A stretch of 64,000 nucleotides of DNA from Bacillota bacterium. Lineage in GTDB: Bacteria; Bacillota_E; JAJZYS01; JAJYTV01. This document shows positions 1-64,000 of the stretch, piece after piece (position 1 is the first letter of the stretch; each line of letters begins with the position of its first letter). Where the stretch lies: the NCBI GenBank assembly GCA_021845645.1, contig JAJZVM010000019.1, positions 1 to 64,000 of the forward strand, given 5' to 3'. Both the position numbers and the translations under genes were made by a program. The notes beneath the pieces were generated by a model. It searched no databases. It worked only from the letters and a program-made list of their open reading frames with translations, and was not told the DNA's origin.

Positions 1-1
1 C

Positions 2-127
2 TTCCTAGCCCGCAAGAACGACGGCATGCCCGGCGTAAAGGTTCTCTGGCGCGGCTTTCAGCGCCTTGAGATCTTCACGGCCGCCTGGATCGCTGCTCAC
101 CCTAGACGGGATGTGGGTAAAGCGTAG
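2..127 (+). pseudogene. C-terminal remnant of a Tn5/IS4-type transposase
   Basis: The frame is open from the window edge and stops at TAG 125-127, giving 41 residues. The stretch RKNDGMPGVKVLWRG followed by a QRLEIFTAAW tail matches the conserved C-terminus of Tn5-like IS4-family DDE transposases. Only the end of the protein is inside the window, so I cannot say whether the upstream part is intact. It overlaps the start of the following hydrolase gene in another frame, which suggests an insertion sequence abuts or has truncated that gene. The family call rests on motif recognition only. Confidence 0.6.
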
Positions 128-872
128 GCCCGGAACTGGTCCTTTCTCACTAATCGTGAGTCTTCACGGCGGGAATATGTTTGGTGACGACGTGTTTGGT
201 TCGCCATATCACTTCAACGGGTATCCTGCATGGAATGCCCAGAGAGCAGCGGGGAATGCTGATTTCAGTCATGCTGTCGTCTTTCTGCCGAACTTTGCCG
301 GGTACGGTGGAAGCCAGGGCAATGTGGGCAGTCCATATTCCGAGTATATCGACACAGTGAATGGGATGGCGGCTTTACGGCGCATTCGCGGACTCGACCT
401 TTCACGGCAAACTTATGTCGTGGGGGCATCGGTAGGTGGGTTGATTGCGTTACTTCTCGCATCTAAAGATACGTACGTGCGAGCACTCCTCCTTGATAGT
501 CCTTACGTTGGTGCACAATTTGTGTCGGATTGGTTGCAACAACACGACACATCGGCACTGTCGGTGGACGACTTAACAATAATGGCCGACTACGTACGCA
601 TGTACGGAGAGAGCGTCGCTGGCAAGCAGTATCAAGAGAATTCTCCCACTTATTGCGCAATTAGAGTCCCTGTACTCATTATCGCAGGTACCAGAGATCC
701 GTACTATCCCGTAGCGATGCTCAAAGACGCGGCTAGTCGCCTACGGAAGTGCGATCCCACAGTTACTTTGCGGGTATTCCCTGGCGGCCATGCTCCGAGT
801 TCAGCTGCCGTTAACAATGCTGAGTGGACTTGGGCGGTAAGCCACTTTAGAGGGACTGTCCACAATCCATGA
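111..872 (+). CDS. alpha/beta hydrolase (prolyl-oligopeptidase/dienelactone-hydrolase-like)
   Basis: A single-domain serine hydrolase of 253 residues counted from ATG 111. An HGG oxyanion motif lies near residue 19. The nucleophile elbow GASVGG places Ser107, AGTRDPYYP gives the likely acid Asp196, and GGH gives His227, so the triad order is correct for the fold. There is no signal peptide, so it should be cytoplasmic. The start is uncertain: the frame stays open upstream to a TTG at 66, inside the transposase remnant, and no good ribosome-binding site precedes either start. The gene may therefore be 5'-truncated by the insertion. Its base composition is visibly less GC-rich than the rest of the window, which suggests acquired DNA. 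The substrate is unknown; a peptidase role alongside the small Cys-rich peptide downstream is conceivable but unproven. Confidence 0.7.
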   Translation: MWVKRRPGTGPFSLIVSLHGGNMFGDDVFGSPYHFNGYPAWNAQRAAGNADFSHAVVFLPNFAGYGGSQGNVGSPYSEYIDTVNGMAALRRIRGLDLSRQTYVVGASVGGLIALLLASKDTYVRALLLDSPYVGAQFVSDWLQQHDTSALSVDDLTIMADYVRMYGESVAGKQYQENSPTYCAIRVPVLIIAGTRDPYYPVAMLKDAASRLRKCDPTVTLRVFPGGHAPSSAAVNNAEWTWAVSHFRGTVHNP

Positions 873-938
873 CCTGCCGTATGTCGACGGCGAGCGGGGG
901 CCACATCCACTGAACCGGGATGGGAAGGAGCTGATGTG

Positions 939-1094
939 ATGGAGGGCACCACAGGAAGCACTAGCGACGACAACACCTTTGGCGTTGGAGCCCTGACTAC
1001 GACCACGGAAGCGGCGAGCCCGAACACAGTAGTTGCGAACTGCACTGGTGGTTGCGGCGACGCGGGGTTCTGCTGCGGTTGTCTTGCCGGTTAG
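939..1094 (+). CDS. small Cys/Gly-rich peptide, candidate RiPP precursor
   Basis: A 51-codon gene with a very good ribosome-binding site (GGAAGGAG, 8 nt before ATG 939). Residues 1-34 are rich in Thr, Ser, Asp and Glu and lack Cys. Residues 35-51 read CTGGCGDAGFCCGCLAG, with five Cys and six Gly. This leader/core split is typical of ribosomally made, post-translationally modified peptides. No modification enzyme is visible in the window; only the alpha/beta hydrolase lies next to it, and a transposase remnant lies beyond that, so any maturation genes would be outside the window or lost. A metal-binding or disulfide-rich peptide is an alternative. Translation is well supported by the start context, while function is inference. 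Confidence 0.55.
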   Translation: MEGTTGSTSDDNTFGVGALTTTTEAASPNTVVANCTGGCGDAGFCCGCLAG

Positions 1095-1204
1095 TAAGAG
1101 CGCTTGCATACCGCTTCGAGAGGCAACCTCTAGGTGTAGTGGCCTGAGCCAAGCGTGTCGCATCGTCACCTGCAGATCCTGCCGACGGCTTGACCGCCGG
1201 CACC

Positions 1205-1450
1205 ATGCCAACAACTGCGCGTACTTCCCCATTCCGGGGCGTCCCCGATCCCTCTTGCGCGCTGCTCTTCGCCTTCGGCCAGGAATGGCGCCTCATGGCG
1301 TTCGGGCGGATGCCGGCGATCCTCGCCTACGCCGCGGACGGCCGGGAGGTGGCGAGGCATCTCGGGCGCTCGGCGCGGGACCTCGGCGATCTCGACTCCG
1401 TTCTCAGGCTCCTCGCCCCCCAGGGGGACGGCGAGGACCGGACTTCCTGA
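1205..1450 (+). CDS. hypothetical protein, doubtful
   Basis: An open frame of 81 residues beginning at ATG 1205 and ending 73 nt before the ChrB-domain gene. The middle section (SCALLFAFGQEWRLMAFG, then a charged REVARHLGRSARDLGDLDSVL helix-like part) looks more protein-like than the alternative frames. I recognise no family and see no clear ribosome-binding site. In DNA this GC-rich, chance open frames are common. The rest of 873-1523 holds only the small peptide gene above. Confidence 0.3.
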   Translation: MPTTARTSPFRGVPDPSCALLFAFGQEWRLMAFGRMPAILAYAADGREVARHLGRSARDLGDLDSVLRLLAPQGDGEDRTS

Positions 1451-1523
1451 CGGCGTCTTGCCCCTTCGCGCTTCCGATGCTAGCGTGAACCGGGGAAGAT
1501 TTCCTCTCGGGGAGGCCGGCACG

Positions 1524-1958
1524 ATGAAGTGGGTGACCCGCAAGAACGCCAACGTGGACCGCATCGCCTGTCCTTGGCTGATCCGGCGCTTCGTGGATCC
1601 CGGCGCCGAGTTCCTTTTCGTGGCCGGGGACGACGTGATGGCGGCGGCCGAGAAGGAAGGCGCCATCCCGTTCGACGTCAAGGGTGCGGAGCTCGGCCAT
1701 GTCGACGGCCGCTGCAGCTTCGAGTCGATCATGGTGCACTATGGTCTCCATGACCCGGCGCTCGAGCGTCTCGCCCTGATCGTCCACGGAGCCGACGTCG
1801 CGAACGACCGCGGCATCACCAGGGAAGCGGCGGGGCTCTACGCGGCCGCCCACGGTTTTGCGCTGCTCTACGGCGAGCAGGACCAGGAGAAGATCCGGCT
1901 CGAGACGCCGCTCTACGACGCGCTCTACCGCTGGTGCCAGGCCGAGGTGGATCGCTGA
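1524..1958 (+). CDS. ChrB C-terminal-domain (chromate resistance-type) protein
   Basis: A 144-residue protein that opens MKWVTRKNANVDRIACPWLI, the hallmark start of the ChrB_C family. The conserved IACPWLIRRFVDP block is followed by acidic and histidine-containing segments (GHVDGRCSFE, HGADVAND). ChrB is a regulator or sensor linked to chromate resistance, and stand-alone C-terminal domains like this one are often annotated as chromate resistance proteins without a proven activity. The start at 1524 is preferred because a GGGGAGG sequence lies 8 nt upstream; the frame is open further 5'. The next gene, an MFS transporter, begins 27 nt downstream, so the two are probably cotranscribed. No ChrA transporter is present. 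Confidence 0.8.
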   Translation: MKWVTRKNANVDRIACPWLIRRFVDPGAEFLFVAGDDVMAAAEKEGAIPFDVKGAELGHVDGRCSFESIMVHYGLHDPALERLALIVHGADVANDRGITREAAGLYAAAHGFALLYGEQDQEKIRLETPLYDALYRWCQAEVDR

Positions 1959-1985
1959 TGGCAAACGCGCCTCCCCCAGCCGGGC

Positions 1986-3179
1986 ATGCTGGCTGACCGC
2001 GGCGTGCGCGACGCCCGCCGCATCGTCGCGGCGACGGCCGTGCGCAACTTCGGCTATGGCCTCGTGTCGGTGGAGGTGGCGCTCTACTGGCGAGCGCATG
2101 GCATCCCTGCCGTAATGATCGGCCTCCTGTTCACGGTCGCGCTGCTCGCGAGCGGCCTCCTCAGCGCCCTGGCGGGGCGCCTCGGCGCGGCCCTCGGTCG
2201 CCGGCGTAGCCTGATGCTGATGTCTCTAGGCATCACGCTCGGCGGCGTGCTGCTCGCCGTCGGCACCTCCTGGCCGCTACTGCTGCTTGCGAGCCTTCTC
2301 GCCACCTTCAGCCCGACCGGCAAGGACGTCGCAGCCATGCTCCCGCTGGAGCAGGCGGCCCTGGCGCACCTTGGCGGCGGCAGCCGACGCATGGCCCTCT
2401 ACGCCCGCTACAACATGACAGCGGCGCTCGCGGGCGCCTGCGGCGCCCTCGCCGTGGCCGTCCTGCCGCCCAGCCTGCGCAGCGCGGTGGCCTTCTGGTT
2501 CTACGCCCTGATCGGCCTCGGCCTCCTCGGGATCTACGGCGGCCTCTCGCCTGCCGTGGAAGAGGCAGACGGGGAGAAGCGGCAGGGAGCCGCCGGCCGG
2601 CTCCGGCAGAGCCGGGGCATCGTCCTGCGCCTCACCGCCCTGTTCGGCATCGACGCGCTGGCCGGAGGCCTGGTCGCCCAGGGCATCGCGGTGCTCTGGC
2701 TGCACGAGCGCTTCGGCATCGCAGCGGGTGTCGCGGGCGTGCTCTTCTTCGCGACGAACCTCGCCATGGCACTCTCGCAACTGGCCGCGCCGTGGCTCGC
2801 GAAGCGCTTCGGACTGCTGAACACGATGGTCTTCACGCACCTGCCGTCCAACGTCCTGCTGCTGCTCGTCGCCTTTGCGCCGAGCTTCCCTGCGGCCGCC
2901 GTACTCCTTATCCTGAGGAGCCTCCTGTCGCAGCTCGACGTGCCCACCCGCCAGGCGTATACGATGGCCCTCGTCGCACCCGAGGAGCGCGGGGCGGCGG
3001 CGGGCGTGACGGCGGCGGTGCGCGGCACGGCATCGGCCGTCTCACCGGCGGTCACGGGCCTCGCGCTGTCGCTGGCCGCACTGGGGCTGCCGTTTGTCCT
3101 GGCCGGCACGCTCAAGGCCTTCTACGACCTCACGCTCTGGGGCATGTTCCGCAAGGTGCCGCTCAGCCACAGCGAGTAG
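1986..3179 (+). CDS. MFS transporter
   Basis: A 397-residue membrane protein with about twelve hydrophobic segments and a loop GRLGAALGRRRSLML after the second or third helix, matching the MFS loop 2-3 motif. It should act as a secondary transporter in the cytoplasmic membrane, probably an efflux carrier. The substrate is not readable from the sequence. It follows the ChrB-domain gene closely in the same direction, a pairing that suggests export linked to metal or oxyanion stress. In-frame TGA at 1956 limits the start; ATG 1986 is the first start codon after it, but there is no strong ribosome-binding site, so a start a few codons later is possible. It converges on the helicase gene with 22 bp between stops. 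Confidence 0.85.
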   Translation: MLADRGVRDARRIVAATAVRNFGYGLVSVEVALYWRAHGIPAVMIGLLFTVALLASGLLSALAGRLGAALGRRRSLMLMSLGITLGGVLLAVGTSWPLLLLASLLATFSPTGKDVAAMLPLEQAALAHLGGGSRRMALYARYNMTAALAGACGALAVAVLPPSLRSAVAFWFYALIGLGLLGIYGGLSPAVEEADGEKRQGAAGRLRQSRGIVLRLTALFGIDALAGGLVAQGIAVLWLHERFGIAAGVAGVLFFATNLAMALSQLAAPWLAKRFGLLNTMVFTHLPSNVLLLLVAFAPSFPAAAVLLILRSLLSQLDVPTRQAYTMALVAPEERGAAAGVTAAVRGTASAVSPAVTGLALSLAALGLPFVLAGTLKAFYDLTLWGMFRKVPLSHSE

Positions 3180-3201
3180 GCGGATACCGCACCTGAGCGG
3201 C

Positions 3202-5289
3202 CTAGCGTGACGCCTCTGCCTTGCCCGTGCCCGCGTCGGACTCGCTCCTCACGAGCTGCGTCACGGTCTCGTGCCGGATGGCGGCCCCACCGACCAGCCG
3301 TGTCAGCCGGCCTTGGTGCAGCAGCAGCACGCGGTTCTGGGCGCGGCTCGCGAGCACGAAGAGGTCGGACGCGGCGGAGGGCGTCTCGGGCAGGGCCCGC
3401 TCGTCGGCGTCGAGGACCAGCACGAGGTCGAATTCGAGGCCGGCGGCGTCCGTGCGCGTGCCGGTGAACGGCTCCCGACCCTGTGGGAAGGCGGCGTCCC
3501 GCACCGACAGCTGCAGGGTCGGCAGGCGCGACGGCTCGGCGCACAGGATGGCCGCGGTGGAATGCGGCAGGGCCTTCAGGAGCTGCACGGCCGTCTCCGC
3601 CATGTCGAGCTCGGGCGCGATCTGCACGGCCACCACAGGTGGCGCCTCGCGCTCGATCACCTCGATCGGGCGGAACGGCAGCCCCGTCCTGGGGCCGAGG
3701 ATGTTGAGCAGAGCGACGATCTCGGGCGTCGAGCGGTAGTTGATGCCGAGGTAGCGCACCACGGGCTCGGCGAAGCCCAAGCCATGGAGTTCGCTCCACG
3801 CCGCGATGCCGGTCAGGGCGGGGTCCCGCTGCGCGAGGTCGCCGAGGACCGTGAACGTCGCGTCGGGGACGACACGCCGCAGCACCTCGTAGGCGAGCGG
3901 CGCGACGTTCTGACCCTCGTCCACCACCACGTGGTGCAGGCCGCGCAGCCGGCGGCCGTCGAGGAGCAGCCGCCAGTGGGCGAGGGCTGGCAGGTCGCCG
4001 CGGCCGATGCGCGGCTCCTCCTTCATCTGCCGCAGGAGGTCGATCTGCGCCGTGCGGGGCGCAAGCTCCGGCAGGTGGCGATCGACGAGGAGCGCCGCAT
4101 GGTGATCGATCTCCGCCTCGACCTGGCGGTAGCGGCTCTGGTCGCTCTCGTCCCAGCCAACGCTGAGAAGTTTCAGCACGCGCTCCTTCGCCGGACGGCC
4201 GATGCGCTCGCGCAGGGCCCGTCGCATCTCGTCGTAGGCGTCGCGCGTCAGGGCAGCGGCAGCCTCATGCACATCCCGCTGCTCGATGCGCCAGCCGTCG
4301 CCGACGACCGCCGCCTCCTCCCTAAGACGCGAGAGCCCCTCCTGGACCTGACCGGCGAGCCAGTCCGCCTGCGCGCGGCCGAAGCTCGATTGCGCACGTC
4401 GCTGGTCTGACTCCTCCGTGGGCAGCTCCACGCCGGCATACGCGGCCAGCCATCCGTCGATCGACTCCTGCCGCACGCCGCGGACGCCGAAGCTCGGCAG
4501 CACGGCCTCCATGTAGTCGACCAGGGCGTGCGACGGAGAGAGGATGAGACAGGCCTCGGCCTTGAGGCGGCGGCTCGGGTCGGTGGCGGCGTCCGTCACC
4601 AGGTATGCGACGCGCATCTGTCCGATCTGCGTCTTGCCGGAACCAGGCACGCCGTGCACCACCAGGAGCGGTACCCGCTCGAAGATGGCCTGGCTCTGCT
4701 GCCTGCCGATCGTGCGCACGATGTTGCGGGCCTTCTCGCCCGCCATCGCGAGCACCCGGCCCAGGAAGGGATCGCCGGAAATGGCTCCGCCCTCGCCGTA
4801 GCTCGACAGCGCGTCGCCCATGTCGACGATCCGCAGGTCGCGGATCTCGAAGCGTCGCTTCAGGAGGGTGCGGCCCCTGAACGCCCCCACTTCGATCTCC
4901 ACGGGCTGCTCCGCGAACGCTCTGGCCATCGGCACCGTCCAGTGGATCATCTGCGCTCCGCCGGCCGCCGAGAGGTCCGTCCAGTCGTCGAGCACCTCCG
5001 AGAGGTAGTAGCGCTCCACCTCCTCCCGGCCGTCCGCCTGCACGTCCATGCGCGCGTAGTAGGGCCTCTGGCGCCAGACGACCACATGCTCGAGGTCGGC
5101 GATGCGCTCGCGCCGATAGGCGGCGAGCCGCCAGGCGACCGCGTCCTGGGTGCGGCGAAACTCCGCCTCGCGCGCCTTGCGCTCCTCGCGCGTCGCCTCG
5201 AGCAGATAGGTAAGCCCCTCGACCGTGGCGTCGAGCACCTCCTGCTCCTCGGGTAGCGTCAGGTAGCGCCCCGGCTCCGTATCCTCCAT
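3202..5289 (-). CDS. HelD-like superfamily 1 (UvrD/Rep-type) helicase/ATPase
   Basis: A 695-residue SF1 ATPase. Residues 15-75 form a charged helical N-terminal arm, as in HelD, the ATPase that strips and recycles RNA polymerase. Walker A is GVPGSGKT at 213-220. Further on lie VVDEGQN (motif II, DExQ type), NYRSTPEIV (motif IV/V region) and GLEFDLVLVLD near the C-terminus. It is somewhat shorter than Bacillus HelD. The start is well fixed: ATG 5289 is preceded by AAGGAGGG. A role at RNA polymerase is inferred from the arm plus SF1 core; a DNA repair helicase is the main alternative. It is transcribed alone, with about 530 bp of non-coding DNA upstream. Confidence 0.8.
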   Translation of the reverse strand: MEDTEPGRYLTLPEEQEVLDATVEGLTYLLEATREERKAREAEFRRTQDAVAWRLAAYRRERIADLEHVVVWRQRPYYARMDVQADGREEVERYYLSEVLDDWTDLSAAGGAQMIHWTVPMARAFAEQPVEIEVGAFRGRTLLKRRFEIRDLRIVDMGDALSSYGEGGAISGDPFLGRVLAMAGEKARNIVRTIGRQQSQAIFERVPLLVVHGVPGSGKTQIGQMRVAYLVTDAATDPSRRLKAEACLILSPSHALVDYMEAVLPSFGVRGVRQESIDGWLAAYAGVELPTEESDQRRAQSSFGRAQADWLAGQVQEGLSRLREEAAVVGDGWRIEQRDVHEAAAALTRDAYDEMRRALRERIGRPAKERVLKLLSVGWDESDQSRYRQVEAEIDHHAALLVDRHLPELAPRTAQIDLLRQMKEEPRIGRGDLPALAHWRLLLDGRRLRGLHHVVVDEGQNVAPLAYEVLRRVVPDATFTVLGDLAQRDPALTGIAAWSELHGLGFAEPVVRYLGINYRSTPEIVALLNILGPRTGLPFRPIEVIEREAPPVVAVQIAPELDMAETAVQLLKALPHSTAAILCAEPSRLPTLQLSVRDAAFPQGREPFTGTRTDAAGLEFDLVLVLDADERALPETPSAASDLFVLASRAQNRVLLLHQGRLTRLVGGAAIRHETVTQLVRSESDAGTGKAEASR

Positions 5290-5818
5290 GGTCCCTCCTT
5301 CTGCCGCCCGCAGGCCACGGGCAAGCGGCCGTGCACAAGGCGCGCACGGCAGTGAGGGTGTTATTCTACTACACTCGGCAGGTACCGGCGCAAGTCCGTT
5401 CCGTCAGGCCCATTCAGGGCACGTCCAGCTTCGCACGGAGAGAGGCGTCTCGGCATGGACGGTGCCGCAGAGAAACAGCGCTCGCCGCTCGGAAAGAATG
5501 CCGCACGCCACCGCACCAGGATAGCCGGCATGACCCGCCGCCGCTGTCGGCCCTGCAGCAGTGCCCGCACGGCCGCAGCCGCCACGCCTCGGGTCTTGGG
5601 TACCTGGCGGCCACAAGGGCGAGCGGGCCCGAACGCACAAAGTAGGGCCCGAAGGGACCGGCCGCACCGCTGCGCCCTTGCCTCCCCTCGGTCGCTATCG
5701 CCCCGAGCGAGGGCCATCGCGCATGCTGTCGCGCCGAGCAGCATGCCGCAAGCCGGCGCTGCGACGTCCAGCAGCGGACGCCGCATGCACGCCACTCCCG
5801 GCGATGGCCCATCTGCCC
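5290..5818. other. 529-bp region without a convincing gene; weak promoter for the helicase
   Basis: Several open frames exist on both strands, but all are Arg/Ala/Pro-rich, with no ribosome-binding sites and no recognisable family. On the minus strand, TAGAAT at 5368-5363 with a TTGCGC about 19 nt upstream could be the helicase promoter, leaving a leader of about 70 nt. I see no structured RNA. Confidence 0.3.
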
Positions 5819-6163
5819 TCAGACCGTGCGGTGCGAGAGGGGGCGGCCATAGCCGTCGGTCATGCTGTCCGTGGCGATCAGGATGATGTCGATGAGCCAC
5901 CAGATGCCAAGGCCGCCGAACGTGATCAGCTTGAGGATGCCGGTGCCGATGTGGCCGAGATAGAAGCGGTCGACACCGAGATTGCCGAGGAAGATCGAGA
6001 GCAGGAGCGCCACGAGCCAATCCTTCGCGTAGGGATCGTACGGGCGCTGCCCGGCTCCCGTAGGTACGCCGCAGTGCACGCAGACCACCGCGCGCGGATC
6101 GATCTCCTGGCCGCAGGCACGGCAATAGGCCTTGGGCTGACCCGGTTCCGACGGCTGACCCAT
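5819..6163 (-). CDS. TM2-domain protein with N-terminal zinc ribbon
   Basis: A 114-residue membrane protein. Residues 14-31 hold two CxxC pairs (CRAC and CVHC) forming a zinc ribbon. Residues from about 57 onward hold two hydrophobic segments around the TM2 signature GNLGVDRFYLGHIGTG. Such proteins sit in the cytoplasmic membrane, and their biochemical role is unknown. The start at ATG 6163 is chosen because GAGAGGTGA lies 5-6 nt before it; the frame is open upstream without a better site. The next gene upstream on the same strand, a GNAT, ends 45 bp away, so they may be cotranscribed. Confidence 0.8.
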   Translation of the reverse strand: MGQPSEPGQPKAYCRACGQEIDPRAVVCVHCGVPTGAGQRPYDPYAKDWLVALLLSIFLGNLGVDRFYLGHIGTGILKLITFGGLGIWWLIDIILIATDSMTDGYGRPLSHRTV

Positions 6164-6208
6164 GCTTTCACCTCTCACCATGAAGACCGTGGATCGGGCC
6201 ATGCGGTT

Positions 6209-6817
6209 TCACCGCCCGGCCGCGTCGCCGCTGACTTCGCCGGAGGCTGGCAGGTCCAGGTCCTGATCGACGCGTCGCGCGAAGATGATATGGTCCTGCC
6301 AGCGGCCCGCGATCTTGAGATAGCCGGGGGCGTAACCCTCGCGACGGAAACCGTTCTTTTCGAGCACGCGCTGCGAACCCTTGTTCCAAGAGAGCGTCGC
6401 CGCCTGGAGGCGGTGCAGCGCAAGGATGCGGAATCCGATCTCGCAGCCGAGCGCCACGGCCTCGGTCATCAATCCCTGGCCCTGATGCCGCTCATCCAGG
6501 GCGTAGCCGACATAGGCGTTTTGGAAGACGCCGCGCACGATGTTGTTGAGGTTGAACCGGCCGACGAGCGTCCCGCCCTGGTGCAGAAATATGCCGAAAT
6601 GGTAGCTCTGGTCGCGCGAGGCCCGCTCGAGATAGCTGGCGATCAGGGCCTCCTGCTCCGCGGCGACCAGCTCCCGCTCGTCCTGCAGCGGCTCGTACGG
6701 GCGCAGGAACTCGAAGTTCGCCCGCCGGTAGCGCAGGAGTTCCTGCGTGTGCTCGCGACGCAGGAGTTCGAGGAAGACGCGCGGACCCGTAAAGCGCCTG
6801 GACGGCTCGATGGGCAT
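6209..6817 (-). CDS. GNAT-family N-acetyltransferase (RimJ/RimL-like)
   Basis: A 202-residue acetyltransferase. The fold is recognisable from FGIFLHQGGTLVGRFNLNNI (strands 2-4), the acetyl-CoA loop DERHQGQGLMTEAV, and SQRVLEKNGFRREGYAPGYL, the typical end of RimJ/RimL-type enzymes that acetylate ribosomal-protein or other N-termini. The last 25 residues after the domain are charged and probably disordered. ATG 6817 is chosen because GGAGG lies 8 nt upstream; the frame is open much further 5' but carries no better start. It diverges from the MFS gene at 6996 across about 180 bp. The substrate cannot be told from the sequence. Confidence 0.8.
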   Translation of the reverse strand: MPIEPSRRFTGPRVFLELLRREHTQELLRYRRANFEFLRPYEPLQDERELVAAEQEALIASYLERASRDQSYHFGIFLHQGGTLVGRFNLNNIVRGVFQNAYVGYALDERHQGQGLMTEAVALGCEIGFRILALHRLQAATLSWNKGSQRVLEKNGFRREGYAPGYLKIAGRWQDHIIFARRVDQDLDLPASGEVSGDAAGR

Positions 6818-6995
6818 CGGCAAGGCCTCCCTGCGGCTGGGCTGCTCCGGCCGCACGCGGCGTGAAAACCATGTTCGGATGTTCGTGAGGACAGGAGTCG
6901 ACCCCTGCAGTCGGGGCAGTTCGACGCGATGCGGCGGGAGACGGCCCTGCCCGCCCCGGGCAGGTGGTGTACCTGGGCGGAGCGAAGGCATCACT

Positions 6996-8270
6996 ATGGG
7001 AAATCCACCACCGACGGAGCCCAGCCTCCTGCGCGAACGCGACATCCGCTGGTTCCTCGCGGGCCGCGTCGTCACGGAGATCGGCTCTCGCATCAGCCGT
7101 GAAGGGCTGCCCGTCACGGCTATCCTTTCGCTGGGCACAGGTGCCCTGGGTGTCAGCATGATGGCGGCGGCCACGCAGCTGCCGGGGCTTCTCCTGTCGG
7201 CGCACGCGGGCGCCCTGACCGACCGCATGCGCCGGCGGCCCCTGCTGATCGCGATGGATCTCGCCCGCTTTCTGCTGCTGCTCTCCGTGCCCGCTCTCAG
7301 CTTCATGCATCGTCTCGCCCTCTGGCACCTCGTGCTCGTGTCCCTGCTGATCGCGGGCATCGGATTCGCGTACCAGATCGCCGACCAGGCCTACCTCCCC
7401 GCGCTCGTCGGGCGCGGCCGCCTCGAGGAGGGCAGCCGCCTGGTGTACGCGGCGGGGGCGGTGGGCGAGACGGCCGGTCCGACCGTGATGGGTGCCCTGG
7501 TGCAGGCGCTCGGCGCCCCGCTCGCCATCTTGTTCGACGCCCTTTCGAACCTCGTCTCGGCGCTCACGCTCCTGACCATCCGTCGTCCGGAGCCGGCGCC
7601 GGCCGCTCCGCTTGAGGGAGACGCGGAGCCACGCCCGGCGCAAGGGCTGCGAGCCGCCCTGCGCCACCCTCTGCTGCGGCCCCTGGCGACGGTCCTCGCC
7701 GTCTCGAACCTGTTCGGCGGCGCCTTCGCTGCCCTGTATGAGCTGTACGCGCTGCGCACCCTGCACCTTGGTGCCTTGGCCCTCGGCATCCTCGTGACGC
7801 TCGGAGGGCTCGGGTCTCTCATCTCGGCAGGACTCTCGCGGCCGGTCGTGCGCCGTCTCGGGATTGGCCGTGCACTCACCATGAGCATGCTTGCGAGCGG
7901 GCTTGTGGGGCTCTGCATCCCCGTCGCGGGAGGCGGTTTCTGGCTCGCATTCGCGGCGCTCGCCGCGGCGCAGCTCCTCGGGGACCTGTCAGGCACCGTC
8001 TACGAGATCAACGAAACGGTGCTGCGCCAGAGCGTGACGCCCGACAACTGGCTCGGGCGCGTCAACGGCGGCATGCAGTTTTTCGGCGGGCTCTTCGGAC
8101 TCGTGGGCACCATCGTGTTCGGACTGTTCGCCATGGCCTTCGGCACCCGCTCAGCCTTCTGGGTGGCCGCCGTGGGAGACCTCGTGCTCGCCCTGTGGTT
8201 CATGGGCACCGCCGTGGGTCGTGTGGCATTGCCGCTCGAGGCGGACAACCTGTCGTTCCGAGGCGTTTGA
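6996..8270 (+). CDS. MFS transporter (drug/metabolite efflux type)
   Basis: A 424-residue transporter with about twelve hydrophobic segments. The loop AGALTDRMRRRPLLIAMD after helix 2 matches the MFS motif A, in the form seen in the EntS/macrolide-efflux-like subgroup. It should be a proton-coupled exporter in the cytoplasmic membrane; the substrate is unknown. ATG 6996 is preferred (AGCGAAGG upstream, sequence starting MGNPPP); the frame extends 5' as far as 6747 across the divergent promoter region and over the GNAT start, which is implausible as coding. It is followed by about 270 bp with no gene before the sigma factor promoter. Confidence 0.85.
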   Translation: MGNPPPTEPSLLRERDIRWFLAGRVVTEIGSRISREGLPVTAILSLGTGALGVSMMAAATQLPGLLLSAHAGALTDRMRRRPLLIAMDLARFLLLLSVPALSFMHRLALWHLVLVSLLIAGIGFAYQIADQAYLPALVGRGRLEEGSRLVYAAGAVGETAGPTVMGALVQALGAPLAILFDALSNLVSALTLLTIRRPEPAPAAPLEGDAEPRPAQGLRAALRHPLLRPLATVLAVSNLFGGAFAALYELYALRTLHLGALALGILVTLGGLGSLISAGLSRPVVRRLGIGRALTMSMLASGLVGLCIPVAGGGFWLAFAALAAAQLLGDLSGTVYEINETVLRQSVTPDNWLGRVNGGMQFFGGLFGLVGTIVFGLFAMAFGTRSAFWVAAVGDLVLALWFMGTAVGRVALPLEADNLSFRGV

Positions 8271-8538
8271 GGCGGCCTGCAAGATGAGAGCAGGTTCGGA
8301 TGTGATCCTGTGCAGGTCCGACCGAGAGGTGCCCGACAGGGATCGACGAAATAGGCCAACGGTAGACGTCGCATGCCCGGCGTCGTTGCGCAGGGCCGCT
8401 CGCGCGGGTCGTCGAACGGCATACGGCGGGCGAACCGGTCTACGCCTGTCACCGGCGGCACAACCTGCCCTGTCTCTGGCCTCAGGCAGGATCCGCCCTG
8501 CCGGCAGCGAACATTCGAGTCCAGGTTGTTGTTGTCTA
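8271..8538. other. 268-bp gap with no recognisable feature
   Basis: I see no plausible gene, terminator hairpin or structured RNA between the MFS stop and the sigma factor promoter. Short open frames here lack ribosome-binding sites. Confidence 0.5.
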
Positions 8539-8567
8539 TTGACAACGGTATTGCTCTATGGTGTATT
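8539..8567 (+). promoter_or_regulatory. probable sigma-A promoter of the rpoD/sigA gene
   Basis: A perfect -35 hexamer TTGACA (8539-8544) is followed after 17 nt by TGTATT (8562-8567); TATTTA at 8564-8569 is an alternative -10. The region is locally AT-rich in an otherwise GC-rich window. The leader to the chosen start would be about 180 nt. Confidence 0.6.
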
Positions 8568-8753
8568 TAATAATTTGTGTGCCATCTTGGCATCCTTGTA
8601 CCAAGACCTAGCATGACCATCCATCCACAGTCAGCACGCCACCGATCCGCTCCGCGGCGGGCTCCCGCCAGGAGAACGCCCCTGCCAGAGGCCGGCGTGG
8701 CTTCAAGGCATCCCGTCTCACCGCTCCAATGGCACGAAGGCAGTGATGCATCC

Positions 8754-9803
8754 ATGGATCAGAGACCATTCCCGGACCTGCCTGACCTCGCGCCGGACGA
8801 CCGCCACGAGGTCTCGTTGGATCGTCATGATCTGATCGCTCAAGAACATGACGACGCCGACCATGGCCTCGAGGACCCGCCGCTGCCCGAAGGCGACGCC
8901 GAGGACGACGCGCAGGAAGGTGCCGACTCCGAGGTCCTCGACGACCAGCTTGATCTCAGTGTGCCCGACGGCATCGCCCTCGACGACCCTGTGCGCATGT
9001 ACCTCAAGGAGATCGGCCGCGTGCGCCTCCTCAACGCGCAGCAGGAGGTCGAGCTGGCGCAGCGCATCGAGCAGGGCGACGAGGCCGCGGCCAAGCAGCT
9101 GGCGGAGGCGAACCTGCGGCTCGTCGTAAGCATCGCCCGCCGCTACGTGGGTCGCGGCATGCACTTCCTGGACCTGATCCAGGAAGGCAACCTCGGCCTG
9201 ATGAAGGCCGTGGAGAAGTTCGACTACCGCAAGGGCTTCAAGTTCTCGACCTACGCCACCTGGTGGATCCGCCAGGCCATCTCCCGAGCGATCGCGGACC
9301 AGGCGCGCACGATCCGCATCCCCGTGCACATGGTGGAGACGATCAACCGCCTCGTGCGCACCCAGCGCCAGCTCCTCCAGGACCTTGGCCGTGAACCGAC
9401 CGCCGAGGAGATCGCGGACGAGATGGACGTCTCCGCCGACCGCGTGCGCGAGATCATGAAGGTCGCCCAGGAGCCGGTGTCCCTCGAGACGCCGATCGGC
9501 GACGAGGGCGACTCGCACCTGGCGGACTTCATCGAGGACGAGGAGGCGGAGTCCCCTGCCGACGCCGCGAGCTATCTCCTGCTGCGCGAGCAGATCGGCG
9601 AAGTCCTGGCGACGATGACGCCGCGCGAGCAGAAGGTGCTCGAGTTGCGCTTCGGCCTCGAGGACGGGCGGGCCCGCACTCTCGAGGAGGTCGGGCATGC
9701 CTTCGGCGTCACCCGCGAACGCATCCGTCAGATCGAGGCGAAGGCACTGCGCAAGCTGCGCCACCCGAGCCGCGCCAAGCAGCTGAAGGATTTCCTCGAG
9801 TAA
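8754..9803 (+). CDS. sigA: primary RNA polymerase sigma factor (sigma-70/SigA)
   Basis: A 349-residue group 1 sigma factor. Residues 1-76 are highly acidic (region 1.1-like but short). Region 1.2 starts at [13 protein letters not shown] (about 77). Region 2, about 119-190, includes [18 protein letters not shown] and [12 protein letters not shown], the core-binding and -10 recognition parts. Region 3 spans about 195-275. Region 4 ends with the helix-turn-helix [17 protein letters not shown] that reads the -35 element. It directs housekeeping transcription. The start is not certain: ATG 8754 gives the usual domain start, while the frame is open back to 8577. No dnaG precedes it, unlike in Bacillus, and it appears monocistronic. 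Confidence 0.93.
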
Positions 9804-9821
9804 CGATCAAGCGCCTTATGA

Positions 9822-9859
9822 AAGCGCCGGCACCCGCCATGGGGCGGGTGTCGGCGCTT
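9822..9859. terminator. bidirectional hairpin between sigA and glmM
   Basis: A 17-bp inverted repeat (AAGCGCCGGCACCCGCC and its complement, one G:T pair) with loop ATGG. It lies between two convergent genes. No long T-run follows on either strand, so it may be an imperfect or factor-assisted terminator. Confidence 0.65.
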
Positions 9860-9898
9860 CGTCCCCGTGGACAGGCGCAGGCAGAATGCCGCGCGACG

Positions 9899-11218
9899 TC
9901 AATCCTCGGTCGCCAAGGCCTCGCACAGACGTTCGAGCCAGCGGTCAGCCATATCCTCCCGCTGCGCCTCGACCATCACCCGCACCACAGGCTCCGTGCC
10001 GGACGGCCGCACCAGGATGCGGCCGATGCCGTCGAGTTCCGCCTGCGCAGCGGCCAATGCGTCGGTGTAGCGCGCCGATGCGAGGGCCCGTCCGCGGTCG
10101 GACACCCGGACGCTCCTCAGGCGCTGGGGGTAGTGCGGGATGCGGCGCCGGAAGTCGGAGAGCCGCACTCCTGTCTCCTCCAGGGCCGAGAGCACCAGGA
10201 TGCCGGTAGCGAGGCCGTCGCCGGTGGTGCTGGCCTGCCGGTAGATGAGGTGTCCGGACTGCTCGCCGCCGAGCAGGATGTTCTCCTGGCGCATCGCCTC
10301 GATGACGTAGCGGTCGCCCACGCGGGTGACGACGCTGCGGATGCCCTCCCCTTGGAGGTAGTCCCGCACGCCGCCGTTCGACATGACGGTGAGCGCCACC
10401 GCCTTCGGCTCGAGCTCTCCCCTGGCCTTCAGCCAGGTCGCCAGCAGAGCGAGGATGACGTCGCCGTCGCAGACCTCGCCATCCTCATCCACGGCGACCA
10501 GGCGGTCGGCGTCGCCGTCGAACGCGAAGCCGACCGTCCCGCCGAAGGCCTGGTAGTGCTCCTTGAGGAATGCGGGAGCGGTCGAACCGCAATCCACGTT
10601 GATGCGTGCACCATCGGCCTCCGCGCTGAGCACCGCGACGCGACGCGCGGCGGGCGAGAAGGCGAGCGGCAGCACGGCCGTGGCGGCGCCGTGCGCGGCG
10701 TCGAGCACTACACCGCCGCTGTACGGCCTGCGCACGAGCTCGGTCAGGTGCGTCAGGTACTCCTCGCGCAGGCTGCGATCCACCAGCACATGGCCGACGC
10801 CCTCGCCCACCGGGCCCTCGCGCTGCACCTGCATCTCCGCCTCGATCCTGTCCTCGAGGGCATCCGGGAGCTTGTGCCCGTCCGCCGCAAAGAACTTGAT
10901 GCCATTGTCGGCCACGGGGTTGTGCGACGCCGAGATCATGACCCCCGCGCTGAAGGCGTGGCGCTCGGTGAGATAGGCGACGCCGGCCGTGGGCAGCACA
11001 CCTGCGAGCACCACCTCGGCACCCGCGGACATCAGTCCCGCCGCGAGCGCCGCTTCGAGCATCGGACCCGAGAGGCGGGTGTCCCGTCCGACGACGATGC
11101 GCGCCTCGCCGCCGCCGCCGAGGATGCGGGCCGCCGCGCGGCCCAGGGAGAGGGCAAGGTCGGGCGTGAGGTCCTGGTTGGCTACGCCACGGACGCCGTC
11201 TGTGCCGAAAAGTCGCAA
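9899..11218 (-). CDS. glmM: phosphoglucosamine mutase
   Basis: A 439-residue enzyme that interconverts glucosamine-6-phosphate and glucosamine-1-phosphate for UDP-GlcNAc and peptidoglycan synthesis. It opens MRLFGTDGVRG. The phosphoserine loop SASHNP gives Ser98, DGDADR is the Mg-binding loop, GGEQSGH is the sugar-binding loop, and RPSGTEPVVRV is the C-terminal phosphate-binding loop. The start is TTG 11218, preceded by a perfect AGGAGGT 8 nt upstream. It is the last gene of the cdaA-cdaR-glmM cluster, in which c-di-AMP synthesis and GlmM are physically and functionally linked in Firmicutes. Confidence 0.95.
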   Translation of the reverse strand: MRLFGTDGVRGVANQDLTPDLALSLGRAAARILGGGGEARIVVGRDTRLSGPMLEAALAAGLMSAGAEVVLAGVLPTAGVAYLTERHAFSAGVMISASHNPVADNGIKFFAADGHKLPDALEDRIEAEMQVQREGPVGEGVGHVLVDRSLREEYLTHLTELVRRPYSGGVVLDAAHGAATAVLPLAFSPAARRVAVLSAEADGARINVDCGSTAPAFLKEHYQAFGGTVGFAFDGDADRLVAVDEDGEVCDGDVILALLATWLKARGELEPKAVALTVMSNGGVRDYLQGEGIRSVVTRVGDRYVIEAMRQENILLGGEQSGHLIYRQASTTGDGLATGILVLSALEETGVRLSDFRRRIPHYPQRLRSVRVSDRGRALASARYTDALAAAQAELDGIGRILVRPSGTEPVVRVMVEAQREDMADRWLERLCEALATED

Positions 11219-11244
11219 GTCAGGTGACCTCCTGGGCTTCCGTA

Positions 11245-11607
11245 CTAGGGCGCGAGCAGGTGCACGGTCGACTCGTCGGGGAGGATCGCGACCACTTCCG
11301 TGCCCGCAACCGGGGCGACGACACTGAGCTTGACCCTATAGGTGCCCGGCTGTGCATAGGGTACGACGGCCAGCACGCGAATGGCACTCGGCTGGAGGGC
11401 GTCCACGATGTCGGACGGGCCACGTATCTCCACCGAGACCGTCTCCGGCGCGAGAACCACGTGCAGGCGGCCCGCGTTCTGGACCGTCACGGGCAGCGAG
11501 CGGAACTCGCGCATGACGGTGGGGTTCAGGTTCGCCCAGATGCCCACGGCCAGCAACAGCGAGAGGACGCGCAGCACCCAGTCGTTCGCAAGCCAGCGGT
11601 CGACCAT
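11245..11607 (-). CDS. cdaR: YbbR-domain protein CdaR, short form
   Basis: A 120-residue protein with one N-terminal membrane anchor (residues about 11-27) and a single extracytoplasmic YbbR-type beta domain, seen in EFRSLPVTVQNAG and VEIRGPSDIVDAL. CdaR partners and regulates the diadenylate cyclase CdaA. Bacillus CdaR carries several YbbR repeats, so this protein is much shorter than usual, with one repeat only. It lies 3 bp after cdaA and 26 bp before glmM, in the conserved order. Start ATG 11607. Confidence 0.85.
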   Translation of the reverse strand: MVDRWLANDWVLRVLSLLLAVGIWANLNPTVMREFRSLPVTVQNAGRLHVVLAPETVSVEIRGPSDIVDALQPSAIRVLAVVPYAQPGTYRVKLSVVAPVAGTEVVAILPDESTVHLLAP

Positions 11608-11610
11608 CTG

Positions 11611-12429
11611 CTATGCCCTCCGCAGATTCAGGATGGGCTTTCGCTCCGGTGGCCTGAGCTCGGCCTCGAGCAGGCGGCGCAGCGCCGCCTCGTCGAGGTG
11701 GCGAATAAGCCGCCCGCCCTCTGCCAGGGAGATCGTGCCCGTCTCCTCGGACACGACGACGGCGATCGCGTCGGACTGCTCGCTCACGCCGACGGCGGCA
11801 TGATGTCGCGTGCCGAATTCGGACGCCGGGCCCAGCGTCTCAGAAAGCGGCAGGAAGCAGGCGGCCGCAACGACGCGGTCGCCGCGCACGACCATGGCGC
11901 CGTCATGCAGCGGCGTGCGCGGCGTGAAGATGTTGGCGACCAGTTCCCAGCTGATCTGCGCGTCGATCGGCACGCCGGTCTCGATGAGGTCCTTGAGGCC
12001 TGTCTCCCTCTCGAGCACGATCAGGGCACCAATATGGTCGCTCGCCAGGATGCGCGTCGCCTTGACGATCTCGTCCAGCATGCGGCGGAACGCGACGTCG
12101 GTCAGGTCGTGCAACAGGCCCTGGCCCCCGAAGATGCGGCTGCGTCCGATCTGCTCGAGCACCCGGCGCAGCTCGGGCTGGAACACGACGGGCACCGCGA
12201 CGAGCAGCGCCAGCTCAGCCGTCTGCAGGATGTAATGCGTCGCGGTAAGCGCGAAAAGACCCGCCACCTGGGTCCCGACGACGAGCAGCAGGATGCCCTT
12301 CACGAGCTGGATGGCGCGCGTTCCGCGCAGGGCGGCGAATGTCCGGTAGAAGAGGTACGCGACGATGAGGATGTCAAGGATCGCGCGGACGTAGTCCCAC
12401 AGGCCCATGCTCTGCAGGTTGAGAAGCAC
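11611..12429 (-). CDS. cdaA: diadenylate cyclase CdaA
   Basis: A 272-residue membrane enzyme that makes c-di-AMP from two ATP. Three N-terminal membrane segments span roughly residues 12-85. The DAC domain carries the DGA motif at 176-178 (LHDGAM) and the second motif at 208-210, which reads RHH rather than the usual RHR. The last 60 residues form a basic and acidic helical tail. GTG 12429 is chosen because GGAGGAGGAAGG lies just upstream; an ATG seven codons later lacks a site. It heads the cdaA-cdaR-glmM set within the larger operon. The H-for-R change in the second motif is conservative, and the enzyme is probably active. Confidence 0.92.
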   Translation of the reverse strand: MLLNLQSMGLWDYVRAILDILIVAYLFYRTFAALRGTRAIQLVKGILLLVVGTQVAGLFALTATHYILQTAELALLVAVPVVFQPELRRVLEQIGRSRIFGGQGLLHDLTDVAFRRMLDEIVKATRILASDHIGALIVLERETGLKDLIETGVPIDAQISWELVANIFTPRTPLHDGAMVVRGDRVVAAACFLPLSETLGPASEFGTRHHAAVGVSEQSDAIAVVVSEETGTISLAEGGRLIRHLDEAALRRLLEAELRPPERKPILNLRRA

Positions 12430-12455
12430 GCCTTCCTCCTCCCCTCTCGCCGCCT

Positions 12456-12962
12456 CTAAGCGATCGGGCCCTCGAGCACGAATTCGTGCGTGGCCGCGAT
12501 GCCTGCAAGTCCCTCACGCCCGGGTCCGGTGTACGGATTCACCTCTGCCACGGCGAAACCCTCGACCTGCAGGAAGAAGAGCGGCAGGGGATCGGCGTTC
12601 GTCAGGGGCGCGAGCAGGCGCCGGCGCCCGATCTCGCGTCCGACGGCGGCGGCCTCCCGCAGCAAGGCCGTGCAAACGCCCGGTTGGCCGAGCTCAGGCT
12701 GGCCTTCGAACCCCAGCAGCACGAGGTCGTCGCCGAAGAGGGCCAGCGATACCGCCCCCACCGCCTTGCCGCCAACCGTGGCGAGCAGGTACGGCAACTG
12801 ATCCAGACGGAAGGACTGGCCCAGGGCCTGAACCTGGAAAGGCTTCTGCAACGGTGCCCATCGACCTGCCGCATCGGCCGCCGCCAGAGCCGGATGCCGC
12901 TCGATCCGCACGTCGGCCACGGGCTCGGGCCGTGGACCCGCCGCGATCCACTGCATACCCAT
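12456..12962 (-). CDS. GNAT-like acetyltransferase, function unknown
   Basis: A 168-residue protein that looks like a divergent GNAT. YLLATVGGKAVGAVSLALFGDDLVLLGFEG resembles the central strands, VCTALLREAAAVGREIGRRRLLAP the acetyl-CoA helix, and PLPLFFLQVEGFAVAEVNPYTG the C-terminal turn with the F-F-x-x-x-G-F pattern. The ATG at 12962 overlaps the rex stop (TGATG), showing tight translational coupling. No substrate can be named. It sits between rex and cdaA in the large operon. Confidence 0.6.
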   Translation of the reverse strand: MGMQWIAAGPRPEPVADVRIERHPALAAADAAGRWAPLQKPFQVQALGQSFRLDQLPYLLATVGGKAVGAVSLALFGDDLVLLGFEGQPELGQPGVCTALLREAAAVGREIGRRRLLAPLTNADPLPLFFLQVEGFAVAEVNPYTGPGREGLAGIAATHEFVLEGPIA

Positions 12963-13603
12963 CAATGCCGCTCCGCTCCTGCGCCAAGGGCGAAGTACGC
13001 GAGCGACTGCAGTTCCGTCGTGAGATCGACATTCTGCACGCTGACCTGCCGGCGCTCAAGCTTCGTCGGCGCGAAATTCAGCACCGCGGTGACATTGGCC
13101 TCGCAGAGCCGGTCGAACACCTCGCGTGCGCTCTCCTCGGGCACGGCGATCACGCCGATCCGCACGCCGAGCGACTTCACGGTCGGCACGAGCTCGCCGA
13201 TCGGCTGCACCGTGACGCCGGAGATCTCCTGACCCACCTTGCGCTGGTCGTCGTCGAACACCGCGGCGACATAGGCGTCGCGCGAATTGCGCGACGTGTA
13301 GTGGATGAGCGCGGTGCCCAGGTTGCCCGCGCCGACCAGCGCCACGGGAACGGGACCCGTGAGGCCCAGGATGCGGCGGAGCTGCTGCGTGAGCTGCCCG
13401 ACGTCGTAGCCGAGGCCGCGCGTGCCGAACGCGCCGAAATAGGCGAGGTCCTTGCGGATCTGCTCGGAGGAGTAGCCTGACCGGCGCGCGAGGTCGGCAG
13501 ACGACGTGACCTCGACACCCTCCCGCGCAAGATCCTCGAGGACGCGCAGGTAGAGGGGAAGGCGCCGGACCGCGACGGCCGGCACCTTGCGCTGCGGCTT
13601 CAC
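12962..13603 (-). CDS. rex: redox-sensing transcriptional repressor Rex
   Basis: A 213-residue repressor that releases DNA when the NADH/NAD+ ratio rises. The N-terminal winged helix spans about residues 10-75 and includes SGYSSEQIRKDLAYFGAFG. The Rossmann domain follows, with VALVGAGNLGTAL as the NAD(H)-binding loop and a C-terminal swapped helix (TTELQSLAYFAL). GTG 13603 overlaps the stop of the upstream polyprenyl synthase gene (GTGA), so translation is coupled; the frame is open further but inside that gene. Rex normally controls fermentation and respiration genes; its own operator was not found here. Confidence 0.93.
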   Translation of the reverse strand: MKPQRKVPAVAVRRLPLYLRVLEDLAREGVEVTSSADLARRSGYSSEQIRKDLAYFGAFGTRGLGYDVGQLTQQLRRILGLTGPVPVALVGAGNLGTALIHYTSRNSRDAYVAAVFDDDQRKVGQEISGVTVQPIGELVPTVKSLGVRIGVIAVPEESAREVFDRLCEANVTAVLNFAPTKLERRQVSVQNVDLTTELQSLAYFALGAGAERH

Positions 13604-14622
13604 AGCTGCCGCTCCAGCACGAAATCTGCCATCGCGAGGAGCGACGTCCGTGCCGGCAGGTCGCAAAGCTTTGCCAGGCTCGCCTTGGCCTGATCGATGA
13701 AGTTCCTCGCGAGTTCCTCGGCGTAGGCAAAGCTGCCCGAACGCTCGAGGATCTCCCGCACCGTGCGCACCGAGTCGCCGCTGACCTCGGCGCCCTCCGC
13801 GATGCTCCTCAGTTCCGATCGCTGCTGCGACGCGGACAGGCCGTGGATCACCGGCAGCGTGATGACATGCGCCCTGAGGTCCGAACCGATCGCCTTGCCG
13901 AGCGTCTTCGGCTCGGCCGTGAGATCGAGGAGGTCGTCGACGATCTGGAAGCCCATGCCCATCGCATAGCCGTAGTCGTAGAGGGCCTGCTGCACGGCCG
14001 CGTCGGCCCGGCAGGCCATCGCGCCCGCGCGGCAGCTCTGGGCGATGAAGACCGCCGTCTTGGCCGCGATGCGGTCGAGGTACTGCTCCTCGTCCGGCAG
14101 AGACTGCTGGCGCGACGCCACGTTCTGCGCGATCTCACCGGAGCACATGCGGTAGACGACGTCCGCCATGACGCCGACCACAGCGCTCACCGGTGCCTCG
14201 GAGAGCAGCGAGAACGCCTTGGCGAACAGGTAGTCCCCCGTCAGCACCGCCGCCTGCTCTCCCCACAGCGCATGCACCGTCGGCTGGCCGCGCCGTACAT
14301 CCGCCTGATCGATGATGTCGTCATGCACCAGCGTCGCCATATGAATGAGTTCTGCCGCCGCCGCGACATCCCGCACGTCGGCGTACCGGTACTGGCCGAA
14401 CTTGGCGCCGAACAGCACGAGGGCCGGCCTCAGGCGCTTGCCCCCCGCCTTGAACAGATGCGAAGCCGCATCGCGCACCGCCTGCGGCCCCTCGTCCAAG
14501 ATCTGGCCAAGATACCGCTCTACGTCCGCGAGGTCGGTCGCGATGTCCGCGAACACCGACCGGAGGTCCAAATGATCACCCACTTCGCCAAGTTGCGCAT
14601 GCCAAGCGGAGGCCGTGCTCAT
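13600..14622 (-). CDS. polyprenyl diphosphate synthase (trans-isoprenyl, HepT/IspB type)
   Basis: A 340-residue prenyltransferase that elongates farnesyl diphosphate with isopentenyl diphosphate to a long-chain product, probably the menaquinone side chain. The first aspartate motif is HDDIID (Asp101-Asp105) and the second is VDDLLD. FKAGGKRLRPALVL is the substrate-binding region before helix C. An ATG at 14622 begins MSTASAWH. The rex start overlaps its stop. There is no small HepS subunit gene adjacent, so it may be a homodimer. The exact chain length is not readable. Confidence 0.88.
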   Translation of the reverse strand: MSTASAWHAQLGEVGDHLDLRSVFADIATDLADVERYLGQILDEGPQAVRDAASHLFKAGGKRLRPALVLFGAKFGQYRYADVRDVAAAAELIHMATLVHDDIIDQADVRRGQPTVHALWGEQAAVLTGDYLFAKAFSLLSEAPVSAVVGVMADVVYRMCSGEIAQNVASRQQSLPDEEQYLDRIAAKTAVFIAQSCRAGAMACRADAAVQQALYDYGYAMGMGFQIVDDLLDLTAEPKTLGKAIGSDLRAHVITLPVIHGLSASQQRSELRSIAEGAEVSGDSVRTVREILERSGSFAYAEELARNFIDQAKASLAKLCDLPARTSLLAMADFVLERQL

Positions 14623-14754
14623 TGTAGCACAAGTTCACAAGTGAAAGACCGCTGCATCTCCCTGCAGAGACCGTCTCGCGCGCTGCGCGGCGATGGCAGA
14701 TATGAATCTCCGCCGCACGCAGGCTTGATGCCGCTGGCTCCTCCACACGCACGG

Positions 14755-16335
14755 TCAGGGACTCTGCCTTTGCCAATCTTGCGCGTCCCAGAAGGCACCG
14801 GACGGATTGAGCGCAAATCCGCCGAAATCGCGCGAAAGGGCGACGACATCGTCTGGGAAATACAGGAATAGTGCGGGTGGGTCCACGGCCATCGCCTGCT
14901 GCAGTTGCCACATGGCCGTACGTCTCGCCGACTGGCCCTGCGCCGCCCGCTCGGCCACCAGGGCCCGATCGACCGTCTCATCATGATAGAGTCCCGCATT
15001 CTCGCCGGAGCTGTTGATCCGCGGTGAGCCGAAGTACGCGGTGACGTCGGGATCGGCCGTCAGCCCGCGCTCGGCGAATGCGGCCTGAAAGCTCCCGGCG
15101 ATGAAGTCGTCGAGGTAGTGGCTGAAGTCCTCACGCCGCACCGTCACCTGCACGCCGATCGCCAGAAGGTTGCGCACGACCAGCCCGAGGGCCACAGTGC
15201 GCGACGGCACGCCCTGCATCGCCAGGATCGTGAGGCGCAGCGGCTCGCCCTTTGGGTTGCGCAGCACGCCATGCACCTGGTGCCAGCCTAGCGACGCGAG
15301 GATGGTCAGAGCCTTCGCGGGCTGGAAGGGACGATGGCCGAGTCTCTCGTCGAAAGCCCAGGACGACGGCGGGACGGGACCGTCGCTCAGGCTGCCGTAC
15401 CCCGCCAAGGCCGACTGGATGATCTTGCCCCGGTCCACGGCAAAGTAGAGCGCGCGCCGCAGGGCGGGGCTCGAGAAGGGCGGCAGGTCCGTGTTCCACA
15501 CGATGGAGGCGAACTGGAGCCCAACCGCATGCCGCAGCTGTATGCCGGGCCACGTGGCGACCGCCGGGGCATCCAGGTCCGGCACCGGGGCGTAGTCCAC
15601 CTTCCCCTGACGCAGGTCGTCGAGCGCCTGCGTCGCGGACGGGCTGAACGCGATATGCAGGTCGCGCAACCTGGACGCTCCAAGAAAGTAGTGCGGATTG
15701 CGCTCGAGAAGGGCCCCTGAGGCGATCAGGCGCTCGAGCCGGAAGGGGCCCGTGCCCACAGGATCCGCCGTCAACAGCCTTGTCCCGAGCAGCCGGCTCC
15801 CGGAGCCCGCGTCCGCGAGGAGATGGTCGGGCAGGATCGGCAGGCTCGCCAACTGCACGAGGAACGGCGCATAGGGGCGGACGAGCGCGATCTGCACCGC
15901 GCGGGGCCCAAGCGCCTGCACCCGGCGCACGATCGCGAGCTCTGGCGCCAGCGCAGAGCCGTTGGCGGGGTTGCGGTAGGCGGCCAGGCTGAAGACCACG
16001 TCCGCCGACGTCACCGCATGGCCGTCCTGCCAGCGGGCCTTCGGATTGAGATAGAACGTGTAGGTGCGCCCGTCCTTCGAGACGCGCCACCGCTCGGCAA
16101 GGTCCGGACGCGGCTCGAGATCCGGTGCGATGCGCACCAGACCGTCGTAGATCAGACTGTCCAGGGCGTAGCCGGTCGCGTCCGACACCTGGAGCGGATC
16201 GATGCTGGCGGGCTGGCCGACCAGGGCCAGCCGAAGACTGCCGAGCGGGCGAGGCGCCGCGACGGGACGACTGCCGCAGCCGCCGGCGGAGGCGGCGGTC
16301 GCCAGCGCGGCCGCCACGGCCGCCACCAGGCGCAT
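14755..16335 (-). CDS. ABC transporter substrate-binding lipoprotein (SBP_bac_5, peptide type)
   Basis: A 526-residue extracellular binding protein. The first 19 residues form a lipoprotein signal with a lipobox ending at Cys20 (ASAGGC). The mature part matches family 5 solute-binding proteins: PDLAERWRVSKDGRTYTFYL and ARWQDGHAVTSADVVFSL near the N-terminus, VGTGPF in the middle, and ALRRALYFAVDRGKII later. These bind oligopeptides, nickel complexes or related solutes. ATG 16335 follows AAAGGA. No permease or ATPase genes accompany it, so it is an orphan. It lies between whiA and the prenyl synthase in the long operon. Confidence 0.88.
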   Translation of the reverse strand: MRLVAAVAAALATAASAGGCGSRPVAAPRPLGSLRLALVGQPASIDPLQVSDATGYALDSLIYDGLVRIAPDLEPRPDLAERWRVSKDGRTYTFYLNPKARWQDGHAVTSADVVFSLAAYRNPANGSALAPELAIVRRVQALGPRAVQIALVRPYAPFLVQLASLPILPDHLLADAGSGSRLLGTRLLTADPVGTGPFRLERLIASGALLERNPHYFLGASRLRDLHIAFSPSATQALDDLRQGKVDYAPVPDLDAPAVATWPGIQLRHAVGLQFASIVWNTDLPPFSSPALRRALYFAVDRGKIIQSALAGYGSLSDGPVPPSSWAFDERLGHRPFQPAKALTILASLGWHQVHGVLRNPKGEPLRLTILAMQGVPSRTVALGLVVRNLLAIGVQVTVRREDFSHYLDDFIAGSFQAAFAERGLTADPDVTAYFGSPRINSSGENAGLYHDETVDRALVAERAAQGQSARRTAMWQLQQAMAVDPPALFLYFPDDVVALSRDFGGFALNPSGAFWDAQDWQRQSP

Positions 16336-16349
16336 GATCCTTTGCAATG

Positions 16350-17255
16350 CTAGAGCATCCTCCCGGGGTCTTCCTTCTCGCCGTCCAAGGTACCGGCGAG
16401 CTCCGCGATGCGCCGCAGCCGGTAGTGCACACCCGCCTTCGTCAGGCCAAGGCGCCTGCCGATCTCCTCGAGCGGAGCCTCCGGGTCGTCGAGCCTGGCC
16501 TGCGCCGCCGCCTGCAGCTTTGGCGGAAGACTCTCGAGCCCCCTGCGTTGCGCGAAGCGCCGGATCCACTCGCCATGTGCGATGGCCGCCCGCACCGACT
16601 TCTCGACATTGGCCGACTCCGCATTGACGAGTCGGTTCACGGTGCCGCGCATGCTGCGCACGCTGCGCGCGTCCTCCAGCTTGAGCCTGGCCTCCTGCGC
16701 GCCGATGAGGCTGAGCGCCTGCGCCAGCGGGTCGGCGCCGCGCAGGTAGAGCACGCTGTACTCCCGCCTGAGCCGGCGGTGCGGCACGAAGCCGAATCCC
16801 TCCAGCAGGGCCTCTGCCGCGCCGACCGTGGACGGTCGCGCCAGCCGCAGTTCGAGCAGGTAGCCTGTGCTGGGCGGCGTCAAGCCTCCCGCCGCGAGGA
16901 AGAGGCCCGCCAGGTAGCCGCGGCGCTCCATCGCAGGCAGCCGCTGCGGCGGCTGCTCCGCCAGCTGTCCGACCGGCCCCTGGCCGCCGGGAAAGGCGAG
17001 CAGAAAGCGCCGGCCGCGCGCACCCCCCCTGCGTACGAGCACGATGGCGTCGAGGTGCAGGTGCTCGGCGGCGATGCGGTGCGCCACGCGCGCCGTGCGT
17101 GCGAGGTCGACGGCGACGGCGGGCGTTCCATCGGCCAGAGAGGTCAGACCGGCGTCGATGAGCCCGCGCAGGAGACCGCGTTCGAAGGCCTTGGGGTGCC
17201 TGCCGGCCAGGATCTCCTCCTTCACCTTGAGCGTCTGGCTCAGCTGCCCCTTCAC
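16350..17255 (-). CDS. whiA: WhiA-family regulator
   Basis: A 301-residue protein joining an N-terminal LAGLIDADG-like domain (residues about 90-200, with RRGYLAGLFLAAGGL) to a C-terminal helix-turn-helix (DPEAPLEEIGRRLGLTKAGVHYRLRRI). WhiA controls sporulation genes in Actinobacteria and influences division and chromosome segregation in Bacillus. The GTG start overlaps the yvcK stop (GTGA). The rapZ-yvcK-whiA order is conserved across Gram-positive bacteria, which supports the call. The homing-endonuclease catalytic acids are generally lost in this family. Confidence 0.92.
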   Translation of the reverse strand: MKGQLSQTLKVKEEILAGRHPKAFERGLLRGLIDAGLTSLADGTPAVAVDLARTARVAHRIAAEHLHLDAIVLVRRGGARGRRFLLAFPGGQGPVGQLAEQPPQRLPAMERRGYLAGLFLAAGGLTPPSTGYLLELRLARPSTVGAAEALLEGFGFVPHRRLRREYSVLYLRGADPLAQALSLIGAQEARLKLEDARSVRSMRGTVNRLVNAESANVEKSVRAAIAHGEWIRRFAQRRGLESLPPKLQAAAQARLDDPEAPLEEIGRRLGLTKAGVHYRLRRIAELAGTLDGEKEDPGRML

Positions 17256-18553
17256 CTCTGGTCACCGCGCAGCTGGTCGCGCAGCATGAGGATGTCGAGC
17301 AGCCGCCCGGGTTCCGGGCGCCGCCGCGACCAGCGCTGCAGAATGAGCCGCGCCACGGCCTGGGGGTCATGCCAGGCGTAGGCGCTGTCCCTGGCCAGGA
17401 GCGGACCGGCCAGGACCTCGTAGCCGGCGCCCGAGAGACCCTGCTCGCTCCAGCGCACGACCTCGGCGTCGCGCCCGCGGTACCGGCTCGCCGTCTGCGG
17501 GTCCAGAGGCGTCTCGTTGACGACGACGCAGTCGACGAGTCCCGCCCCGGCATGCTCCACGATGGCTGCGAGGTGCTGCTCGGCCGTCATGCCGTCGGTC
17601 TCGCCAGGCTGCGTCATGATGTTCTGCACGTAGAAGCGCAGGGCATGCGAGCCGCGGATGGCGTCCGCGATGCCGCGCACGAGCAGGTTCGGCATCAGGC
17701 TCGTGAAGAGCGAACCTGGCGCGAGCACGATGATGTCCGCCTCGGCGAGCGCCTGCAGGGCCTCCCTGGTCGGTATCGCCGTCGCGGGCTCGAGCAGCAC
17801 GCGTCGGACCACGCCGCGCGCCTCCGGGATCCGCGACTCACCCTCGATCAGGCGCCCGTCCTGGAGCTGCGCCCGCAGCACGACCTGGTCGTCGGTCGCC
17901 GGCAGCACCTGGCCGCGCACCGCAAGCACCCGGCTGGAGGCGCGGATGGCCTCCTGCAGGTCGCCGGTGACGGTGCACATGGCGGCGAGAAACAGGTTCC
18001 CGAACGCGTGGCCCGAGAGGCCCTCTCCCGACGCGAAGCGATACTGGAAGAGGCGCTCGAGCAGAGGCTCCGTCTCCGCCAGCGCGAGGAGGCAATTGCG
18101 CAGATCCCCCGGCGGCGGTACGCCGAGTTCGCCGCGCAGCCGGCCGGAGCTGCCGCCATCGTCCGTGACCGCGACGATCGCGGTGATGTTCGAACTGTAC
18201 TGCTTGAGCCCGCGAAGCAGCACGGGCAACCCGGTGCCTCCGCCCAAGGCCACGATGCGCGGACCGCGCAGCAGGACCCGGGCACGCCAGTAGCTCTCGG
18301 CGATCTCGCCCTGGTCCGTCGGCATGAGGGCCGTCACAACCGACCGGATCAACTGGCGCACCGCGTAGACGCCGACGACGACGCCGACCAGGATCAGGGC
18401 CAAGTCCGGGCTGATCCGCCGGTGCGGCTCGTCCCAGGACCCGACGATCAGCACCGCCCCGACTGCGGCCAGCGCGACCGCGGCGACCAGCAGCGCCAGC
18501 CACCGCTTGAAGCGCAGCCCGGGCATCAGCCAGCGCAGGGCGCGGCCGGTCAC
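17252..18553 (-). CDS. yvcK: YvcK/GlmR gluconeogenesis factor with N-terminal membrane segments
   Basis: A protein of about 433 residues of the CofD/YvcK family, needed for growth on gluconeogenic carbon and for regulating cell-wall precursor flux; it binds UDP-GlcNAc. The nucleotide-sugar loop is IVALGGGTGLPVLLRGLK, followed by VTDDGGSSGRLR and GDLRNCLLAL. Two hydrophobic segments precede the domain (residues about 19-37 and 50-70), an extension absent from Bacillus YvcK, so this form should be membrane-anchored. GTG 18553 overlaps the rapZ stop; ATG 18526 is an alternative start. It lies between rapZ and whiA. Confidence 0.9.
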   Translation of the reverse strand: MTGRALRWLMPGLRFKRWLALLVAAVALAAVGAVLIVGSWDEPHRRISPDLALILVGVVVGVYAVRQLIRSVVTALMPTDQGEIAESYWRARVLLRGPRIVALGGGTGLPVLLRGLKQYSSNITAIVAVTDDGGSSGRLRGELGVPPPGDLRNCLLALAETEPLLERLFQYRFASGEGLSGHAFGNLFLAAMCTVTGDLQEAIRASSRVLAVRGQVLPATDDQVVLRAQLQDGRLIEGESRIPEARGVVRRVLLEPATAIPTREALQALAEADIIVLAPGSLFTSLMPNLLVRGIADAIRGSHALRFYVQNIMTQPGETDGMTAEQHLAAIVEHAGAGLVDCVVVNETPLDPQTASRYRGRDAEVVRWSEQGLSGAGYEVLAGPLLARDSAYAWHDPQAVARLILQRWSRRRPEPGRLLDILMLRDQLRGDQR

Positions 18554-19416
18554 GAGGTACCCGCCACCCGCACGCGGTCGCGGTGCTCGACGCTGATGCG
18601 CCGTCCCGACCCGCGCAGGCTGAGCGCGAGCTCCTCGACGACGACCACGCTGCGGTGCTGCCCGCCGGTGCAGCCGATGGCGACGACCACCTGCGACTTG
18701 CCCTCCTGGCTGTACTGCGGCAGCAGGAACTCGATCAGCGTCGCAAGGCGGGTCAGAAGCTCCTGCGCGATCGGCCAGCGCAGAACGTACTCCCGCACCT
18801 CGTCGTCGAGCCCTGTGCGGTGGCGCAGTTCCTGCACGTAGTTGGGGTTCGGCAGGAAGCGCACGTCGAAGACGAGGTCCGCGTCGAGCGGCAGGCCGTG
18901 CTTGAAGCCGAACGAGACGAGCTGCACCAACAACGCGTCCTCGCTGCCGCTTGCCGCAAAGATCCGGCCGAGCTCGGTGCGCAGCTGCCTCGTCGTGAGG
19001 TCGGACGTGTCCACGACGATGTGCGCCCAGCCGCGCACCTCCTCGAGCTGGCGCCGCTCGAGCCGGATGGCCTCCAGAACGCGGCCCTCGGCGGCGAGCG
19101 GGTGGCGCCTGCGCGTTTCCTTGTAGCGGTGCAGGAGCACCTCCTCGCGCGCCTCGAGGAACAGGATGCGATAGCGGACGCCGCGCTCCGCGAGCGCGGT
19201 CAGTGCCGCCAGCACGCGGTCGAAAAAGGCCTGGCCGCGCGTGTCGATAGCCACGGCCACCTTGTCGATGCGCTGCTGCGCGTCGAGCAGCTCGAGAAAC
19301 TTGCCGATGAGATCGGGCGGCAGGTTCTCGACGCAGAAGTAGCCCATGTCCTCGAGCGCATGCATGGCCTGGCTCTTGCCAGCTCCGGAGAGTCCTGTGA
19401 CGACGATGAATTCCAT
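18550..19416 (-). CDS. rapZ: RNase adapter/nucleotide-binding protein RapZ (YvcJ)
   Basis: A 288-residue P-loop protein. Walker A is GLSGAGKS at residues 8-15. The C-terminal half has the conserved FGFKHGLPLDADLVFDVRFLPNP region and AIGCTGGQHRSV, the metabolite-binding motif. In enteric bacteria RapZ controls glmS mRNA decay; in Bacillus YvcJ affects competence. The start is ATG 19416. It is followed by yvcK and whiA with overlapping ends. Together with glmM and cdaA downstream, the operon gathers several genes tied to amino-sugar metabolism. Confidence 0.94.
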   Translation of the reverse strand: MEFIVVTGLSGAGKSQAMHALEDMGYFCVENLPPDLIGKFLELLDAQQRIDKVAVAIDTRGQAFFDRVLAALTALAERGVRYRILFLEAREEVLLHRYKETRRRHPLAAEGRVLEAIRLERRQLEEVRGWAHIVVDTSDLTTRQLRTELGRIFAASGSEDALLVQLVSFGFKHGLPLDADLVFDVRFLPNPNYVQELRHRTGLDDEVREYVLRWPIAQELLTRLATLIEFLLPQYSQEGKSQVVVAIGCTGGQHRSVVVVEELALSLRGSGRRISVEHRDRVRVAGTS

Positions 19417-19434
19417 GCGCGCCCCTCCCAGCCT

Positions 19435-20514
19435 TCAGTCGCAAAGACTTGCGAGCACGGCCTCATGGAATCGCTGGCGGGCAGCCTTCAGTCCGGACTC
19501 TGGACGCCTGCGCGGGTGCACGCGGTTCGTCAGCAGCACCATCAGCAGCTCTTCGCCCGGTGCCACGGCGAACGACGTCCCGGTGAACCCCGTATGGCCC
19601 CACAGCGCCAGGGGGCGCGACCGGTCGTCCCGGCCTCCCCAATAGAATAGCCCCAGAGACCGCCGATCGACAGCGGTCGTCTGCGCAGAGAGCATCAGGC
19701 GTACCGACTCCTCGGGCAGGAAGCGTCCCAGGCGGCCGACGCCGCCATCCAGGAGGGCCTGGGCGAAGCTGGCGACGTCGAGCGCCGGCGCAAAGAGACC
19801 CGCATGGCCTGCGGGCGTGCCCATCAGCCGTGCCTTGCCGTCGTGCACGACGCCGGTGAGCGCCTCCCCCGCCAAGGCCTCGCTCGGCACCAGCAGGGCG
19901 TCCTCGCCGTATGGCCAGAAGCGGGTGCCGTGGAGTCCGAGGGGTGCCTGCACAATGCGCGCGAACAGCGCGGCGAGGGGTTCGCCGCCTGCCGCCTGCG
20001 CGGCGAGCCCCAAGAGGTAGTAGCCGAGATCGGAATAGACGACTCCAGTGCGCGGTACATCGCCGATCGCCTGCAGCAGGGCCCGATGGCGCTCCCCAGG
20101 GGGGGCCGCCCACGCGATGTCGGCCGACGGCGGCAGTCCGCCCTGGTGCGTCAGGAGGTCGAGCATGGTGCGCTCCGACACGAAGTGGTCCTTGGTCCAG
20201 GGCAGGAGGGAACCGATCTCCGCGTTCAGATCGACCGCGCCGTCGGCCGCCAGCCGCAGCACCACGGGGGCGGTGCAGATCGCCTTGGTCAGCGAGGCGA
20301 GGTCGAAGACGGCGTCGTGGGTCATTGCCCGCTCGGGCGCGACCTGCCGCAAGCCGAGGGCCCATGCGGCCGCGATCACCGCACGGCGCGCCACGATAGC
20401 CACCGCCCCAGGGAACGCATCCTCGACGATTCCCTCTTCCAAGGCCAGCCGGGCCGCCTCGAGACCGCCGGGCTCGAGGCCGGCCTCCTCCGGCCGTCCG
20501 AAGCGCAGGCTCAT
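19435..20514 (-). CDS. serine hydrolase of the class C beta-lactamase/esterase family
   Basis: A 359-residue protein with the SxxK nucleophile motif SLTK (Ser74, Lys77), the YxN-like YSDLGYYLLG, and HTG (GHTGFTG) near the C-terminus. These are the marks of the beta-lactamase-related (PF00144) serine hydrolases, which include D-aminopeptidases and esterases acting on cell-wall fragments. No signal peptide is seen, so it should be cytoplasmic. Wall-recycling hydrolases of this class often sit with muramic-acid genes; here it is in an operon with rapZ, yvcK and glmM. It overlaps the HAD gene upstream by 4 bp. Confidence 0.82.
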   Translation of the reverse strand: MSLRFGRPEEAGLEPGGLEAARLALEEGIVEDAFPGAVAIVARRAVIAAAWALGLRQVAPERAMTHDAVFDLASLTKAICTAPVVLRLAADGAVDLNAEIGSLLPWTKDHFVSERTMLDLLTHQGGLPPSADIAWAAPPGERHRALLQAIGDVPRTGVVYSDLGYYLLGLAAQAAGGEPLAALFARIVQAPLGLHGTRFWPYGEDALLVPSEALAGEALTGVVHDGKARLMGTPAGHAGLFAPALDVASFAQALLDGGVGRLGRFLPEESVRLMLSAQTTAVDRRSLGLFYWGGRDDRSRPLALWGHTGFTGTSFAVAPGEELLMVLLTNRVHPRRRPESGLKAARQRFHEAVLASLCD

Positions 20515-21299
20515 CTGCCGAGCTCCAGCGCGAGCGCTGCCGCAAGATCCGGCGGCGGCGGCAGCAGGAGAGGCCCCAGCTCGCGTACGGCCGCGGCCGC
20601 CGTGCGCGGCGCAAATGCGCGCCCGACGATGCGCAACATCTCGACGTCGTTCTCCGCGTCGCCCGCCGCGGCCACCTCGTCGAGGCGCAGGCCCAGGCGC
20701 TCAGCCAGTGCCCGCAGCGCGACACCCTTGTCCACGCCAGGCGGAACAATCTCCACGAAGTCCGGTTCGGAGCGGAAGCACTCGATCCGCTCCGCGAGTT
20801 CCAGGCGAAGGGCCTCCATCAACTGGCCCGTGGCTCCGGGGTCCAGCAGCGCCAGGAGCTTCTGGGGCTCCTCGGACATGCGTGCCTCATCCACGAGCTG
20901 GGCTGTGACCCTGGTTCGCCGCGCGTACGCCTCCGTGCGGGCGGTGCGCCTGAGGATGCGCAGCTCGCCCTTGACATACCCCTGCACCTCCGCTCCCGCA
21001 CCAAGGCAGATCTCGACTGCCCGACGCGCCGCAGTAGGCGCGATGGCCTGTTGCCAGAGCGGCGCGTCACCGGTCGGATAGGCCCATAGCTCGGCGCCGT
21101 TCAGGGCGATGATGAAGCCCCGGTCGACGCCCATGTCCTTGAGCACCAGCGCCGCCGACTGCACCATGCGGCCCGTGGCGATCGCCACCTGGACGCCGCG
21201 TCGGCCGAGTTCGGCGAAGGCGGCCCGCGCCTCGCGCGCGCCGCGGCCGTCCCGCGCGATCAGGGTGCCATCGAGGTCGACCGCAACCAGCCGGATCAC
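20511..21299 (-). CDS. HAD hydrolase, Cof/YidA type
   Basis: A 262-residue phosphatase. Motif I is DLDGTL (nucleophile Asp8, acid Asp10), motif II lies in VAIATGRM, and motifs III and IV are in DKGVALRALAERLG and GDAENDVEML. The cap domain between them is the IIB type, as in Cof-like sugar phosphatases. The start is GTG 21299, overlapping the stop of the membrane protein gene (GTGA). The substrate is probably a sugar phosphate or cofactor phosphate and cannot be narrowed further. Confidence 0.85.
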   Translation of the reverse strand: MIRLVAVDLDGTLIARDGRGAREARAAFAELGRRGVQVAIATGRMVQSAALVLKDMGVDRGFIIALNGAELWAYPTGDAPLWQQAIAPTAARRAVEICLGAGAEVQGYVKGELRILRRTARTEAYARRTRVTAQLVDEARMSEEPQKLLALLDPGATGQLMEALRLELAERIECFRSEPDFVEIVPPGVDKGVALRALAERLGLRLDEVAAAGDAENDVEMLRIVGRAFAPRTAAAAVRELGPLLLPPPPDLAAALALELGR

Positions 21300-21637
21300 A
21301 GCGCCCGCCAGAGGGCGCCGAGTACGGCGCTCAGCACGCCGACGAGGAACGCGCCAAGGATCGCGGGCCAGAAGCCGCGGACCTGGAAACCCGGAGTGAA
21401 GCCGGCGGCGATCAGGAAGACGACACCGTTGACCACGAGGGTGAAGAGGCCGAGCGTCAGGAGGTTGATGGGAAGCGTCAGGAGCAGAAGGATCGGCCGG
21501 ACGAGCAGGTTCGCAAGGCCAAGCACCACGGCCGCGAGCAGCGCAACCCAGAAGCTGCGCACCTGCACGCCGATGCCGAGTAGTGCGACGATATAGATGC
21601 TGACGGCAGAGATGAGCCATCGTGCGATCATGGGCAC
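21296..21637 (-). CDS. PF04020-type four-helix membrane protein (phage-holin-like family)
   Basis: A 113-residue hydrophobic protein with four predicted membrane helices. The segment LLAAVVLGLANLLVRPILLLLTLP and the later LGLFTLVVNGVVFLIAA are typical of the family often labelled phage holin family protein, whose function is unknown. It is not evidence of a prophage; such genes are common in chromosomes. GTG 21637 or the ATG two codons later may start it. It is the first gene of the long operon that runs to glmM. Confidence 0.75.
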   Translation of the reverse strand: MPMIARWLISAVSIYIVALLGIGVQVRSFWVALLAAVVLGLANLLVRPILLLLTLPINLLTLGLFTLVVNGVVFLIAAGFTPGFQVRGFWPAILGAFLVGVLSAVLGALWRAL

Positions 21638-21690
21638 TTTTGGCCGCGCGGCGAGCGGCCTTCCCCCTTGCCAAGACTCGAAACAGTCTG

Positions 21691-21720
21691 ATCGTACCCT
21701 TATAGAGCCTATTCCCTCAA
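21691..21720 (-). promoter_or_regulatory. probable promoter of the long operon (membrane protein to glmM)
   Basis: On the minus strand, TTGAGG (21720-21715), an 18-nt spacer and TACGAT (21696-21691) fit a sigma-A promoter about 55 nt before the first start codon. The local sequence is AT-richer than its surroundings. Confidence 0.5.
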
Positions 21721-21853
21721 CTCGTCGGGACCCGCGCAGCGGCCTGCAGGGATCGCCACGGATGAGCCCACGCCCGTGCGAGCACCGGTGATCGCCCGCC
21801 TGTCCTCCCGAACGCCCCCGCAGCCTCTGGCCTGCCGTCCTGGCGGCCGACCT

Positions 21854-21893
21854 CCAGCGAAGCCCCGGCGGCGTGCCGCCGGGGCTTCGCTGG
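21854..21893. repeat. perfect 19-bp hairpin in a divergent intergenic region
   Basis: CCAGCGAAGCCCCGGCGGC is followed after two bases by its exact complement. It looks like a terminator stem but has no T-run and lies between two divergent genes, where no known transcript ends. The rest of 21638-22107 holds the promoter above, a 9-6-9 palindrome and no gene. Confidence 0.7.
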
Positions 21894-22052
21894 CATCTCT
21901 TCGTCGACAGCCCTGGGCGGCATCAGAGGCATCCGGCCCCATCCCTCACAAATTTGGCGCCTGCGTACATGCTCATCTCCCTCCTCCAGTTCCTCCACCC
22001 TCGTGCCTTCTCAAGAGCAAACAGGGGGTTCGACATAGGACTTTCCTTACGT

Positions 22053-22076
22053 CAACTTATAGACGGATATAAGTTG
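22053..22076. promoter_or_regulatory. palindrome upstream of the GH18 gene, operator-like
   Basis: CAACTTATA and TATAAGTTG form perfect 9-bp arms around a 6-nt spacer, about 30 bp before the GTG start of the GH18 gene. AT-rich arms in this GC-rich DNA suggest a regulator site overlapping the promoter. Confidence 0.5.
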
Positions 22077-22107
22077 TCGGTTGCGGCCTAGCAAGGAGGA
22101 ACCCGCC

Positions 22108-23262
22108 GTGCGCATCGCGCTGAGCTTGACGGTCTCCATGGCCCTGACGCTGGCGGCAGCAGCCGTCACTGTTCCCCTCCGCCCTGCCGTGACGACCGCG
22201 GCGCCGCCTGCGAGCAGGTCCGCCGCGACCCGTGGGACAGCACCGTTGGCAGCTTCCCGGGCAACCGCGCCCAAGACGGCCGCCGCCAGCACCAACGGCA
22301 CGACGTCGGCCCCGCAGGCGACCGCCGCGGCGACCCTGGCACCGGCGAAGCCGTTCGTGCTCGGATACTACCTGCCGGGCAGCGGATCGGCGGAGAGCTT
22401 CGGCGCGCACTACGCCGAGATCGACGCCATCGCACCGCTCTGGTTCGGCATCCACGCCGACGGCAGCGTCCAGCATCGCAGCGGCGGCAGCCTCGCCACC
22501 ATCGTCGACCTCGCGCACAGCCACGGCCGGAAGGTCTTCGTGCTCGTCACCAACATGGCGCAGGACCGCATCCTCGTGAACGCGACGCTTCGCCAGACGG
22601 CTGTGCGGAATTTGGTCAGCGCGGTGCTGGCGAATCACCTCGACGGGGTCAATATCGACTTCGAGAGCATCGACGGTAGCGATGCGCAAGGGCTCGTCGA
22701 CTTCGTCTCCGCCGTCCACAGGCTGCTGGCACCGCATGGCCTCCTGACGACGGTCGCCGTCGGGCCGCGCAGCTCGACACAGCTGGCGATCAGCGACGAG
22801 TCGGACGCGTACAACTACGCCGCGCTCGGCCGCGTCGCGGACTACGTCGTGCTGATGACCTACGACGAGCACTGCCCGCCCGGCGGCGCCGGACCGATCG
22901 CAGGCCTGCCCTGGACGAAGAACGTCGTGAACTACGCCGTGTCGCAGATGCCCCCGTCGAAGATCCTGCTCGGGATCGCGGCGTACGGCTACGACTGGTC
23001 GCAGCCAGGCACCCCGACCGTCACCGCGAGCCAGGCGATCTCCCAGATCGATGCCGGCGGCGTGCAGCTCGGCTGGAGCCAGACGGCCGAGGAGCCCTAC
23101 TACACCTCGGGCTCCCATGACGTCTGGTTCGAGGACAGCTACAGCGCAGCACCCAAATTCCGTCTCGTCACGAACGACCACCTGGGCGGCATCGCGCTCT
23201 GGTACCTGGGCGCGGAAGACAGCCAGTTCTGGCCGACCGTGCAGGCAGACCTGCTCAAGTAG
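22108..23262 (+). CDS. secreted GH18 glycoside hydrolase (YaaH/SleL-like)
   Basis: A 384-residue protein. Residues 1-25 form a signal peptide, residues 26-80 are an Ala/Thr/Pro-rich linker, and the GH18 barrel begins at FVLGYYLPG. The catalytic motif is DGVNIDFE (179-186), with Glu186 as the acid/base; YVVLMTYDEH and the C-terminal GGIALWYLGAEDSQFW are also typical. This subtype includes spore cortex-lytic and germination enzymes such as YaaH and SleL. The LysM domains usual in those are absent. GTG 22108 has a perfect AAGGAGG site 8 nt upstream. A spore or wall role is inference from the subfamily. Confidence 0.85.
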   Translation: MRIALSLTVSMALTLAAAAVTVPLRPAVTTAAPPASRSAATRGTAPLAASRATAPKTAAASTNGTTSAPQATAAATLAPAKPFVLGYYLPGSGSAESFGAHYAEIDAIAPLWFGIHADGSVQHRSGGSLATIVDLAHSHGRKVFVLVTNMAQDRILVNATLRQTAVRNLVSAVLANHLDGVNIDFESIDGSDAQGLVDFVSAVHRLLAPHGLLTTVAVGPRSSTQLAISDESDAYNYAALGRVADYVVLMTYDEHCPPGGAGPIAGLPWTKNVVNYAVSQMPPSKILLGIAAYGYDWSQPGTPTVTASQAISQIDAGGVQLGWSQTAEEPYYTSGSHDVWFEDSYSAAPKFRLVTNDHLGGIALWYLGAEDSQFWPTVQADLLK

Positions 23263-23267
23263 GCCCG

Positions 23268-23306
23268 GGAAGGACGTCCGCAGCGCCTGGCCGCGGACGT
23301 CCTTCC
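23268..23306. terminator. hairpin between the GH18 gene and uvrC
   Basis: Perfect 14-bp arms (GGAAGGACGTCCGC and its complement) with an 11-nt loop, 6 bp after the GH18 stop and between convergent genes. There is no T-run. Confidence 0.65.
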
Positions 23307-23390
23307 TGAACACCCACGGGCTCAACCTGCTCATGCCGCGGTTCTAGCTGGCCACCTCGCGCGGCGCGCCCCGCCGCGCGCAACCGCTTC

Positions 23391-25211
23391 CTAGCCGATC
23401 TCCTCCTTGAGTCGCTTCGCGAGGCTCAAGGTGAAGCCCCGCACCGCCGCGATCTCCTCCACGGTCGCCGCCTGCACGCCGCGCAACGAGCCAAAGCGCT
23501 CGATGAGGGCGCGCCTGCGCTTCGGGCCGATTCCCGGCACGTCGTCCAGGCGCGAGTGCAGCTGCGCCCGCGAGCGCCGGGAGCGGTGCAGCCCGAGCGC
23601 GAAGCGGTGCGACTCGTCACGCACCTGCTGCAGCAGCGTGCGCCCGGGATGCCCTTCGCCCAGTTGCAGCGGCTCCGACTCGTGGGGCAGGTAGATCTCT
23701 TCGTGTTGCTTGGCGAGCGAGCAGGTCGGCAGGTCTTCGAGACCGAGCTCCTGCAGGACGGAGAGCACCGCGCCCAGTTGCCCTTTGCCGCCGTCGATCA
23801 GGAGAAGGTCGGGAAACTCGGAGAACTTCCCGCCGCCCTCGTGCTGTTCGCGCTGCCCTCGCCGGAAGCGCCTGCCCACCGCCTCGGCCAAGGACGCGAA
23901 GTCGTTCGGCCCCTCCACGCTCTTGATGCGGAAGCGGCGGTACTCCCCATAGGCGGGCTCGCCGTCGATGAACACCACCATCGACGCGACGCTCTCGCGA
24001 CCCTGGGTGTTCGAGATGTCGAAGCCCTCGATGCGCCGCGGTGGCGCATCGAGGCCGAGCGCCTCCTGCAGGGCCTCCATCATGCGGCGCGGCCTGCCCT
24101 CGCGGTCGGACAGGACGATCTCCTGCAAGGCGACGCGCGCGTTCTCCGCCGCGAGCGCCAGCTGCGTCTGACCGGTGCCGCGCCGCGGCACCTTGAGCTG
24201 CACCTGGGCACCTCGCCGCTCCTGCAGCCACTGCGCCACGACATCCTGCTCCTCCGGCAGGATCGGCACCAGCACCTCGCGCGGCGGCCTCTCAAGCGCA
24301 TAGTGCAGGGCGAGTGCGGCGGACAGCACTTCCGGATCACCGTCCTCATCGCTCACCCGCAGGACATAGCGCTCGCGCCCCACGAGTTTGCCCTCGCGCA
24401 CGCGGAAAACCTGCACCACCGCCTGGCCGCCCTCGCGGGCGAGTCCGACCACGTCGCGGTCCTGGACGCGTCCGGAATCCACCTGCTGCACGGGACTCGT
24501 CACATACTCGACGGCGCGGATGCGGTCGCGGAGCTCTGCCGCCTCCTCGAAGCGCAGCGCCTCCGCCGCGATGTCCATCTGCTGGCGCAAGCGGACCAGC
24601 AGTTCCTCGGGATGACCGGAGAGGAAGTCGAGTGCCTGTCGCACGATATCGCCGTAGTCGTCTTGCGAAATGTGGCCGACGCAGGGCGCCCGGCAGCGGC
24701 CGATGTGGTAGAGGAGGCACGGCCGCGCAGCCGTCCTGAGCTTCTGGTCCGAGCAGGTGCGCATGGGGAACACGCGCCGCATGATGCGCAGGGTCTCCTG
24801 CATCCGGCCAGAGCTGGGGAAGGGCCCGAAGTACCGAGCGCCGTCCGGCTGCACCCTGCGCACGACGAGGAGGCGCGGAAAGGCTTCCTGCGTCACCTTG
24901 AGGTAGGGATAGTGCTTGTCGTCCTTCAGCAGGACGTTGTACTTCGGCCGGTGCTCCTTGATGAGGTTCTGCTCGAGAAGGAGCGCCTCCACCTCGCTGC
25001 GCGCGACGATGAATTCCAGACGCTCCGCATCCTGCACGAGGCGGATCGTCTTGGCCGCGAGGCCCCGCGAAGACTGGAAGTAGCTGCGGGTGCGTGACCG
25101 CAGGTTCTTCGCCTTGCCGACGTAGAGAACGGTGCCGTCCGCCCCGCGGAACAGGTAGACCCCGGGACGCTCCGGCATGGCGCGAGCCGCCTCGCGCAGC
25201 TCCTCGAACAC
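23391..25211 (-). CDS. uvrC: excinuclease ABC subunit C
   Basis: A 606-residue nuclease that makes both incisions in nucleotide excision repair. The GIY-YIG domain starts at RPGVYLFRGADGTVLYVGKA. A central UvrB-binding UVR motif lies at QQMDIAAEALRFEEAAELRDR. The RNase H-like endonuclease domain includes GFDISNTQGRESVASMVVF and LLIDGGKGQL. The tandem helix-hairpin-helix at the C-terminus reads DVPGIGPKRRRALIERFGS. GTG 25211 lies 1 nt after the uvrA stop; the open frame further upstream lies inside uvrA and is rejected. Pairing with uvrA as an operon is unusual but sensible. Confidence 0.93.
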   Translation of the reverse strand: MFEELREAARAMPERPGVYLFRGADGTVLYVGKAKNLRSRTRSYFQSSRGLAAKTIRLVQDAERLEFIVARSEVEALLLEQNLIKEHRPKYNVLLKDDKHYPYLKVTQEAFPRLLVVRRVQPDGARYFGPFPSSGRMQETLRIMRRVFPMRTCSDQKLRTAARPCLLYHIGRCRAPCVGHISQDDYGDIVRQALDFLSGHPEELLVRLRQQMDIAAEALRFEEAAELRDRIRAVEYVTSPVQQVDSGRVQDRDVVGLAREGGQAVVQVFRVREGKLVGRERYVLRVSDEDGDPEVLSAALALHYALERPPREVLVPILPEEQDVVAQWLQERRGAQVQLKVPRRGTGQTQLALAAENARVALQEIVLSDREGRPRRMMEALQEALGLDAPPRRIEGFDISNTQGRESVASMVVFIDGEPAYGEYRRFRIKSVEGPNDFASLAEAVGRRFRRGQREQHEGGGKFSEFPDLLLIDGGKGQLGAVLSVLQELGLEDLPTCSLAKQHEEIYLPHESEPLQLGEGHPGRTLLQQVRDESHRFALGLHRSRRSRAQLHSRLDDVPGIGPKRRRALIERFGSLRGVQAATVEEIAAVRGFTLSLAKRLKEEIG

Positions 25212-25212
25212 C

Positions 25213-28038
25213 TCAGTCGCCCGCGAGCGGCTGGTGCCTGAGGACACCTTGCAGGAAGCGGCCGGTATGCGAGTGGGAGATCTCCGCGATCTCCTCTGGC
25301 CGGCCTTCGCCGATGACGCGGCCGCCGGCGTCGCCGCCTTCCGGGCCGAGATCGACGATGTAGTCGGCCGTCTTGACGACGTCGAGGTTGTGCTCGATGA
25401 CGAGCACGGTGTTGCCGGCATCCACCAGCCGGTGCAGCACGTCGAGCAGACGCTCGACGTCGGCCGGATGCAGGCCGGTCGTGGGCTCGTCGAGGATGTA
25501 GAAGGTGCGCCCGTCCTGGCGGCGGGATAGTTCCGTCGCGAGTTTGACGCGCTGCGCCTCGCCGCCGGATAGCGTCGTCGCGGGCTGCCCCAGCCTGATG
25601 TAGCCGAGGCCGACCTGCGAGAGGGTCTCGAGCTTGCGCCGGATGCGCGGCTGGGCCTCGAAGAAGGAGAGTGCCTCGTCCACCGTCAGGTCCAGCACGT
25701 CGGCGATCGTCTTGCCCTTGAAGCGCACCTCGAGCGTCTCCCGGTTGTAGCGCTTGCCCTTGCAGCTCTCACACGGCACGTAGACATCCGGCAGGAAGTG
25801 CATCTCGATGCGCAGGATGCCGTCGCCGTGGCACGCCTCGCAGCGGCCGCCGCGCACGTTGAAGCTGAAGCGCCCCGGCTTGTAGCCGCGGATGCGGGCC
25901 TCCTGCGTCTGCGCGAAGACCTCGCGCACCAGGTCGAAGAGGCCCGTGTAGGTGGCCGGGTTCGACCTCGGCGTCCTGCCGATCGGGTCCTGGTCGACGT
26001 CCACCACCTTGTCGAGGTGCTCAAGCCCTTCGATGCTCCGGAACGGCAGCGGGCGCCGGCGGGCGCCGTTGAGCTCCATGGCCAGGGCGCGATAGAGGAT
26101 GTCGTTGACGAGAGTGGACTTGCCCGACCCCGAGACGCCGGTCACGGAGATGAACGTGCCAAGCGGCAGGCGTACGTCGACGTCCTTGAGGTTGTTGCCG
26201 CGCGCGCCATGCAGGGTGAGCCAGCGCTCGCCGAGCGGCCGCCGCGCGCTGGGAACCCCGATCTGCCGCTCGCCGGACAGGAACTGGCCCGTGAGGGACT
26301 CAGGACACCTCTCCACTTCCTCGACCGTGCCGTGCGCCACCACCTGACCGCCGTGTTCTCCGGCGCCCGGCCCGAAGTCGATCAGGTAGTCGGCGGCGCG
26401 CCAGGTGTCCTCGTCGTGTTCCACAACGAGCACCGTGTTGCCGAGGTCGCGCAGGCGGCAGAGCGTCTGCAGGAGGCGTCCGTTGTCGCGGGGATGCAGG
26501 CCGATCGATGGCTCGTCCAGGATGTAGAGCACGCCGACGAGACCCGAGCCGATCTGGGTCGCCAGCCGGATGCGCTGTGCCTCGCCGCCGGACAGGGTCG
26601 CAGCGGCGCGGTCGAGGGTGAGGTATCCGAGGCCGACGCTCTCGAGGAAGCCCAGGCGCTCGGCGATCTCGTGCAACACGTCCCGCGCGATGCGCGCCTC
26701 CATCTCGCGAAGGGTGAGCGAGCGCACGAACGCCAGGGCCTCGTGCACCGAGAGGCCAGTGAGTTCGGCGATCGACGTGTCGCCCACCGTGACGGCGAGG
26801 CTCTCCTTGCGCAGGCGCCGGCCGCCGCAGGTGGTGCAGGCGACAGGCGTCATGTAGGCCTCGAACTCCTGCTGCTGCATCTCCGACGAGGCGTCGCTGT
26901 GACGCCTGCGCACGTACTCGAGCGGCCCCTGGTAGTGCGTATGGCCGCGCCGGTGGCCCCAGGCGCCGACATAGTGGAACGGAATCGGCTGCGGCAGCCC
27001 CTTGAGCAGAAGCTCGCGCTGTTCTGGAGCGAGATCCGCCCAGGGCCTGTCTGGGTCCGCTTCGATCGCCGCGGCCGCCGACAGGAGTAGCTGGCCGTAG
27101 TACTCGGATGTCGCCCAGGGGGCGATCGCACCTTCGCGCAGGCTGCGCCGGACGTTCGGCACGATGAGGTCCGGGTCCGGCTCCAGGTGGAAGCCGAGGC
27201 CGCTGCACGCCGGGCAGGCACCGTAGGGGTTGTTGAAGGAGAACATGCGCGGGCTCAGTTCGGCCAGGCTCTCGCCGCAGGTCGGGCAGGCGTAGTTCTG
27301 CGAGAAGACGACGTCCTCCGACTCCCCGCGCTGCACGAGGGCCAGCCCGTCGGCAAGGCGGAGGGCGGTCTCGAACGAGTCGGCCAGCCGGTCGCGGATG
27401 CCGTCGCGCACGATGATGCGATCGACCACGACGTCGATCGTGTGCTTCTTCTGCTTCGTCAGCTGGATCTCTTCCGAGAGCTCATGCAGCACACCATCCA
27501 CGCGCACGCGCGCGAAGCCCTCGCGGCGCGCCTCCTGCAGGGCGCGTTCGTGCTCGCCCTTGCGCCCGCGCACCAAGGGCGCCAGGATCTGCACCCGCGT
27601 ACCCTCGGGATACGCGAGCACCTGGTCCACCATCTGCTCGACCGTCTGCTGCTCGATCGGCCTGCCGCACCTGGGGCAGTGCGGATGACCGACGCGGGCG
27701 TAGAGGAGCCTGAGATAGTCGTAGATCTCGGTCACCGTGCCCACGGTCGAGCGCGGGTTGCGCGAGGTCGTCTTCTGGTCGATCGAGATGGCGGGACTCA
27801 GCCCCTCGATGGCGTCGACGTCGGGCTTGTCCATCTGCCCGAGGAACTGGCGGGCATAGGCGGACAGGGACTCGACATAGCGTCGTTGCCCCTCTGCGTA
27901 CAGCGTGTCGAACGCAAACGAACTCTTGCCGCTCCCGGAAAGACCTGTGACCACGACCAGACGATCGCGCGGAATGGCAAGGTCGATGTTCTTGAGGTTG
28001 TGCTGCCGCGCGCCGCGGACGACAATCTCCCCCGACAA
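25213..28038 (-). CDS. uvrA: excinuclease ABC subunit A
   Basis: A 941-residue damage-recognition ATPase. The first Walker A is [10 protein letters not shown] near residue 31 and the second is [10 protein letters not shown] near residue 650. Two ABC signature motifs ([12 protein letters not shown] and [12 protein letters not shown]), zinc-finger CxxC pairs (CPRCG, CPTCG, CEACH, CESCK) and [12 protein letters not shown] complete the standard architecture. It starts at ATG 28038. It is followed without a gap by uvrC. A strong extended -10 and an overlapping palindrome lie upstream, so regulation, possibly by DNA damage, is likely. Confidence 0.96.
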
Positions 28039-28071
28039 CCGGATCCCTCCCGGCGCAACGCTTCACCTCAA

Positions 28072-28100
28072 AGTATAGCACAGATGCTACGTACATCTGT
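28072..28100 (-). promoter_or_regulatory. uvrA promoter with overlapping palindrome
   Basis: On the minus strand, an extended -10 TGC-TATACT (-10 at 28077-28072) lies 34 nt before the uvrA start. Directly upstream, ACAGATG and CATCTGT form perfect 7-bp arms with a 7-nt spacer (28080-28100), placed between -35 and -10 where a repressor would block the polymerase. Confidence 0.5.
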
Positions 28101-28150
28101 TCTGTTTCAATGTCGCCGTCCAGGTAATGCTAGCGGCAGGAGGTGCCGAG

Positions 28151-29359
28151 ATGCCAAGAGCGGCCAACCGGATCGGGACAGTGCAGCGGTACATCTTCGG
28201 GGAGCTGGACGAGGCGATCGCCCGCGAGGAGCGCTCGGGGCGGACGATCTGCGATCTCTCGCAGAGCGACCCCGACTGGGACCCCTCGCCAACCGTGGTG
28301 CACGCGCTCGTGACCGCCGCGCAACGGCCCCAGGCCCATCGCTACCCGCCCTACGACGGCGACATGGCGCTTCGGCGCGCCTTCGCCGAATGGTACGAAC
28401 GCCGCTACGACGCACCCTGCACCCCCGAGCACGTGCTGATCCTTGAAGGATCCAAGACCGGCATCGCCCTCCTGCCGCTGGCCTATCTCGATGTAGGCGA
28501 CGTCGGCCTGCTGCCGGACCCCGGCTACCCCACCTACCGTGCGGGCATCGCCCTGGCGGCGGCGCAGGGGGTCTCAATGCCCCTGCATGCGGAACTCGGT
28601 TACCTGCCGAGCTACATCGACCTCGACCAGGACCGGCTCCAGCGCGCGAAGCTGATGTTCCTCAACTACCCGCACAACCCCACGGGCGCCGTGGCCACGC
28701 GAGCGTTCCTCGAGGATACGGTGGAGTTCGCCAAGAGATACGACCTGCTGGTCGCCTACGACCTGGCCTACGCGCAGATCGTCCTGCAGGGCCCGAAGCC
28801 CGCCCTGGCGTTGCGTCCCCTCGCAGGAGCCGACGCCCTGACGGTCGAGTTATTCACCTTTTCCAAGTCCTACGACATGCAAGGCTACCGCCTGGGGGCC
28901 GCCGTGGCCAACCCGGACCTGCTCGGACCGCTGCGCAAGGTGCACGAGAACGTCATGGCCGGCGCGTTCCTGCCAATTCAGGCGGCGGGCCGCGCGGCTC
29001 TGGACGCGCACGAGGACGCGGCGCTCGAGGAACGCCTCGAGGGCTACCGCCGCCGGCAGGAGGTCCTCTACGAGGCGCTCAAGGACCTCGGCGCGCACGT
29101 AACGCACCCGATCGCCACCGTCTACCTCTGGCTGAGAGCGCCCCGCGGCCTCACCGGTGAGCGGTTCGCCCAGGAACTCCTGCGCGGCGCCGGCATCGCC
29201 GTCACGCCGGGGACCGCCTTCGGACAGCAGGGTCACGCCTACGTGCGCATCTCCCTCACCGCGTCGGACGACGCCATCGAGGAAGCGGCGGACCGCCTGC
29301 GCCGCTGCTATCCCCAGGGACTGGAGGCCAGGCCGCAGCAGGCCCTGCAGCCACAGTAA
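28151..29359 (+). CDS. PLP-dependent class I/II aminotransferase (LL-DAP/aspartate type)
   Basis: A 402-residue fold-type I aminotransferase. The conserved blocks are LSQSDPDWDPSP, the cofactor-binding FLNYPHNPTGA, DLAYAQIVLQG, and the Schiff-base lysine in TFSKSYDMQGYRLG, followed by Arg in AYVRISL for the carboxylate. The sequence is closest to the LL-diaminopimelate or aspartate aminotransferase group, but the exact substrate cannot be fixed. ATG 28151 is chosen because GGAGG lies 9 nt upstream; an ATG eight codons earlier lacks a site. The stop is 4 bp from the convergent ABC transporter stop. Confidence 0.85.
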   Translation: MPRAANRIGTVQRYIFGELDEAIAREERSGRTICDLSQSDPDWDPSPTVVHALVTAAQRPQAHRYPPYDGDMALRRAFAEWYERRYDAPCTPEHVLILEGSKTGIALLPLAYLDVGDVGLLPDPGYPTYRAGIALAAAQGVSMPLHAELGYLPSYIDLDQDRLQRAKLMFLNYPHNPTGAVATRAFLEDTVEFAKRYDLLVAYDLAYAQIVLQGPKPALALRPLAGADALTVELFTFSKSYDMQGYRLGAAVANPDLLGPLRKVHENVMAGAFLPIQAAGRAALDAHEDAALEERLEGYRRRQEVLYEALKDLGAHVTHPIATVYLWLRAPRGLTGERFAQELLRGAGIAVTPGTAFGQQGHAYVRISLTASDDAIEEAADRLRRCYPQGLEARPQQALQPQ

Positions 29360-29362
29360 CCG

Positions 29363-31258
29363 TCAGGAAGCCGTTTCGCCCTCGCTGTCCTGGCCGGCGA
29401 ACTGGCTCTGGTACAGCTCATAGTACGGGCCGCGCCGCATCAGCAGATCCTCGTGGCGGCCCTGCTCGACCACCTTGCCGTGCTGCATGACGAGGATGTG
29501 GTCTGCTCCGCGGATGGTCGAGAGCCGGTGGGCGATGACGAAGCTGGTGCGCCCCTGCATCAGACGGTGCATCGCGTCCTGGATCGCCACCTCGGTGCGG
29601 GTGTCGACGCTGCTCGTCGCCTCGTCCAGGATCAGCACCGGCGGATCGGAAAGCAGCGCGCGGGCGATCGTCAGGAGCTGACGCTGGCCTTGGGAGATGT
29701 TCGAGGCCTCCTCGTTCAGCTCCGTGTCGTACCCGTGCGGCAGCGTGCGGATGAAGTGGTGGGCATGGGCGGCGCGTGCCGCCGCCTCCACCTCGTCGGC
29801 CGTTGCGCCCTCGCGGCCGTAGGCGATGTTCTCGCGGATCGTGCCGTGGAACAGCCACGTGTCCTGCAGGACCATGCCGAGCATGCGGCGCAGGCTCGCG
29901 CGCGGCAGGCTGCGGATGTCGCGGCCGTCCAGGAGGATGCGGCCGGCGTCGACGTCGTAGAACCGCATCAGCAGGTTCACGAGCGTGGTCTTGCCCGCTC
30001 CGGTCGGACCGACGATCGCGACCGTCTCGCCGGAGCGCACCTCGATGTCCATGTTCTCGATCAGCGGGCGCTCCGGCTCGTAGCGGAACGAGATGCCGTC
30101 GAAGGTGACGTGGCCCGCGGCCTCGGCGATCCCCTGCTCCTCGGCGTCGACGGGCTCCTCCGGCTGGTCGAGGATCTCGAACACCCGCTCCGACGAGGCG
30201 AGGGCGGACTGGATCGTGTTCGAGATGCTCGCGAGCTGCGTGATCGGCTGCGAGAACTGGCGCGCGTACTGGATGAACGCCTGGATGTCGCCGATCTGGA
30301 TGCTGCGCCGAACGACCAGGATGCCGCCGATGACGCTTACGAGGACGTAGCCGAAGTTCCCGATGACGTTCATCAGCGGCATGATGATGCCGGTGACGAA
30401 CTGGGCCTTCCACGTCGACTCCGCCAGCTGGTCGTTCATGTCGTCGAACGCGCGCAGAGAGCGCTCCTCGTGGCCGAATGCCCTGACGATCACGTGGCCG
30501 GTGAACATCTCCTCCACATGCCCGTTGAGTGCCCCGAGGTGCTGCTGTCGCTCGAGGAAGTATTTCTGCGAGCGCTTCGCGATCAAGCTCGTCACGATGA
30601 AGCTGAGCGGCAGGGTGATCACGACCGCGAGCGTCATCAGGGGACTGATCGTCAGCATCATCACGATGACGCCCACGAACGTCACGACGGCCGTCACGAA
30701 CTGCGTCAGGCTCTGCTGCAAGGTGCTAGAGATGTTGTCGAAGTCGTTCACGAAGCGGCTCAGCACCTCACCGTGCGGGTGCTCGTCGAAGAAGCGCACC
30801 GGCAGGCGCGTCAGCTTTTCCATCACCTGCCGCCGGATGGTGTAGACCGTGCGCTGCGCGACGCCGGCCATCAGGTACTGCTGCACCCAGGAGAAGGCGG
30901 AGCTCGCGATGTAGAGCCCTGCCAATTCGAACATCAGGTTCAGGATCTTCGAGAAGTCCACGCCGCCGCCCGGGACGTGCCTCAGCTTCGCGACGAAACC
31001 CTGGAACAGCACGGTCGTGGCGTTGCCCAGGATCTTCGGGCTCAAGATGCTGAACACGGTGCTCAGGATGGCTGCCGCGAGCACGATGGCCAGGATCGGC
31101 ACGCTCGCGCGGAAGTAGCCTAGGAGGCGCAGGGTAATACCCTTGGCGTTCTTGGCCTTCTCGACAGGCATGGCAAGCCCCATCGGGCCTCCGCCCCAGC
31201 CTCCGTGGCCCCCGGGCCCACCGCCACGCGCGCCGGGTCCTCGCATCGGCGTACTCAT
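29363..31258 (-). CDS. ABC exporter half-transporter with Gly-rich N-terminus (YheH/BmrD type)
   Basis: A 631-residue half-transporter: residues 1-30 are Gly-rich (GPGARGGGPGGHGG), then six membrane helices, then an ATPase domain with GPTGAGKTT, the signature ISQGQRQ (in place of LSGGQ) and Walker B VLILDEATSS, which keeps the catalytic Glu. It pairs with the next gene as a heterodimeric multidrug exporter. In such pairs one site is degenerate: this subunit supplies the Walker B glutamate, while the partner has lost it. ATG 31258 overlaps the partner stop (ATGA), with GGAGGAGAT upstream. Confidence 0.88.
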   Translation of the reverse strand: MSTPMRGPGARGGGPGGHGGWGGGPMGLAMPVEKAKNAKGITLRLLGYFRASVPILAIVLAAAILSTVFSILSPKILGNATTVLFQGFVAKLRHVPGGGVDFSKILNLMFELAGLYIASSAFSWVQQYLMAGVAQRTVYTIRRQVMEKLTRLPVRFFDEHPHGEVLSRFVNDFDNISSTLQQSLTQFVTAVVTFVGVIVMMLTISPLMTLAVVITLPLSFIVTSLIAKRSQKYFLERQQHLGALNGHVEEMFTGHVIVRAFGHEERSLRAFDDMNDQLAESTWKAQFVTGIIMPLMNVIGNFGYVLVSVIGGILVVRRSIQIGDIQAFIQYARQFSQPITQLASISNTIQSALASSERVFEILDQPEEPVDAEEQGIAEAAGHVTFDGISFRYEPERPLIENMDIEVRSGETVAIVGPTGAGKTTLVNLLMRFYDVDAGRILLDGRDIRSLPRASLRRMLGMVLQDTWLFHGTIRENIAYGREGATADEVEAAARAAHAHHFIRTLPHGYDTELNEEASNISQGQRQLLTIARALLSDPPVLILDEATSSVDTRTEVAIQDAMHRLMQGRTSFVIAHRLSTIRGADHILVMQHGKVVEQGRHEDLLMRRGPYYELYQSQFAGQDSEGETAS

Positions 31259-32982
31259 GCGATCTCCTCCGGCGTGAGCTGCGACGAGACGATCTCCCGG
31301 TACACCGGGCAAGTCGCCATGAGCGTGCGATGGTTGCCCGCGCCGACCAGCCTGCCCTCGTCCAGCACCAGGATCTGGTCCGCGTCCATGACCGTGCTCA
31401 CCCGCTGCGCGACGATGAGCACCGTCGCTCCCTTGAGCTCGCGGCGCAGGGCGGCGCGCACCAGCGCGTCCGTCCTGAAGTCGAGGGCGGAGAAGCTGTC
31501 GTCGAACATGTAGATCTCCGTCCTCCGGACGAGCGCGCGCGCCATCGCGAGCCGCTGGCGCTGCCCGCCCGAGAGGTTGACGCCTCCCTGCGAGATCTCG
31601 GCCTCGAGTCCGCCGGCCATCTCCTGCACGAACTCACTCGCCTGCGCGATGTCCGCGGCGTGCATGGCCGCCTGCACCGACGCCTGCGGATCGCCGTAGC
31701 GGATGTTCTCGAGCACGCTGCCCGTGAACAGGACCGCTCGCTGCGGCACGTAGCCAAGCTTCTGGCGGAGATCCTGCTGGCGCATCTCCCGCACGTCGAC
31801 GCCGTCCACCAGCACCTGTCCCTCGCTGACCTCGTAGAAGCGCACGAGCAGGTTGAGCAGGGTAGACTTGCCCGCGCCCGTGCCGCCGATGATCGCCGTC
31901 GTCTGGCCGGGCCGGGCGGTGAAGGTGATGTCCTGGAGGGCGGGCTCTTCGCCACCGGGATAGTAGAAGGTGACGTTGCGGAACTCGACCGTTCCCGAAC
32001 CGGGCGGTGCCGGTTTCGGGTCGGCGGGGTCTTGGAACTCAGGCTCCAGCGCGAGCACCTCGTTGATGCGCACGGCCGACGCCTGGGCGCGCGGGATCAT
32101 GAAGAGCATCATGGACACCATCATCACGGCGAACATGATCTGCATCACATACTGGATGAACGCCATCAGGTTGCCGAGCTGCAGGCTGCCTGCGTTGATC
32201 TGTGCCGCGCCGAACCAGACGATGGCGATCATGGCGAAGTTCATGATCAGGAAGACGACGGGCATCAGCGTGGCCATCAGCTGGAACACCCGCACGGACG
32301 TATCCGTCAGGTCCAGGTTGGCCGCATCGAACCGCCGCGCCTCGTACGGCACCCTGCCGAACGCCCGCACCACGCGCACCCCTGTCAGGTTCTCGCGCAG
32401 TACGAGGTTAAGGCGGTCCACCTTCTTCTGGATCGAGCGGAAGAGACCGAAGGCCTGGCGCATGAGAAGCCAGATCGCAAGGCCCATGGCCGGCACGACG
32501 AACACGATGACCAGCGACAGCGACGCGTCGGTCCGCACGGCGAGGACGATGCCGCCGATGGCGGTGAGCGGTGCCATGACCATCATCGAGAGGAGCATGT
32601 TGACGAACTGCTGCACCTGCATCACGTCGTTCGTGCTGCGCACGATGAGCGACGACGTGCCGATCTCGTCAAACTCCCTCAGGGTGAAGTGCTCGACATG
32701 AGCAAAGATGCGCGTGCGCAGAAGCTTGCCGAAACCCGCGGTGGACTTGGCGCCGTAATACCGTGCCACCACGCTGGCCACGCCGCCCAGGATGGTCACG
32801 GCCAGCATCAGTGCGCCCTCGCGCAGGATGTAGCCCTGGTTGCCGCGGATGATGCCCGTGTCGACGATGTCGGACATCAGGTTCGGCAGGTAAAGGCTGG
32901 AAAGGGTCTGCAGGAACGTCAGGACGACCACCACAGTGACATAGACCTTGTAGGGTCTGAGAAACTCCGTAAGCTTGCCCAT
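31255..32982 (-). CDS. ABC exporter half-transporter with degenerate Walker B (YheI/BmrC type)
   Basis: A 575-residue half-transporter with six membrane helices (residues about 12-300) and a C-terminal ATPase domain: GGTGAGKST, canonical LSGGQRQRLAMARAL, and Walker B IYMFDDSFSALD, where Asp replaces the catalytic Glu. That makes one composite ATP site inactive, as in the BmrCD/LmrCD/TM287-288 class. It is the first gene of the exporter operon. ATG 32982 is chosen for GGGAGAGG just upstream; a GTG two codons earlier is possible. Likely substrates are hydrophobic drugs or lipids. Confidence 0.88.
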   Translation of the reverse strand: MGKLTEFLRPYKVYVTVVVVLTFLQTLSSLYLPNLMSDIVDTGIIRGNQGYILREGALMLAVTILGGVASVVARYYGAKSTAGFGKLLRTRIFAHVEHFTLREFDEIGTSSLIVRSTNDVMQVQQFVNMLLSMMVMAPLTAIGGIVLAVRTDASLSLVIVFVVPAMGLAIWLLMRQAFGLFRSIQKKVDRLNLVLRENLTGVRVVRAFGRVPYEARRFDAANLDLTDTSVRVFQLMATLMPVVFLIMNFAMIAIVWFGAAQINAGSLQLGNLMAFIQYVMQIMFAVMMVSMMLFMIPRAQASAVRINEVLALEPEFQDPADPKPAPPGSGTVEFRNVTFYYPGGEEPALQDITFTARPGQTTAIIGGTGAGKSTLLNLLVRFYEVSEGQVLVDGVDVREMRQQDLRQKLGYVPQRAVLFTGSVLENIRYGDPQASVQAAMHAADIAQASEFVQEMAGGLEAEISQGGVNLSGGQRQRLAMARALVRRTEIYMFDDSFSALDFRTDALVRAALRRELKGATVLIVAQRVSTVMDADQILVLDEGRLVGAGNHRTLMATCPVYREIVSSQLTPEEIA

Positions 32983-33042
32983 CGGCACCTCTCTCCCGGA
33001 CTGCCGCCAGAAGGCAGAACGTTAAGTGTATTAAACATCTGC

Positions 33043-33051
33043 ATTCTAGCA
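33043..33051 (-). promoter_or_regulatory. extended -10 promoter for the ABC exporter operon
   Basis: TGC-TAGAAT on the minus strand (33051-33043), 60 nt before the exporter start. The same TGC-TAnnnT pattern recurs before uvrA, secA and the enoyl-CoA hydratase gene. An AT-rich near-palindrome (TGTATTAAACA, 33027-33037) lies just downstream and could bind a regulator. Confidence 0.4.
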
Positions 33052-33250
33052 CGACGCCATGGCGCGTGTGCAACTGTACCTGCGATCTATCGCGAACGGG
33101 CCAGCCGCCCCCGTGCGACGCCCGTGCGCGTCCCCATGGCACAGCGGATGCTGTCCTCGGCGAACACAAGCCAAGCCGGGCGCCCGCGATGCCGCCCAGC
33201 AGGAGGAAACGCCGCGCTGTCCGGCGCGAGGTGGGCGTGCCTGCCTCGCG

Positions 33251-33760
33251 CTATAGCAGGAGCGACATGACGATGTCGTCCAGATACTGCCCATCCTGGA
33301 ACACGGCCCTGCGCCGACGCCCTTCCGCCTGGAAGCCGAATGACCTGTAGAGGCGGATGGCGCGTTCGTTGCGGGCGTAGACCTTGAGTTCGATGCGCTT
33401 CATGCCGCTTGCCCTGGCCCAGTCGACCATGGCCTGCATGAGGCTGCGGCCAATCCCCTGCCCCCGGTACTCCTTCGCCACCGAGATGCCCATCTCGCAG
33501 CTGTGGCGCAAGGCCCTCCGCGAACTGCCGTGGCAGTTGAGCATGCCGAGCACCTCGCCCTCAGGGCCGAGCGCGAGCAGGAACACCGCGTTCGGCGCCG
33601 CGGCATGCTCCGCCACGACCGCCTCCTCCTCGGCCAGGGTCAGCTGGAACTCGCCAGGGGCCACCGGCAGATCGAGGCCGCCTTCGGCGAAGATGGCGAC
33701 GGCATAGCGGACCATCGCCGCCGCGTCCGCCTGCCTCGCTGCGCGTACGGTCACGGCCAT
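33251..33760 (-). CDS. GNAT-family N-acetyltransferase
   Basis: A 169-residue GNAT. FLLALGPEGEVLGMLNCHG supplies strands 2-3, CEMGISVAKEYRGQGIGRSLM contains the acetyl-CoA motif (R/Q)xxGxG as RGQGIG, and NERAIRLYRSFGFQAEGR is the standard C-terminal motif B. It resembles general amino-group acetyltransferases of the YesJ/PhnO-like kind. It lies 14 bp downstream of uvrB on the same strand and is probably the last gene of that operon. The substrate is unknown. Confidence 0.85.
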   Translation of the reverse strand: MAVTVRAARQADAAAMVRYAVAIFAEGGLDLPVAPGEFQLTLAEEEAVVAEHAAAPNAVFLLALGPEGEVLGMLNCHGSSRRALRHSCEMGISVAKEYRGQGIGRSLMQAMVDWARASGMKRIELKVYARNERAIRLYRSFGFQAEGRRRRAVFQDGQYLDDIVMSLLL

Positions 33761-33774
33761 GCGGGTGCCCCCCT

Positions 33775-35763
33775 TCAGCGCTTGCTGCGTGCCTCCTGGC
33801 GTTTCGTCTCGAGCTCCGCGATCAGGTCGCGCAGCACCGCGGCGCGCTCGAACTCGAGCGTCTTGGCCGCTTCGCGCATCTCGCGGCGGAGCTTCTCCAG
33901 AAGCTTCGGCACGTCTTTCGGCCGCACGCTCTCGACGCTGCGGCTGTCGAGGGCGTCCACCGTGACGGGCTTCGTCGCCTCGATGACGTCGCGCACGGCC
34001 TTCTCCACCGACTGCGGCGTGATGCCGTGTTCCTCGTTGAACTCGGCCTGAAGGGCGCGCCTGCGGTCCGTCTCGTGGATCGCACGGGCCATCGAGTCGG
34101 TGACGCGGTCGGCATAGAGGATGACCTTGCCGTCCAGGTGGCGCGCGGCGCGGCCGATCGTCTGCACAAGCGCCGTCGTCGAGCGGAGGTACCCCTCCTT
34201 GTCGGCGTCGAGGATCGCCACCAGCGATACCTCGGGAAGGTCCAGGCCCTCGCGCAGCAGGTTGATGCCGACGAGCACGTCGAAGACGCCCAGCCTCAGG
34301 TCGCGGATGATCGCCATGCGCTCGATCGTCTCCACGTCCGAGTGCATGTAGCGCACCTTCACGCCTACCTCCTTGAGGTAGTCGGTGAGTTCCTCCGCCA
34401 TCTTCTTCGTGAGGGTGGTGACGAGCACCCGCTGCCGCTTCCCTGTGCGCTGGCGGATCTCATGCAGCAGGTCGTCGATCTGTCCCTTGGTGCCGCGCAC
34501 CTCGACCGACGGGTCCAGGAGACCTGTGGGCCGTACGATCTGTTCTACGACCCGTGCCGAGCGCGACAGCTCGAACTCGCTCGGCGTCGCCGAGACGTAC
34601 ACCACCTGGTTCAGACGCCCCATGAACTCCTCGAACTTGAGCGGACGGTTGTCGAACGCCGACGGCAGGCGGAAGCCGTAGTCGACGAGCGATTCCTTGC
34701 GCGAGCGGTCGCCGGCATACATCGCCCGCACCTGCGGCAGCGACTGGTGCGATTCGTCGACGAAGAGCAGGAAGTCCGGCGGGAAGAAGTCGAGCAGCGT
34801 GTACGGCGGAGCTCCCTCGGCGCGTCCCGTGAGATGACGCGAGTAGTTCTCGATGCCGGGACAGAAGCCGATCTCCTGGAGCATCTCCATGTCGTGGCGC
34901 GTCCGCTGCTCGAGGCGCTGCGCCTCCAGTAGCTTGCCCTGCGCGCGAAACGCCCGGAGCTGCTCCTCGAGCTCCTGCTCGATCGTCACAAGGGCCCGCT
35001 GGCGCTTGTCCTTCGACGTGACGTAGTGCGAGGCCGGGTAGATCGCCACGTGATGGCGGCTGCCGAGCACCTCTCCGGTGAGCACGTCCACCTCCAGGAT
35101 GCGGTCGATCGTGTCACCGTCGAACTCGATACGGATGGCGCGCTCCTCGTTCGACGCCGGGATGATCTCGAGGACCTCGCCGCGCACGCGGAAGGTGCCA
35201 CGCGTAAAGTTCACGTCGTTGCGGTCGTACTGGATGTCGACGAGCTTGCGCAGGATCTCGCGCCGGTCGCGCTCCTGTCCCTGGCGCAGCGAGAGGCAGA
35301 GTTCACGGTAGTCCTCGGGCGAGCCGAGGCCGTAGATGCAGCTCACCGACGCGACGATGATCACGTCCCGCCGCTCGAAGAGCGCCGTCGTCGCGGCATG
35401 GCGCAGCTTGTCGATCTCGTCGTTGATCGTCGCGTCCTTCTCGATGTAGGTATCGCTCGTGGCGATGTAGGCCTCGGGCTGGTAGTAGTCGTAGTACGAG
35501 ACGAAGTACTCGACCGCGTTGTTGGGGAAGAACGACTGGAACTCGCCACAGAGCTGGGCGGCCAGCGTCTTGTTGTGCGCCAGAACGAGCGCCGGCCTCC
35601 CGAGCTCCTGGATCGTCCACGCCATGGTGGCCGTCTTGCCGGAGCCTGTGACGCCGACGAGCGTCTGTTCCGTGAGGCCTTCCCGCAGGCCCTCGACCAG
35701 TGCCCTGATGGCCTTGGGCTGGTCTCCGGCCGGCTGGTACGGCGACGCGAGCTGAAACTCCAA
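33775..35763 (-). CDS. uvrB: excinuclease ABC subunit B
   Basis: A 662-residue helicase-like damage verifier. It starts [20 protein letters not shown]. Walker A is GVTGSGKT at 37-44, the DNA-clamping beta-hairpin is [10 protein letters not shown], motif II is LLFVDESHQ, and the C-terminal UVR motif is [21 protein letters not shown] cut at its usual place. TTG 35763 is chosen because GGAGGGGGAG lies 6 nt upstream, and it gives the standard UvrB length; the frame is open beyond it without sense. uvrB is apart from uvrA-uvrC here. Confidence 0.95.
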
Positions 35764-35831
35764 GAGGCACTCCCCCTCCCGCCATGACCATCGTGCACCA
35801 TCCCGGAGGCATTGGCCAGCCACCGCCAGAG

Positions 35832-35873
35832 GAACCACCAGGGCGCGCCGTCGCCGGCGCGCCCTGGTGGTTC
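35832..35873 (-). terminator. 18-bp hairpin between the bactofilin gene and uvrB
   Basis: GAACCACCAGGGCGCGCC and its exact complement surround a GTCGCC loop, 9 bp after the bactofilin stop. It should end the upstream transcript, though no T-run follows. Confidence 0.7.
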
Positions 35874-35881
35874 GGGAATCT

Positions 35882-36328
35882 TCAGGACTGCTGCGGCACG
35901 CTCTCCGCAACGCCCCCCCTGCTCCTCAGCAGGCCAGGTTCGCCGTCTTCCGGCAGGTTCGCGGCGAGGTCGCCGTGGATCGATGCCCCCTCGGAGACCG
36001 CCAGGCGCTGTGCCCGGACGTCACCGACGATGCGCGCCGTTTCCGCGATCTCGCAGCGGTCCGCGTGGATGGAGCCCTCGATGAATCCCTGGACCACGAG
36101 CTCCTTGACGCGCAGCTTGGCCCGCACCTCGGCCTTCTGGCCGACCACGACGGTTCCTTCGTGCTCGACCTGGCCGGAGACGCGGCCCTCGATCCGCAAC
36201 AGGCCCTTGCCGCGAACGGTCCCTTCAACGGAAGCGTCGCTGCCGATGTAGGTAGCGGTCTGGTCGACCATTGGCTCGGCGGGGCTGTCCTCGCCACCGC
36301 GGCGCCCATTCGTGAACATCCGGGACAT
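35882..36328 (-). CDS. bactofilin (polymer-forming cytoskeletal protein)
   Basis: A 148-residue bactofilin. The beta-helix domain spans about residues 22-125 with regular hydrophobic repeats such as [18 protein letters not shown] and [21 protein letters not shown]. Flanking ends are disordered. Bactofilins polymerise without nucleotide and scaffold cell-wall enzymes; in many bacteria they are encoded next to M23 peptidases, as here. ATG 36328 overlaps the stop of the degenerate M23 gene (TGATG), indicating coupled translation and a shared role in shape or sporulation. Confidence 0.9.
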
Positions 36329-37389
36329 CAGTTCACCCCCGAGGGAGAATCGTGGATAAAGGGCCAGGGATTCGTGGAGATACCGTTCAGCAGGATGCCG
36401 AAGTAGACGTGCGGTCCGGTCGACCGGCCGGTGGAGCCGGACAGGGCGATCTCCTGTCCGCGCTTCACGTGCTGGCCGACCTGCACCAGCACCCTGGAGT
36501 TGTGCGAGACGAAGCTCGAGATGCCGTAGCCGTTGTCGACCTGGACGTAGTAGCCGAAGCCTCCCGGCTTCCAGCCAGCATAGGTCACGGTGCCCGCGCC
36601 CACCGACACGACGGGCGTGTACATCGGCACGGCGATATCGAGACCTGGATGCCACTCGCTTCCCGTGTTGGTGAAGGGGTTCGCGCGCCAGCCGTACCAC
36701 GACGAGATCGGGCCCTGGACAGGCAGCATGTCCGGCCGGTGCTGCAGGTAGATGTCACGCTGGCTAGCCTGCGCCAGGACGCCGGGCAACTGCTGGTGCA
36801 GCGCGTCGAGCCTGCTCAGCAGATTGCCGAGGCCGCTGTCGGTGGCGTGGAAATGCATGCCGAGCACCGTCTCGACATGACGGACATCGGCTGCCATAGC
36901 GTCTACCTGCGTGAGTGCCTGGGTGTTCCGAGCCTGGGCTCTCGCCAACTGTTCCCGGAGAACGCGGTTCTCGAGTTGCACCTTCACTGACGCGGCCAGT
37001 TCCCTGCGCAGGTGGGTCGTGGCCACGATGTCCTGGTAGGCGGCGACGAGCATGAACACGACCGCCGAAACCAGCAGTGCCGCTGCCGCGGAGGCGATGC
37101 TGAGCCAGAGACGGTGCCGGTCCTGCCATCGCCACTCGCGAACGCTGCCGCTCCGCTCCGGGAAGACGACGATACGTAGGTCTTCCCGCGCGATCGTAAA
37201 GCCCTCCTTTTCCCAGTACCTTCCTGTGACCAGGTTCTCTGCACCATTGTCGTATTCGCTGCCGAAGCAAACAACCCTGTAGCGTACTATGAGTTTTCCG
37301 TTGGAGATCCGCTTCCATACGTCCTCATCTGTTACCAATCCTGGCAGTGCGGCGACCCGCGCGGCGCGAGGTAGCCCCTTCCGCCTCAC
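36328..37389 (-). CDS. membrane-anchored M23-like protein with degenerate active site
   Basis: A 353-residue protein: cytoplasmic N-terminus of about 93 residues, one membrane helix (about 94-117), a coiled coil (about 125-185) and a C-terminal LytM/M23 domain. The HxxxD zinc motif is present (HPGLD) and the SHNS His is kept, but the HxH motif reads GPHVYFG, with Tyr replacing the second His, a zinc ligand. It may therefore be a non-catalytic activator or scaffold, like EnvC or SpoIIQ. GTG 37389 starts 1 nt after the preceding gene's stop. It is coupled to the bactofilin gene. Confidence 0.85.
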   Translation of the reverse strand: MRRKGLPRAARVAALPGLVTDEDVWKRISNGKLIVRYRVVCFGSEYDNGAENLVTGRYWEKEGFTIAREDLRIVVFPERSGSVREWRWQDRHRLWLSIASAAAALLVSAVVFMLVAAYQDIVATTHLRRELAASVKVQLENRVLREQLARAQARNTQALTQVDAMAADVRHVETVLGMHFHATDSGLGNLLSRLDALHQQLPGVLAQASQRDIYLQHRPDMLPVQGPISSWYGWRANPFTNTGSEWHPGLDIAVPMYTPVVSVGAGTVTYAGWKPGGFGYYVQVDNGYGISSFVSHNSRVLVQVGQHVKRGQEIALSGSTGRSTGPHVYFGILLNGISTNPWPFIHDSPSGVN

Positions 37390-37390
37390 C

Positions 37391-38545
37391 TCAGGGCATG
37401 GGCGGCATGTACGGCGCAGGATTCACAGGCTTGCCGTCGATGCGGATCTCGAAGTGCAGGTGCGGCCCCGTCGCCCAACCGGTCATGCCGGCATAGCCGA
37501 TCACCTGGCCCTGCTGCACGTCCTGTCCGACCGATACGGCGAACCGCTCCTGGTGGGCGTAGAGGTTCGCGATGCCGCCGCCGTCGTCGATGATGATCGT
37601 GTAGCCGTAGCCGTTCAGCCACTGCGCCACGATCACCTTGCCCGTGGCGGCCGCGTGGATCGGCGTGCCCATGGGTACGCCGATGTCGATGCCGGTGTGC
37701 AGCGCGTACTGGTGCGTCACCGGGTCGAGCCGGTAGCCGTAGGGCGAGGTGATTGGTCCGACGACCGGCCAGATGAAGTGGATGCCGCCGATGCCGCTGC
37801 CGTTGCCGTGGCTCGCCAGGCTCTGGATGATCTGCTCGATCTCGGCTGAGTTGCCCTCGTCCGAGGTCACGCTGGACTGCTGCTGGGCGTAGGTCTGGTC
37901 GAGGGCGGCGATCGCCTGGCGCTGGTAGGTGATCTGCTGGCTGAGAGCCTGCTTCGCCTGCCGCTGCAGCGTTGCCGCCGTGGCATATTGCTGGCGCTCC
38001 GCAGCCAGCGTCTTCTGTTCCCGCAAGAGCTGGGATTCCGCCCGCTGCACATCGCCTAGCACCGCGACATCCGCGCTGATGATCTGGCCGAGGAGTCCGA
38101 TGCGGGTCTCGAAGTCGCTGAAGGACTGGGCACCGAACACGACGTTCAGGTAGCCTCCGGGGCCCTCCTGCTCGATGGCCACCAGCGCCCCGGCGAGGGT
38201 GGACCGGTCGTGGCCGAGTTGCCGCTCGGTCGTGGCGATCTCCTGCCGCTTGTGACCCAGGCGGCGCGTCAGGGTGGCCTCCCAGTCGAGGGCCTGGTTG
38301 AGCTGGGCCGTGGTGCGGTCGAGGCTCTGGTGCATCGACGCGATGGTCGCCTGCTTCTGCGCGAGCGAGCTCTGGGTCGCCGCAAGCAAGGCGCGGTCGC
38401 TCGCGAGACGCTGCTGGATCGCCTTGAGCTCGGCCTGCGCCTCCTGCAGCGTCAGGGCGTGCGCCGGCAGAGCCAAGGTGTAGGCGCCGGCCGCAAGACC
38501 GACCGCGGCCATGGCCAACGCCGCCGTGACCTGGCGAAACCTCAT
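37391..38545 (-). CDS. secreted M23 peptidase with coiled coil (PcsB/EnvC type)
   Basis: A 384-residue protein. Residues 1-30 form a signal peptide ending LPAHA. Residues 31-245 form a long Gln/Ala-rich coiled coil. The C-terminal LytM domain has all zinc and catalytic residues: HTGIDIG, NLYAHQ and GPHLHFEI. Such peptidases are activated through FtsEX at the division septum, and the gene follows ftsX with a 4-bp overlap, so an FtsEX-controlled peptidoglycan hydrolase is the best reading. Confidence 0.9.
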   Translation of the reverse strand: MRFRQVTAALAMAAVGLAAGAYTLALPAHALTLQEAQAELKAIQQRLASDRALLAATQSSLAQKQATIASMHQSLDRTTAQLNQALDWEATLTRRLGHKRQEIATTERQLGHDRSTLAGALVAIEQEGPGGYLNVVFGAQSFSDFETRIGLLGQIISADVAVLGDVQRAESQLLREQKTLAAERQQYATAATLQRQAKQALSQQITYQRQAIAALDQTYAQQQSSVTSDEGNSAEIEQIIQSLASHGNGSGIGGIHFIWPVVGPITSPYGYRLDPVTHQYALHTGIDIGVPMGTPIHAAATGKVIVAQWLNGYGYTIIIDDGGGIANLYAHQERFAVSVGQDVQQGQVIGYAGMTGWATGPHLHFEIRIDGKPVNPAPYMPPMP

Positions 38546-39429
38546 ATACGCGCGAGCCTCCTGACCGAGATGCGGAAGCCTACGGCGCCCAGCAGGATGC
38601 CGAGCACCAGCAGGAGGAGCGCGATGTCGCGCGCCAAGGGACTCGGGGTGACCAGCGGCAGGAAGGGCAGCGAGTGCACTGCGCTGCGGTAGGCGGCGAC
38701 ATAGCTCCAGAAAGCCAGGCCGGACGCAACGATCGCGCCGATGCCGCCGAGGATCAGTCCCTCAAGGATGAACGGCCAATGCACGAGCGACTCCGTCGCG
38801 CCGACGAGGCGCATGATGGCGATCTCCCTGCGACGTGCCGCCATGCCGAGCCGGATGGCGTTCGTAATCACCAGAAGGGATCCGATCAGCAGCAGGATGC
38901 CGATGACGAGTCCCACGACGCGCACGCCGTCGATCAGCGCGAAGAGCCGCGAGACGACCGCGCTCTGGTACGTCGTGTGCACGATGCCCCCAAGGTGCGA
39001 CAGGCGAGAGGCCAACCCCTTGACCTCCTGCGGCTGCCGCGCCGTGACCGACAGCGAGTCCTCGAGCGGGTTGGCGCTGCCGAGGCTGTCGAGCACCCGG
39101 GCCTGGTCGCCGAACTCCTTCTTCAGCTGGGAGAGGGCCTGCGCCTTGGTCACCAGCGTCGCGATGCGTACCTCCTGCCAGCCGCGCACCGTCTGGAGCT
39201 CCTGGAGTTCCTGGCTCTGGGGCACGCTCTGCGCGAAGAAGGCCCGAACGGCTACCTGACTCTCCACCGAGTTGGCGATCGCGTTGACGTTCACGCTGAG
39301 CAGCAGGAAGACGCCGAGCACGAGCAGGGAGACGGCGGTTGTCGTGACGGAGGCTATGGCGAGCACGGGATTGCGCATCAGGTTCTGATTGGCCTCATTG
39401 AGGCAGAACGCCCAGGTGCGCAACCTCAT
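38542..39429 (-). CDS. ftsX: cell division protein FtsX
   Basis: A 295-residue membrane subunit of the FtsEX complex. It has one N-terminal helix (about 22-44), a large extracellular domain (about 45-165) and three C-terminal helices, with RLGMAARRREIAIMRLVGA as the typical coupling region before helix 3. With FtsE it transmits ATP hydrolysis to a peptidoglycan hydrolase outside. It overlaps ftsE by 4 bp upstream and the PcsB-like gene downstream, forming a complete ftsE-ftsX-hydrolase unit. In Bacillus FtsEX also helps initiate sporulation. Confidence 0.92.
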   Translation of the reverse strand: MRLRTWAFCLNEANQNLMRNPVLAIASVTTTAVSLLVLGVFLLLSVNVNAIANSVESQVAVRAFFAQSVPQSQELQELQTVRGWQEVRIATLVTKAQALSQLKKEFGDQARVLDSLGSANPLEDSLSVTARQPQEVKGLASRLSHLGGIVHTTYQSAVVSRLFALIDGVRVVGLVIGILLLIGSLLVITNAIRLGMAARRREIAIMRLVGATESLVHWPFILEGLILGGIGAIVASGLAFWSYVAAYRSAVHSLPFLPLVTPSPLARDIALLLLVLGILLGAVGFRISVRRLARI

Positions 39430-40118
39430 CGGTTCACCTCCACGTGGTAGGCGGCCGCGAGTTCGTCGCGCTGGATCACACCGTCCTCCATCGCGACCAC
39501 CCGCTGGCGCGCGCGGTCGACGAGGTGAGCGGCGTGCGTCGCCATCACGACGGTCGTGCCGAGCCGGTTGATCTCAAGCATGATCCGCATCATGTCCTGG
39601 GCGTTTTGCGGGTCGAGGTTGCCGGTAGGCTCGTCGGCCAGCAGCATCACGGGACGGCTGACCATGGCCCGCGCGAGTGCGACCCGCTGCTGCTCGCCGC
39701 CCGAGAGCTGCGCAGGCAGCGCGAGGCCGCGGTCCGACAGGCCGACGAGATCCAGCACCTGCGCGACGCGCCGCTTGATCTCACGCGGATGCACCTCGAT
39801 CACGCGCAGGGCGAACGCGATGTTCTCCGCCACGTTGCGCTGGGGGAGCAGGCGAAAGTCCTGGAACACGACGCCGATCTGCCGGCGCAGATAAGGTATC
39901 TGCCGCGGCCGCATACGCCCCACGTCGTGTCCGTTCACGATCACGGAGCCGCTCGTCGAAACCTCTTCGCGGAACAGCAACCTCAGCAGGGTGGTCTTGC
40001 CGGCGCCACTTGGACCGACCAGAAAGACGAACTCACCCTTGCCGATTTCCAGCTCGACATCTTGCAGTGCGGTGACGCCATTGGGGAAAACCTTTGTCAC
40101 CTTGCGAAGGCTAATCAT
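39426..40118 (-). CDS. ftsE: cell division ATP-binding protein FtsE
   Basis: A 230-residue ABC ATPase: GPSGAGKTTLLRLLF (Walker A), LSGGEQQRVALARAM (signature), VMLLADEPTGNLD (Walker B) and VMATHAAHL (H-loop). It binds FtsX. ATG 40118 (MISLRKVTKVFPNG) gives the usual length; an in-frame GTG four codons upstream is possible, and a TAGGTG lies about 9 nt before the ATG. No clear promoter was found in the 106 bp before it, so read-through from the YitT gene is possible. Confidence 0.93.
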   Translation of the reverse strand: MISLRKVTKVFPNGVTALQDVELEIGKGEFVFLVGPSGAGKTTLLRLLFREEVSTSGSVIVNGHDVGRMRPRQIPYLRRQIGVVFQDFRLLPQRNVAENIAFALRVIEVHPREIKRRVAQVLDLVGLSDRGLALPAQLSGGEQQRVALARAMVSRPVMLLADEPTGNLDPQNAQDMMRIMLEINRLGTTVVMATHAAHLVDRARQRVVAMEDGVIQRDELAAAYHVEVNR

Positions 40119-40224
40119 CAGCAAGAGCACCTACCCAGACAGCCTGTACACTCCCGCTCTTCGACTGCGTGGGGTCGACTCCTGCCGAATGGGGACCGGC
40201 ATTTCTTGACACCTGGGAAAGTTG

Positions 40225-41085
40225 TCAGTTTGCGCGGCGTATTCCGGGCCGGCGCCGCGCCTCGAGTGCCTTGAATCCTTCACCAAGCACCTCGTGCACG
40301 GTGGAGATGATCAGGAAGGCGTCGGGATCCTGGTGGTAGACGATGTCCTTGATCTCCTGGACCTCGCTGCGCGAGACCACGATGAGCAGCACGGGCCGCT
40401 CCACCTGCGTATAGCCGCCGCGTCCCTGCAGCTCGGTCACGCCGCGGCCGAGCCGATCGAAGACCTGCTGCTTGATGCCGTCGCTCGCCTCCGAGATCAC
40501 CAGCACGGCCTTGCGGAAATCGAGGCCCTCCTGGATCAGATCGACGACCCGCGTGCCCACGAACAGGGCGACCGCGGAGTACATGCCGAGGCGCAGTCCG
40601 AAAAATACCGCCGTCAGGGCGATGACGAAAAAATCGGTGCCGAGCAGGCCCGACCCCATGCTGAGATTGGTGAAGTGACGCAGCAGGCGCGCGACGAGAT
40701 CCGTACCGCCCGTCGATCCACCGACGCGGAACACGATGCCGAGACCGGTGCCCGACAGCACGCCGCCGTAGAGTGCGGCGAGCAGCAGGTCCTGGGTCAC
40801 GGCGTGGCTCGGCAGGAACCAGAGCCAGAAGGAGAGCAGGGTGACGCCTATCAGGGTCCTGGCGACGAACGGCACGCCGATGAAGTAGGTGACGGCCATG
40901 AGGAGAGGCACGTTGAGGACGAATACGAGCAGGCCGACCGGCCAGCCGAGCAGATAATGCAGGACGACGGCAAGGCCCGTGAGGCCGCCGTCGTTCATGC
41001 GGTTCGGGATCAGGAAGAAGTTGAGCCCTGCCGCGGTGATCAGGGTCCCGAGCGCAGTGCCAAGGATGTCCCGGATCTTCGGCAT
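40225..41085 (-). CDS. YitT-family membrane protein (DUF161 + DUF2179)
   Basis: A 286-residue protein with five or six N-terminal membrane helices (GLNFFLIPNRMNDGGLTGLA is the family signature) and a C-terminal cytoplasmic DUF2179 domain (about 200-275, RPVLLIVVSRSEVQEIKDIV). Function is unknown. In Bacillus a relative (yvjA) lies between prfB and ftsE, exactly as here, so this placement is conserved. Start ATG 41085. It follows a small secreted-protein gene by 15 bp. Confidence 0.88.
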   Translation of the reverse strand: MPKIRDILGTALGTLITAAGLNFFLIPNRMNDGGLTGLAVVLHYLLGWPVGLLVFVLNVPLLMAVTYFIGVPFVARTLIGVTLLSFWLWFLPSHAVTQDLLLAALYGGVLSGTGLGIVFRVGGSTGGTDLVARLLRHFTNLSMGSGLLGTDFFVIALTAVFFGLRLGMYSAVALFVGTRVVDLIQEGLDFRKAVLVISEASDGIKQQVFDRLGRGVTELQGRGGYTQVERPVLLIVVSRSEVQEIKDIVYHQDPDAFLIISTVHEVLGEGFKALEARRRPGIRRAN

Positions 41086-41100
41086 CGCTGCTCCCCACCC

Positions 41101-41676
41101 CTATTGCGCAGGCTCCAAGGTGTACTGGCCGAGAACGAGCACGAGGAGTCGGGCCGATCCTAGCGGCACGATGCCGCGTCCGTCGGTGCGCGCCGCGAGC
41201 AGCAGCTGGTTCTGCGGAACGCTGGCGCCCTGGCCGAGGTTCTGGCCGGACGTGAGGTCCGCAAAGCCGCCTCCGGAGGTCGGCGCGAGACGGACGACAG
41301 CCGTCCCGCCGCGCAGGACGAACTCCGTGCCCTGCTGGGCCACGAGTTCGTCGCCGGGAGGCACCGAGACGACCACAACCGTCTGGCTCCCCCCTGTCGG
41401 CAAGGCCTTCAGCGCAGCCTGCAGGTCGGTTTGCACGGTAGACTGCACCAGCGGCGTCACGACGCCAGGCAGTGCGGACTGGATCCCCTGGCTCACAAGC
41501 GATGGAACCTGGCCGCTCAAGGCCGACGAAATCGCCTGCGTCACATAGCTGACCGATGCCAGAGGGTCCTGCGTCGAGCCTGGTGCCGCGCCCGACTGCG
41601 CCGCGGCCTGTCCGAACCAGAACCCGACCGCGAGCATGACGACTGCTGCGAGCGCGAGTAGAGGCATACGGCGCAT
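41101..41676 (-). CDS. membrane-anchored or secreted protein of unknown function
   Basis: A 191-residue protein. Residues 5-25 form a signal-anchor (LLALAAVVMLAVGFWFGQ). The middle is Ser/Gln/Ala-rich and helical. The last 90 residues form a beta-rich domain (VVVVSVPPGDELVAQQGTEF, then DGRGIVPLGSARLLVLVLG) that I have the impression recurs after signal-anchors in other spore formers, but I cannot name it. ATG 41676 is chosen for GGGAGGTC upstream. It lies between prfB and the YitT gene on the same strand. Confidence 0.7.
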   Translation of the reverse strand: MRRMPLLALAAVVMLAVGFWFGQAAAQSGAAPGSTQDPLASVSYVTQAISSALSGQVPSLVSQGIQSALPGVVTPLVQSTVQTDLQAALKALPTGGSQTVVVVSVPPGDELVAQQGTEFVLRGGTAVVRLAPTSGGGFADLTSGQNLGQGASVPQNQLLLAARTDGRGIVPLGSARLLVLVLGQYTLEPAQ

Positions 41677-41763
41677 AAGCTGACCTCCCGGGGCGCCGTA
41701 GGCGACCCTTTCTTCCAGTCTCATGAGGCCACTTCGACAAGCCTACCGCGAATCCTGGCCTCT

Positions 41764-42862
41764 CTAGACCGCGCGCTGGGCCTGCTGGCGCAGGTAGGCT
41801 TCGATGAAGCCGTCGATGTCTCCATCCATCACGCCGAGGGCGTTGCCTACCTCGACGCCGGTGCGATGGTCCTTGACGAGCGTGTACGGCTGGAACACGT
41901 AACTGCGGATCTGGTTGCCCCACGCGATCTGTCCCTGCTCGCCGCGCAGGTCGGCCACCTCCTGGCGCTCCTGCTCCTCCTTGAGCTCCAGCAGGCGTGC
42001 ACGCAGCATGTGCATGGCCGTCTCGCGGTTCGAGTGCTGCGAACGCTCGGTTTGGCAGGCGACGACGATGCCCGTCGGCACGTGCGTGATGCGTACGGCG
42101 GACTCCGTCTTGTTGACGTGCTGGCCGCCCGCACCGCTCGACCGGTACGTGTCCACCTTGAGGTCTTCGGGATTAATCTGGATCGACTGGTCGTCGTCGG
42201 AGAGCGCCGGCAGCACGTCGGCCGAGGCGAACGACGTGTGGCGGCGGCCGCTGGCGTCGAAAGGAGAGATGCGCACCAGGCGGTGCACCCCCTTCTCCGC
42301 ACGCAGGTAGCCGTAGGCGTAATCTCCGCGCACCTCGAAGGCCACACTCTTCACGCCGGCCTCCTCGCCGGGCAGGAGGTCGAGCACCTCGACCCCGAAG
42401 CCGCGCGACTCCGCCCAGCGCTGATACATGCGCCAGAGCATCTGGACCCAGTCCTGCGCTTCGGTGCCTCCGGCACCGGCGTGCAGCGTCACGATGGCGT
42501 CCAGGCTGTCGTACTTGCCGCGCAGGAGTTCCCTCAGTTCGAGCTGTCCCACTTCGCCGTCAAGACGCGCGAAGTCACGGCGCACCTCGTCGGCCGCCGC
42601 CTGGTCCTCTTCGGACGCCGCGAGCTCGTCCAGGACCAGGAGATCCCGCACTTCGCGGTCCAGGCGCTCCACGGTCTCGAGCGGTCCCTGCAGCTGCTTC
42701 AGCCTGCGCCCTACCTCCTGCGCGCGGCGCTGGTCCTGCCAGAGGTCGGGCGCCTCCATCTCACGCGTCAGGCGTGCGATCTCCTGCCTGCGGCGCTCCG
42801 AGTCAAAGAGACCCCCTGAGCGCGAGGATGCGGTCGTGAAGTCCTGTCAGTTCGTCGTGCAC
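41764..42862 (-). CDS. prfB: peptide chain release factor 2 with programmed +1 frameshift
   Basis: RF2, which recognises UAA and UGA. The coding sequence is split: codons 1-19 read from GTG 42862 to 42806, then an in-frame TGA (42805-42803); after a +1 shift it continues from 42804 to the stop at 41764, giving 365 residues, the same length as E. coli RF2. The SPF anticodon-like motif is in RISPFDASG and the GGQ catalytic motif in SSGAGGQHVNK. GGAGG lies 8 nt before the GTG. A pipeline that ignores the shift would start at an internal ATG (42759) and lose the N-terminus. It lies 13 bp after secA. Confidence 0.95.
42802..42817 (-). promoter_or_regulatory. prfB autoregulatory +1 frameshift site
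   Basis: The minus strand reads AGGGGGTCTCTTTGAC: an internal Shine-Dalgarno-like AGGGGG, a 3-nt gap, the slippery CTT and the in-frame TGA followed by C, matching the conserved bacterial RF2 site. Low RF2 stalls termination and favours the shift. Confidence 0.95.
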
Positions 42863-42875
42863 GTAATGCCTCCGT

Positions 42876-45407
<2,532 letters not shown>

Positions 45408-45468
45408 CCTCGGAACCTCCCCACGCAGCAAACGCAGAACATCGCTCCCGCAAAGGGCGCTATCGGTT

Positions 45469-45477
45469 AGTTTAGCA
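45469..45477 (-). promoter_or_regulatory. possible extended -10 promoter of secA
   Basis: TGC-TAAACT on the minus strand (45477-45469), about 62 nt before the secA start, with no clear -35. It shares the TGC-TAnnnT form with three other promoters in this window. Confidence 0.35.
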
Positions 45478-45543
45478 TCGCCTATGACCCCGCCGCAATC
45501 GCGGATCGACTCGAACGGCCGCGCATGCGGGGAGATGCGGGAA

Positions 45544-45584
45544 TGGCAGGCCGGAACGGCCTTGGGCGCCGTTCCGGCCTGCCA
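45544..45584 (-). terminator. 17-bp hairpin downstream of hpf
   Basis: TGGCAGGCCGGAACGGC and its exact complement flank a CTTGGGC loop, 16 bp after the hpf stop. It separates hpf from secA, so the two are probably separate transcripts. Confidence 0.75.
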
Positions 45585-45599
45585 CGTTCGGACGAGCGA

Positions 45600-46151
45600 T
45601 CAGCGTTCCGGTTCCAGCAGGCCGTAGTTCCCATCGGCCCGCCGGTAGACGACGTTGATCAGATTCGTCTCCGCGTTCGTGAAGGCGAAGAAGTCGTGGC
45701 TGACGAGGTTCATCTGCAGGATCGCCTCGTCCGTCGACATCGGCTTGCGCGGGAACGTCTTCATGCGCACAAGCGTTCCTTCCTCAGCCTGTAGGTCGTC
45801 CTCGGGCTGCACAGGGTCCTGGGCGACGGTACCGTCGCCGGCCGCAGCGGTCTCCGCGCTTCCCACGTGGCGGTGGAGCCTCTCGTTGAGGCGCTTGGCC
45901 TGGCGCTCCAGCTTCTGCACAGCCTGGTCGATCGATGCGTACATATCGTCACCACGCACCTCGCCGCGCAGGATGAACCCGCCGACGGGGATCGTCACCT
46001 CCGCGATGTGCCGACCGCGCTCCACGGCCAAGCGAACCTGCGCCTGACCGGCGCCCGACAGGAACCTGTCGAGCTTGCGCACCTTCCGCGTCACGTGGTT
46101 CTTGAGGGCTGCGGTGAGATCGATGTCGCGTCCGCGAACAACGACTTCCAT
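45600..46151 (-). CDS. hpf: long-form ribosome hibernation promoting factor
   Basis: A 183-residue HPF. The N-terminal domain (residues 1-95) binds the 30S decoding region: MEVVVRGRDIDLTAALKNHV and the ERGRHIAEVTIPVGG strand. After an acidic linker, the C-terminal domain (about 128-183) carries the dimerising KPMSTDEAILQMNLVSHDFF and VVYRRADGNYGLLEP. Long HPF alone forms 100S ribosome dimers in stationary phase. ATG 46151 is chosen for GGAGGTGA upstream. The location next to secA matches Bacillus yvyD. Confidence 0.94.
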   Translation of the reverse strand: MEVVVRGRDIDLTAALKNHVTRKVRKLDRFLSGAGQAQVRLAVERGRHIAEVTIPVGGFILRGEVRGDDMYASIDQAVQKLERQAKRLNERLHRHVGSAETAAAGDGTVAQDPVQPEDDLQAEEGTLVRMKTFPRKPMSTDEAILQMNLVSHDFFAFTNAETNLINVVYRRADGNYGLLEPER

Positions 46152-46250
46152 CCCGGTCACCTCCAGGGGAACGTAGAGAGAGGTTCCCCTCCGCCCCCTG
46201 CCGCTCCTGCCTAGTCCGACAGCGCGGGTGAGAAGGCATCGGTTCATCGC

Positions 46251-46279
46251 ATAGTATGCGGCGTATCCCCAACGGACAA
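46251..46279 (-). promoter_or_regulatory. probable hpf promoter
   Basis: Minus strand TTGTCC (46279-46274), 17-nt spacer and TACTAT (46256-46251), about 95 nt before the hpf start. The -10 lies inside a 13-bp perfect palindrome (CGCATAGTATGCG), which could be a repressor site. Confidence 0.45.
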
Positions 46280-46361
46280 GCGCGCCGCACGCCGCCATCC
46301 CGGCTCGGCCTTGGAGTTGGGGATGCAGAATTGTTAGAGCTTCGTGAAGCACCCCGCAACC

Positions 46362-46438
46362 TGTGCAAACTGTGGACAACTCTGTGGATAGGCCTCCATA
46401 GGCTATTTCGCGCATCCGGCTATGTGGACTGTTCCACA
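46362..46438. repeat. cluster of DnaA-box-like 9-mers
   Basis: Within 77 bp lie TGTGCAAAC (46362), TGTGGACAA (46371), TGTGGATAG (46383), TGTGGACTG (46423) and TGTTCCACA (46430). The second and third are one base from the complement of the consensus TTATCCACA. The cluster lies in the gap upstream of hpf and downstream of the zinc-ribbon gene. Confidence 0.5.
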
Positions 46439-46679
46439 GGGTCTTCATGCAAGTCTGCATACCGCTACTCGCGACAGTATCCGGCGCGGCCTGCTCCTGC
46501 CGACGCGACGGTCGCGATCTCGGAATCCGGCCCTAAGCAGCCCCAAGGAACGACCTGCTCCCACGACCGCCATTTGCGCTCGTCTGTCGCGCTCTCACAC
46601 GCACGGGCACCTGGCATCGCATGCGTACTGACCCCACGATTCCCGCGATGCCGTTGCGCCGACCGGCCCGCCCATGCAT

Positions 46680-46708
46680 GACGCCCGCCCCTGACGGGGG
46701 CGGGCGTC
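46680..46708 (-). terminator. hairpin after the zinc-ribbon gene
   Basis: GACGCCCGCCCC and its complement flank a TGACG loop, about 40 bp after the stop of the zinc-ribbon gene. Very GC-rich, without a T-run. Confidence 0.65.
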
Positions 46709-46748
46709 GGACATCACGCCGCGGATTCGCGCATCCGGAAGATGAAAA

Positions 46749-47024
46749 TCAGACCTGGGCGCGTTCGCGCTCAAAACACTCGCGACAGTACACCGGTCGG
46801 TCGAGCCGAGGCTTGAAGGGTACCTGCGTCTCAGCACCGCAGGAGGCGCAGATGACGGTATGCAGCTCGCGCGCCCCGCCTACCTCCTGCCGCTTCTTCG
46901 AGCGGCAGTCCCTGCAACGCGTCGGTTCATGCTGGAACCCCTTCTCCGCAAAGAACTCCTGCTCGCCGACCGAGAATAGGAACTCCGCACCGCAGTCCCG
47001 GCACTTGATGACCTTGTCCTCCAA
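46749..47024 (-). CDS. small zinc-ribbon protein (zf-trcl/CxxC type)
   Basis: A 91-residue cytoplasmic protein with four Cys pairs: CRDCG near residue 9, CRDC near 38, CASCG near 58 and CREC near 82, so it should bind two zinc ions. The opening MEDKVIKCRDCGAEFLFSVG matches a widespread family of small CxxC proteins of unknown function. TTG 47024 is chosen because GGAGGG lies 8 nt upstream; an ATG 11 codons earlier has no site. It has its own promoter and a hairpin terminator, so it is a single-gene unit. Confidence 0.8.
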   Translation of the reverse strand: MEDKVIKCRDCGAEFLFSVGEQEFFAEKGFQHEPTRCRDCRSKKRQEVGGARELHTVICASCGAETQVPFKPRLDRPVYCRECFERERAQV

Positions 47025-47059
47025 AGGGGTACCCTCCCCGGGCCAGGGAATGTGCATCC

Positions 47060-47088
47060 AGCATATCCGACAGTTGCCATTGCGTCAA
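47060..47088 (-). promoter_or_regulatory. promoter of the zinc-ribbon gene
   Basis: Minus strand TTGACG (47088-47083), exactly 17 nt, TATGCT (47065-47060), about 35 nt before the TTG start. A good sigma-A match. Confidence 0.6.
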
Positions 47089-47272
47089 TGGTACGCGTGG
47101 TGAGGGGCACGGCGGTCGTTGGCAGACGACGCGGACGCGGTTGCCGAGATGCCCGCAGGTCGGCGGGGTGCCGCCGCGGCACTCCCAGGGACGCTCCTTC
47201 GTCTGCGTGCCGCGTCCTGCAGGTGGCGCCCGAGGCTCGGCTGGCGCGCGTCCCCTGGCGGACACAGGCAAT

Positions 47273-48874
47273 CTACCGTGAGAGCTTTCTCTCCCGCTTG
47301 TCCTGGTACATCGCGCGGTCCGCCGCGTCGATCAGCGCGCGCGGGTCATAGTCGCCGCCCTCATCGCAGGCGATGCCGTAGCTGAACGTCAGACCGAGTT
47401 CGACTGCAGCCACCTCGAACGCGGTCAAGAAGCTGTGTCCTTCCACTTCCGCGCGCAGCCGCTCTGCCACCTCCTCGGCGCGACCCCGGTCGGCGTCGGC
47501 GAGCAGCAGCACGAACTCGTCGCCCGCGTAGCGCGCGGCGACGTCTCCCTGGCGCGTCCGCACGCTGAGGAGGTTCGCGAACTCGCGCAGCACCTCGTCG
47601 CCCGCCAGATGGCCCAGCCGATCGTTGTACTGCTTGAAGCCGTCGAGGTCGAGATAGACCAGCGCCAGCCGCGTGCCCTCCCGCCTGTTGCGGGCTAGTC
47701 CCTCCTCGAGGCGCGCGATCAGGTAGCGATAGTTGTACAGGCCGGGCAGCCGCGGGTCTGTCGCCGCGAGGCGTTCCGTCTCGCGCAGCAGGGCATCCTT
47801 CTCGCACGCGATCGTCGCGAGTTGTCGCGCGGCGGTGAACAGGTGCATGTCCTCTTCACCGACCATGAGTTCGTACGGCCAGGCGAACGCCACCAGGCCG
47901 CAAAGTTCCTCGGAGGTCACCACCGGCAGCAGGATGCCGCCGCGCGCCCCGGGCGCAAGGAGCGCGGATGCGTCGGAGGCACCGAGCACGATCTCGCGTC
48001 GAGCTTCGCCGGCCCGCTCAGCAGCCGCCTGGCTAGGCTCGAAGTCGCTGCCCGGCAGCATCTGCAGGCTGCCGCGAGCATCCATGAGACCGGCGTACAC
48101 CAGCGAATTCTGGAAGACGAGGGCGAGGCGGTCCCGCAAGGCGCTGAGGATGGCCTCGGCGTCGCCCGCCGCCGCGAACTGCTGATAGAACGCGTGCAAG
48201 AGCTCGAGGTTGCGGTTGCGCTGGCGCAGGTCCGTCTGCAGATGCAGGGCGTACCCTACCAGAACCATTGGCGTCGCGATCCCGAAGACACCCACCCACG
48301 CGTAGTCGTGGAATGCGACCACGACGCCCATGCCAAGGGGCAGCGTGACCACCGACGCGAGCAGGTCGAGCCCCAGCCCGTCCAGCACGGCGGATTGCCA
48401 GTCGAAGTGGGCGAGCAGGAAGTAGCTGTCGATCAGAAGGTGGTTGAGTATGAGGAAGATCAGGAAGAAGACGATCAGGGCCGCGACGTGGAGCTGCGCG
48501 TGGTCGAACATCTGTCCGAACAGCATCTGGCTCACGTACCCCGCCACGATCACGGCGATCGCATACTGGCCGCCGTTCAGGAACCAGACCCTGACAGGGC
48601 GCCGCTTGAGGATGGACGCGACGAAGACGCTGGTCGCCAGGGCGATGGCGGCTCCCACATAGCCTGTAAGAATGGCTGCAGGAATCAGGAAGGCGGCCTC
48701 GATCGACACGGTGCCCGCGCGCAGGTTCGCCGGCCAGATCTCGGCCAGGACACCGTACGCTGCGAAGGCCGCGATCGCGAGCGGCGCAGACGGAGGATGA
48801 AGCGCCAGGGCGACAAGCAGCATGAGCCAGCCGGCGATGCCGACAACCCAGGCGTAGCCATGCTCTCGCCTCAA
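47273..48874 (-). CDS. membrane diguanylate cyclase (GAF-GGDEF)
   Basis: A 533-residue protein: six or more membrane helices (residues about 8-212), a GAF-like sensor region (about 225-360) and a C-terminal GGDEF domain (about 370-533). The active-site loop reads AGDEF (450-454), a variant often still active, and an intact RxxD inhibitory site RQGD (441-444) lies five residues before it, both expected for a c-di-GMP-producing, product-inhibited enzyme. The N-terminus resembles MASE-like sensor modules. The start is a TTG at 48874 behind GTGAGGG. There is no EAL domain. Confidence 0.87.
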   Translation of the reverse strand: MRREHGYAWVVGIAGWLMLLVALALHPPSAPLAIAAFAAYGVLAEIWPANLRAGTVSIEAAFLIPAAILTGYVGAAIALATSVFVASILKRRPVRVWFLNGGQYAIAVIVAGYVSQMLFGQMFDHAQLHVAALIVFFLIFLILNHLLIDSYFLLAHFDWQSAVLDGLGLDLLASVVTLPLGMGVVVAFHDYAWVGVFGIATPMVLVGYALHLQTDLRQRNRNLELLHAFYQQFAAAGDAEAILSALRDRLALVFQNSLVYAGLMDARGSLQMLPGSDFEPSQAAAERAGEARREIVLGASDASALLAPGARGGILLPVVTSEELCGLVAFAWPYELMVGEEDMHLFTAARQLATIACEKDALLRETERLAATDPRLPGLYNYRYLIARLEEGLARNRREGTRLALVYLDLDGFKQYNDRLGHLAGDEVLREFANLLSVRTRQGDVAARYAGDEFVLLLADADRGRAEEVAERLRAEVEGHSFLTAFEVAAVELGLTFSYGIACDEGGDYDPRALIDAADRAMYQDKRERKLSR

Positions 48875-49146
48875 TGGCCCTCACTCCATAACGGGGAGGC
48901 TCGACACGTCCTCCATCCGGCTTCGAGGTCGCTCGGCCGTCCCAGAAGGCTCGGCTGCTGTCCAGGGGCATGTCCGAAGTCCAGACCGTACGGCGCGGGG
49001 GTGACGGACTGCCCCCGGTCGGTCGCATGACTCCTTCGAGCGCCTGGGAATGGCTCCTAAGCATATTTTGCCATGAGACGTCCTGGAACTCCAGAGCAGC
49101 CTGCCGCTGTCTGACTGCGGCCCGCCGCGGGCTTCCTTCGTGGCCG

Positions 49147-49503
49147 TCAGAAGCCCGCCTGCTGCAGCACTGCCCGCGCGGGGCGGCCATCGTCGAGGCG
49201 AATCAGCACTGCGGCCGCGAGTCCCGAATCGTCGAGGCCTTCGTCGACGTCGCCCCGGATGGCGACGACGGCCGCGTACTCCCCGGCGAGCCTATGCACG
49301 ATCGCCCAGCTCTCGTCACCCGAATCGCGCACCAGGACGTGCACTTCACAGCCCGTGGCGAGGATCTGCCGCAACACACCCTCGATCTCCTCGGCGCGGT
49401 TTCGCACGAGGAGAAGCACCGGCAGGCGGCGCCGTCCAGACGGCCAGACGATCCAGAACACGATAAGTACGCCGATCGCCAGCCAGAGCCAGATCACCGC
49501 CAC
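49147..49503 (-). CDS. small membrane-anchored protein, glycosyltransferase-2-like fold fragment
   Basis: A 118-residue protein with one N-terminal membrane helix (residues 3-19) and a Rossmann-like part, LLLVRNRAEEIEGVLRQIL then EVHVLVRDSGDESWAIVHRLAG, which resembles the nucleotide-sugar half of GT2 enzymes but lacks the rest of the domain. It is probably not catalytic. The GTG start at 49503 follows AAAGGGGG. It is 53 bp downstream of metK on the opposite side of its stop. Function unknown. Confidence 0.55.
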   Translation of the reverse strand: MAVIWLWLAIGVLIVFWIVWPSGRRRLPVLLLVRNRAEEIEGVLRQILATGCEVHVLVRDSGDESWAIVHRLAGEYAAVVAIRGDVDEGLDDSGLAAAVLIRLDDGRPARAVLQQAGF

Positions 49504-49555
49504 CGCCCCCTTTGCCGCCCTCTACCCTATGGCGGGGCGACAACGGCGGTGAGCG

Positions 49556-50743
49556 TCAGCGGTTGGACTGCAGGTGCACGCGGGCCTGGAGTTCGGGAAC
49601 CTTTGTCAGGCGCTCCCAGGGGAGATCAAGGTCGGGTCGCCCGAAGTGGCCGTACGCAGCCACCTGGCGATAGATCGGCCGTCTGAGGTCGAGGGCGCGG
49701 ATGATCGCGGCCGGCCTGAGGTCGAAGACGTCCTGGACGGCGGCCGCAATCTCCTGGTCGGCCAGGAGGCCGGTGCCGAAGGTGTCCACGCGCACGGCGA
49801 GCGGATGCGCGACTCCGATCGCGTAGCTCAGCTGGATTTCGCAGCGTCGCGCCAGTCCAGCCGCCACGACGTGCTTGGCCACCCACCTCGCGGCGTAACT
49901 CGCGGACCGGTCCACCTTGGACGGGTCCTTGCCGGAGAACGCACCGCCGCCATGACGGGCCATGCCACCGTAGGTGTCGACGATGATCTTGCGCCCGGTC
50001 AGGCCCGAGTCGGCCGCGGGACCGCCATAGACGAACCGGCCGCTCGGGTTCACGAGGTAGCGCGTCGCGCCATCGCGCAATGCGGCAGGGACGACCGCGT
50101 CGATCACCTCGAGGCGGATCGCGGCCTCCAGCGTCTCGTTCGAGACGTCGTCGGCATGCTGGCTCGATACGACGACCGTATCCACGTGGACCGGGCGATC
50201 GTCCTCGTAGCGGATGGTGACTTGCGTCTTGCCGTCCGGTCGCAGGAAGCCGAGCGCACCGCTCCTGCGCACTTCCGCGAGCCGGCGGGACAGGGCGTGC
50301 GCCAGGCTGATCGGAAGCGGCATCAGTTCCGGCGTCTCGTCACATGCATACCCGAACATCATGCCCTGATCGCCCGCGCCCTGGTCCTGCTCGGCGTTGC
50401 CGTCCCGCGTCTCGAGGGCCTTGTCGACTCCCTGTGCAATATCGGGGGACTGCTCGTCGATCGACGTCAGCACGGCACAGGTGTCCGCGTCGAAGCCGAA
50501 CTTCGCGCGCGTGTAGCCGATGTCGCGCACTGTGGAGCGGATGATGCTGGGCAGGTCGGCGTAGCAGGACGTCGTGATCTCGCCCGCGACGAGCACGAGG
50601 CCGGTGGTGACCAGCGTTTCGGCCGCGACCCGGGCGTCCGGGTCGTTGGCAAGGATCGCGTCGAGAATCGCGTCGGAGATTTGGTCGGCCACCTTGTCGG
50701 GGTGACCCTCGGTGACGGACTCCGACGTAAACAGGCTGTGCAA
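49556..50743 (-). CDS. metK: S-adenosylmethionine synthetase
   Basis: A 395-residue enzyme making SAM from methionine and ATP. It starts [20 protein letters not shown], has the ATP-binding [21 protein letters not shown], and the P-loop-like [23 protein letters not shown] motif, read here as [23 protein letters not shown] 50743 is fixed by GGAGGA just upstream. It is controlled by the SAM-I riboswitch directly before it, a classic feedback arrangement. Confidence 0.96.
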
Positions 50744-50765
50744 GCAGGATCCTCCTCTCCATCGG

Positions 50766-50898
50766 CACAAACAATAGCCGGACTGCGAGAGTCCGGCTGC
50801 GTTCTCTCATCCCTCAGCAGTGCTGCAGGGTTTGGCACCGTGGCAAACGCCCGGTTGCCGGGTTTCATCGGGCCAGCCCCTCCACCACTCGCGATGAG
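50766..50898 (-). ncRNA. SAM-I (S-box) riboswitch with terminator, controls metK
   Basis: The minus strand from 50898 reads CTCATCGCGAGTGGTGGAGG, then GGCTGGCCCGATGAAACCCG and GGCAACC, then GGTGCCAAACCCTGC, closing with GGATGAGAG at 50804. These are the conserved S-box blocks. A terminator stem (AGCCGGACT, 5-nt loop, AGTCCGGCT, 50797-50776) with a T-rich tail follows. SAM binding should switch metK off. Confidence 0.95.
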
Positions 50899-50923
50899 CA
50901 TATTCGATTTTTTGGCGAGGATC

Positions 50924-50953
50924 ATGCTAGCACAGCGTCTCAATGCCCGTCAA
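50924..50953 (-). promoter_or_regulatory. promoter upstream of the SAM riboswitch
   Basis: Minus strand TTGACG (50953-50948), 18 nt, TAGCAT (50929-50924). Transcription would start about 20 nt before the aptamer. It lies immediately after the fabZ stop. Confidence 0.5.
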
Positions 50954-50970
50954 CGACAACGTCCGACGCG

Positions 50971-51423
50971 TCAGTCCCCGGCTGGGGCGCCGTGGGCTGG
51001 GGACTCGAAGTCGCTGCGGGCAACCATGGCGAACGCGATCGTGGCCTGGGCCACGATCTGGTCTTCGCAAAGGATCCTGCCCTCCGCCTTGGCGAACCCG
51101 CGCCGCTGGGCGACGATCTTCGCCTCGATGCGCAACTGGTCGCCTGGACGCGCGGGGCGGTGGAAGCGGGCTCTCTCGATGCTTGCCAGGACACCTACGC
51201 GGTTGCCGATCTCCTCTCCGAAGCAGAGGCCAGCAGTCTGTGCCATGCACTCGAGCTGCAGCACTCCGGGGAAGATGGGCATGCCGGGAAAGTGCCCCTG
51301 GAACACCGGCTCACCGTGCGACAGGTACTTGATGGCGACCGCGCTCTCGCGCGGCACGATCTCCACGATCTTGTCCACCATCAGAAATGGATAGCGATGC
51401 GGCAAGAGGGCAAGTACGTCCAT
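50971..51423 (-). CDS. fabZ: 3-hydroxyacyl-ACP dehydratase FabZ
   Basis: A 150-residue hot-dog-fold dehydratase of type II fatty-acid synthesis. LLPHRYPFLMVDKI opens the domain. The catalytic His44 is in GHFPGMPIFPG and the catalytic Glu58 in GVLQLECMAQ. Start ATG 51423. It follows mbl on the same strand, as in Bacillus, where fabZ (ywpB) also lies downstream of spoIIID-mbl. There is a 61-bp gap to mbl. Confidence 0.94.
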   Translation of the reverse strand: MDVLALLPHRYPFLMVDKIVEIVPRESAVAIKYLSHGEPVFQGHFPGMPIFPGVLQLECMAQTAGLCFGEEIGNRVGVLASIERARFHRPARPGDQLRIEAKIVAQRRGFAKAEGRILCEDQIVAQATIAFAMVARSDFESPAHGAPAGD

Positions 51424-51484
51424 CGGAGCCTCCTATCGCTCTTGACTGCCGTCGCGGGTCGCCGTAGACACGGAACCGCGGCGG

Positions 51485-52489
51485 TCAGATCACGCGCTTG
51501 AACACGACGATGTGGCGTCCAACCAACTCGAGCTCCAATGCGCGGGCAGTGCCGAGCGCCACCGACGTCATCGGGTCGTCGGCGCGCTGGGCCGGCAGCC
51601 CCGTCTCGCGCGAGATGAGTTCCGGCATGCCGTGCAGGAGCGAACCACCTCCGGTCAGCCAGACGCCGCGGTCGAGGATGTCGGCGAGAAGTTCAGGAGG
51701 GGTGTCCTCCAGCACCCGCCGCACGGAGTCGACGATCTGGTGGGCCGGTTCCATCAGGATGGGCCGCACGTCGGCGGACGTCAGGCTGAGCGTGCGCGGC
51801 ATGCCGGTGAGGAGGTCCCGTCCGCGGATGTCGATCGTCGCGGCCCGTCCGTCCGGGTGCACGGACCCCACCTGGATCTTGACCTCCTCCGCCGTGCGCT
51901 CGCCGATCGCGAGACTGTAGGCCGAGCGCAGTTCGTGTGCGATCGCGGCGTCCATCGCGTCTCCGCCCACGCGCACCGAGTCGCTCGCAGCCATTCCGCC
52001 GAGTGTCAGCACCGCGACGTCCGTCGTGCCTCCGCCGATGTCGACCACCATGTGCCCGTTGGCCTTCGTGATGTCCAGGCCGACACCGAGTGCCGCCGCC
52101 AACGGCTCCTCGATCAGCTCGACCTTGCCGGCGCCGGCACTCTGCGCCGCCTCGCGCACCGCGCGCCGCTCCGCGCCCGTGGCGCCCGTCGGGATGCAGA
52201 CCATGACGCGCGGCCGCGTCATGCTCCTGCCGGGTGTCACGCGCGCGATGAAGTAGCGCAGCATGGCTTCGGTGATATCGTAGTCGGCGATCACGCCATC
52301 GCGCAGGGGTCTTGACGCGACGATCGAGCCAGGCGTCCTGCCGAGCATCTGGCGGGCCTTGTCGCCGATCGCCACGAGCCGCCCCGAGTCCCTCTCCACA
52401 GCCACGACAGAAGGCTCGCGCAGGACGATGCCCTTGCCGCGCACAGCCACAAGGACGTTGGCCGTCCCCAGATCGACCGCGATTTCCAT
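51485..52489 (-). CDS. mbl: MreB-family actin homologue (Mbl position)
   Basis: A 334-residue bacterial actin that guides side-wall synthesis. Phosphate 1 motif DLGTANVLVAV, connect and phosphate 2 regions with GGGTTDVAVL, and adenosine motif GVWLTGGGSLLHGM are all present. ATG 52489 has GGAGG 8 nt upstream. In Bacillus mbl directly follows spoIIID, and the same order is seen here, so Mbl is the likely orthologue; by sequence alone it could be MreB or MreBH. Whether it needs read-through from the interrupted spoIIID promoter is an open question. Confidence 0.9.
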   Translation of the reverse strand: MEIAVDLGTANVLVAVRGKGIVLREPSVVAVERDSGRLVAIGDKARQMLGRTPGSIVASRPLRDGVIADYDITEAMLRYFIARVTPGRSMTRPRVMVCIPTGATGAERRAVREAAQSAGAGKVELIEEPLAAALGVGLDITKANGHMVVDIGGGTTDVAVLTLGGMAASDSVRVGGDAMDAAIAHELRSAYSLAIGERTAEEVKIQVGSVHPDGRAATIDIRGRDLLTGMPRTLSLTSADVRPILMEPAHQIVDSVRRVLEDTPPELLADILDRGVWLTGGGSLLHGMPELISRETGLPAQRADDPMTSVALGTARALELELVGRHIVVFKRVI

Positions 52490-52579
52490 GCAGGCGTCCT
52501 CCAACCATGCCGTCCGAGATTCAATGGCAATTCGTGCGGCAAGCTCGAAGGTCCTGCACTACCCCCAAGGGTTCAGACA

Positions 52580-52807
52580 TTAGAGCGTGCGTTCGAGGAA
52601 CTTGCGGCGCGTCGCCTCGCCACCGCGGATGTGACGCTCGGCCTTGTTGTGCTCGAGCACGGTCTTCACCTGCCGCGCGAGCTGCGGGTTGATGCGCGGC
52701 AGGCGCTCCGTGACATCCTTGTGGACCGTACTCTTGGAGACTCCGAACCGATGCGCGGTATCCCGTACCGTGTCCTGCGTCGCGAGGATGTAGTCCGCGA
52801 CCTCCAC
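52580..52807 (-). CDS. spoIIID: spoIIID, 3' segment of an interrupted gene
   Basis: The segment encodes 75 residues of the mother-cell regulator SpoIIID: VADYILATQDTVRDTAHRFG, then the helix-turn-helix GVSKSTVHKDVTERLPRINP and the basic tail NKAERHIRGGEATRRK. The first 11 codons are missing here and found 2065 bp away at 54899-54868. An in-frame GTG at 52807 could start a shortened protein but has no ribosome-binding site. The spliced gene would be 54899..54868 joined to 52802..52580, 84 residues, close to the usual family length. It is followed by mbl, as in Bacillus. Confidence 0.93.
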   Translation of the reverse strand: MEVADYILATQDTVRDTAHRFGVSKSTVHKDVTERLPRINPQLARQVKTVLEHNKAERHIRGGEATRRKFLERTL

Positions 52808-52830
52808 CGCACACTTACTTGCCAGACGCG
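52790..52830 (-). other. recombination junction on the recombinase side (att site)
   Basis: The element arm GTAAGTGTGCGGTG is followed by the GA core (52804-52803) and then native spoIIID codons. The recombinase stop codon TAA (52817-52815) lies inside the arm, 10 bp from the core. The boundary is inferred from the frame and symmetry, not from an observed excision product. Confidence 0.75.
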
Positions 52831-54176
52831 CCGGCGCAGCCCGACGCCGGCGTTTCGAGGCGGATCTCCACCGTTGCGGGGCCAAGCACGACCGTGACGC
52901 CAAGGCCGCGGAGGACCTCGCGTCGCCCACGGGGACCCGCCTGGCGCAGGTACTCTCGCGCGGCTGCGCCGTCTTCACGGCACGCGTGGCGGGAGGGCTC
53001 GAGATCGAGCGCCGCCAGCCTGCCGCCGAGCTGGTCGAGGGCCAGGGCGAGATCCTCCGGCGACAGGCGGCCTGCGGCTCCCGCCTGCACGAGCCGCCGA
53101 CGTCGCGCTTCAAGCCGCCGCCGGTCCCTTGCGATGGCACCTTCCGACCAAGCCTCCACCTCCGGTGCATCATGCCTGGCCGCAACTTCGAGCGCCGCCA
53201 CCACGCGGGCCCAGACGGCCGCTTCCAGAGCCTCCGCCGGATAGTACGGCGCGGGACACGGCGGCCTCCCCCGCTTGCCCGCGCACGCGTAATAGGGGCG
53301 GCTGCCTCCGCTGCCGGTCACCCTGCGTCCGCAGAGGGCGCAGCGCGCCACGCCGCTCAGGAGGTACGTGCGCCCATGGCCCTCGGGGCGCCTGCGCCGC
53401 GCCGTGAGCGCTGCGCCCGCAGTGGCGAACGTCTCATGGCCCACGAGAGGAGGCATGGCGATGCTGCCCTGTCCGCGCAGTTGCGCCATCTCGCCAAGGT
53501 ACGTGGGGTTGCGCAGGATGCCATAGACCGCAGACTGCGAAAACGCTCCGCCGCCCTTGGCATGCAGGCCCGCGGCGTTGAGCGCGTCGGCGATGGCCTG
53601 CGTCGACATCCGAGGTGCCATCGCGAAGATCGCCCGCACGATGGCCGCCTCGGCCACGTCCACCAGGAATCCCTTGCGCCGACGGTCGTACACGTAGCCG
53701 AGGATCTGTGTCCCCGTCACCGCCTTGCCTTCGCGCAGGCGCTGCTGCTTGCCCTGGCGCGTCCGCTCGCGGATCTTGTGTGCCTCGAACTCCGCAATCG
53801 CGCCGCGGATGGCGTAGAGCAGCCTGCCGTCGGGCGTGGGTCGGCGTTCGAACTGTACAAAATGCAATTCGACGCCGATGCCTTCGAGCTGGTCCGTGAT
53901 GATGAGCTGGTGGCTGAGGTTGCGCGCCAGGCGGTCAGGATCGAGGCAGGCGACACCTGCGATCTCGTGTGCACTGGCCGCGGCGAGCAGGGCCTGCAGA
54001 CCCGGCCGCGAGATGTCGGTTCCCGAGATCCCCGCGTCGACGAAAGCGCGGATCTCCGTCGCGCCAAGCTTCTCGGCAAGCCTGCGGCACATCTCGGCCT
54101 GTCCTTCAAGCGAGGTGCCATGCTGGGCCTGCTCCTCCGTCGACACCCGCGCATAGATCGCGAAACAGCGGCTCAT
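52815..54176 (-). CDS. large serine recombinase of the spoIIID element (SpoIVCA/SprA-like)
   Basis: A 453-residue site-specific recombinase. The catalytic domain (about 1-150) has the nucleophile Ser12 in YARVSTEEQ and the DPDRLARNL active-site helix. The recombinase domain (about 165-270) includes GYVYDRRRKGFLVD and SAVYGILRNPTYLGE. The zinc ribbon has CALC and later CAGKRGRPPC. A charged coiled coil follows. The family includes SpoIVCA, which excises skin from sigK, and SprA, which acts on spsM. ATG 54176 overlaps the stop of the tiny ORF (ATGA). Its 3' end reaches the spoIIID junction, and excision of the element is its expected job. Confidence 0.92.
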   Translation of the reverse strand: MSRCFAIYARVSTEEQAQHGTSLEGQAEMCRRLAEKLGATEIRAFVDAGISGTDISRPGLQALLAAASAHEIAGVACLDPDRLARNLSHQLIITDQLEGIGVELHFVQFERRPTPDGRLLYAIRGAIAEFEAHKIRERTRQGKQQRLREGKAVTGTQILGYVYDRRRKGFLVDVAEAAIVRAIFAMAPRMSTQAIADALNAAGLHAKGGGAFSQSAVYGILRNPTYLGEMAQLRGQGSIAMPPLVGHETFATAGAALTARRRRPEGHGRTYLLSGVARCALCGRRVTGSGGSRPYYACAGKRGRPPCPAPYYPAEALEAAVWARVVAALEVAARHDAPEVEAWSEGAIARDRRRLEARRRRLVQAGAAGRLSPEDLALALDQLGGRLAALDLEPSRHACREDGAAAREYLRQAGPRGRREVLRGLGVTVVLGPATVEIRLETPASGCAGASGK

Positions 54177-54265
54177 CTGAGCTTCCCCTGGCGGCGCAGC
54201 TGCTCCAGCAGCGTTTGCCATGCCTGCTGCCATTCACGCTCGGACACATCCACCCGGATCTCCAT
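54173..54265 (-). CDS. 30-residue peptide coupled to the recombinase, candidate directionality factor
   Basis: ATG 54265 is preceded by AGGAGGG at ideal spacing. The peptide MEIRVDVSEREWQQAWQTLL plus ten more residues (EQLRRQGKLR) is predicted helical and basic at its end. Its stop overlaps the recombinase start (ATGA), so the two are cotranslated. Serine recombinases need a small partner (RDF; SprB in Bacillus) to drive excision, so this is a candidate, although it is shorter than SprB and shows no family match I recognise. It could also be only a leader peptide that boosts recombinase translation. Confidence 0.55.
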   Translation of the reverse strand: MEIRVDVSEREWQQAWQTLLEQLRRQGKLR

Positions 54266-54295
54266 CTGGATCCCTCCTATCCAGTGGACCGGGAC

Positions 54296-54303
54296 AGTCT
54301 ATG
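54296..54303 (-). promoter_or_regulatory. possible mother-cell sigma (SigE/SigK-like) -10 for the recombinase operon
   Basis: CATAGACT on the minus strand (54303-54296) fits CATAnnnT, the -10 of SigE/SigK-type promoters, 30 nt before the tiny ORF start. No convincing -35 was seen, so this is weak. Confidence 0.3.
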
Positions 54304-54867
54304 TGGACGTGCCCTCATCCTTGCGTTGGGCGACGCGGTACCATCGGCCCCGCGTCGACGGGACCATTCGGCACTATCGAGCCGAGCAGCCCGTTGCGCA
54401 TCATGAACATAGGCCGCGGACCATCCCCACGCGTTGAGGATGGCGTTTATCGGGAGGCGTCCCGTTGGCCTGCGCCGATCGTCTGCACCGTTGTCGTCTG
54501 ACATCTCCTGTCCGACGACGGGCGCGGACCCGGACACTCGGTCGCAGGCATCGGTAGACGCACCGCGCACCTCGGGCGCATACGACCGCGGCATCATCGC
54601 ATCGAGGGCGTCGGGCTCACGCGCGGCTTCAGCGCACGCACCGCTCAGCCAAAGCTCCCCCTGGCGAACGGCACACGGCGAGATCAGCCGTCAAGATGAC
54701 ACCGATTGCGCGGCCGCCGGCCACTTGCCGGCGCTCCCCCGAATGCGGCGCGGGCACGCAGTTGCCCGCCGTGAAGACAGCACCCGAAACATCTGTGTTC
54801 GGGTGCTGTTTGGTCGCTGCCATTGGATAGCTTTCACGCGGCTTGCCTTGCAGGTAAGCGGGCGTCG
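54304..54867. other. 564-bp non-coding part of the element
   Basis: One minus-strand open frame (54277-54597, or from an internal ATG about 75 codons) has no properly spaced ribosome-binding site and an Arg-rich composition, so I do not call it. A hairpin at 54777-54809 is listed separately. Nothing else is recognised. Confidence 0.4.
54777..54809 (+). terminator. hairpin inside the element near its spoIIQ-side end
   Basis: ACAGCACCCGAA and its exact complement flank a 9-nt loop; on the plus strand TTTGGT follows. It would also act on transcripts that enter the element from spoIIQ/spoIIID on the minus strand, though the tail there (CTTCAC) is weaker. Confidence 0.65.
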
Positions 54868-54899
54868 TCGAGCGCCCGCTTCCAGATGTGGTCCTTCAC
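54868..54899 (-). CDS. spoIIID: spoIIID, 5' segment of the interrupted gene
   Basis: GTG 54899 has AGGAAGGGG 9 nt upstream and encodes MKDHIWKRAL plus two bases of codon 11, aligning residue for residue with the start of SpoIIID proteins (Bacillus begins MHDYIKERTIKIGKYI). The reading frame then runs into element sequence and stops after a further few codons (the native part plus DDARLPARQAA). The segment lies 46 bp after the spoIIQ-like stop, the expected place for spoIIID. The core GA is at 54869-54868, and perfect 9-bp arms AAGCGGGCG/CGCCCGCTT surround it. Confidence 0.85.
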
Positions 54900-54945
54900 C
54901 GCATCCGGCCCCTTCCTCGGCAACATTCGCGCCATACTTATGCGG

Positions 54946-55701
54946 TCAGCCCTGCCGCGATGCGCCTGCCGTGGTCTTCGGCAGCATGGTGGCAGGATTT
55001 ACGGGCTGTCCCGCGCGCTTGATGGAGAAGCCCAGGCGCCCGATGCTGCCGCCGCCCGCTGCCTGAAGGGAACCGATCGTCTCTCCCTGTCCGACCGGGC
55101 TCCCGACCGCGATCTGCGTCGAAGCGAGGCCTGTGTAGGTCGCGATCACGTTCTGCGGTGAACGCACAACCACCGTGAAGCCGCCCGAGGCTTCCCGCTC
55201 CACGGCCTCTACGCTGCCCGGCAGGGCTGCGCGCACCGCCGAGCCGGACTTTGCCTCGATCTCCCAGCCCGTGTGATAGAACCAGTAGCCTCCGGTGGGG
55301 TCGAAGACCCAGCCGTACCCCATGGCGACGCGTCCATGCAGCGGCCAGACCGCGGTGGCCGGCAGGGTGGTGGCCAGCGCCGGAGTGGCTGGCGCGCCCG
55401 CGGAGGTTCGGGGGGCAGGTGGCGCAGCATGCGTCTGAGCCGCCTGGTTCGCGAGGGCCTGCGCGACAGCCGACTTCCGGACGTTGGACAACATGCGCGC
55501 CTGCTCAAGCTGACCCGACGGGCTGAGCGGCGGCGACACTGGTCCCGCCTGCCCGTTCGAAAGAACCGTGACGACCGCGATCAGCGCGACGAGGACCGCG
55601 GCGCTCCAGATCAGGGGCTCGCGGCGGACGGCGGCAACAGCTCTGCGCTGCAGCCGGCCGATGGCGCGATAAGCGTTGCGGAGACGATCGGTCAAGTCCA
55701 A
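54946..55701 (-). CDS. SpoIIQ-like degenerate M23 protein
   Basis: A 251-residue protein with one membrane helix (residues about 32-48), a linker of about 65 residues and a LytM-type domain. The zinc motif is degraded: HxxxD reads HTGWE (His143, Glu147), and the HxH strand reads RLGFSI without His, so it should not cleave peptidoglycan. Bacillus SpoIIQ, the forespore partner of SpoIIIAH, is likewise degenerate. Position next to spoIIID and mbl supports SpoIIQ. The start is unsure: TTG 55701 is the best in-frame choice. Confidence 0.8.
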   Translation of the reverse strand: MDLTDRLRNAYRAIGRLQRRAVAAVRREPLIWSAAVLVALIAVVTVLSNGQAGPVSPPLSPSGQLEQARMLSNVRKSAVAQALANQAAQTHAAPPAPRTSAGAPATPALATTLPATAVWPLHGRVAMGYGWVFDPTGGYWFYHTGWEIEAKSGSAVRAALPGSVEAVEREASGGFTVVVRSPQNVIATYTGLASTQIAVGSPVGQGETIGSLQAAGGGSIGRLGFSIKRAGQPVNPATMLPKTTAGASRQG

Positions 55702-55797
55702 GGCCTGCGCCCGACGATCCGGGCGCCCACCTCCCTTCTGCCCTAGTCTTCACCGACGCGCTCCGAGGCAAACGCAGGCAAGCCCTACACCTTGATC

Positions 55798-55806
55798 TGC
55801 TATATT
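55798..55806 (+). promoter_or_regulatory. extended -10 promoter of the enoyl-CoA hydratase gene
   Basis: TGC-TATATT (55798-55806), 27 nt before the start codon, with no good -35. It matches the TGC-TAnnnT pattern of other promoters in this window. Confidence 0.45.
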
Positions 55807-55833
55807 GACTTCGGCGCATCCGGCTCGGTGTAG

Positions 55834-56625
55834 ATGAGGAGGATGGCGAGGTTGGCTCTATTGCAGGAGCGGCGCGGATCGGTGGCAGTCTTGACGTTCA
55901 ACAGGCCCGAATCGCTCAACGCCCTCAATCAGGAGACCTTGCACGAACTTGAGCAGGCACTCGACGCGATCGAGCACGACGACGCGATCGGCGCCGTCGT
56001 GCTGACGGGCGCCGGCGAGCGCGCATTCGTGGCGGGGGCGGACATCAGTCAGTTTCCCCATCTCGACATCTGGACGGCGGGCAGCTTCGCCGAGCGCACC
56101 CTCGCCCTGTTCCGACGCATCGAAACCTCGCCCAAGCCTTCGATTGTCGCCGTGAACGGGTTCTGCCTCGGCGGCGGCGTGGAACTCTCCTTGAGCTGCG
56201 ACATCAGGCTCGCATCCGAGAACGCTCGCTTCGGCCAGCCGGAGATCAATCTCGGCATCATCCCAGGCTGGGGCGGGACGCAACGCCTGCAGCGCCTGGT
56301 CGGACCCGGTTGGGCCAGGCAGATGATTCTGAGCGGCGAGATGATCGACGCGCAAACGGCGCTGCGCATCGGGCTCGTCAACGAAGTGCTGCCGCAGTCC
56401 GCCCTGCTCGACCGCGCCGTGGCACTCGGAGAGCGCATCGGCGGTCGGGCGCGCAAGGCCGTGGCCTTGGCCAAGCAGGCCATCTTGCGCGGTCACGACA
56501 TGCCGCTGGAGGACGGGCTCAAGTACGAGACGGCGATGTGGCAGCTCGTGTTCGAGACCGAGGACCGCAAGGAAGGCGTAGCGGCCTTCCTCGAGAAGCG
56601 CGAGGCGAAGTTCACGGGGCGCTGA
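55834..56625 (+). CDS. enoyl-CoA hydratase/isomerase (crotonase family)
   Basis: A 263-residue crotonase. Both catalytic glutamates are present: Glu117 in LGGGVELSLSCD and Glu137 in FGQPEINLG. The oxyanion-hole segments AGADIS and GGGVE are intact, so hydration of 2-enoyl-CoA is likely. ATG 55834 and ATG 55843 (with GAGGAGG directly before it) are both possible. It stands alone, with a strong hairpin after it, but lies beside an acyl-CoA ligase operon, which suggests a shared acid-degradation role. Confidence 0.9.
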   Translation: MRRMARLALLQERRGSVAVLTFNRPESLNALNQETLHELEQALDAIEHDDAIGAVVLTGAGERAFVAGADISQFPHLDIWTAGSFAERTLALFRRIETSPKPSIVAVNGFCLGGGVELSLSCDIRLASENARFGQPEINLGIIPGWGGTQRLQRLVGPGWARQMILSGEMIDAQTALRIGLVNEVLPQSALLDRAVALGERIGGRARKAVALAKQAILRGHDMPLEDGLKYETAMWQLVFETEDRKEGVAAFLEKREAKFTGR

Positions 56626-56631
56626 GGAGCC

Positions 56632-56677
56632 AGCGCACTGGGGCGCGCGGCCAGCCGGCCGCGCGCCCCAGTGCGCT
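56632..56677 (+). terminator. 21-bp perfect hairpin after the enoyl-CoA hydratase gene
   Basis: Arms of 21 bp beginning AGCGCACTGGGGCGCGCGG and their exact complement, with loop AGCC, 7 bp after the stop. No T-run follows. Confidence 0.75.
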
Positions 56678-56757
56678 TGTCCGGTGGCTCTGCGCACGGC
56701 CCGCGGCTGTGCCAACCCGGCTCCTGAGAAGGCGATCTGGCACGTTGCACGCGGATG

Positions 56758-56785
56758 TTGACAGAGCAAGACATCGCACTATAGT
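56758..56785 (+). promoter_or_regulatory. strong promoter of the Liv/acyl-CoA operon
   Basis: TTGACA (56758-56763), 16 nt, TATAGT (56780-56785). Near-consensus, about 55 nt before the first gene. Confidence 0.7.
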
Positions 56786-56795
56786 GGTATATGAC

Positions 56796-56815
56796 ACCTG
56801 AATCATGTATCAGGT
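56796..56815. promoter_or_regulatory. palindromic operator downstream of the Liv promoter
   Basis: ACCTGA and TCAGGT flank an 8-nt spacer around the predicted transcription start, a fitting site for the TetR-type regulator encoded in the same operon. Confidence 0.5.
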
Positions 56816-56839
56816 TTCGAGTCGAGAGGAGGGTCCAGT

Positions 56840-58066
56840 TTGCACGCTGCGCGCATCCTCCGGTCTGCTGTCCCGATCGTCCTTGTGGGCCTCCTGACCA
56901 GCACATTCGGCTCCGCGCTGGCCTTGCCGGCACTGGCGGCCGCACCGATCAACATCGGTGTCGTGACCTCGGTCTCCGGTGCCCTGGCCGACTACGGCCA
57001 GCAGGAGCTGCGCGGCCTCAAGCTCGGCATCGCCTACGCGACCCACGGCACCGACATGGTCGACGGGCACAGGATCAATCTGATCGTCCGCGACGACGCC
57101 AGCGACCCTGCCACCGGTGAACAGGCCATGAAGAACCTGATCCTCAGCAACCACGTCGCCATGGTTCAGGGGCCCGCCGACAGTGCCGTCGCGATTCCGA
57201 TGGAGCAGTTGGCGGGCGAGTACAAGGTGCCGCTCATCGTCGACCCCGCGGCGGACGACGACCTTACGACCACCTACCTGAACCCCTACGTCTTCCGCAC
57301 CGCCGTGAACACCTACATGTACGCCAAGGCCTACGCGTCCTACCTCAACTCGCACGGCGGGGCGAAGGGCGTGACATTCTACCAGTTCGCGCCGAACTAC
57401 GTCTTCGGCACCTCAAGCGTCAAGGACTGGGCCGCAGCGCTCAGCTCCGCAGGCGCCACGAACAAGGGCGTCACCTACGCCCCCATCACGACGACCGACT
57501 TCACGAGCTACATCGACCACATTCTCAGCATGAAGCCCCTGCCCAAGGAACTCGTGGTCACCTGGGCCGGTGTCGGCGCCATGACGCTCTTCCAGCAGAT
57601 GGAGCAGGCCGGCCTTTACACGAAGATGAACGTCATCGGCGCGATCGGCGGCTACAACGGCCTGATGGCGCTCGGCAAGGCCGACAACGGCTTCATCGGC
57701 GTCACGGACTACTACTACACGATCCCCCACAACGCAGCCAACAGCTACCTCACCAGCCATTACGAAGACCTCTACAGCAACCCGCCGGACCTGTTCGCAG
57801 GTACCTCGTTCGCCGCCGGCCAGGCGATCGTGCAGGCCCTCGCGAAAGCCAAGAGCACGAACGCCCAGGCAATCACCAAGGCGCTTTCGGGCATGACGAT
57901 CAACGGACCCAAGGGTCAGATCTACATCCGCCCGCAGGACCACCAGGCGATCCAGCCCATGTACGTCGTGAAGCTCGTCTGGAACCAGGGCATCGGCTAC
58001 GCCGCGCCGACGCTGATCGAGACCGTCCCGGCACAGGAGAGCGCTCCGCCGCTGCCCAAGCGATGA
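56840..58066 (+). CDS. Liv-type periplasmic-like substrate-binding protein
   Basis: A 408-residue extracellular receptor (Peripla_BP_6). Residues 1-33 form a signal peptide (ending LPALAAA). The mature domain begins INIGVVTSVSGALADYGQQ and shows the two-lobe pattern with VQGPADSAVAIPM and VTYAPITTTDFTSYI. There is no lipobox Cys, which is unusual for a Gram-positive. TTG 56840 is set by GAGGAGGG just upstream. Such receptors bind branched-chain amino acids, amides or aromatic acids; the following genes point to an organic acid. Confidence 0.87.
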   Translation: MHAARILRSAVPIVLVGLLTSTFGSALALPALAAAPINIGVVTSVSGALADYGQQELRGLKLGIAYATHGTDMVDGHRINLIVRDDASDPATGEQAMKNLILSNHVAMVQGPADSAVAIPMEQLAGEYKVPLIVDPAADDDLTTTYLNPYVFRTAVNTYMYAKAYASYLNSHGGAKGVTFYQFAPNYVFGTSSVKDWAAALSSAGATNKGVTYAPITTTDFTSYIDHILSMKPLPKELVVTWAGVGAMTLFQQMEQAGLYTKMNVIGAIGGYNGLMALGKADNGFIGVTDYYYTIPHNAANSYLTSHYEDLYSNPPDLFAGTSFAAGQAIVQALAKAKSTNAQAITKALSGMTINGPKGQIYIRPQDHQAIQPMYVVKLVWNQGIGYAAPTLIETVPAQESAPPLPKR

Positions 58067-58773
58067 CCTCGCAGCCGGTGCTCGAGGCGAGAGGCGTCTC
58101 CCGTCACTTCCGCGGCGTCGTGGCAGTCGACGGCGTGGACCTCCGCCTCGAGCGCGGCACGATCCACGGGCTGATCGGACCGAACGGCGCCGGCAAGACC
58201 ACCCTGTTCAACCTGCTCACCGGACTCGTGCTGCCTTCACAGGGCACGATCCTCCTCGAGGGGCACGACATCACCCGCTGGAGCGCCGCCCGCCGTGCGC
58301 GCGCCGGCCTCGGCCGGGTCTTCCAGCGTACGCAGCTGTTCGCGACCTTGTCGGTGCGCGAGCACCTGCGCCTGGTAGACCCCAGCCACAGGGGTGGAAC
58401 CTGGATCGATGCGTTCGCGCTCGGGGCGTGGCTCGACCATCTGCCCCGGACCCTGCCGCACGGCGTGGCACGCAAAGTGGAACTCGCATGCGCACTGGCG
58501 GCGAATGCCTCCGTGCTATTGCTCGACGAGCCGGCCGCCGGCCTCACCGAGGAGGAGCGGCAGGACCTCGGCAGGCTGATGCAGCTGGCCTTGCGCCAAG
58601 GCAGGACGCTTCTCCTGGTCGAGCACGACCTCGAATGGGTCGTGGACCTGGCTGACCGCCTGACCGTGCTCGACTTCGGCAAGGTGATCGCGGAGGGGGC
58701 GCCACGTGACGTGGCCGCCTCCCCCTCCGTGCGCCTCGCCTACCTCGGCGAGGAGGAGGCGCAGGACGCTTGA
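58063..58773 (+). CDS. Liv-type ABC ATPase (LivG-like)
   Basis: A 236-residue ATPase: GPNGAGKTTLFNLLTG (Walker A), GLGRVFQRTQLF (Q-loop), VLLLDEPAAGL (Walker B) and VEHDLEWV (H-loop). The signature motif reads LPHGVARKVELA rather than LSYGxQR, a marked departure that may slow or alter ATP use. It is slightly shorter than typical LivG. It overlaps the receptor gene by 4 bp. It should pair with the LivF-like ATPase and the two permeases. Confidence 0.87.
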   Translation: MTSQPVLEARGVSRHFRGVVAVDGVDLRLERGTIHGLIGPNGAGKTTLFNLLTGLVLPSQGTILLEGHDITRWSAARRARAGLGRVFQRTQLFATLSVREHLRLVDPSHRGGTWIDAFALGAWLDHLPRTLPHGVARKVELACALAANASVLLLDEPAAGLTEEERQDLGRLMQLALRQGRTLLLVEHDLEWVVDLADRLTVLDFGKVIAEGAPRDVAASPSVRLAYLGEEEAQDA

Positions 58774-59468
58774 CGCTCGAGCTCAAAGGCGTCCAGGCAA
58801 GGCTGCAGGGCGCCCCTGTGCTGCACGCGGTCGATCTCGCGCTGCAGCGCGGCGAGGTGCTGGCACTGCTGGGACGCAACGGTGCCGGCAAGACGACGAC
58901 CCTGCGGACGATCATGGGCCTGACGGACCTCTCGTCCGGGCAGGTGACGCTCGAGGGCATGAACCTTGGCACCCTCCCCACGTGGCAACGGGCAAGGACC
59001 GGGCTCTACCTCGTCCCGGAGGACGGCGGCGTCTTCCAGGAGCTGACCGTGCTCGAAAACCTCCGGCTGTCCGGGCGCGGCCAGCCGGAGCAGGTGCTGG
59101 GCGCGTTCCCGGAACTCCGCCCCCTCTGGCAGAGGCGGGCGGCACTGCTCTCCGGGGGGGAGCGCAAGATCCTCGCCTTGGCCAGGGCTGCGCTGTCCGG
59201 CAGCCGCTGGCTGCTCATCGACGAGCCCTCGCTCGGCCTCGCCCCTGCCGTGCTGCGCAGGCTTGGGCAGGCGATCCGTGAGATGCGCGCAACCTGCGGC
59301 ATCCTGCTCGTCGAACAGAACCTGCGGTTCGCACAGGCGGTCGCGGACCGCTACGTGCTGATGCAGCGCGGGGCGACCGTCGACCACGGGCAGATCGGTG
59401 ACCTGCGCCAAAGCCCGTTCTTCGCACAGGCCATGAGTTTCGGCAGCAGGGAGGGCGACCCGGCATGA
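58770..59468 (+). CDS. Liv-type ABC ATPase (LivF-like)
   Basis: A 232-residue ATPase with GRNGAGKTTTLRTIMG (Walker A), YLVPEDGGVFQELTV, LSGGERKILALARAAL (signature) and LLIDEPSLGLAP (Walker B), all typical of LivF. The start is TTG 58770, overlapping the previous stop. It energises import together with the LivG-like subunit. Confidence 0.9.
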   Translation: MTLELKGVQARLQGAPVLHAVDLALQRGEVLALLGRNGAGKTTTLRTIMGLTDLSSGQVTLEGMNLGTLPTWQRARTGLYLVPEDGGVFQELTVLENLRLSGRGQPEQVLGAFPELRPLWQRRAALLSGGERKILALARAALSGSRWLLIDEPSLGLAPAVLRRLGQAIREMRATCGILLVEQNLRFAQAVADRYVLMQRGATVDHGQIGDLRQSPFFAQAMSFGSREGDPA

Positions 59469-60340
59469 TCGAGAACGTCGTCCTCGCAGGCATCTCCCTC
59501 GCTGCGTTCTACTTCGTCCTCTCGGCCGGTCTCTCGCTGGTCTTCGGCATCATGGGCGTCCTCAACTTCGCAAGCGCGGGCTACTTCCTGCTGGGCCTCT
59601 ACGCCTCATGGTACCTGCTCGGGCACCACAGCGGCTTCCTCCTCGCGGCCGTGGGCGCGGGAGTGCTGGCTGGAGTCGTGGCCCTGACCGTCGAGTATGT
59701 GCTGCTGCGTCCCCTCTACCGCAATCCAGGAGGCCAGCTGCTGACGACCCTCGGCGTCATGCTCATCCTCTCCGAAGCCGTGAACTGGGTCTTCGGCCCG
59801 CAGATCCAGCAGGAGCCCATGCGCGGCATCCTGGCGGCCACGGTGCCGATCGGCGGGCTGCCGTTCCCTGTCTACCGTATCGTGCTGATCGGCTCGGGGC
59901 TGTTGATCTACGGACTCCTCATCATCCTGCTCAGGGGAACGTCGCTCGGCCTCAGGGTGCGCGCCGGCGTCGAGAGCCAGACGCTCGCAGAGCTCTCGGG
60001 CATTCGCGTGATGCCGCTGCGCAGCCTCGTCTACGCCCTCGGCGGCGTGCTCGCCGGTCTCGCCGGAGCCCTCTACGGCCCGTTCGGCGGCGTCTACCCT
60101 GGCGCAGGAGCCGACACTCTCCTGCTCACCTTCATCGTCGTGGTGATCGGCGGGCTCGGGTCGGTGGGCGGCACACTTGTGGCCAGTCTCGTGATCGGCC
60201 TCGCGGAGGCACTCGTCGGCTTCTACGCGCCGAACCTCGCCCTCACCGTCAACGTTCTCGCCATGATCGTGGTGCTGGTCCTGCGGCCGCAGGGCCTGCT
60301 CGGCCAGGCGCCGGGGAGGCGCGACACCCATGCGGCGTAG
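59465..60340 (+). CDS. Liv-type permease (LivH-like)
   Basis: A 291-residue inner-membrane permease with about eight helices. It has FGIMGVLNFASAGYFLLGLY near the N-terminus and GLRVRAGVESQTLAELSGI, the EAA-like coupling loop, followed by YALGGVLAGLAGALYGP. It overlaps the LivF-like gene by 4 bp and livM by 11 bp. Acts as one half of the pore. Confidence 0.9.
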   Translation: MIENVVLAGISLAAFYFVLSAGLSLVFGIMGVLNFASAGYFLLGLYASWYLLGHHSGFLLAAVGAGVLAGVVALTVEYVLLRPLYRNPGGQLLTTLGVMLILSEAVNWVFGPQIQQEPMRGILAATVPIGGLPFPVYRIVLIGSGLLIYGLLIILLRGTSLGLRVRAGVESQTLAELSGIRVMPLRSLVYALGGVLAGLAGALYGPFGGVYPGAGADTLLLTFIVVVIGGLGSVGGTLVASLVIGLAEALVGFYAPNLALTVNVLAMIVVLVLRPQGLLGQAPGRRDTHAA

Positions 60341-61325
60341 AGGCGTCTTGGTGCCCGTCCTCCTGCTCCTGAGCCTCCTGTTCGTCTTCTGGCCCTGGCT
60401 GGGAGGGAGCCCCTACCTCGTCAACCTCGCCACGGGCGGTGTGATCTGGGGCATCTTCGCCGTCTCCTACGACCTCGTCCTGGGCTGGACCGGCGAGATC
60501 TCGTTCGGCCACGCGCTCTGGTTCGGTGTCGGCATCTACGGCGTCGCGCTGCTCGTCCAAGGGACGCACTGGGACACGATGCTCGCGCTGATGGTCGTGG
60601 CACTCGCCACGATACCGCTGGCCTTCGTCGTGCACCTCGTCAGCCTGCGCCTGCGCGGTGCCTACTTCGCGATGATCACCTTCGCGGTCGCGGAGTTCGC
60701 CTACCTCCTCGTCCAGAACGCGACGTCGCTCACGGGCGGAACCAACGGTCTCACCGGCATCCTCCTGAGTCCCTACCTCTTGTCGCCGAACATCCTCTAC
60801 GCGCTGCCCGCGGCGCTCCTGGTGATCGTCGTCCTCTCGCTGCGGGCCGTGAGCCGGCGTCGCGCCGGCCGCATTGTGCACGCCGTGCGCGACAATCCGA
60901 CGCGCGCAGCGCTGTTCGGCCACAGCGAGGTGCTCGTCAAGGCCCTCACGCTCTCCGCGTCCTCCGCCCTCGCCGCTCTGGCCGGCGGCCTCTACCTCGC
61001 CTATCAGGGCATGGCCTTCCCTGACGCCATGGGCAGCCAGACGAGCTTCACCGTTCTGCTCATGGTCGTGATCGGAGGCGCGGACTCGATCTGGGGCCCC
61101 GCGGTGGCAGGCATCGGCCTCTACCTGCTCGAGAACTCCCTTACCGCCACCACCGCCCACTGGAGTCTCTGGCTCGGGGTCGTCTACGTCCTGGTGGTGC
61201 GCTTCCTGCCGCTGGGGCTGGGCGGCCTGCACGCCAGGGGCCTCTGGCCTTGGCGCCAGCGGGTCGCCATACTGCAAAGGGGGCCGGCGCCGGCCGCCGA
61301 CCAGAACAAGGGGGGCCAAGCTTGA
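60330..61325 (+). CDS. Liv-type permease (LivM-like)
   Basis: A 331-residue permease with nine or ten helices. Family marks are GWTGEISFGHALWFGVGIYG, FAMITFAVAEFAYLL-type segment (YFAMITFAVAEFAYLL) and the coupling loop VRDNPTRAALFGHSEVLVKA. It forms the pore with the LivH-like protein. The TetR gene starts within its stop codon, so the cluster is translated as a chain. Start ATG 60330. Confidence 0.9.
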   Translation: MRRRGVLVPVLLLLSLLFVFWPWLGGSPYLVNLATGGVIWGIFAVSYDLVLGWTGEISFGHALWFGVGIYGVALLVQGTHWDTMLALMVVALATIPLAFVVHLVSLRLRGAYFAMITFAVAEFAYLLVQNATSLTGGTNGLTGILLSPYLLSPNILYALPAALLVIVVLSLRAVSRRRAGRIVHAVRDNPTRAALFGHSEVLVKALTLSASSALAALAGGLYLAYQGMAFPDAMGSQTSFTVLLMVVIGGADSIWGPAVAGIGLYLLENSLTATTAHWSLWLGVVYVLVVRFLPLGLGGLHARGLWPWRQRVAILQRGPAPAADQNKGGQA

Positions 61326-61951
61326 CACGGGAAGCGGGGGCACGCCCCCTACCACAGACCGACCGCGGGCGCGAGACGCGCCAGAAGCTCCTCGACGCCG
61401 CGGAGACCATCTTCGGCAGCATGGGCTTCCACGAGGCCTCGGTGACGCAGATCGTCGTGGCGGCCGGTGTCGGCCAGGGAACGTTCTACCTCTACTTCGG
61501 ACAAAAGCGCGATATCTTCATCGCGCTTGTGGACCACCTCGCCAAGTCCTTGCGCCACAGCCTCGGCGCCGCCATCGCGGGGCTCGAGACCCGCGAGGAC
61601 GTGGAGCGGGCAGGGTTCAAGGCGTTCTTCGCCTTCGTCGCAAGGCACCCGATGCTCTACCGCATCGTGCGCCAGGCGGAGTTCGTCGACGAGGAGGCCT
61701 TCCGTGCCTACTACCGGACCCTGGCACGCGGGTACCGCAGGGGGCTCGAGGCCGCCATGGCGCAAGGCGAGTTCCGTGGCCTGGATGCGGAGGCCTTGAG
61801 CTACGCGCTCATGGGCATCGCGGACTTCGTCGGGATGCGCTATGTGCTCTGGCAGGACCCCGGCACCGTGCCGGCGGATGTCACCGAGGACCTCATGCGC
61901 TTCATCCTCGGCGGGCTGCGCACCCCGGAACCCCAAGGACACGGGTCATGA
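61322..61951 (+). CDS. TetR-family transcriptional regulator
   Basis: A 209-residue regulator. The N-terminal helix-turn-helix (about 20-70) reads RQKLLDAAETIFGSMGFHEA and ASVTQIVVAAGVGQGTFYLYF. The C-terminal helical domain binds a ligand, possibly an acyl-CoA. The start is TTG 61322 overlapping the livM stop, with GGGGGG upstream. Being the sixth gene of the operon, it probably autoregulates through the palindrome at 56796-56815. Confidence 0.87.
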   Translation: MTREAGARPLPQTDRGRETRQKLLDAAETIFGSMGFHEASVTQIVVAAGVGQGTFYLYFGQKRDIFIALVDHLAKSLRHSLGAAIAGLETREDVERAGFKAFFAFVARHPMLYRIVRQAEFVDEEAFRAYYRTLARGYRRGLEAAMAQGEFRGLDAEALSYALMGIADFVGMRYVLWQDPGTVPADVTEDLMRFILGGLRTPEPQGHGS

Positions 61952-62949
61952 CGCCAGTGGCGGGGCTGGTGGCCGTGGCGAGCTACCTGCCCGAAGGTCG
62001 CATGGCGGCAAGGGAGATCGCCGCCGCCACGGGACTGCCCGAGAAGGTCGTCAGCGAGAAGCTCGGCATCGTACGCAAGGTGCGGCCGTCCCAAGGGGAC
62101 CAGCCGCACCGGATGGCTCTCCTGGCCGCCGAGCGGCTCCTGCGAGAACAGGGCGTCGACCCGCTCGACATCGACGTCATCATCTCGATCACCGAGGAGT
62201 ACAAAGAGTACCCCGTGTGGACGACGGGCATCGCGCTGCAGGACGAGATCGGCGCGAAGCACGCCTGGGCCTTCGACCTGGCGCAGCGCTGCGGCACAGG
62301 GGTTCTGGCGCTCAAGCTCGCCGAGAGCCTGATCCGCTCCGACCCGGGCGTCGACACCGTGCTGATCGCCGGCGGCTACCGCAACGTGGACCTGATCGAC
62401 TACCGCAACCCGCGCGTGCGCTTCATGTACAACCTGGCGGCCGGGGGCGGCGCCGCGCTGGTGCGCCGGGGCGGCAGCAATCCGATCCTGGGCGTCGCCA
62501 TCCGCACCGACGGCAGCTTCAGCCGCGATGTCATCGCACCACGCGGCGGCTCGCTCAGTCCGCTCGGCGACTGGCCGCTGCCGTACCTCGACGTGCCGGA
62601 CCCGCAGGGCATGAAGCAGCGCCTAGAGGAGCGGTCGATGCGCAACTTCCTCGAGGTGGTTGACGAGGCCTTGCGCCGCAGCGGTCTTCGGCGGCAGGAC
62701 ATCGGTTATCTGGCCCTCCTGCACATGAAGCGCAGCGCGCACCTCGGCGTGCTGCGGGAACTCGGGCTCAGGGAGGATCAGTCGATCTACCTCGAGGAGT
62801 ACGGCCACATCGGCCAGATCGACCAGATCATCTCGACGGAGCTCGCCTTGCGCGACGGCAAGCTCGAGGACGGCCAGGCGCTCGTCTGGGTGTCGGCAGG
62901 CATCGGCTACGCCTGGGATGCCGCCGTGATGCGCTGGGGCAGGGCCTGA
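61948..62949 (+). CDS. KAS III-like 3-oxoacyl synthase, unusual active site
   Basis: A 333-residue thiolase-fold protein of the FabH/HMG-CoA synthase group. The nucleophile is Cys115 in LAQRCGTGVLAL and the His is in LLHMKRSAHLG. The third catalytic position, normally Asn in a GN motif, reads YGHIGQID, so His replaces Asn. It may condense or transfer acyl-CoA units rather than act in bulk fatty-acid synthesis. It overlaps tetR by 4 bp and lies 22 bp before the acyl-CoA ligase, suggesting one pathway. Confidence 0.8.
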   Translation: MTPVAGLVAVASYLPEGRMAAREIAAATGLPEKVVSEKLGIVRKVRPSQGDQPHRMALLAAERLLREQGVDPLDIDVIISITEEYKEYPVWTTGIALQDEIGAKHAWAFDLAQRCGTGVLALKLAESLIRSDPGVDTVLIAGGYRNVDLIDYRNPRVRFMYNLAAGGGAALVRRGGSNPILGVAIRTDGSFSRDVIAPRGGSLSPLGDWPLPYLDVPDPQGMKQRLEERSMRNFLEVVDEALRRSGLRRQDIGYLALLHMKRSAHLGVLRELGLREDQSIYLEEYGHIGQIDQIISTELALRDGKLEDGQALVWVSAGIGYAWDAAVMRWGRA

Positions 62950-62971
62950 CCTTGCCAAGGAGGTGCAGGGT

Positions 62972-64000
62972 TTGAACTGCGACTGGGCCTCGGCCCGCGC
63001 GCGCCTCAGTCCCGCCAGGACCGCCATCTACGACCTCGATCGCGATTGCGGCTACGACTACCTTGCGATGCTAAGACGCGTCGCGCACCTCTTCGGCCTG
63101 GTCCAGCATCTCGGCGCAAGGCGCGGCGAGCGCATCGCCATCTTGGCGAAGAACGGCATGGCGCACGTCGACCTGTTCCTCCTCGCCGGCTACGGCGGCG
63201 TGACGCTCGTGCCCCTCAACTGGCGCCTGCCGCTGCAGGAGCTGCTGCCGCTCGTCGAGGCGGCCAGGGTGCAGCAGCTGTTCTATGGGCCGGAATTTGC
63301 ACAGACCGCCGCGAGCCTCGCGGCCCGGAAGAACCTCAAGGCCGTCGCGCTGGGGCCGGCAGGCGAAGCCTACGAGCGCGCACTCGCCGAGGCCGTTCCC
63401 TCCCCGGCGCAGCCAGCCGAGGAAGGCGACGTCGCCATGCTGCTCTTCACCGGTGGCACCACCGGCATCGCCAAGGGCGTGCGCGTCACGCACCGGCAGA
63501 TGTTCTGGAACGCGGTGAACACGGTGACGAGCTGGGAGCTCTCCGCACAGGACTGCGCCCCCGTCTTCACGCCGTTCTATCACACGGGCGGCTACCATGT
63601 GCTGCTCTCGCCGCTCTACCACGCGGGCGGCCAAAGCCTCGTCGCCGAGAGCTTCAGCCCCGCGCTCGCCCGCCGGGCGATCCGCGAACACGGCGTGAGC
63701 GTCCTCTTCCTCGTCCCGACCATGTTCCAGAGCCTGATCGAGGAGGGGCTCGACCCTGGGGACATGGCGAGCGTGCGCTTCGCCATCTCCGGCGGGGCGG
63801 CCTGCCCGCCCTGGGTGGAGGATCGCTTCGGGGCCCTCGGCGTAGGCTTCAAGCAGGGCTACGGCCTGACGGAAGTGGGACCCAACTGCTTCTCCCTCGC
63901 CCTCGAGGAGGTGCAGGCCCATCCGGGTTCGGTAGGGGTACCCGTCTACCACCTCGAGGTCCGGATCGTCGGCGACCAGGGTGAAGAGATGCCGCCGGGC
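62972..64000 (+). CDS. acyl-CoA synthetase (AMP-binding), cut by the window end
   Basis: The first 343 codons of an adenylate-forming ligase. The P-loop LLFTGGTTGIAKG, FTPFYHTGGYHVLLSPLY, FAISGGAACPPW and YGLTEVGPN are the standard A3-A5 motifs. It activates a carboxylic acid to its CoA ester with ATP. TTG 62972 has AAGGAGGTG 6 nt upstream. The frame has no stop before the window end. It completes the uptake and activation operon. The acid cannot be identified. Confidence 0.9.
   Translation, partial: MNCDWASARARLSPARTAIYDLDRDCGYDYLAMLRRVAHLFGLVQHLGARRGERIAILAKNGMAHVDLFLLAGYGGVTLVPLNWRLPLQELLPLVEAARVQQLFYGPEFAQTAASLAARKNLKAVALGPAGEAYERALAEAVPSPAQPAEEGDVAMLLFTGGTTGIAKGVRVTHRQMFWNAVNTVTSWELSAQDCAPVFTPFYHTGGYHVLLSPLYHAGGQSLVAESFSPALARRAIREHGVSVLFLVPTMFQSLIEEGLDPGDMASVRFAISGGAACPPWVEDRFGALGVGFKQGYGLTEVGPNCFSLALEEVQAHPGSVGVPVYHLEVRIVGDQGEEMPPG

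Follow-up and report, generated by a model that had tools for sequence, protein, structure and literature searches.

The spoIIID locus is split by a recombinase-bearing element

The window, by which we mean the whole 64,000-nucleotide stretch of DNA that was analysed, carries spoIIID in two pieces that lie between a spoIIQ-like gene and an mbl/mreB-type gene:

51485..52504, reverse strand: mbl/mreB-type gene, the downstream neighbour (Pfam MreB_Mbl, E 9e-132)
52580..52804, reverse strand: 3' fragment of spoIIID, from EVADYIL... to the stop (Pfam PF12116, TIGR02844)
52805..54869, reverse strand: intervening element of 2,065 bp (delimited by the GA-to-GA distance and the same-codon split in relatives)
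54870..54899, reverse strand: 5' fragment of spoIIID, MKDHIWKRAL, with a GTG start at 54899 (found by its codon pattern)
54909..54918, reverse strand: ribosome-binding site GAGGAAGGGG of the 5' fragment (invariant in the window, G002, G004, G005 and G006)
54934..54942, reverse strand: CATAAGTAT, predicted -10 of sigma-E type for the 5' fragment (CATAnnnW)
54946..55701, reverse strand: spoIIQ-like M23 peptidase gene, the upstream neighbour (Pfam Peptidase_M23, E 9e-15)

The ORF of the 3' part matches the Pfam SpoIIID profile with E 1.8e-36, starting at profile position 6, and exceeds the cut-off of TIGR02844; the match of the M23 peptidase gene to the NCBIfam SpoIIQ model is weak (33 bits, cut-off 250). 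An initial annotation had proposed that a serine-recombinase element of about 2.07 kb splits spoIIID, that a GTG with a good ribosome-binding site near the spoIIQ-like gene encodes MKDHIWKRAL, and that the parts can be joined at a common GA to give a protein that aligns without gaps to known SpoIIID starts. All of this is borne out. The element measures 2,065 bp and encodes a protein with recombinase domains, the GTG-led fragment occupies 54899-54870 with GAGGAAGGGG upstream, the GA occurs at 54869-54868 and at 52804-52803, 2,065 bp apart, and the joined protein aligns over residues 1-80 to SpoIIID of B. subtilis (PDB 2L0K, E 6e-26) without a gap. The insertion point falls after codon 10. An in-frame GTG that the same annotation had named is also present, at 52807-52805, directly before the 3' part.

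Recurrence among relatives

We located relatives with mbl as the query and surveyed 154 genomes of the class, 128 of which had a SpoIIID match; 14 of these 128 have spoIIID interrupted at the same codon, with the window counted apart from the 14. A related recombinase lies no more than 1.7 kb from the 3' part in every one of the 14 split genomes and near the intact gene in none of the 38 intact genomes whose flanking sequence was examined. Because 14 other genomes carry the split before that very codon, and because the half-sites at the element ends are symmetrical about the GA (see below), we regard it as real beyond chance and reject coincidence or an assembly error as its cause. The 5' fragment was found by its codon pattern in 14 of the 16 loci searched, and the nine fragments other than those with the invariant ribosome-binding site have, by eye, the same or a similar purine-rich run. 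The split genomes, which may be incomplete, each have one SpoIIID match, and a second, intact spoIIID is absent from all 14. Two relatives have larger elements (4,889 and 7,450 bp). The element ends lie on different contigs in G009, G011, G109 and G121, and both ends are known in 13 elements.

Intact relatives match the joined form that had been predicted: in G007, G061 and G102, and in the protein P0003, spoIIID reads straight through in the joined arrangement. G102 and G061 sit among or near split lineages, so either loss or repeated gain of the element must be assumed. P0003, the closest intact protein among the 23 examined of the 120 listed, is 86% identical, a value at which we rejected it as an excised form and counted it as a relative. 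Among the 120 matches listed there is no near-identical full-length joined protein, although the 90% clusters could hide one. Neither an excised junction nor a circle was seen, and each split genome shows only its split copy.

The element ends resemble attachment sites

54846..54891, reverse strand: attL (approximate), centred on GA 54868-54869 (half-site symmetry test)
52781..52826, reverse strand: attR (approximate), centred on GA 52803-52804 (half-site symmetry test)

Wherever both ends are known (13 elements), they make up an inverted repeat that is strongest when centred on the common GA. With this centre the attP symmetry is 10-15 of 22 positions (mean 12.8). In 13 of 13 elements it exceeds the value at each of the eight other centres to which the axis was slid, whose means are at most 7.2. 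Half-sites from the same element are also better matched than pairs taken across clades (mean 12.8 versus 9.3). The symmetry is individually significant (p < 0.05) in 11 of the 13; the exceptions are G002 (0.068) and G081 (0.058). The inverted repeat is arranged as it would be in the attP of a serine recombinase, and the ends read as predicted paired att sites with a common core, whose exact joining would restore the spoIIID frame.

Contents of the element

52815..54176, reverse strand: large serine recombinase, 453 aa (Pfam Resolvase, Recombinase, Zn_ribbon_recom)
54173..54265, reverse strand: 30-aa ORF, candidate recombination directionality factor, overlapping the recombinase start
54296..54303, reverse strand: CATAGACT, predicted -10 of mother-cell type for the recombinase operon (CATAnnnW)
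54310..54800, reverse strand: conserved, element-specific leader, apparently non-coding (nucleotide identity among relatives)

The recombinase matches an integrase in PHROGs (E 4e-87), and its relatives in the PDB include SPbeta YokA and the TP901-1 integrase. It is under purifying selection (omega 0.14-0.19 in window-relative pairs), and its distances track those of mbl in the window and seven genomes (Mantel p 0.0003). The recombinases of 13 spoIIID elements make up one clade (support 100/100) apart from the sigK-linked recombinases. Of 28 loci examined for other relatives of the recombinase in the phylum, 18 have the gene next to part of sigK; direct descent from a local sigK recombinase is unsupported, the spoIIID recombinases being a separate clade. 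A phage origin was likewise set aside: a scan of viral contigs gave 25-39% identity among the best 80 of 397. The same-strand ORFs of 30, 106 and 64 aa have no match in PHROGs, and with the integrase as the only phage-type gene among the ORFs of this strand the element does not class as a prophage. The 106-aa ORF, which has no Pfam match, falls where relatives differ by single-base indels.

For the 30-aa ORF, pN/pS pooled over the window and five close relatives is 0.28, whereas the other two frames give 1.28 and 1.25, which marks the ORF as coding and under purifying selection. Its role as a directionality factor is a guess from its position. The motif CATAnnnW, on which the promoter calls are based, occurs 37-44 nt before the start in all 14 of the 5' fragments, where 0.30 would be expected, and upstream of the recombinase operon in 12 of 13 elements, where 2.1 would be expected. 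This -10 motif fits sigma-K as well as sigma-E.

Nucleotide identity in the leader is 83-86% in G002-G006, with single-base indels, and 67-68% over part of its length in G010 and G011. It is not a dispersed repeat, having one match each in G004, G005 and G006. An Rfam scan gave no match at the gathering level, and we dismissed a sub-threshold SECIS match on the opposite strand (E 0.39). Folding gave a z of -2.2, with double changes in 6 of 166 predicted pairs and an unfavourable covariation term in RNAalifold; the conserved leader may act as an RNA.

Alternative explanations

The alternative that survives best, though we think it unlikely, is that spoIIID has lost its original start to the element for good, so that a short SpoIIID is made from the junction RTG (GTG 52807 in the window), perhaps by translational coupling to the stop of the recombinase a little way upstream, and the 5' fragment is a relic. 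In 12 of 15 loci the codon immediately preceding the E codon is an RTG, as this explanation predicts; the recombinase stop lies, by eye, 7 nt before it in the window and in G001-G006; and selection on the 3' part is strongly purifying (omega 0.025-0.046 in window-relative pairs). The initial annotation had held that relatives using GTG 52807 as the start of a functional SpoIIID would count against excision, and here the evidence divides: the 12 loci with RTG go against the annotation's reading, whereas the junction codon is ACG in G009, GCG in G010 and CTG in G108. In G009 no ATG, GTG or TTG occurs between this codon and the in-frame stop upstream, while G108 does have a GTG one codon further up. 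By eye, the 16-nt contexts before the junction RTG contain no GGAGG-like run, whereas such a run does precede the 5' fragment. One would not expect a relic to retain both a -10-like motif and a ribosome-binding site, yet both are kept in 14 of 14 fragments, and a truncated protein would lack half of helix 1, which spans residues 2-19 in the model of P0003 (mean pLDDT 89.8). A shortened SpoIIID as the sole form is weakened.

It is very improbable that excision rebuilds spoIIID free of sporulation control, with the element leaving and returning at a low rate in all cells as in phase variation. Precedents can be cited, since the skin recombinase of C. difficile is described as made constitutively (available text of PMC5025042) and excised yin as present at all time points (available text of PMC10747680), but the predicted mother-cell-type -10 motifs that precede the 5' fragment and the operon of the recombinase argue against this, as does the finding of no excised copy in the split genomes. 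Least probable of all is that an ordinary integrative element broke spoIIID in lineages that have lost or are losing sporulation: a recombinase inside a gene is the usual mark of such an element, and the two larger elements could be counted in its favour, but SpoIVA and SASP genes are present in 17 of 17 genomes, the low omega of the 3' part (about 0.03) and of the recombinase speaks against decay, and the 5' fragment has been preserved.

Relation to known sporulation elements

In the mother-cell cascade SpoIIID follows immediately on sigma-E, as the second tier, and in known systems it acts upstream of DNA excision (skin, sigK). The element described here lies inside a sporulation coding sequence and encodes a large serine recombinase, which would place it among the sporulation gene-intervening elements. 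Its nearest parallel is gin, which splits gerE in Bacillus cereus ATCC10987 and whose excision has been demonstrated: both are non-phage elements with a serine recombinase in a small mother-cell transcription-factor gene, and in gin GirC with the additional factor GirX rebuilds the ORF by precise excision (available text of PMC5595907). They differ in that gin is 28.6 kb long with three recombinase genes, whereas the spoIIID element has 2,065 bp and one recombinase, is common to a family of genomes, and is predicted to be excised. The skin element of B. subtilis, a defective prophage in sigK with the recombinase SpoIVCA and the directionality factor Skr, resembles it in splitting a mother-cell regulator gene; skin is under mother-cell control, and the 64-aa skr overlaps the start of the recombinase gene, an arrangement shared by the 30-aa ORF of the spoIIID element (available text of PMC6957869 and PMC5025042). 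The skin class is defined by its sigK target, and the target here is spoIIID. In B. subtilis spoIVCA is under sigma-E and SpoIIID (same sources); with spoIIID itself as the target, the first excision must be able to proceed without SpoIIID. The initial annotation had expected control of the recombinase to be independent of SpoIIID, and this fits the predicted mother-cell-type -10 before the recombinase operon. In C. difficile too a large serine recombinase, with a mother-cell directionality factor, times the rebuilding of a regulator gene, but there the target is sigK, the directionality factor is under sigma-E and SpoIIID, and the recombinase is constitutive (available text of PMC5025042). 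Excisable elements inside sporulation genes further include yin in yabG (Clostridium botulinum), SPbeta in spsM and vfbin in spoVFB; they have other targets and are called prophage-like, and yin is reported to be unique to one strain (available text of PMC10747680). The kind of element is known from skin, gin and yin, while the spoIIID target, the small size and the conservation appear to be new. The initial annotation knew of no element interrupting spoIIID, and we found none in the open-licence literature.

A proposed developmental switch

We infer excision, its timing and its cell type as follows: very probably, as cells sporulate, the element is cut out of the chromosome of the mother cell, likely under the control of sigma-E, and spoIIID is thereby rebuilt. 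Sigma-E would transcribe the 5' fragment as well as the operon of the recombinase, and the 30-aa peptide would set the direction of recombination. Recombination at the GA would join CTC-GA to GGTC, with the predicted join CTCGAGGTC, and the excised circle would be lost with the mother cell while the split copy stays in the spore. Since the recombinase gene would leave on the circle and SpoIIID would not be needed to start the process, SpoIIID would be delayed behind sigma-E and made mother-cell-specific.

We offer a broader version more tentatively, with a chance that we put just short of even: a vertically inherited switch of about 2 kb, composed of att sites, peptide, recombinase and leader, may gate SpoIIID in the mother cell and, in G112 and G081, may be the first of two serial rearrangements. 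In relatives such as these sigK appears to be split too. Sigma-E would there rebuild spoIIID, and SpoIIID would then help to rebuild sigK and to switch it on.

If the proposal is true, a rearrangement upstream of SpoIIID shifts the irreversible step that locks cell type to an earlier point in development, and programmed DNA rearrangement is here packed into a very small unit. With the split kept at one codon in 14 genomes besides the window, the parts that are needed and the gain to the host become directly testable. The related recombinases that adjoin sigK in many relatives would provide a natural series in which to study how such enzymes are retargeted.

Organisation of the split spoIIID locus

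In the window spoIIID lies in two parts on the minus strand, flanked by a spoIIQ-like M23 peptidase gene and mbl, and the 2,065 bp that separate the parts contain one gene of known family.

Features of the split spoIIID locus
54946-55701, minus: spoIIQ-like M23 peptidase gene, neighbour of split spoIIID
54899-54870, minus: spoIIID 5' part, ten codons, GTG AAG GAC CAC ATC TGG AAG CGG GCG CTC
54310-54800, within the element: leader of ~490 bases, conserved in relatives
54173-54265, minus: 30-aa ORF, overlapping the recombinase start
52815-54176, minus: large serine recombinase, 453 aa, sole known-family gene of the element
52804 to 52580, minus: spoIIID 3' part, starting GAG GTC GCG GAC
51485-52504, minus: mbl, the other neighbour of split spoIIID

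The sequence GAGGAAGGGG stands upstream of the 5' part. Joined in sequence, the halves give one protein, as the initial annotation had proposed: residues 1-80 align without gaps with SpoIIID of B. subtilis (PDB 2L0K), and P0003 from the protein collection, MKDHIWKRAIEVADYIM, shares 86% identity with the joined product. Relatives with an intact spoIIID were also found, and VKDHIWKRVIDIGDHIL in G102, a genome of the same taxonomic order, and VKDHIWKRVLEVSRYIS in G061, a genome listed beside a second group of split genomes, run through the split site.

The leader has long invariant runs, single-base indels and several predicted strong hairpins, with a single match per genome in G004-G006. Elsewhere in the window, a SAM riboswitch (50804-50900) lies ahead of an ORF (49556-50770) that reads, by eye, like metK.

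Distribution of the element and retention of the 5' fragment

Scanning genome contigs with Mbl brought up six close relatives with 94-98% Mbl identity; in each of them the recombinase directly precedes the spoIIID 3' part. The family of G004 has a SpoIIID match in nine of ten genomes, split in every one of the nine; in the tenth, G008, the 5' fragment alone was seen. Across the class 128 of 154 genomes have a SpoIIID match. Matches starting at profile position 3 or later were inspected as candidates, leaving out the weak matches of G073: 14 were split (G001-G006, G009-G011, G108, G112, G109, G121 and G081) and two, G051 and G105, turned out intact. A related recombinase lies ~10 bp to 1.7 kb from the 3' part in all 14, on the opposite strand in G108, and none was found beside spoIIID in 38 intact genomes (full-length matches, including G051 and G105; 41 loci, 395-4127 bases covered upstream); the remaining SpoIIID-bearing genomes of the 128 were classed by match start alone. 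A second SpoIIID match was absent from all split genomes searched, which are those other than the window's own and may be incomplete.

The 5' fragment was sought by codon pattern in 16 loci or genomes (the window, the 14 split genomes and G008), so the conservation of its codons is partly a product of that selection, to which its flanking features were not subject. It was present in 14, nine of them sharing a contig with the 3' part and five standing alone or on a separate contig; the pattern gave no fragment in G001 and G003, whose contigs stop inside the element. All 14 fragments have a purine-rich ribosome-binding site, judged by eye, and a predicted mother-cell-type -10 motif, CATAnnnW, 37-44 nt ahead of the start codon (0.30 expected by chance, such figures overstating independence because the sequences counted are related). 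Between the window and four close relatives the 5'-fragment block is 95-97% identical, the element 76-79% and the spoIIQ-like gene 70-74%.

The serious rival to excision is translation of a shortened SpoIIID from GTG 52807, a start that the initial annotation had considered. An RTG does occupy this position in 12 of 15 loci, but as a conserved start it fails in G010, where the junction codon is GCG, and in G009, where ACG stands and the frame holds no ATG, GTG or TTG between it and the preceding in-frame stop, and it is doubtful in G108, with CTG at the junction and GTG one codon upstream. Such a start would also halve helix 1 (residues 2-19 in a predicted model of P0003) and leave the retained 5' fragment unexplained.

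Symmetry of the putative attachment sites

The element-internal halves of the 3' and 5' ends were joined around the shared GA, as in a circle site (attP), and scored as an inverted repeat. For the 13 elements whose two ends are both known, 10-15 of 22 positions were symmetrical, and the GA centre beat each of eight slid centres in all 13 (mean 12.8 versus 7.2 for the best slid). Against random pairs p was below 0.05 individually in 11, with G002 (0.068) and G081 (0.058) above that value. Swapping halves within a clade barely altered mean symmetry (12.4) but swapping between clades reduced it to 9.3 (permutation p 0.0005); both ends, 2-7 kb apart, have therefore changed together between clades. 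In their sequence the element ends look like att sites. The predicted rejoined site, attB, gave no significant symmetry in the same half-site test, which is also what PMC5595907 states for gerE.

Two larger spoIIID elements carry extra ORFs, L113 (G112; 4,889 bp) and L136 (G081; 7,450 bp), and one in L136 reads by eye like an ABC transporter ATPase.

Predicted control of the recombinase operon

CATAnnnW precedes the recombinase operon in 12 of the 13 elements, where chance would give 2.1, and is absent from the stretch scanned in G081; the two clades closest to the window have it as CATAGAYT at a near-fixed place. This motif, scored on its -10 side alone, and known consensus sequences suggest sigma-E control of the operon. 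Sigma-K promoters have CATA too. Excision that proceeds without sporulation control is unlikely but compatible with the sequences.

The 30-aa ORF has a pooled pN/pS of 0.28, compared with 1.28 and 1.25 for the two alternative frames, in a coding test of small ORFs covering the window's clade alone. It is placed like skr of the B. subtilis skin element, a gene whose 3' end overlaps spoIVCA (PMC6957869), and it is a candidate directionality factor. Other clades also have small ORFs ahead of the recombinase, their likeness judged by eye; the mere presence of such ORFs says little in DNA so rich in G+C.

Selection, inheritance and relationship to sigK elements

Between the window and G002-G006 omega is 0.14-0.19 for the recombinase and 0.025-0.046 for the spoIIID 3' part. 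SpoIVA and SASP matches occur in 17 of 17 genomes (14 split, G008, G102 and G061), so all 17 look like spore-formers; these spore genes and the selection figures make loss of sporulation in these lineages unlikely.

Recombinase distances track mbl distances in the window and seven genomes (Spearman 0.91, Mantel p 0.0003). G002 and G003 (L002, L003) have identical mbl DNA and recombinases differing at 8% of residues, a mismatch suggestive of exchange or of mixed bins. Among sigK-linked and other recombinases, the 13 near-complete ones from spoIIID elements group as one clade (support 100/100), in a tree that leaves out the partial G001 and G009 sequences, draws on 27 of the 28 loci from the phylum and 12 of the 80 viral ones, and is flagged for long branches and uneven composition, its deeper joins being weak. 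A tree built earlier places 28 proteins from the collection, compared without gene-neighbourhood context, inside the spoIIID-recombinase group.

A phylum sample gave a recombinase match at 1e-80 in 34 of 398 genomes, and 28 of the 36 matches outside the class were seen as loci with ~1.5 kb on each side. Part of sigK is present in 18 of these and both halves in six; spoIIID lies beside the recombinase, within that distance, in none. In L273, L275, L278, L279, L280 and L282, from genomes across the phylum, the recombinase sits between sigK halves just 1.7-2.2 kb apart, and thus the minimal element type is not confined to spoIIID.

Among the relatives, sigK too appears to be interrupted around residue 103-110, close to a serine recombinase, at L172-L177 and L179 (G102, G112, G061 and G081); two of these genomes, G112 and G081, have a split spoIIID as well. 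In G102, G112 and G061 the two sigK halves come from separate contigs, and in G081 the 3' half with the recombinase alone was found. G010 (L181, L182) and G006 (L183) have an intact sigK; additional 3' halves of the gene, beginning near residue 103, lie further downstream or at other places in these genomes and resemble attachment sites left behind.

A proposed rearrangement at spoIIID

Among the open-licence PubMed Central papers listed in literature searches, none describes a spoIIID-interrupting element, in agreement with the initial annotation. The kind of element is already known; its target gene, its size of ~2 kb and its conservation across a family appear to be new.

The DNA layout and the published findings cited apart, we infer the following steps. 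Sigma-E, active in the mother cell, would transcribe both the recombinase operon and the 5' fragment; the recombinase and the small protein that partners it would join the chromosomal ends attL and attR at GA, so making spoIIID whole while the recombinase gene departs with the circle, and the element would stay in the forespore chromosome. Excision in the sporulating mother cell, likely under sigma-E, to rebuild a complete spoIIID is very probable on the sequences compared. Two points slightly temper this estimate and that of the wider reading below: the 5' fragments were counted with a codon pattern, and symmetry falls short of individual significance in two elements.

According to PMC5025042, skin excision in C. 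difficile and B. subtilis follows the action of SpoIIID. Unlike in those systems, SpoIIID here cannot precede excision at its own gene, so the order of control would be altered. We suggest tentatively, with the chances close to balanced, that the element may be a ~2-kb vertically inherited switch and, where sigK is also split, the first of two serial rearrangements.
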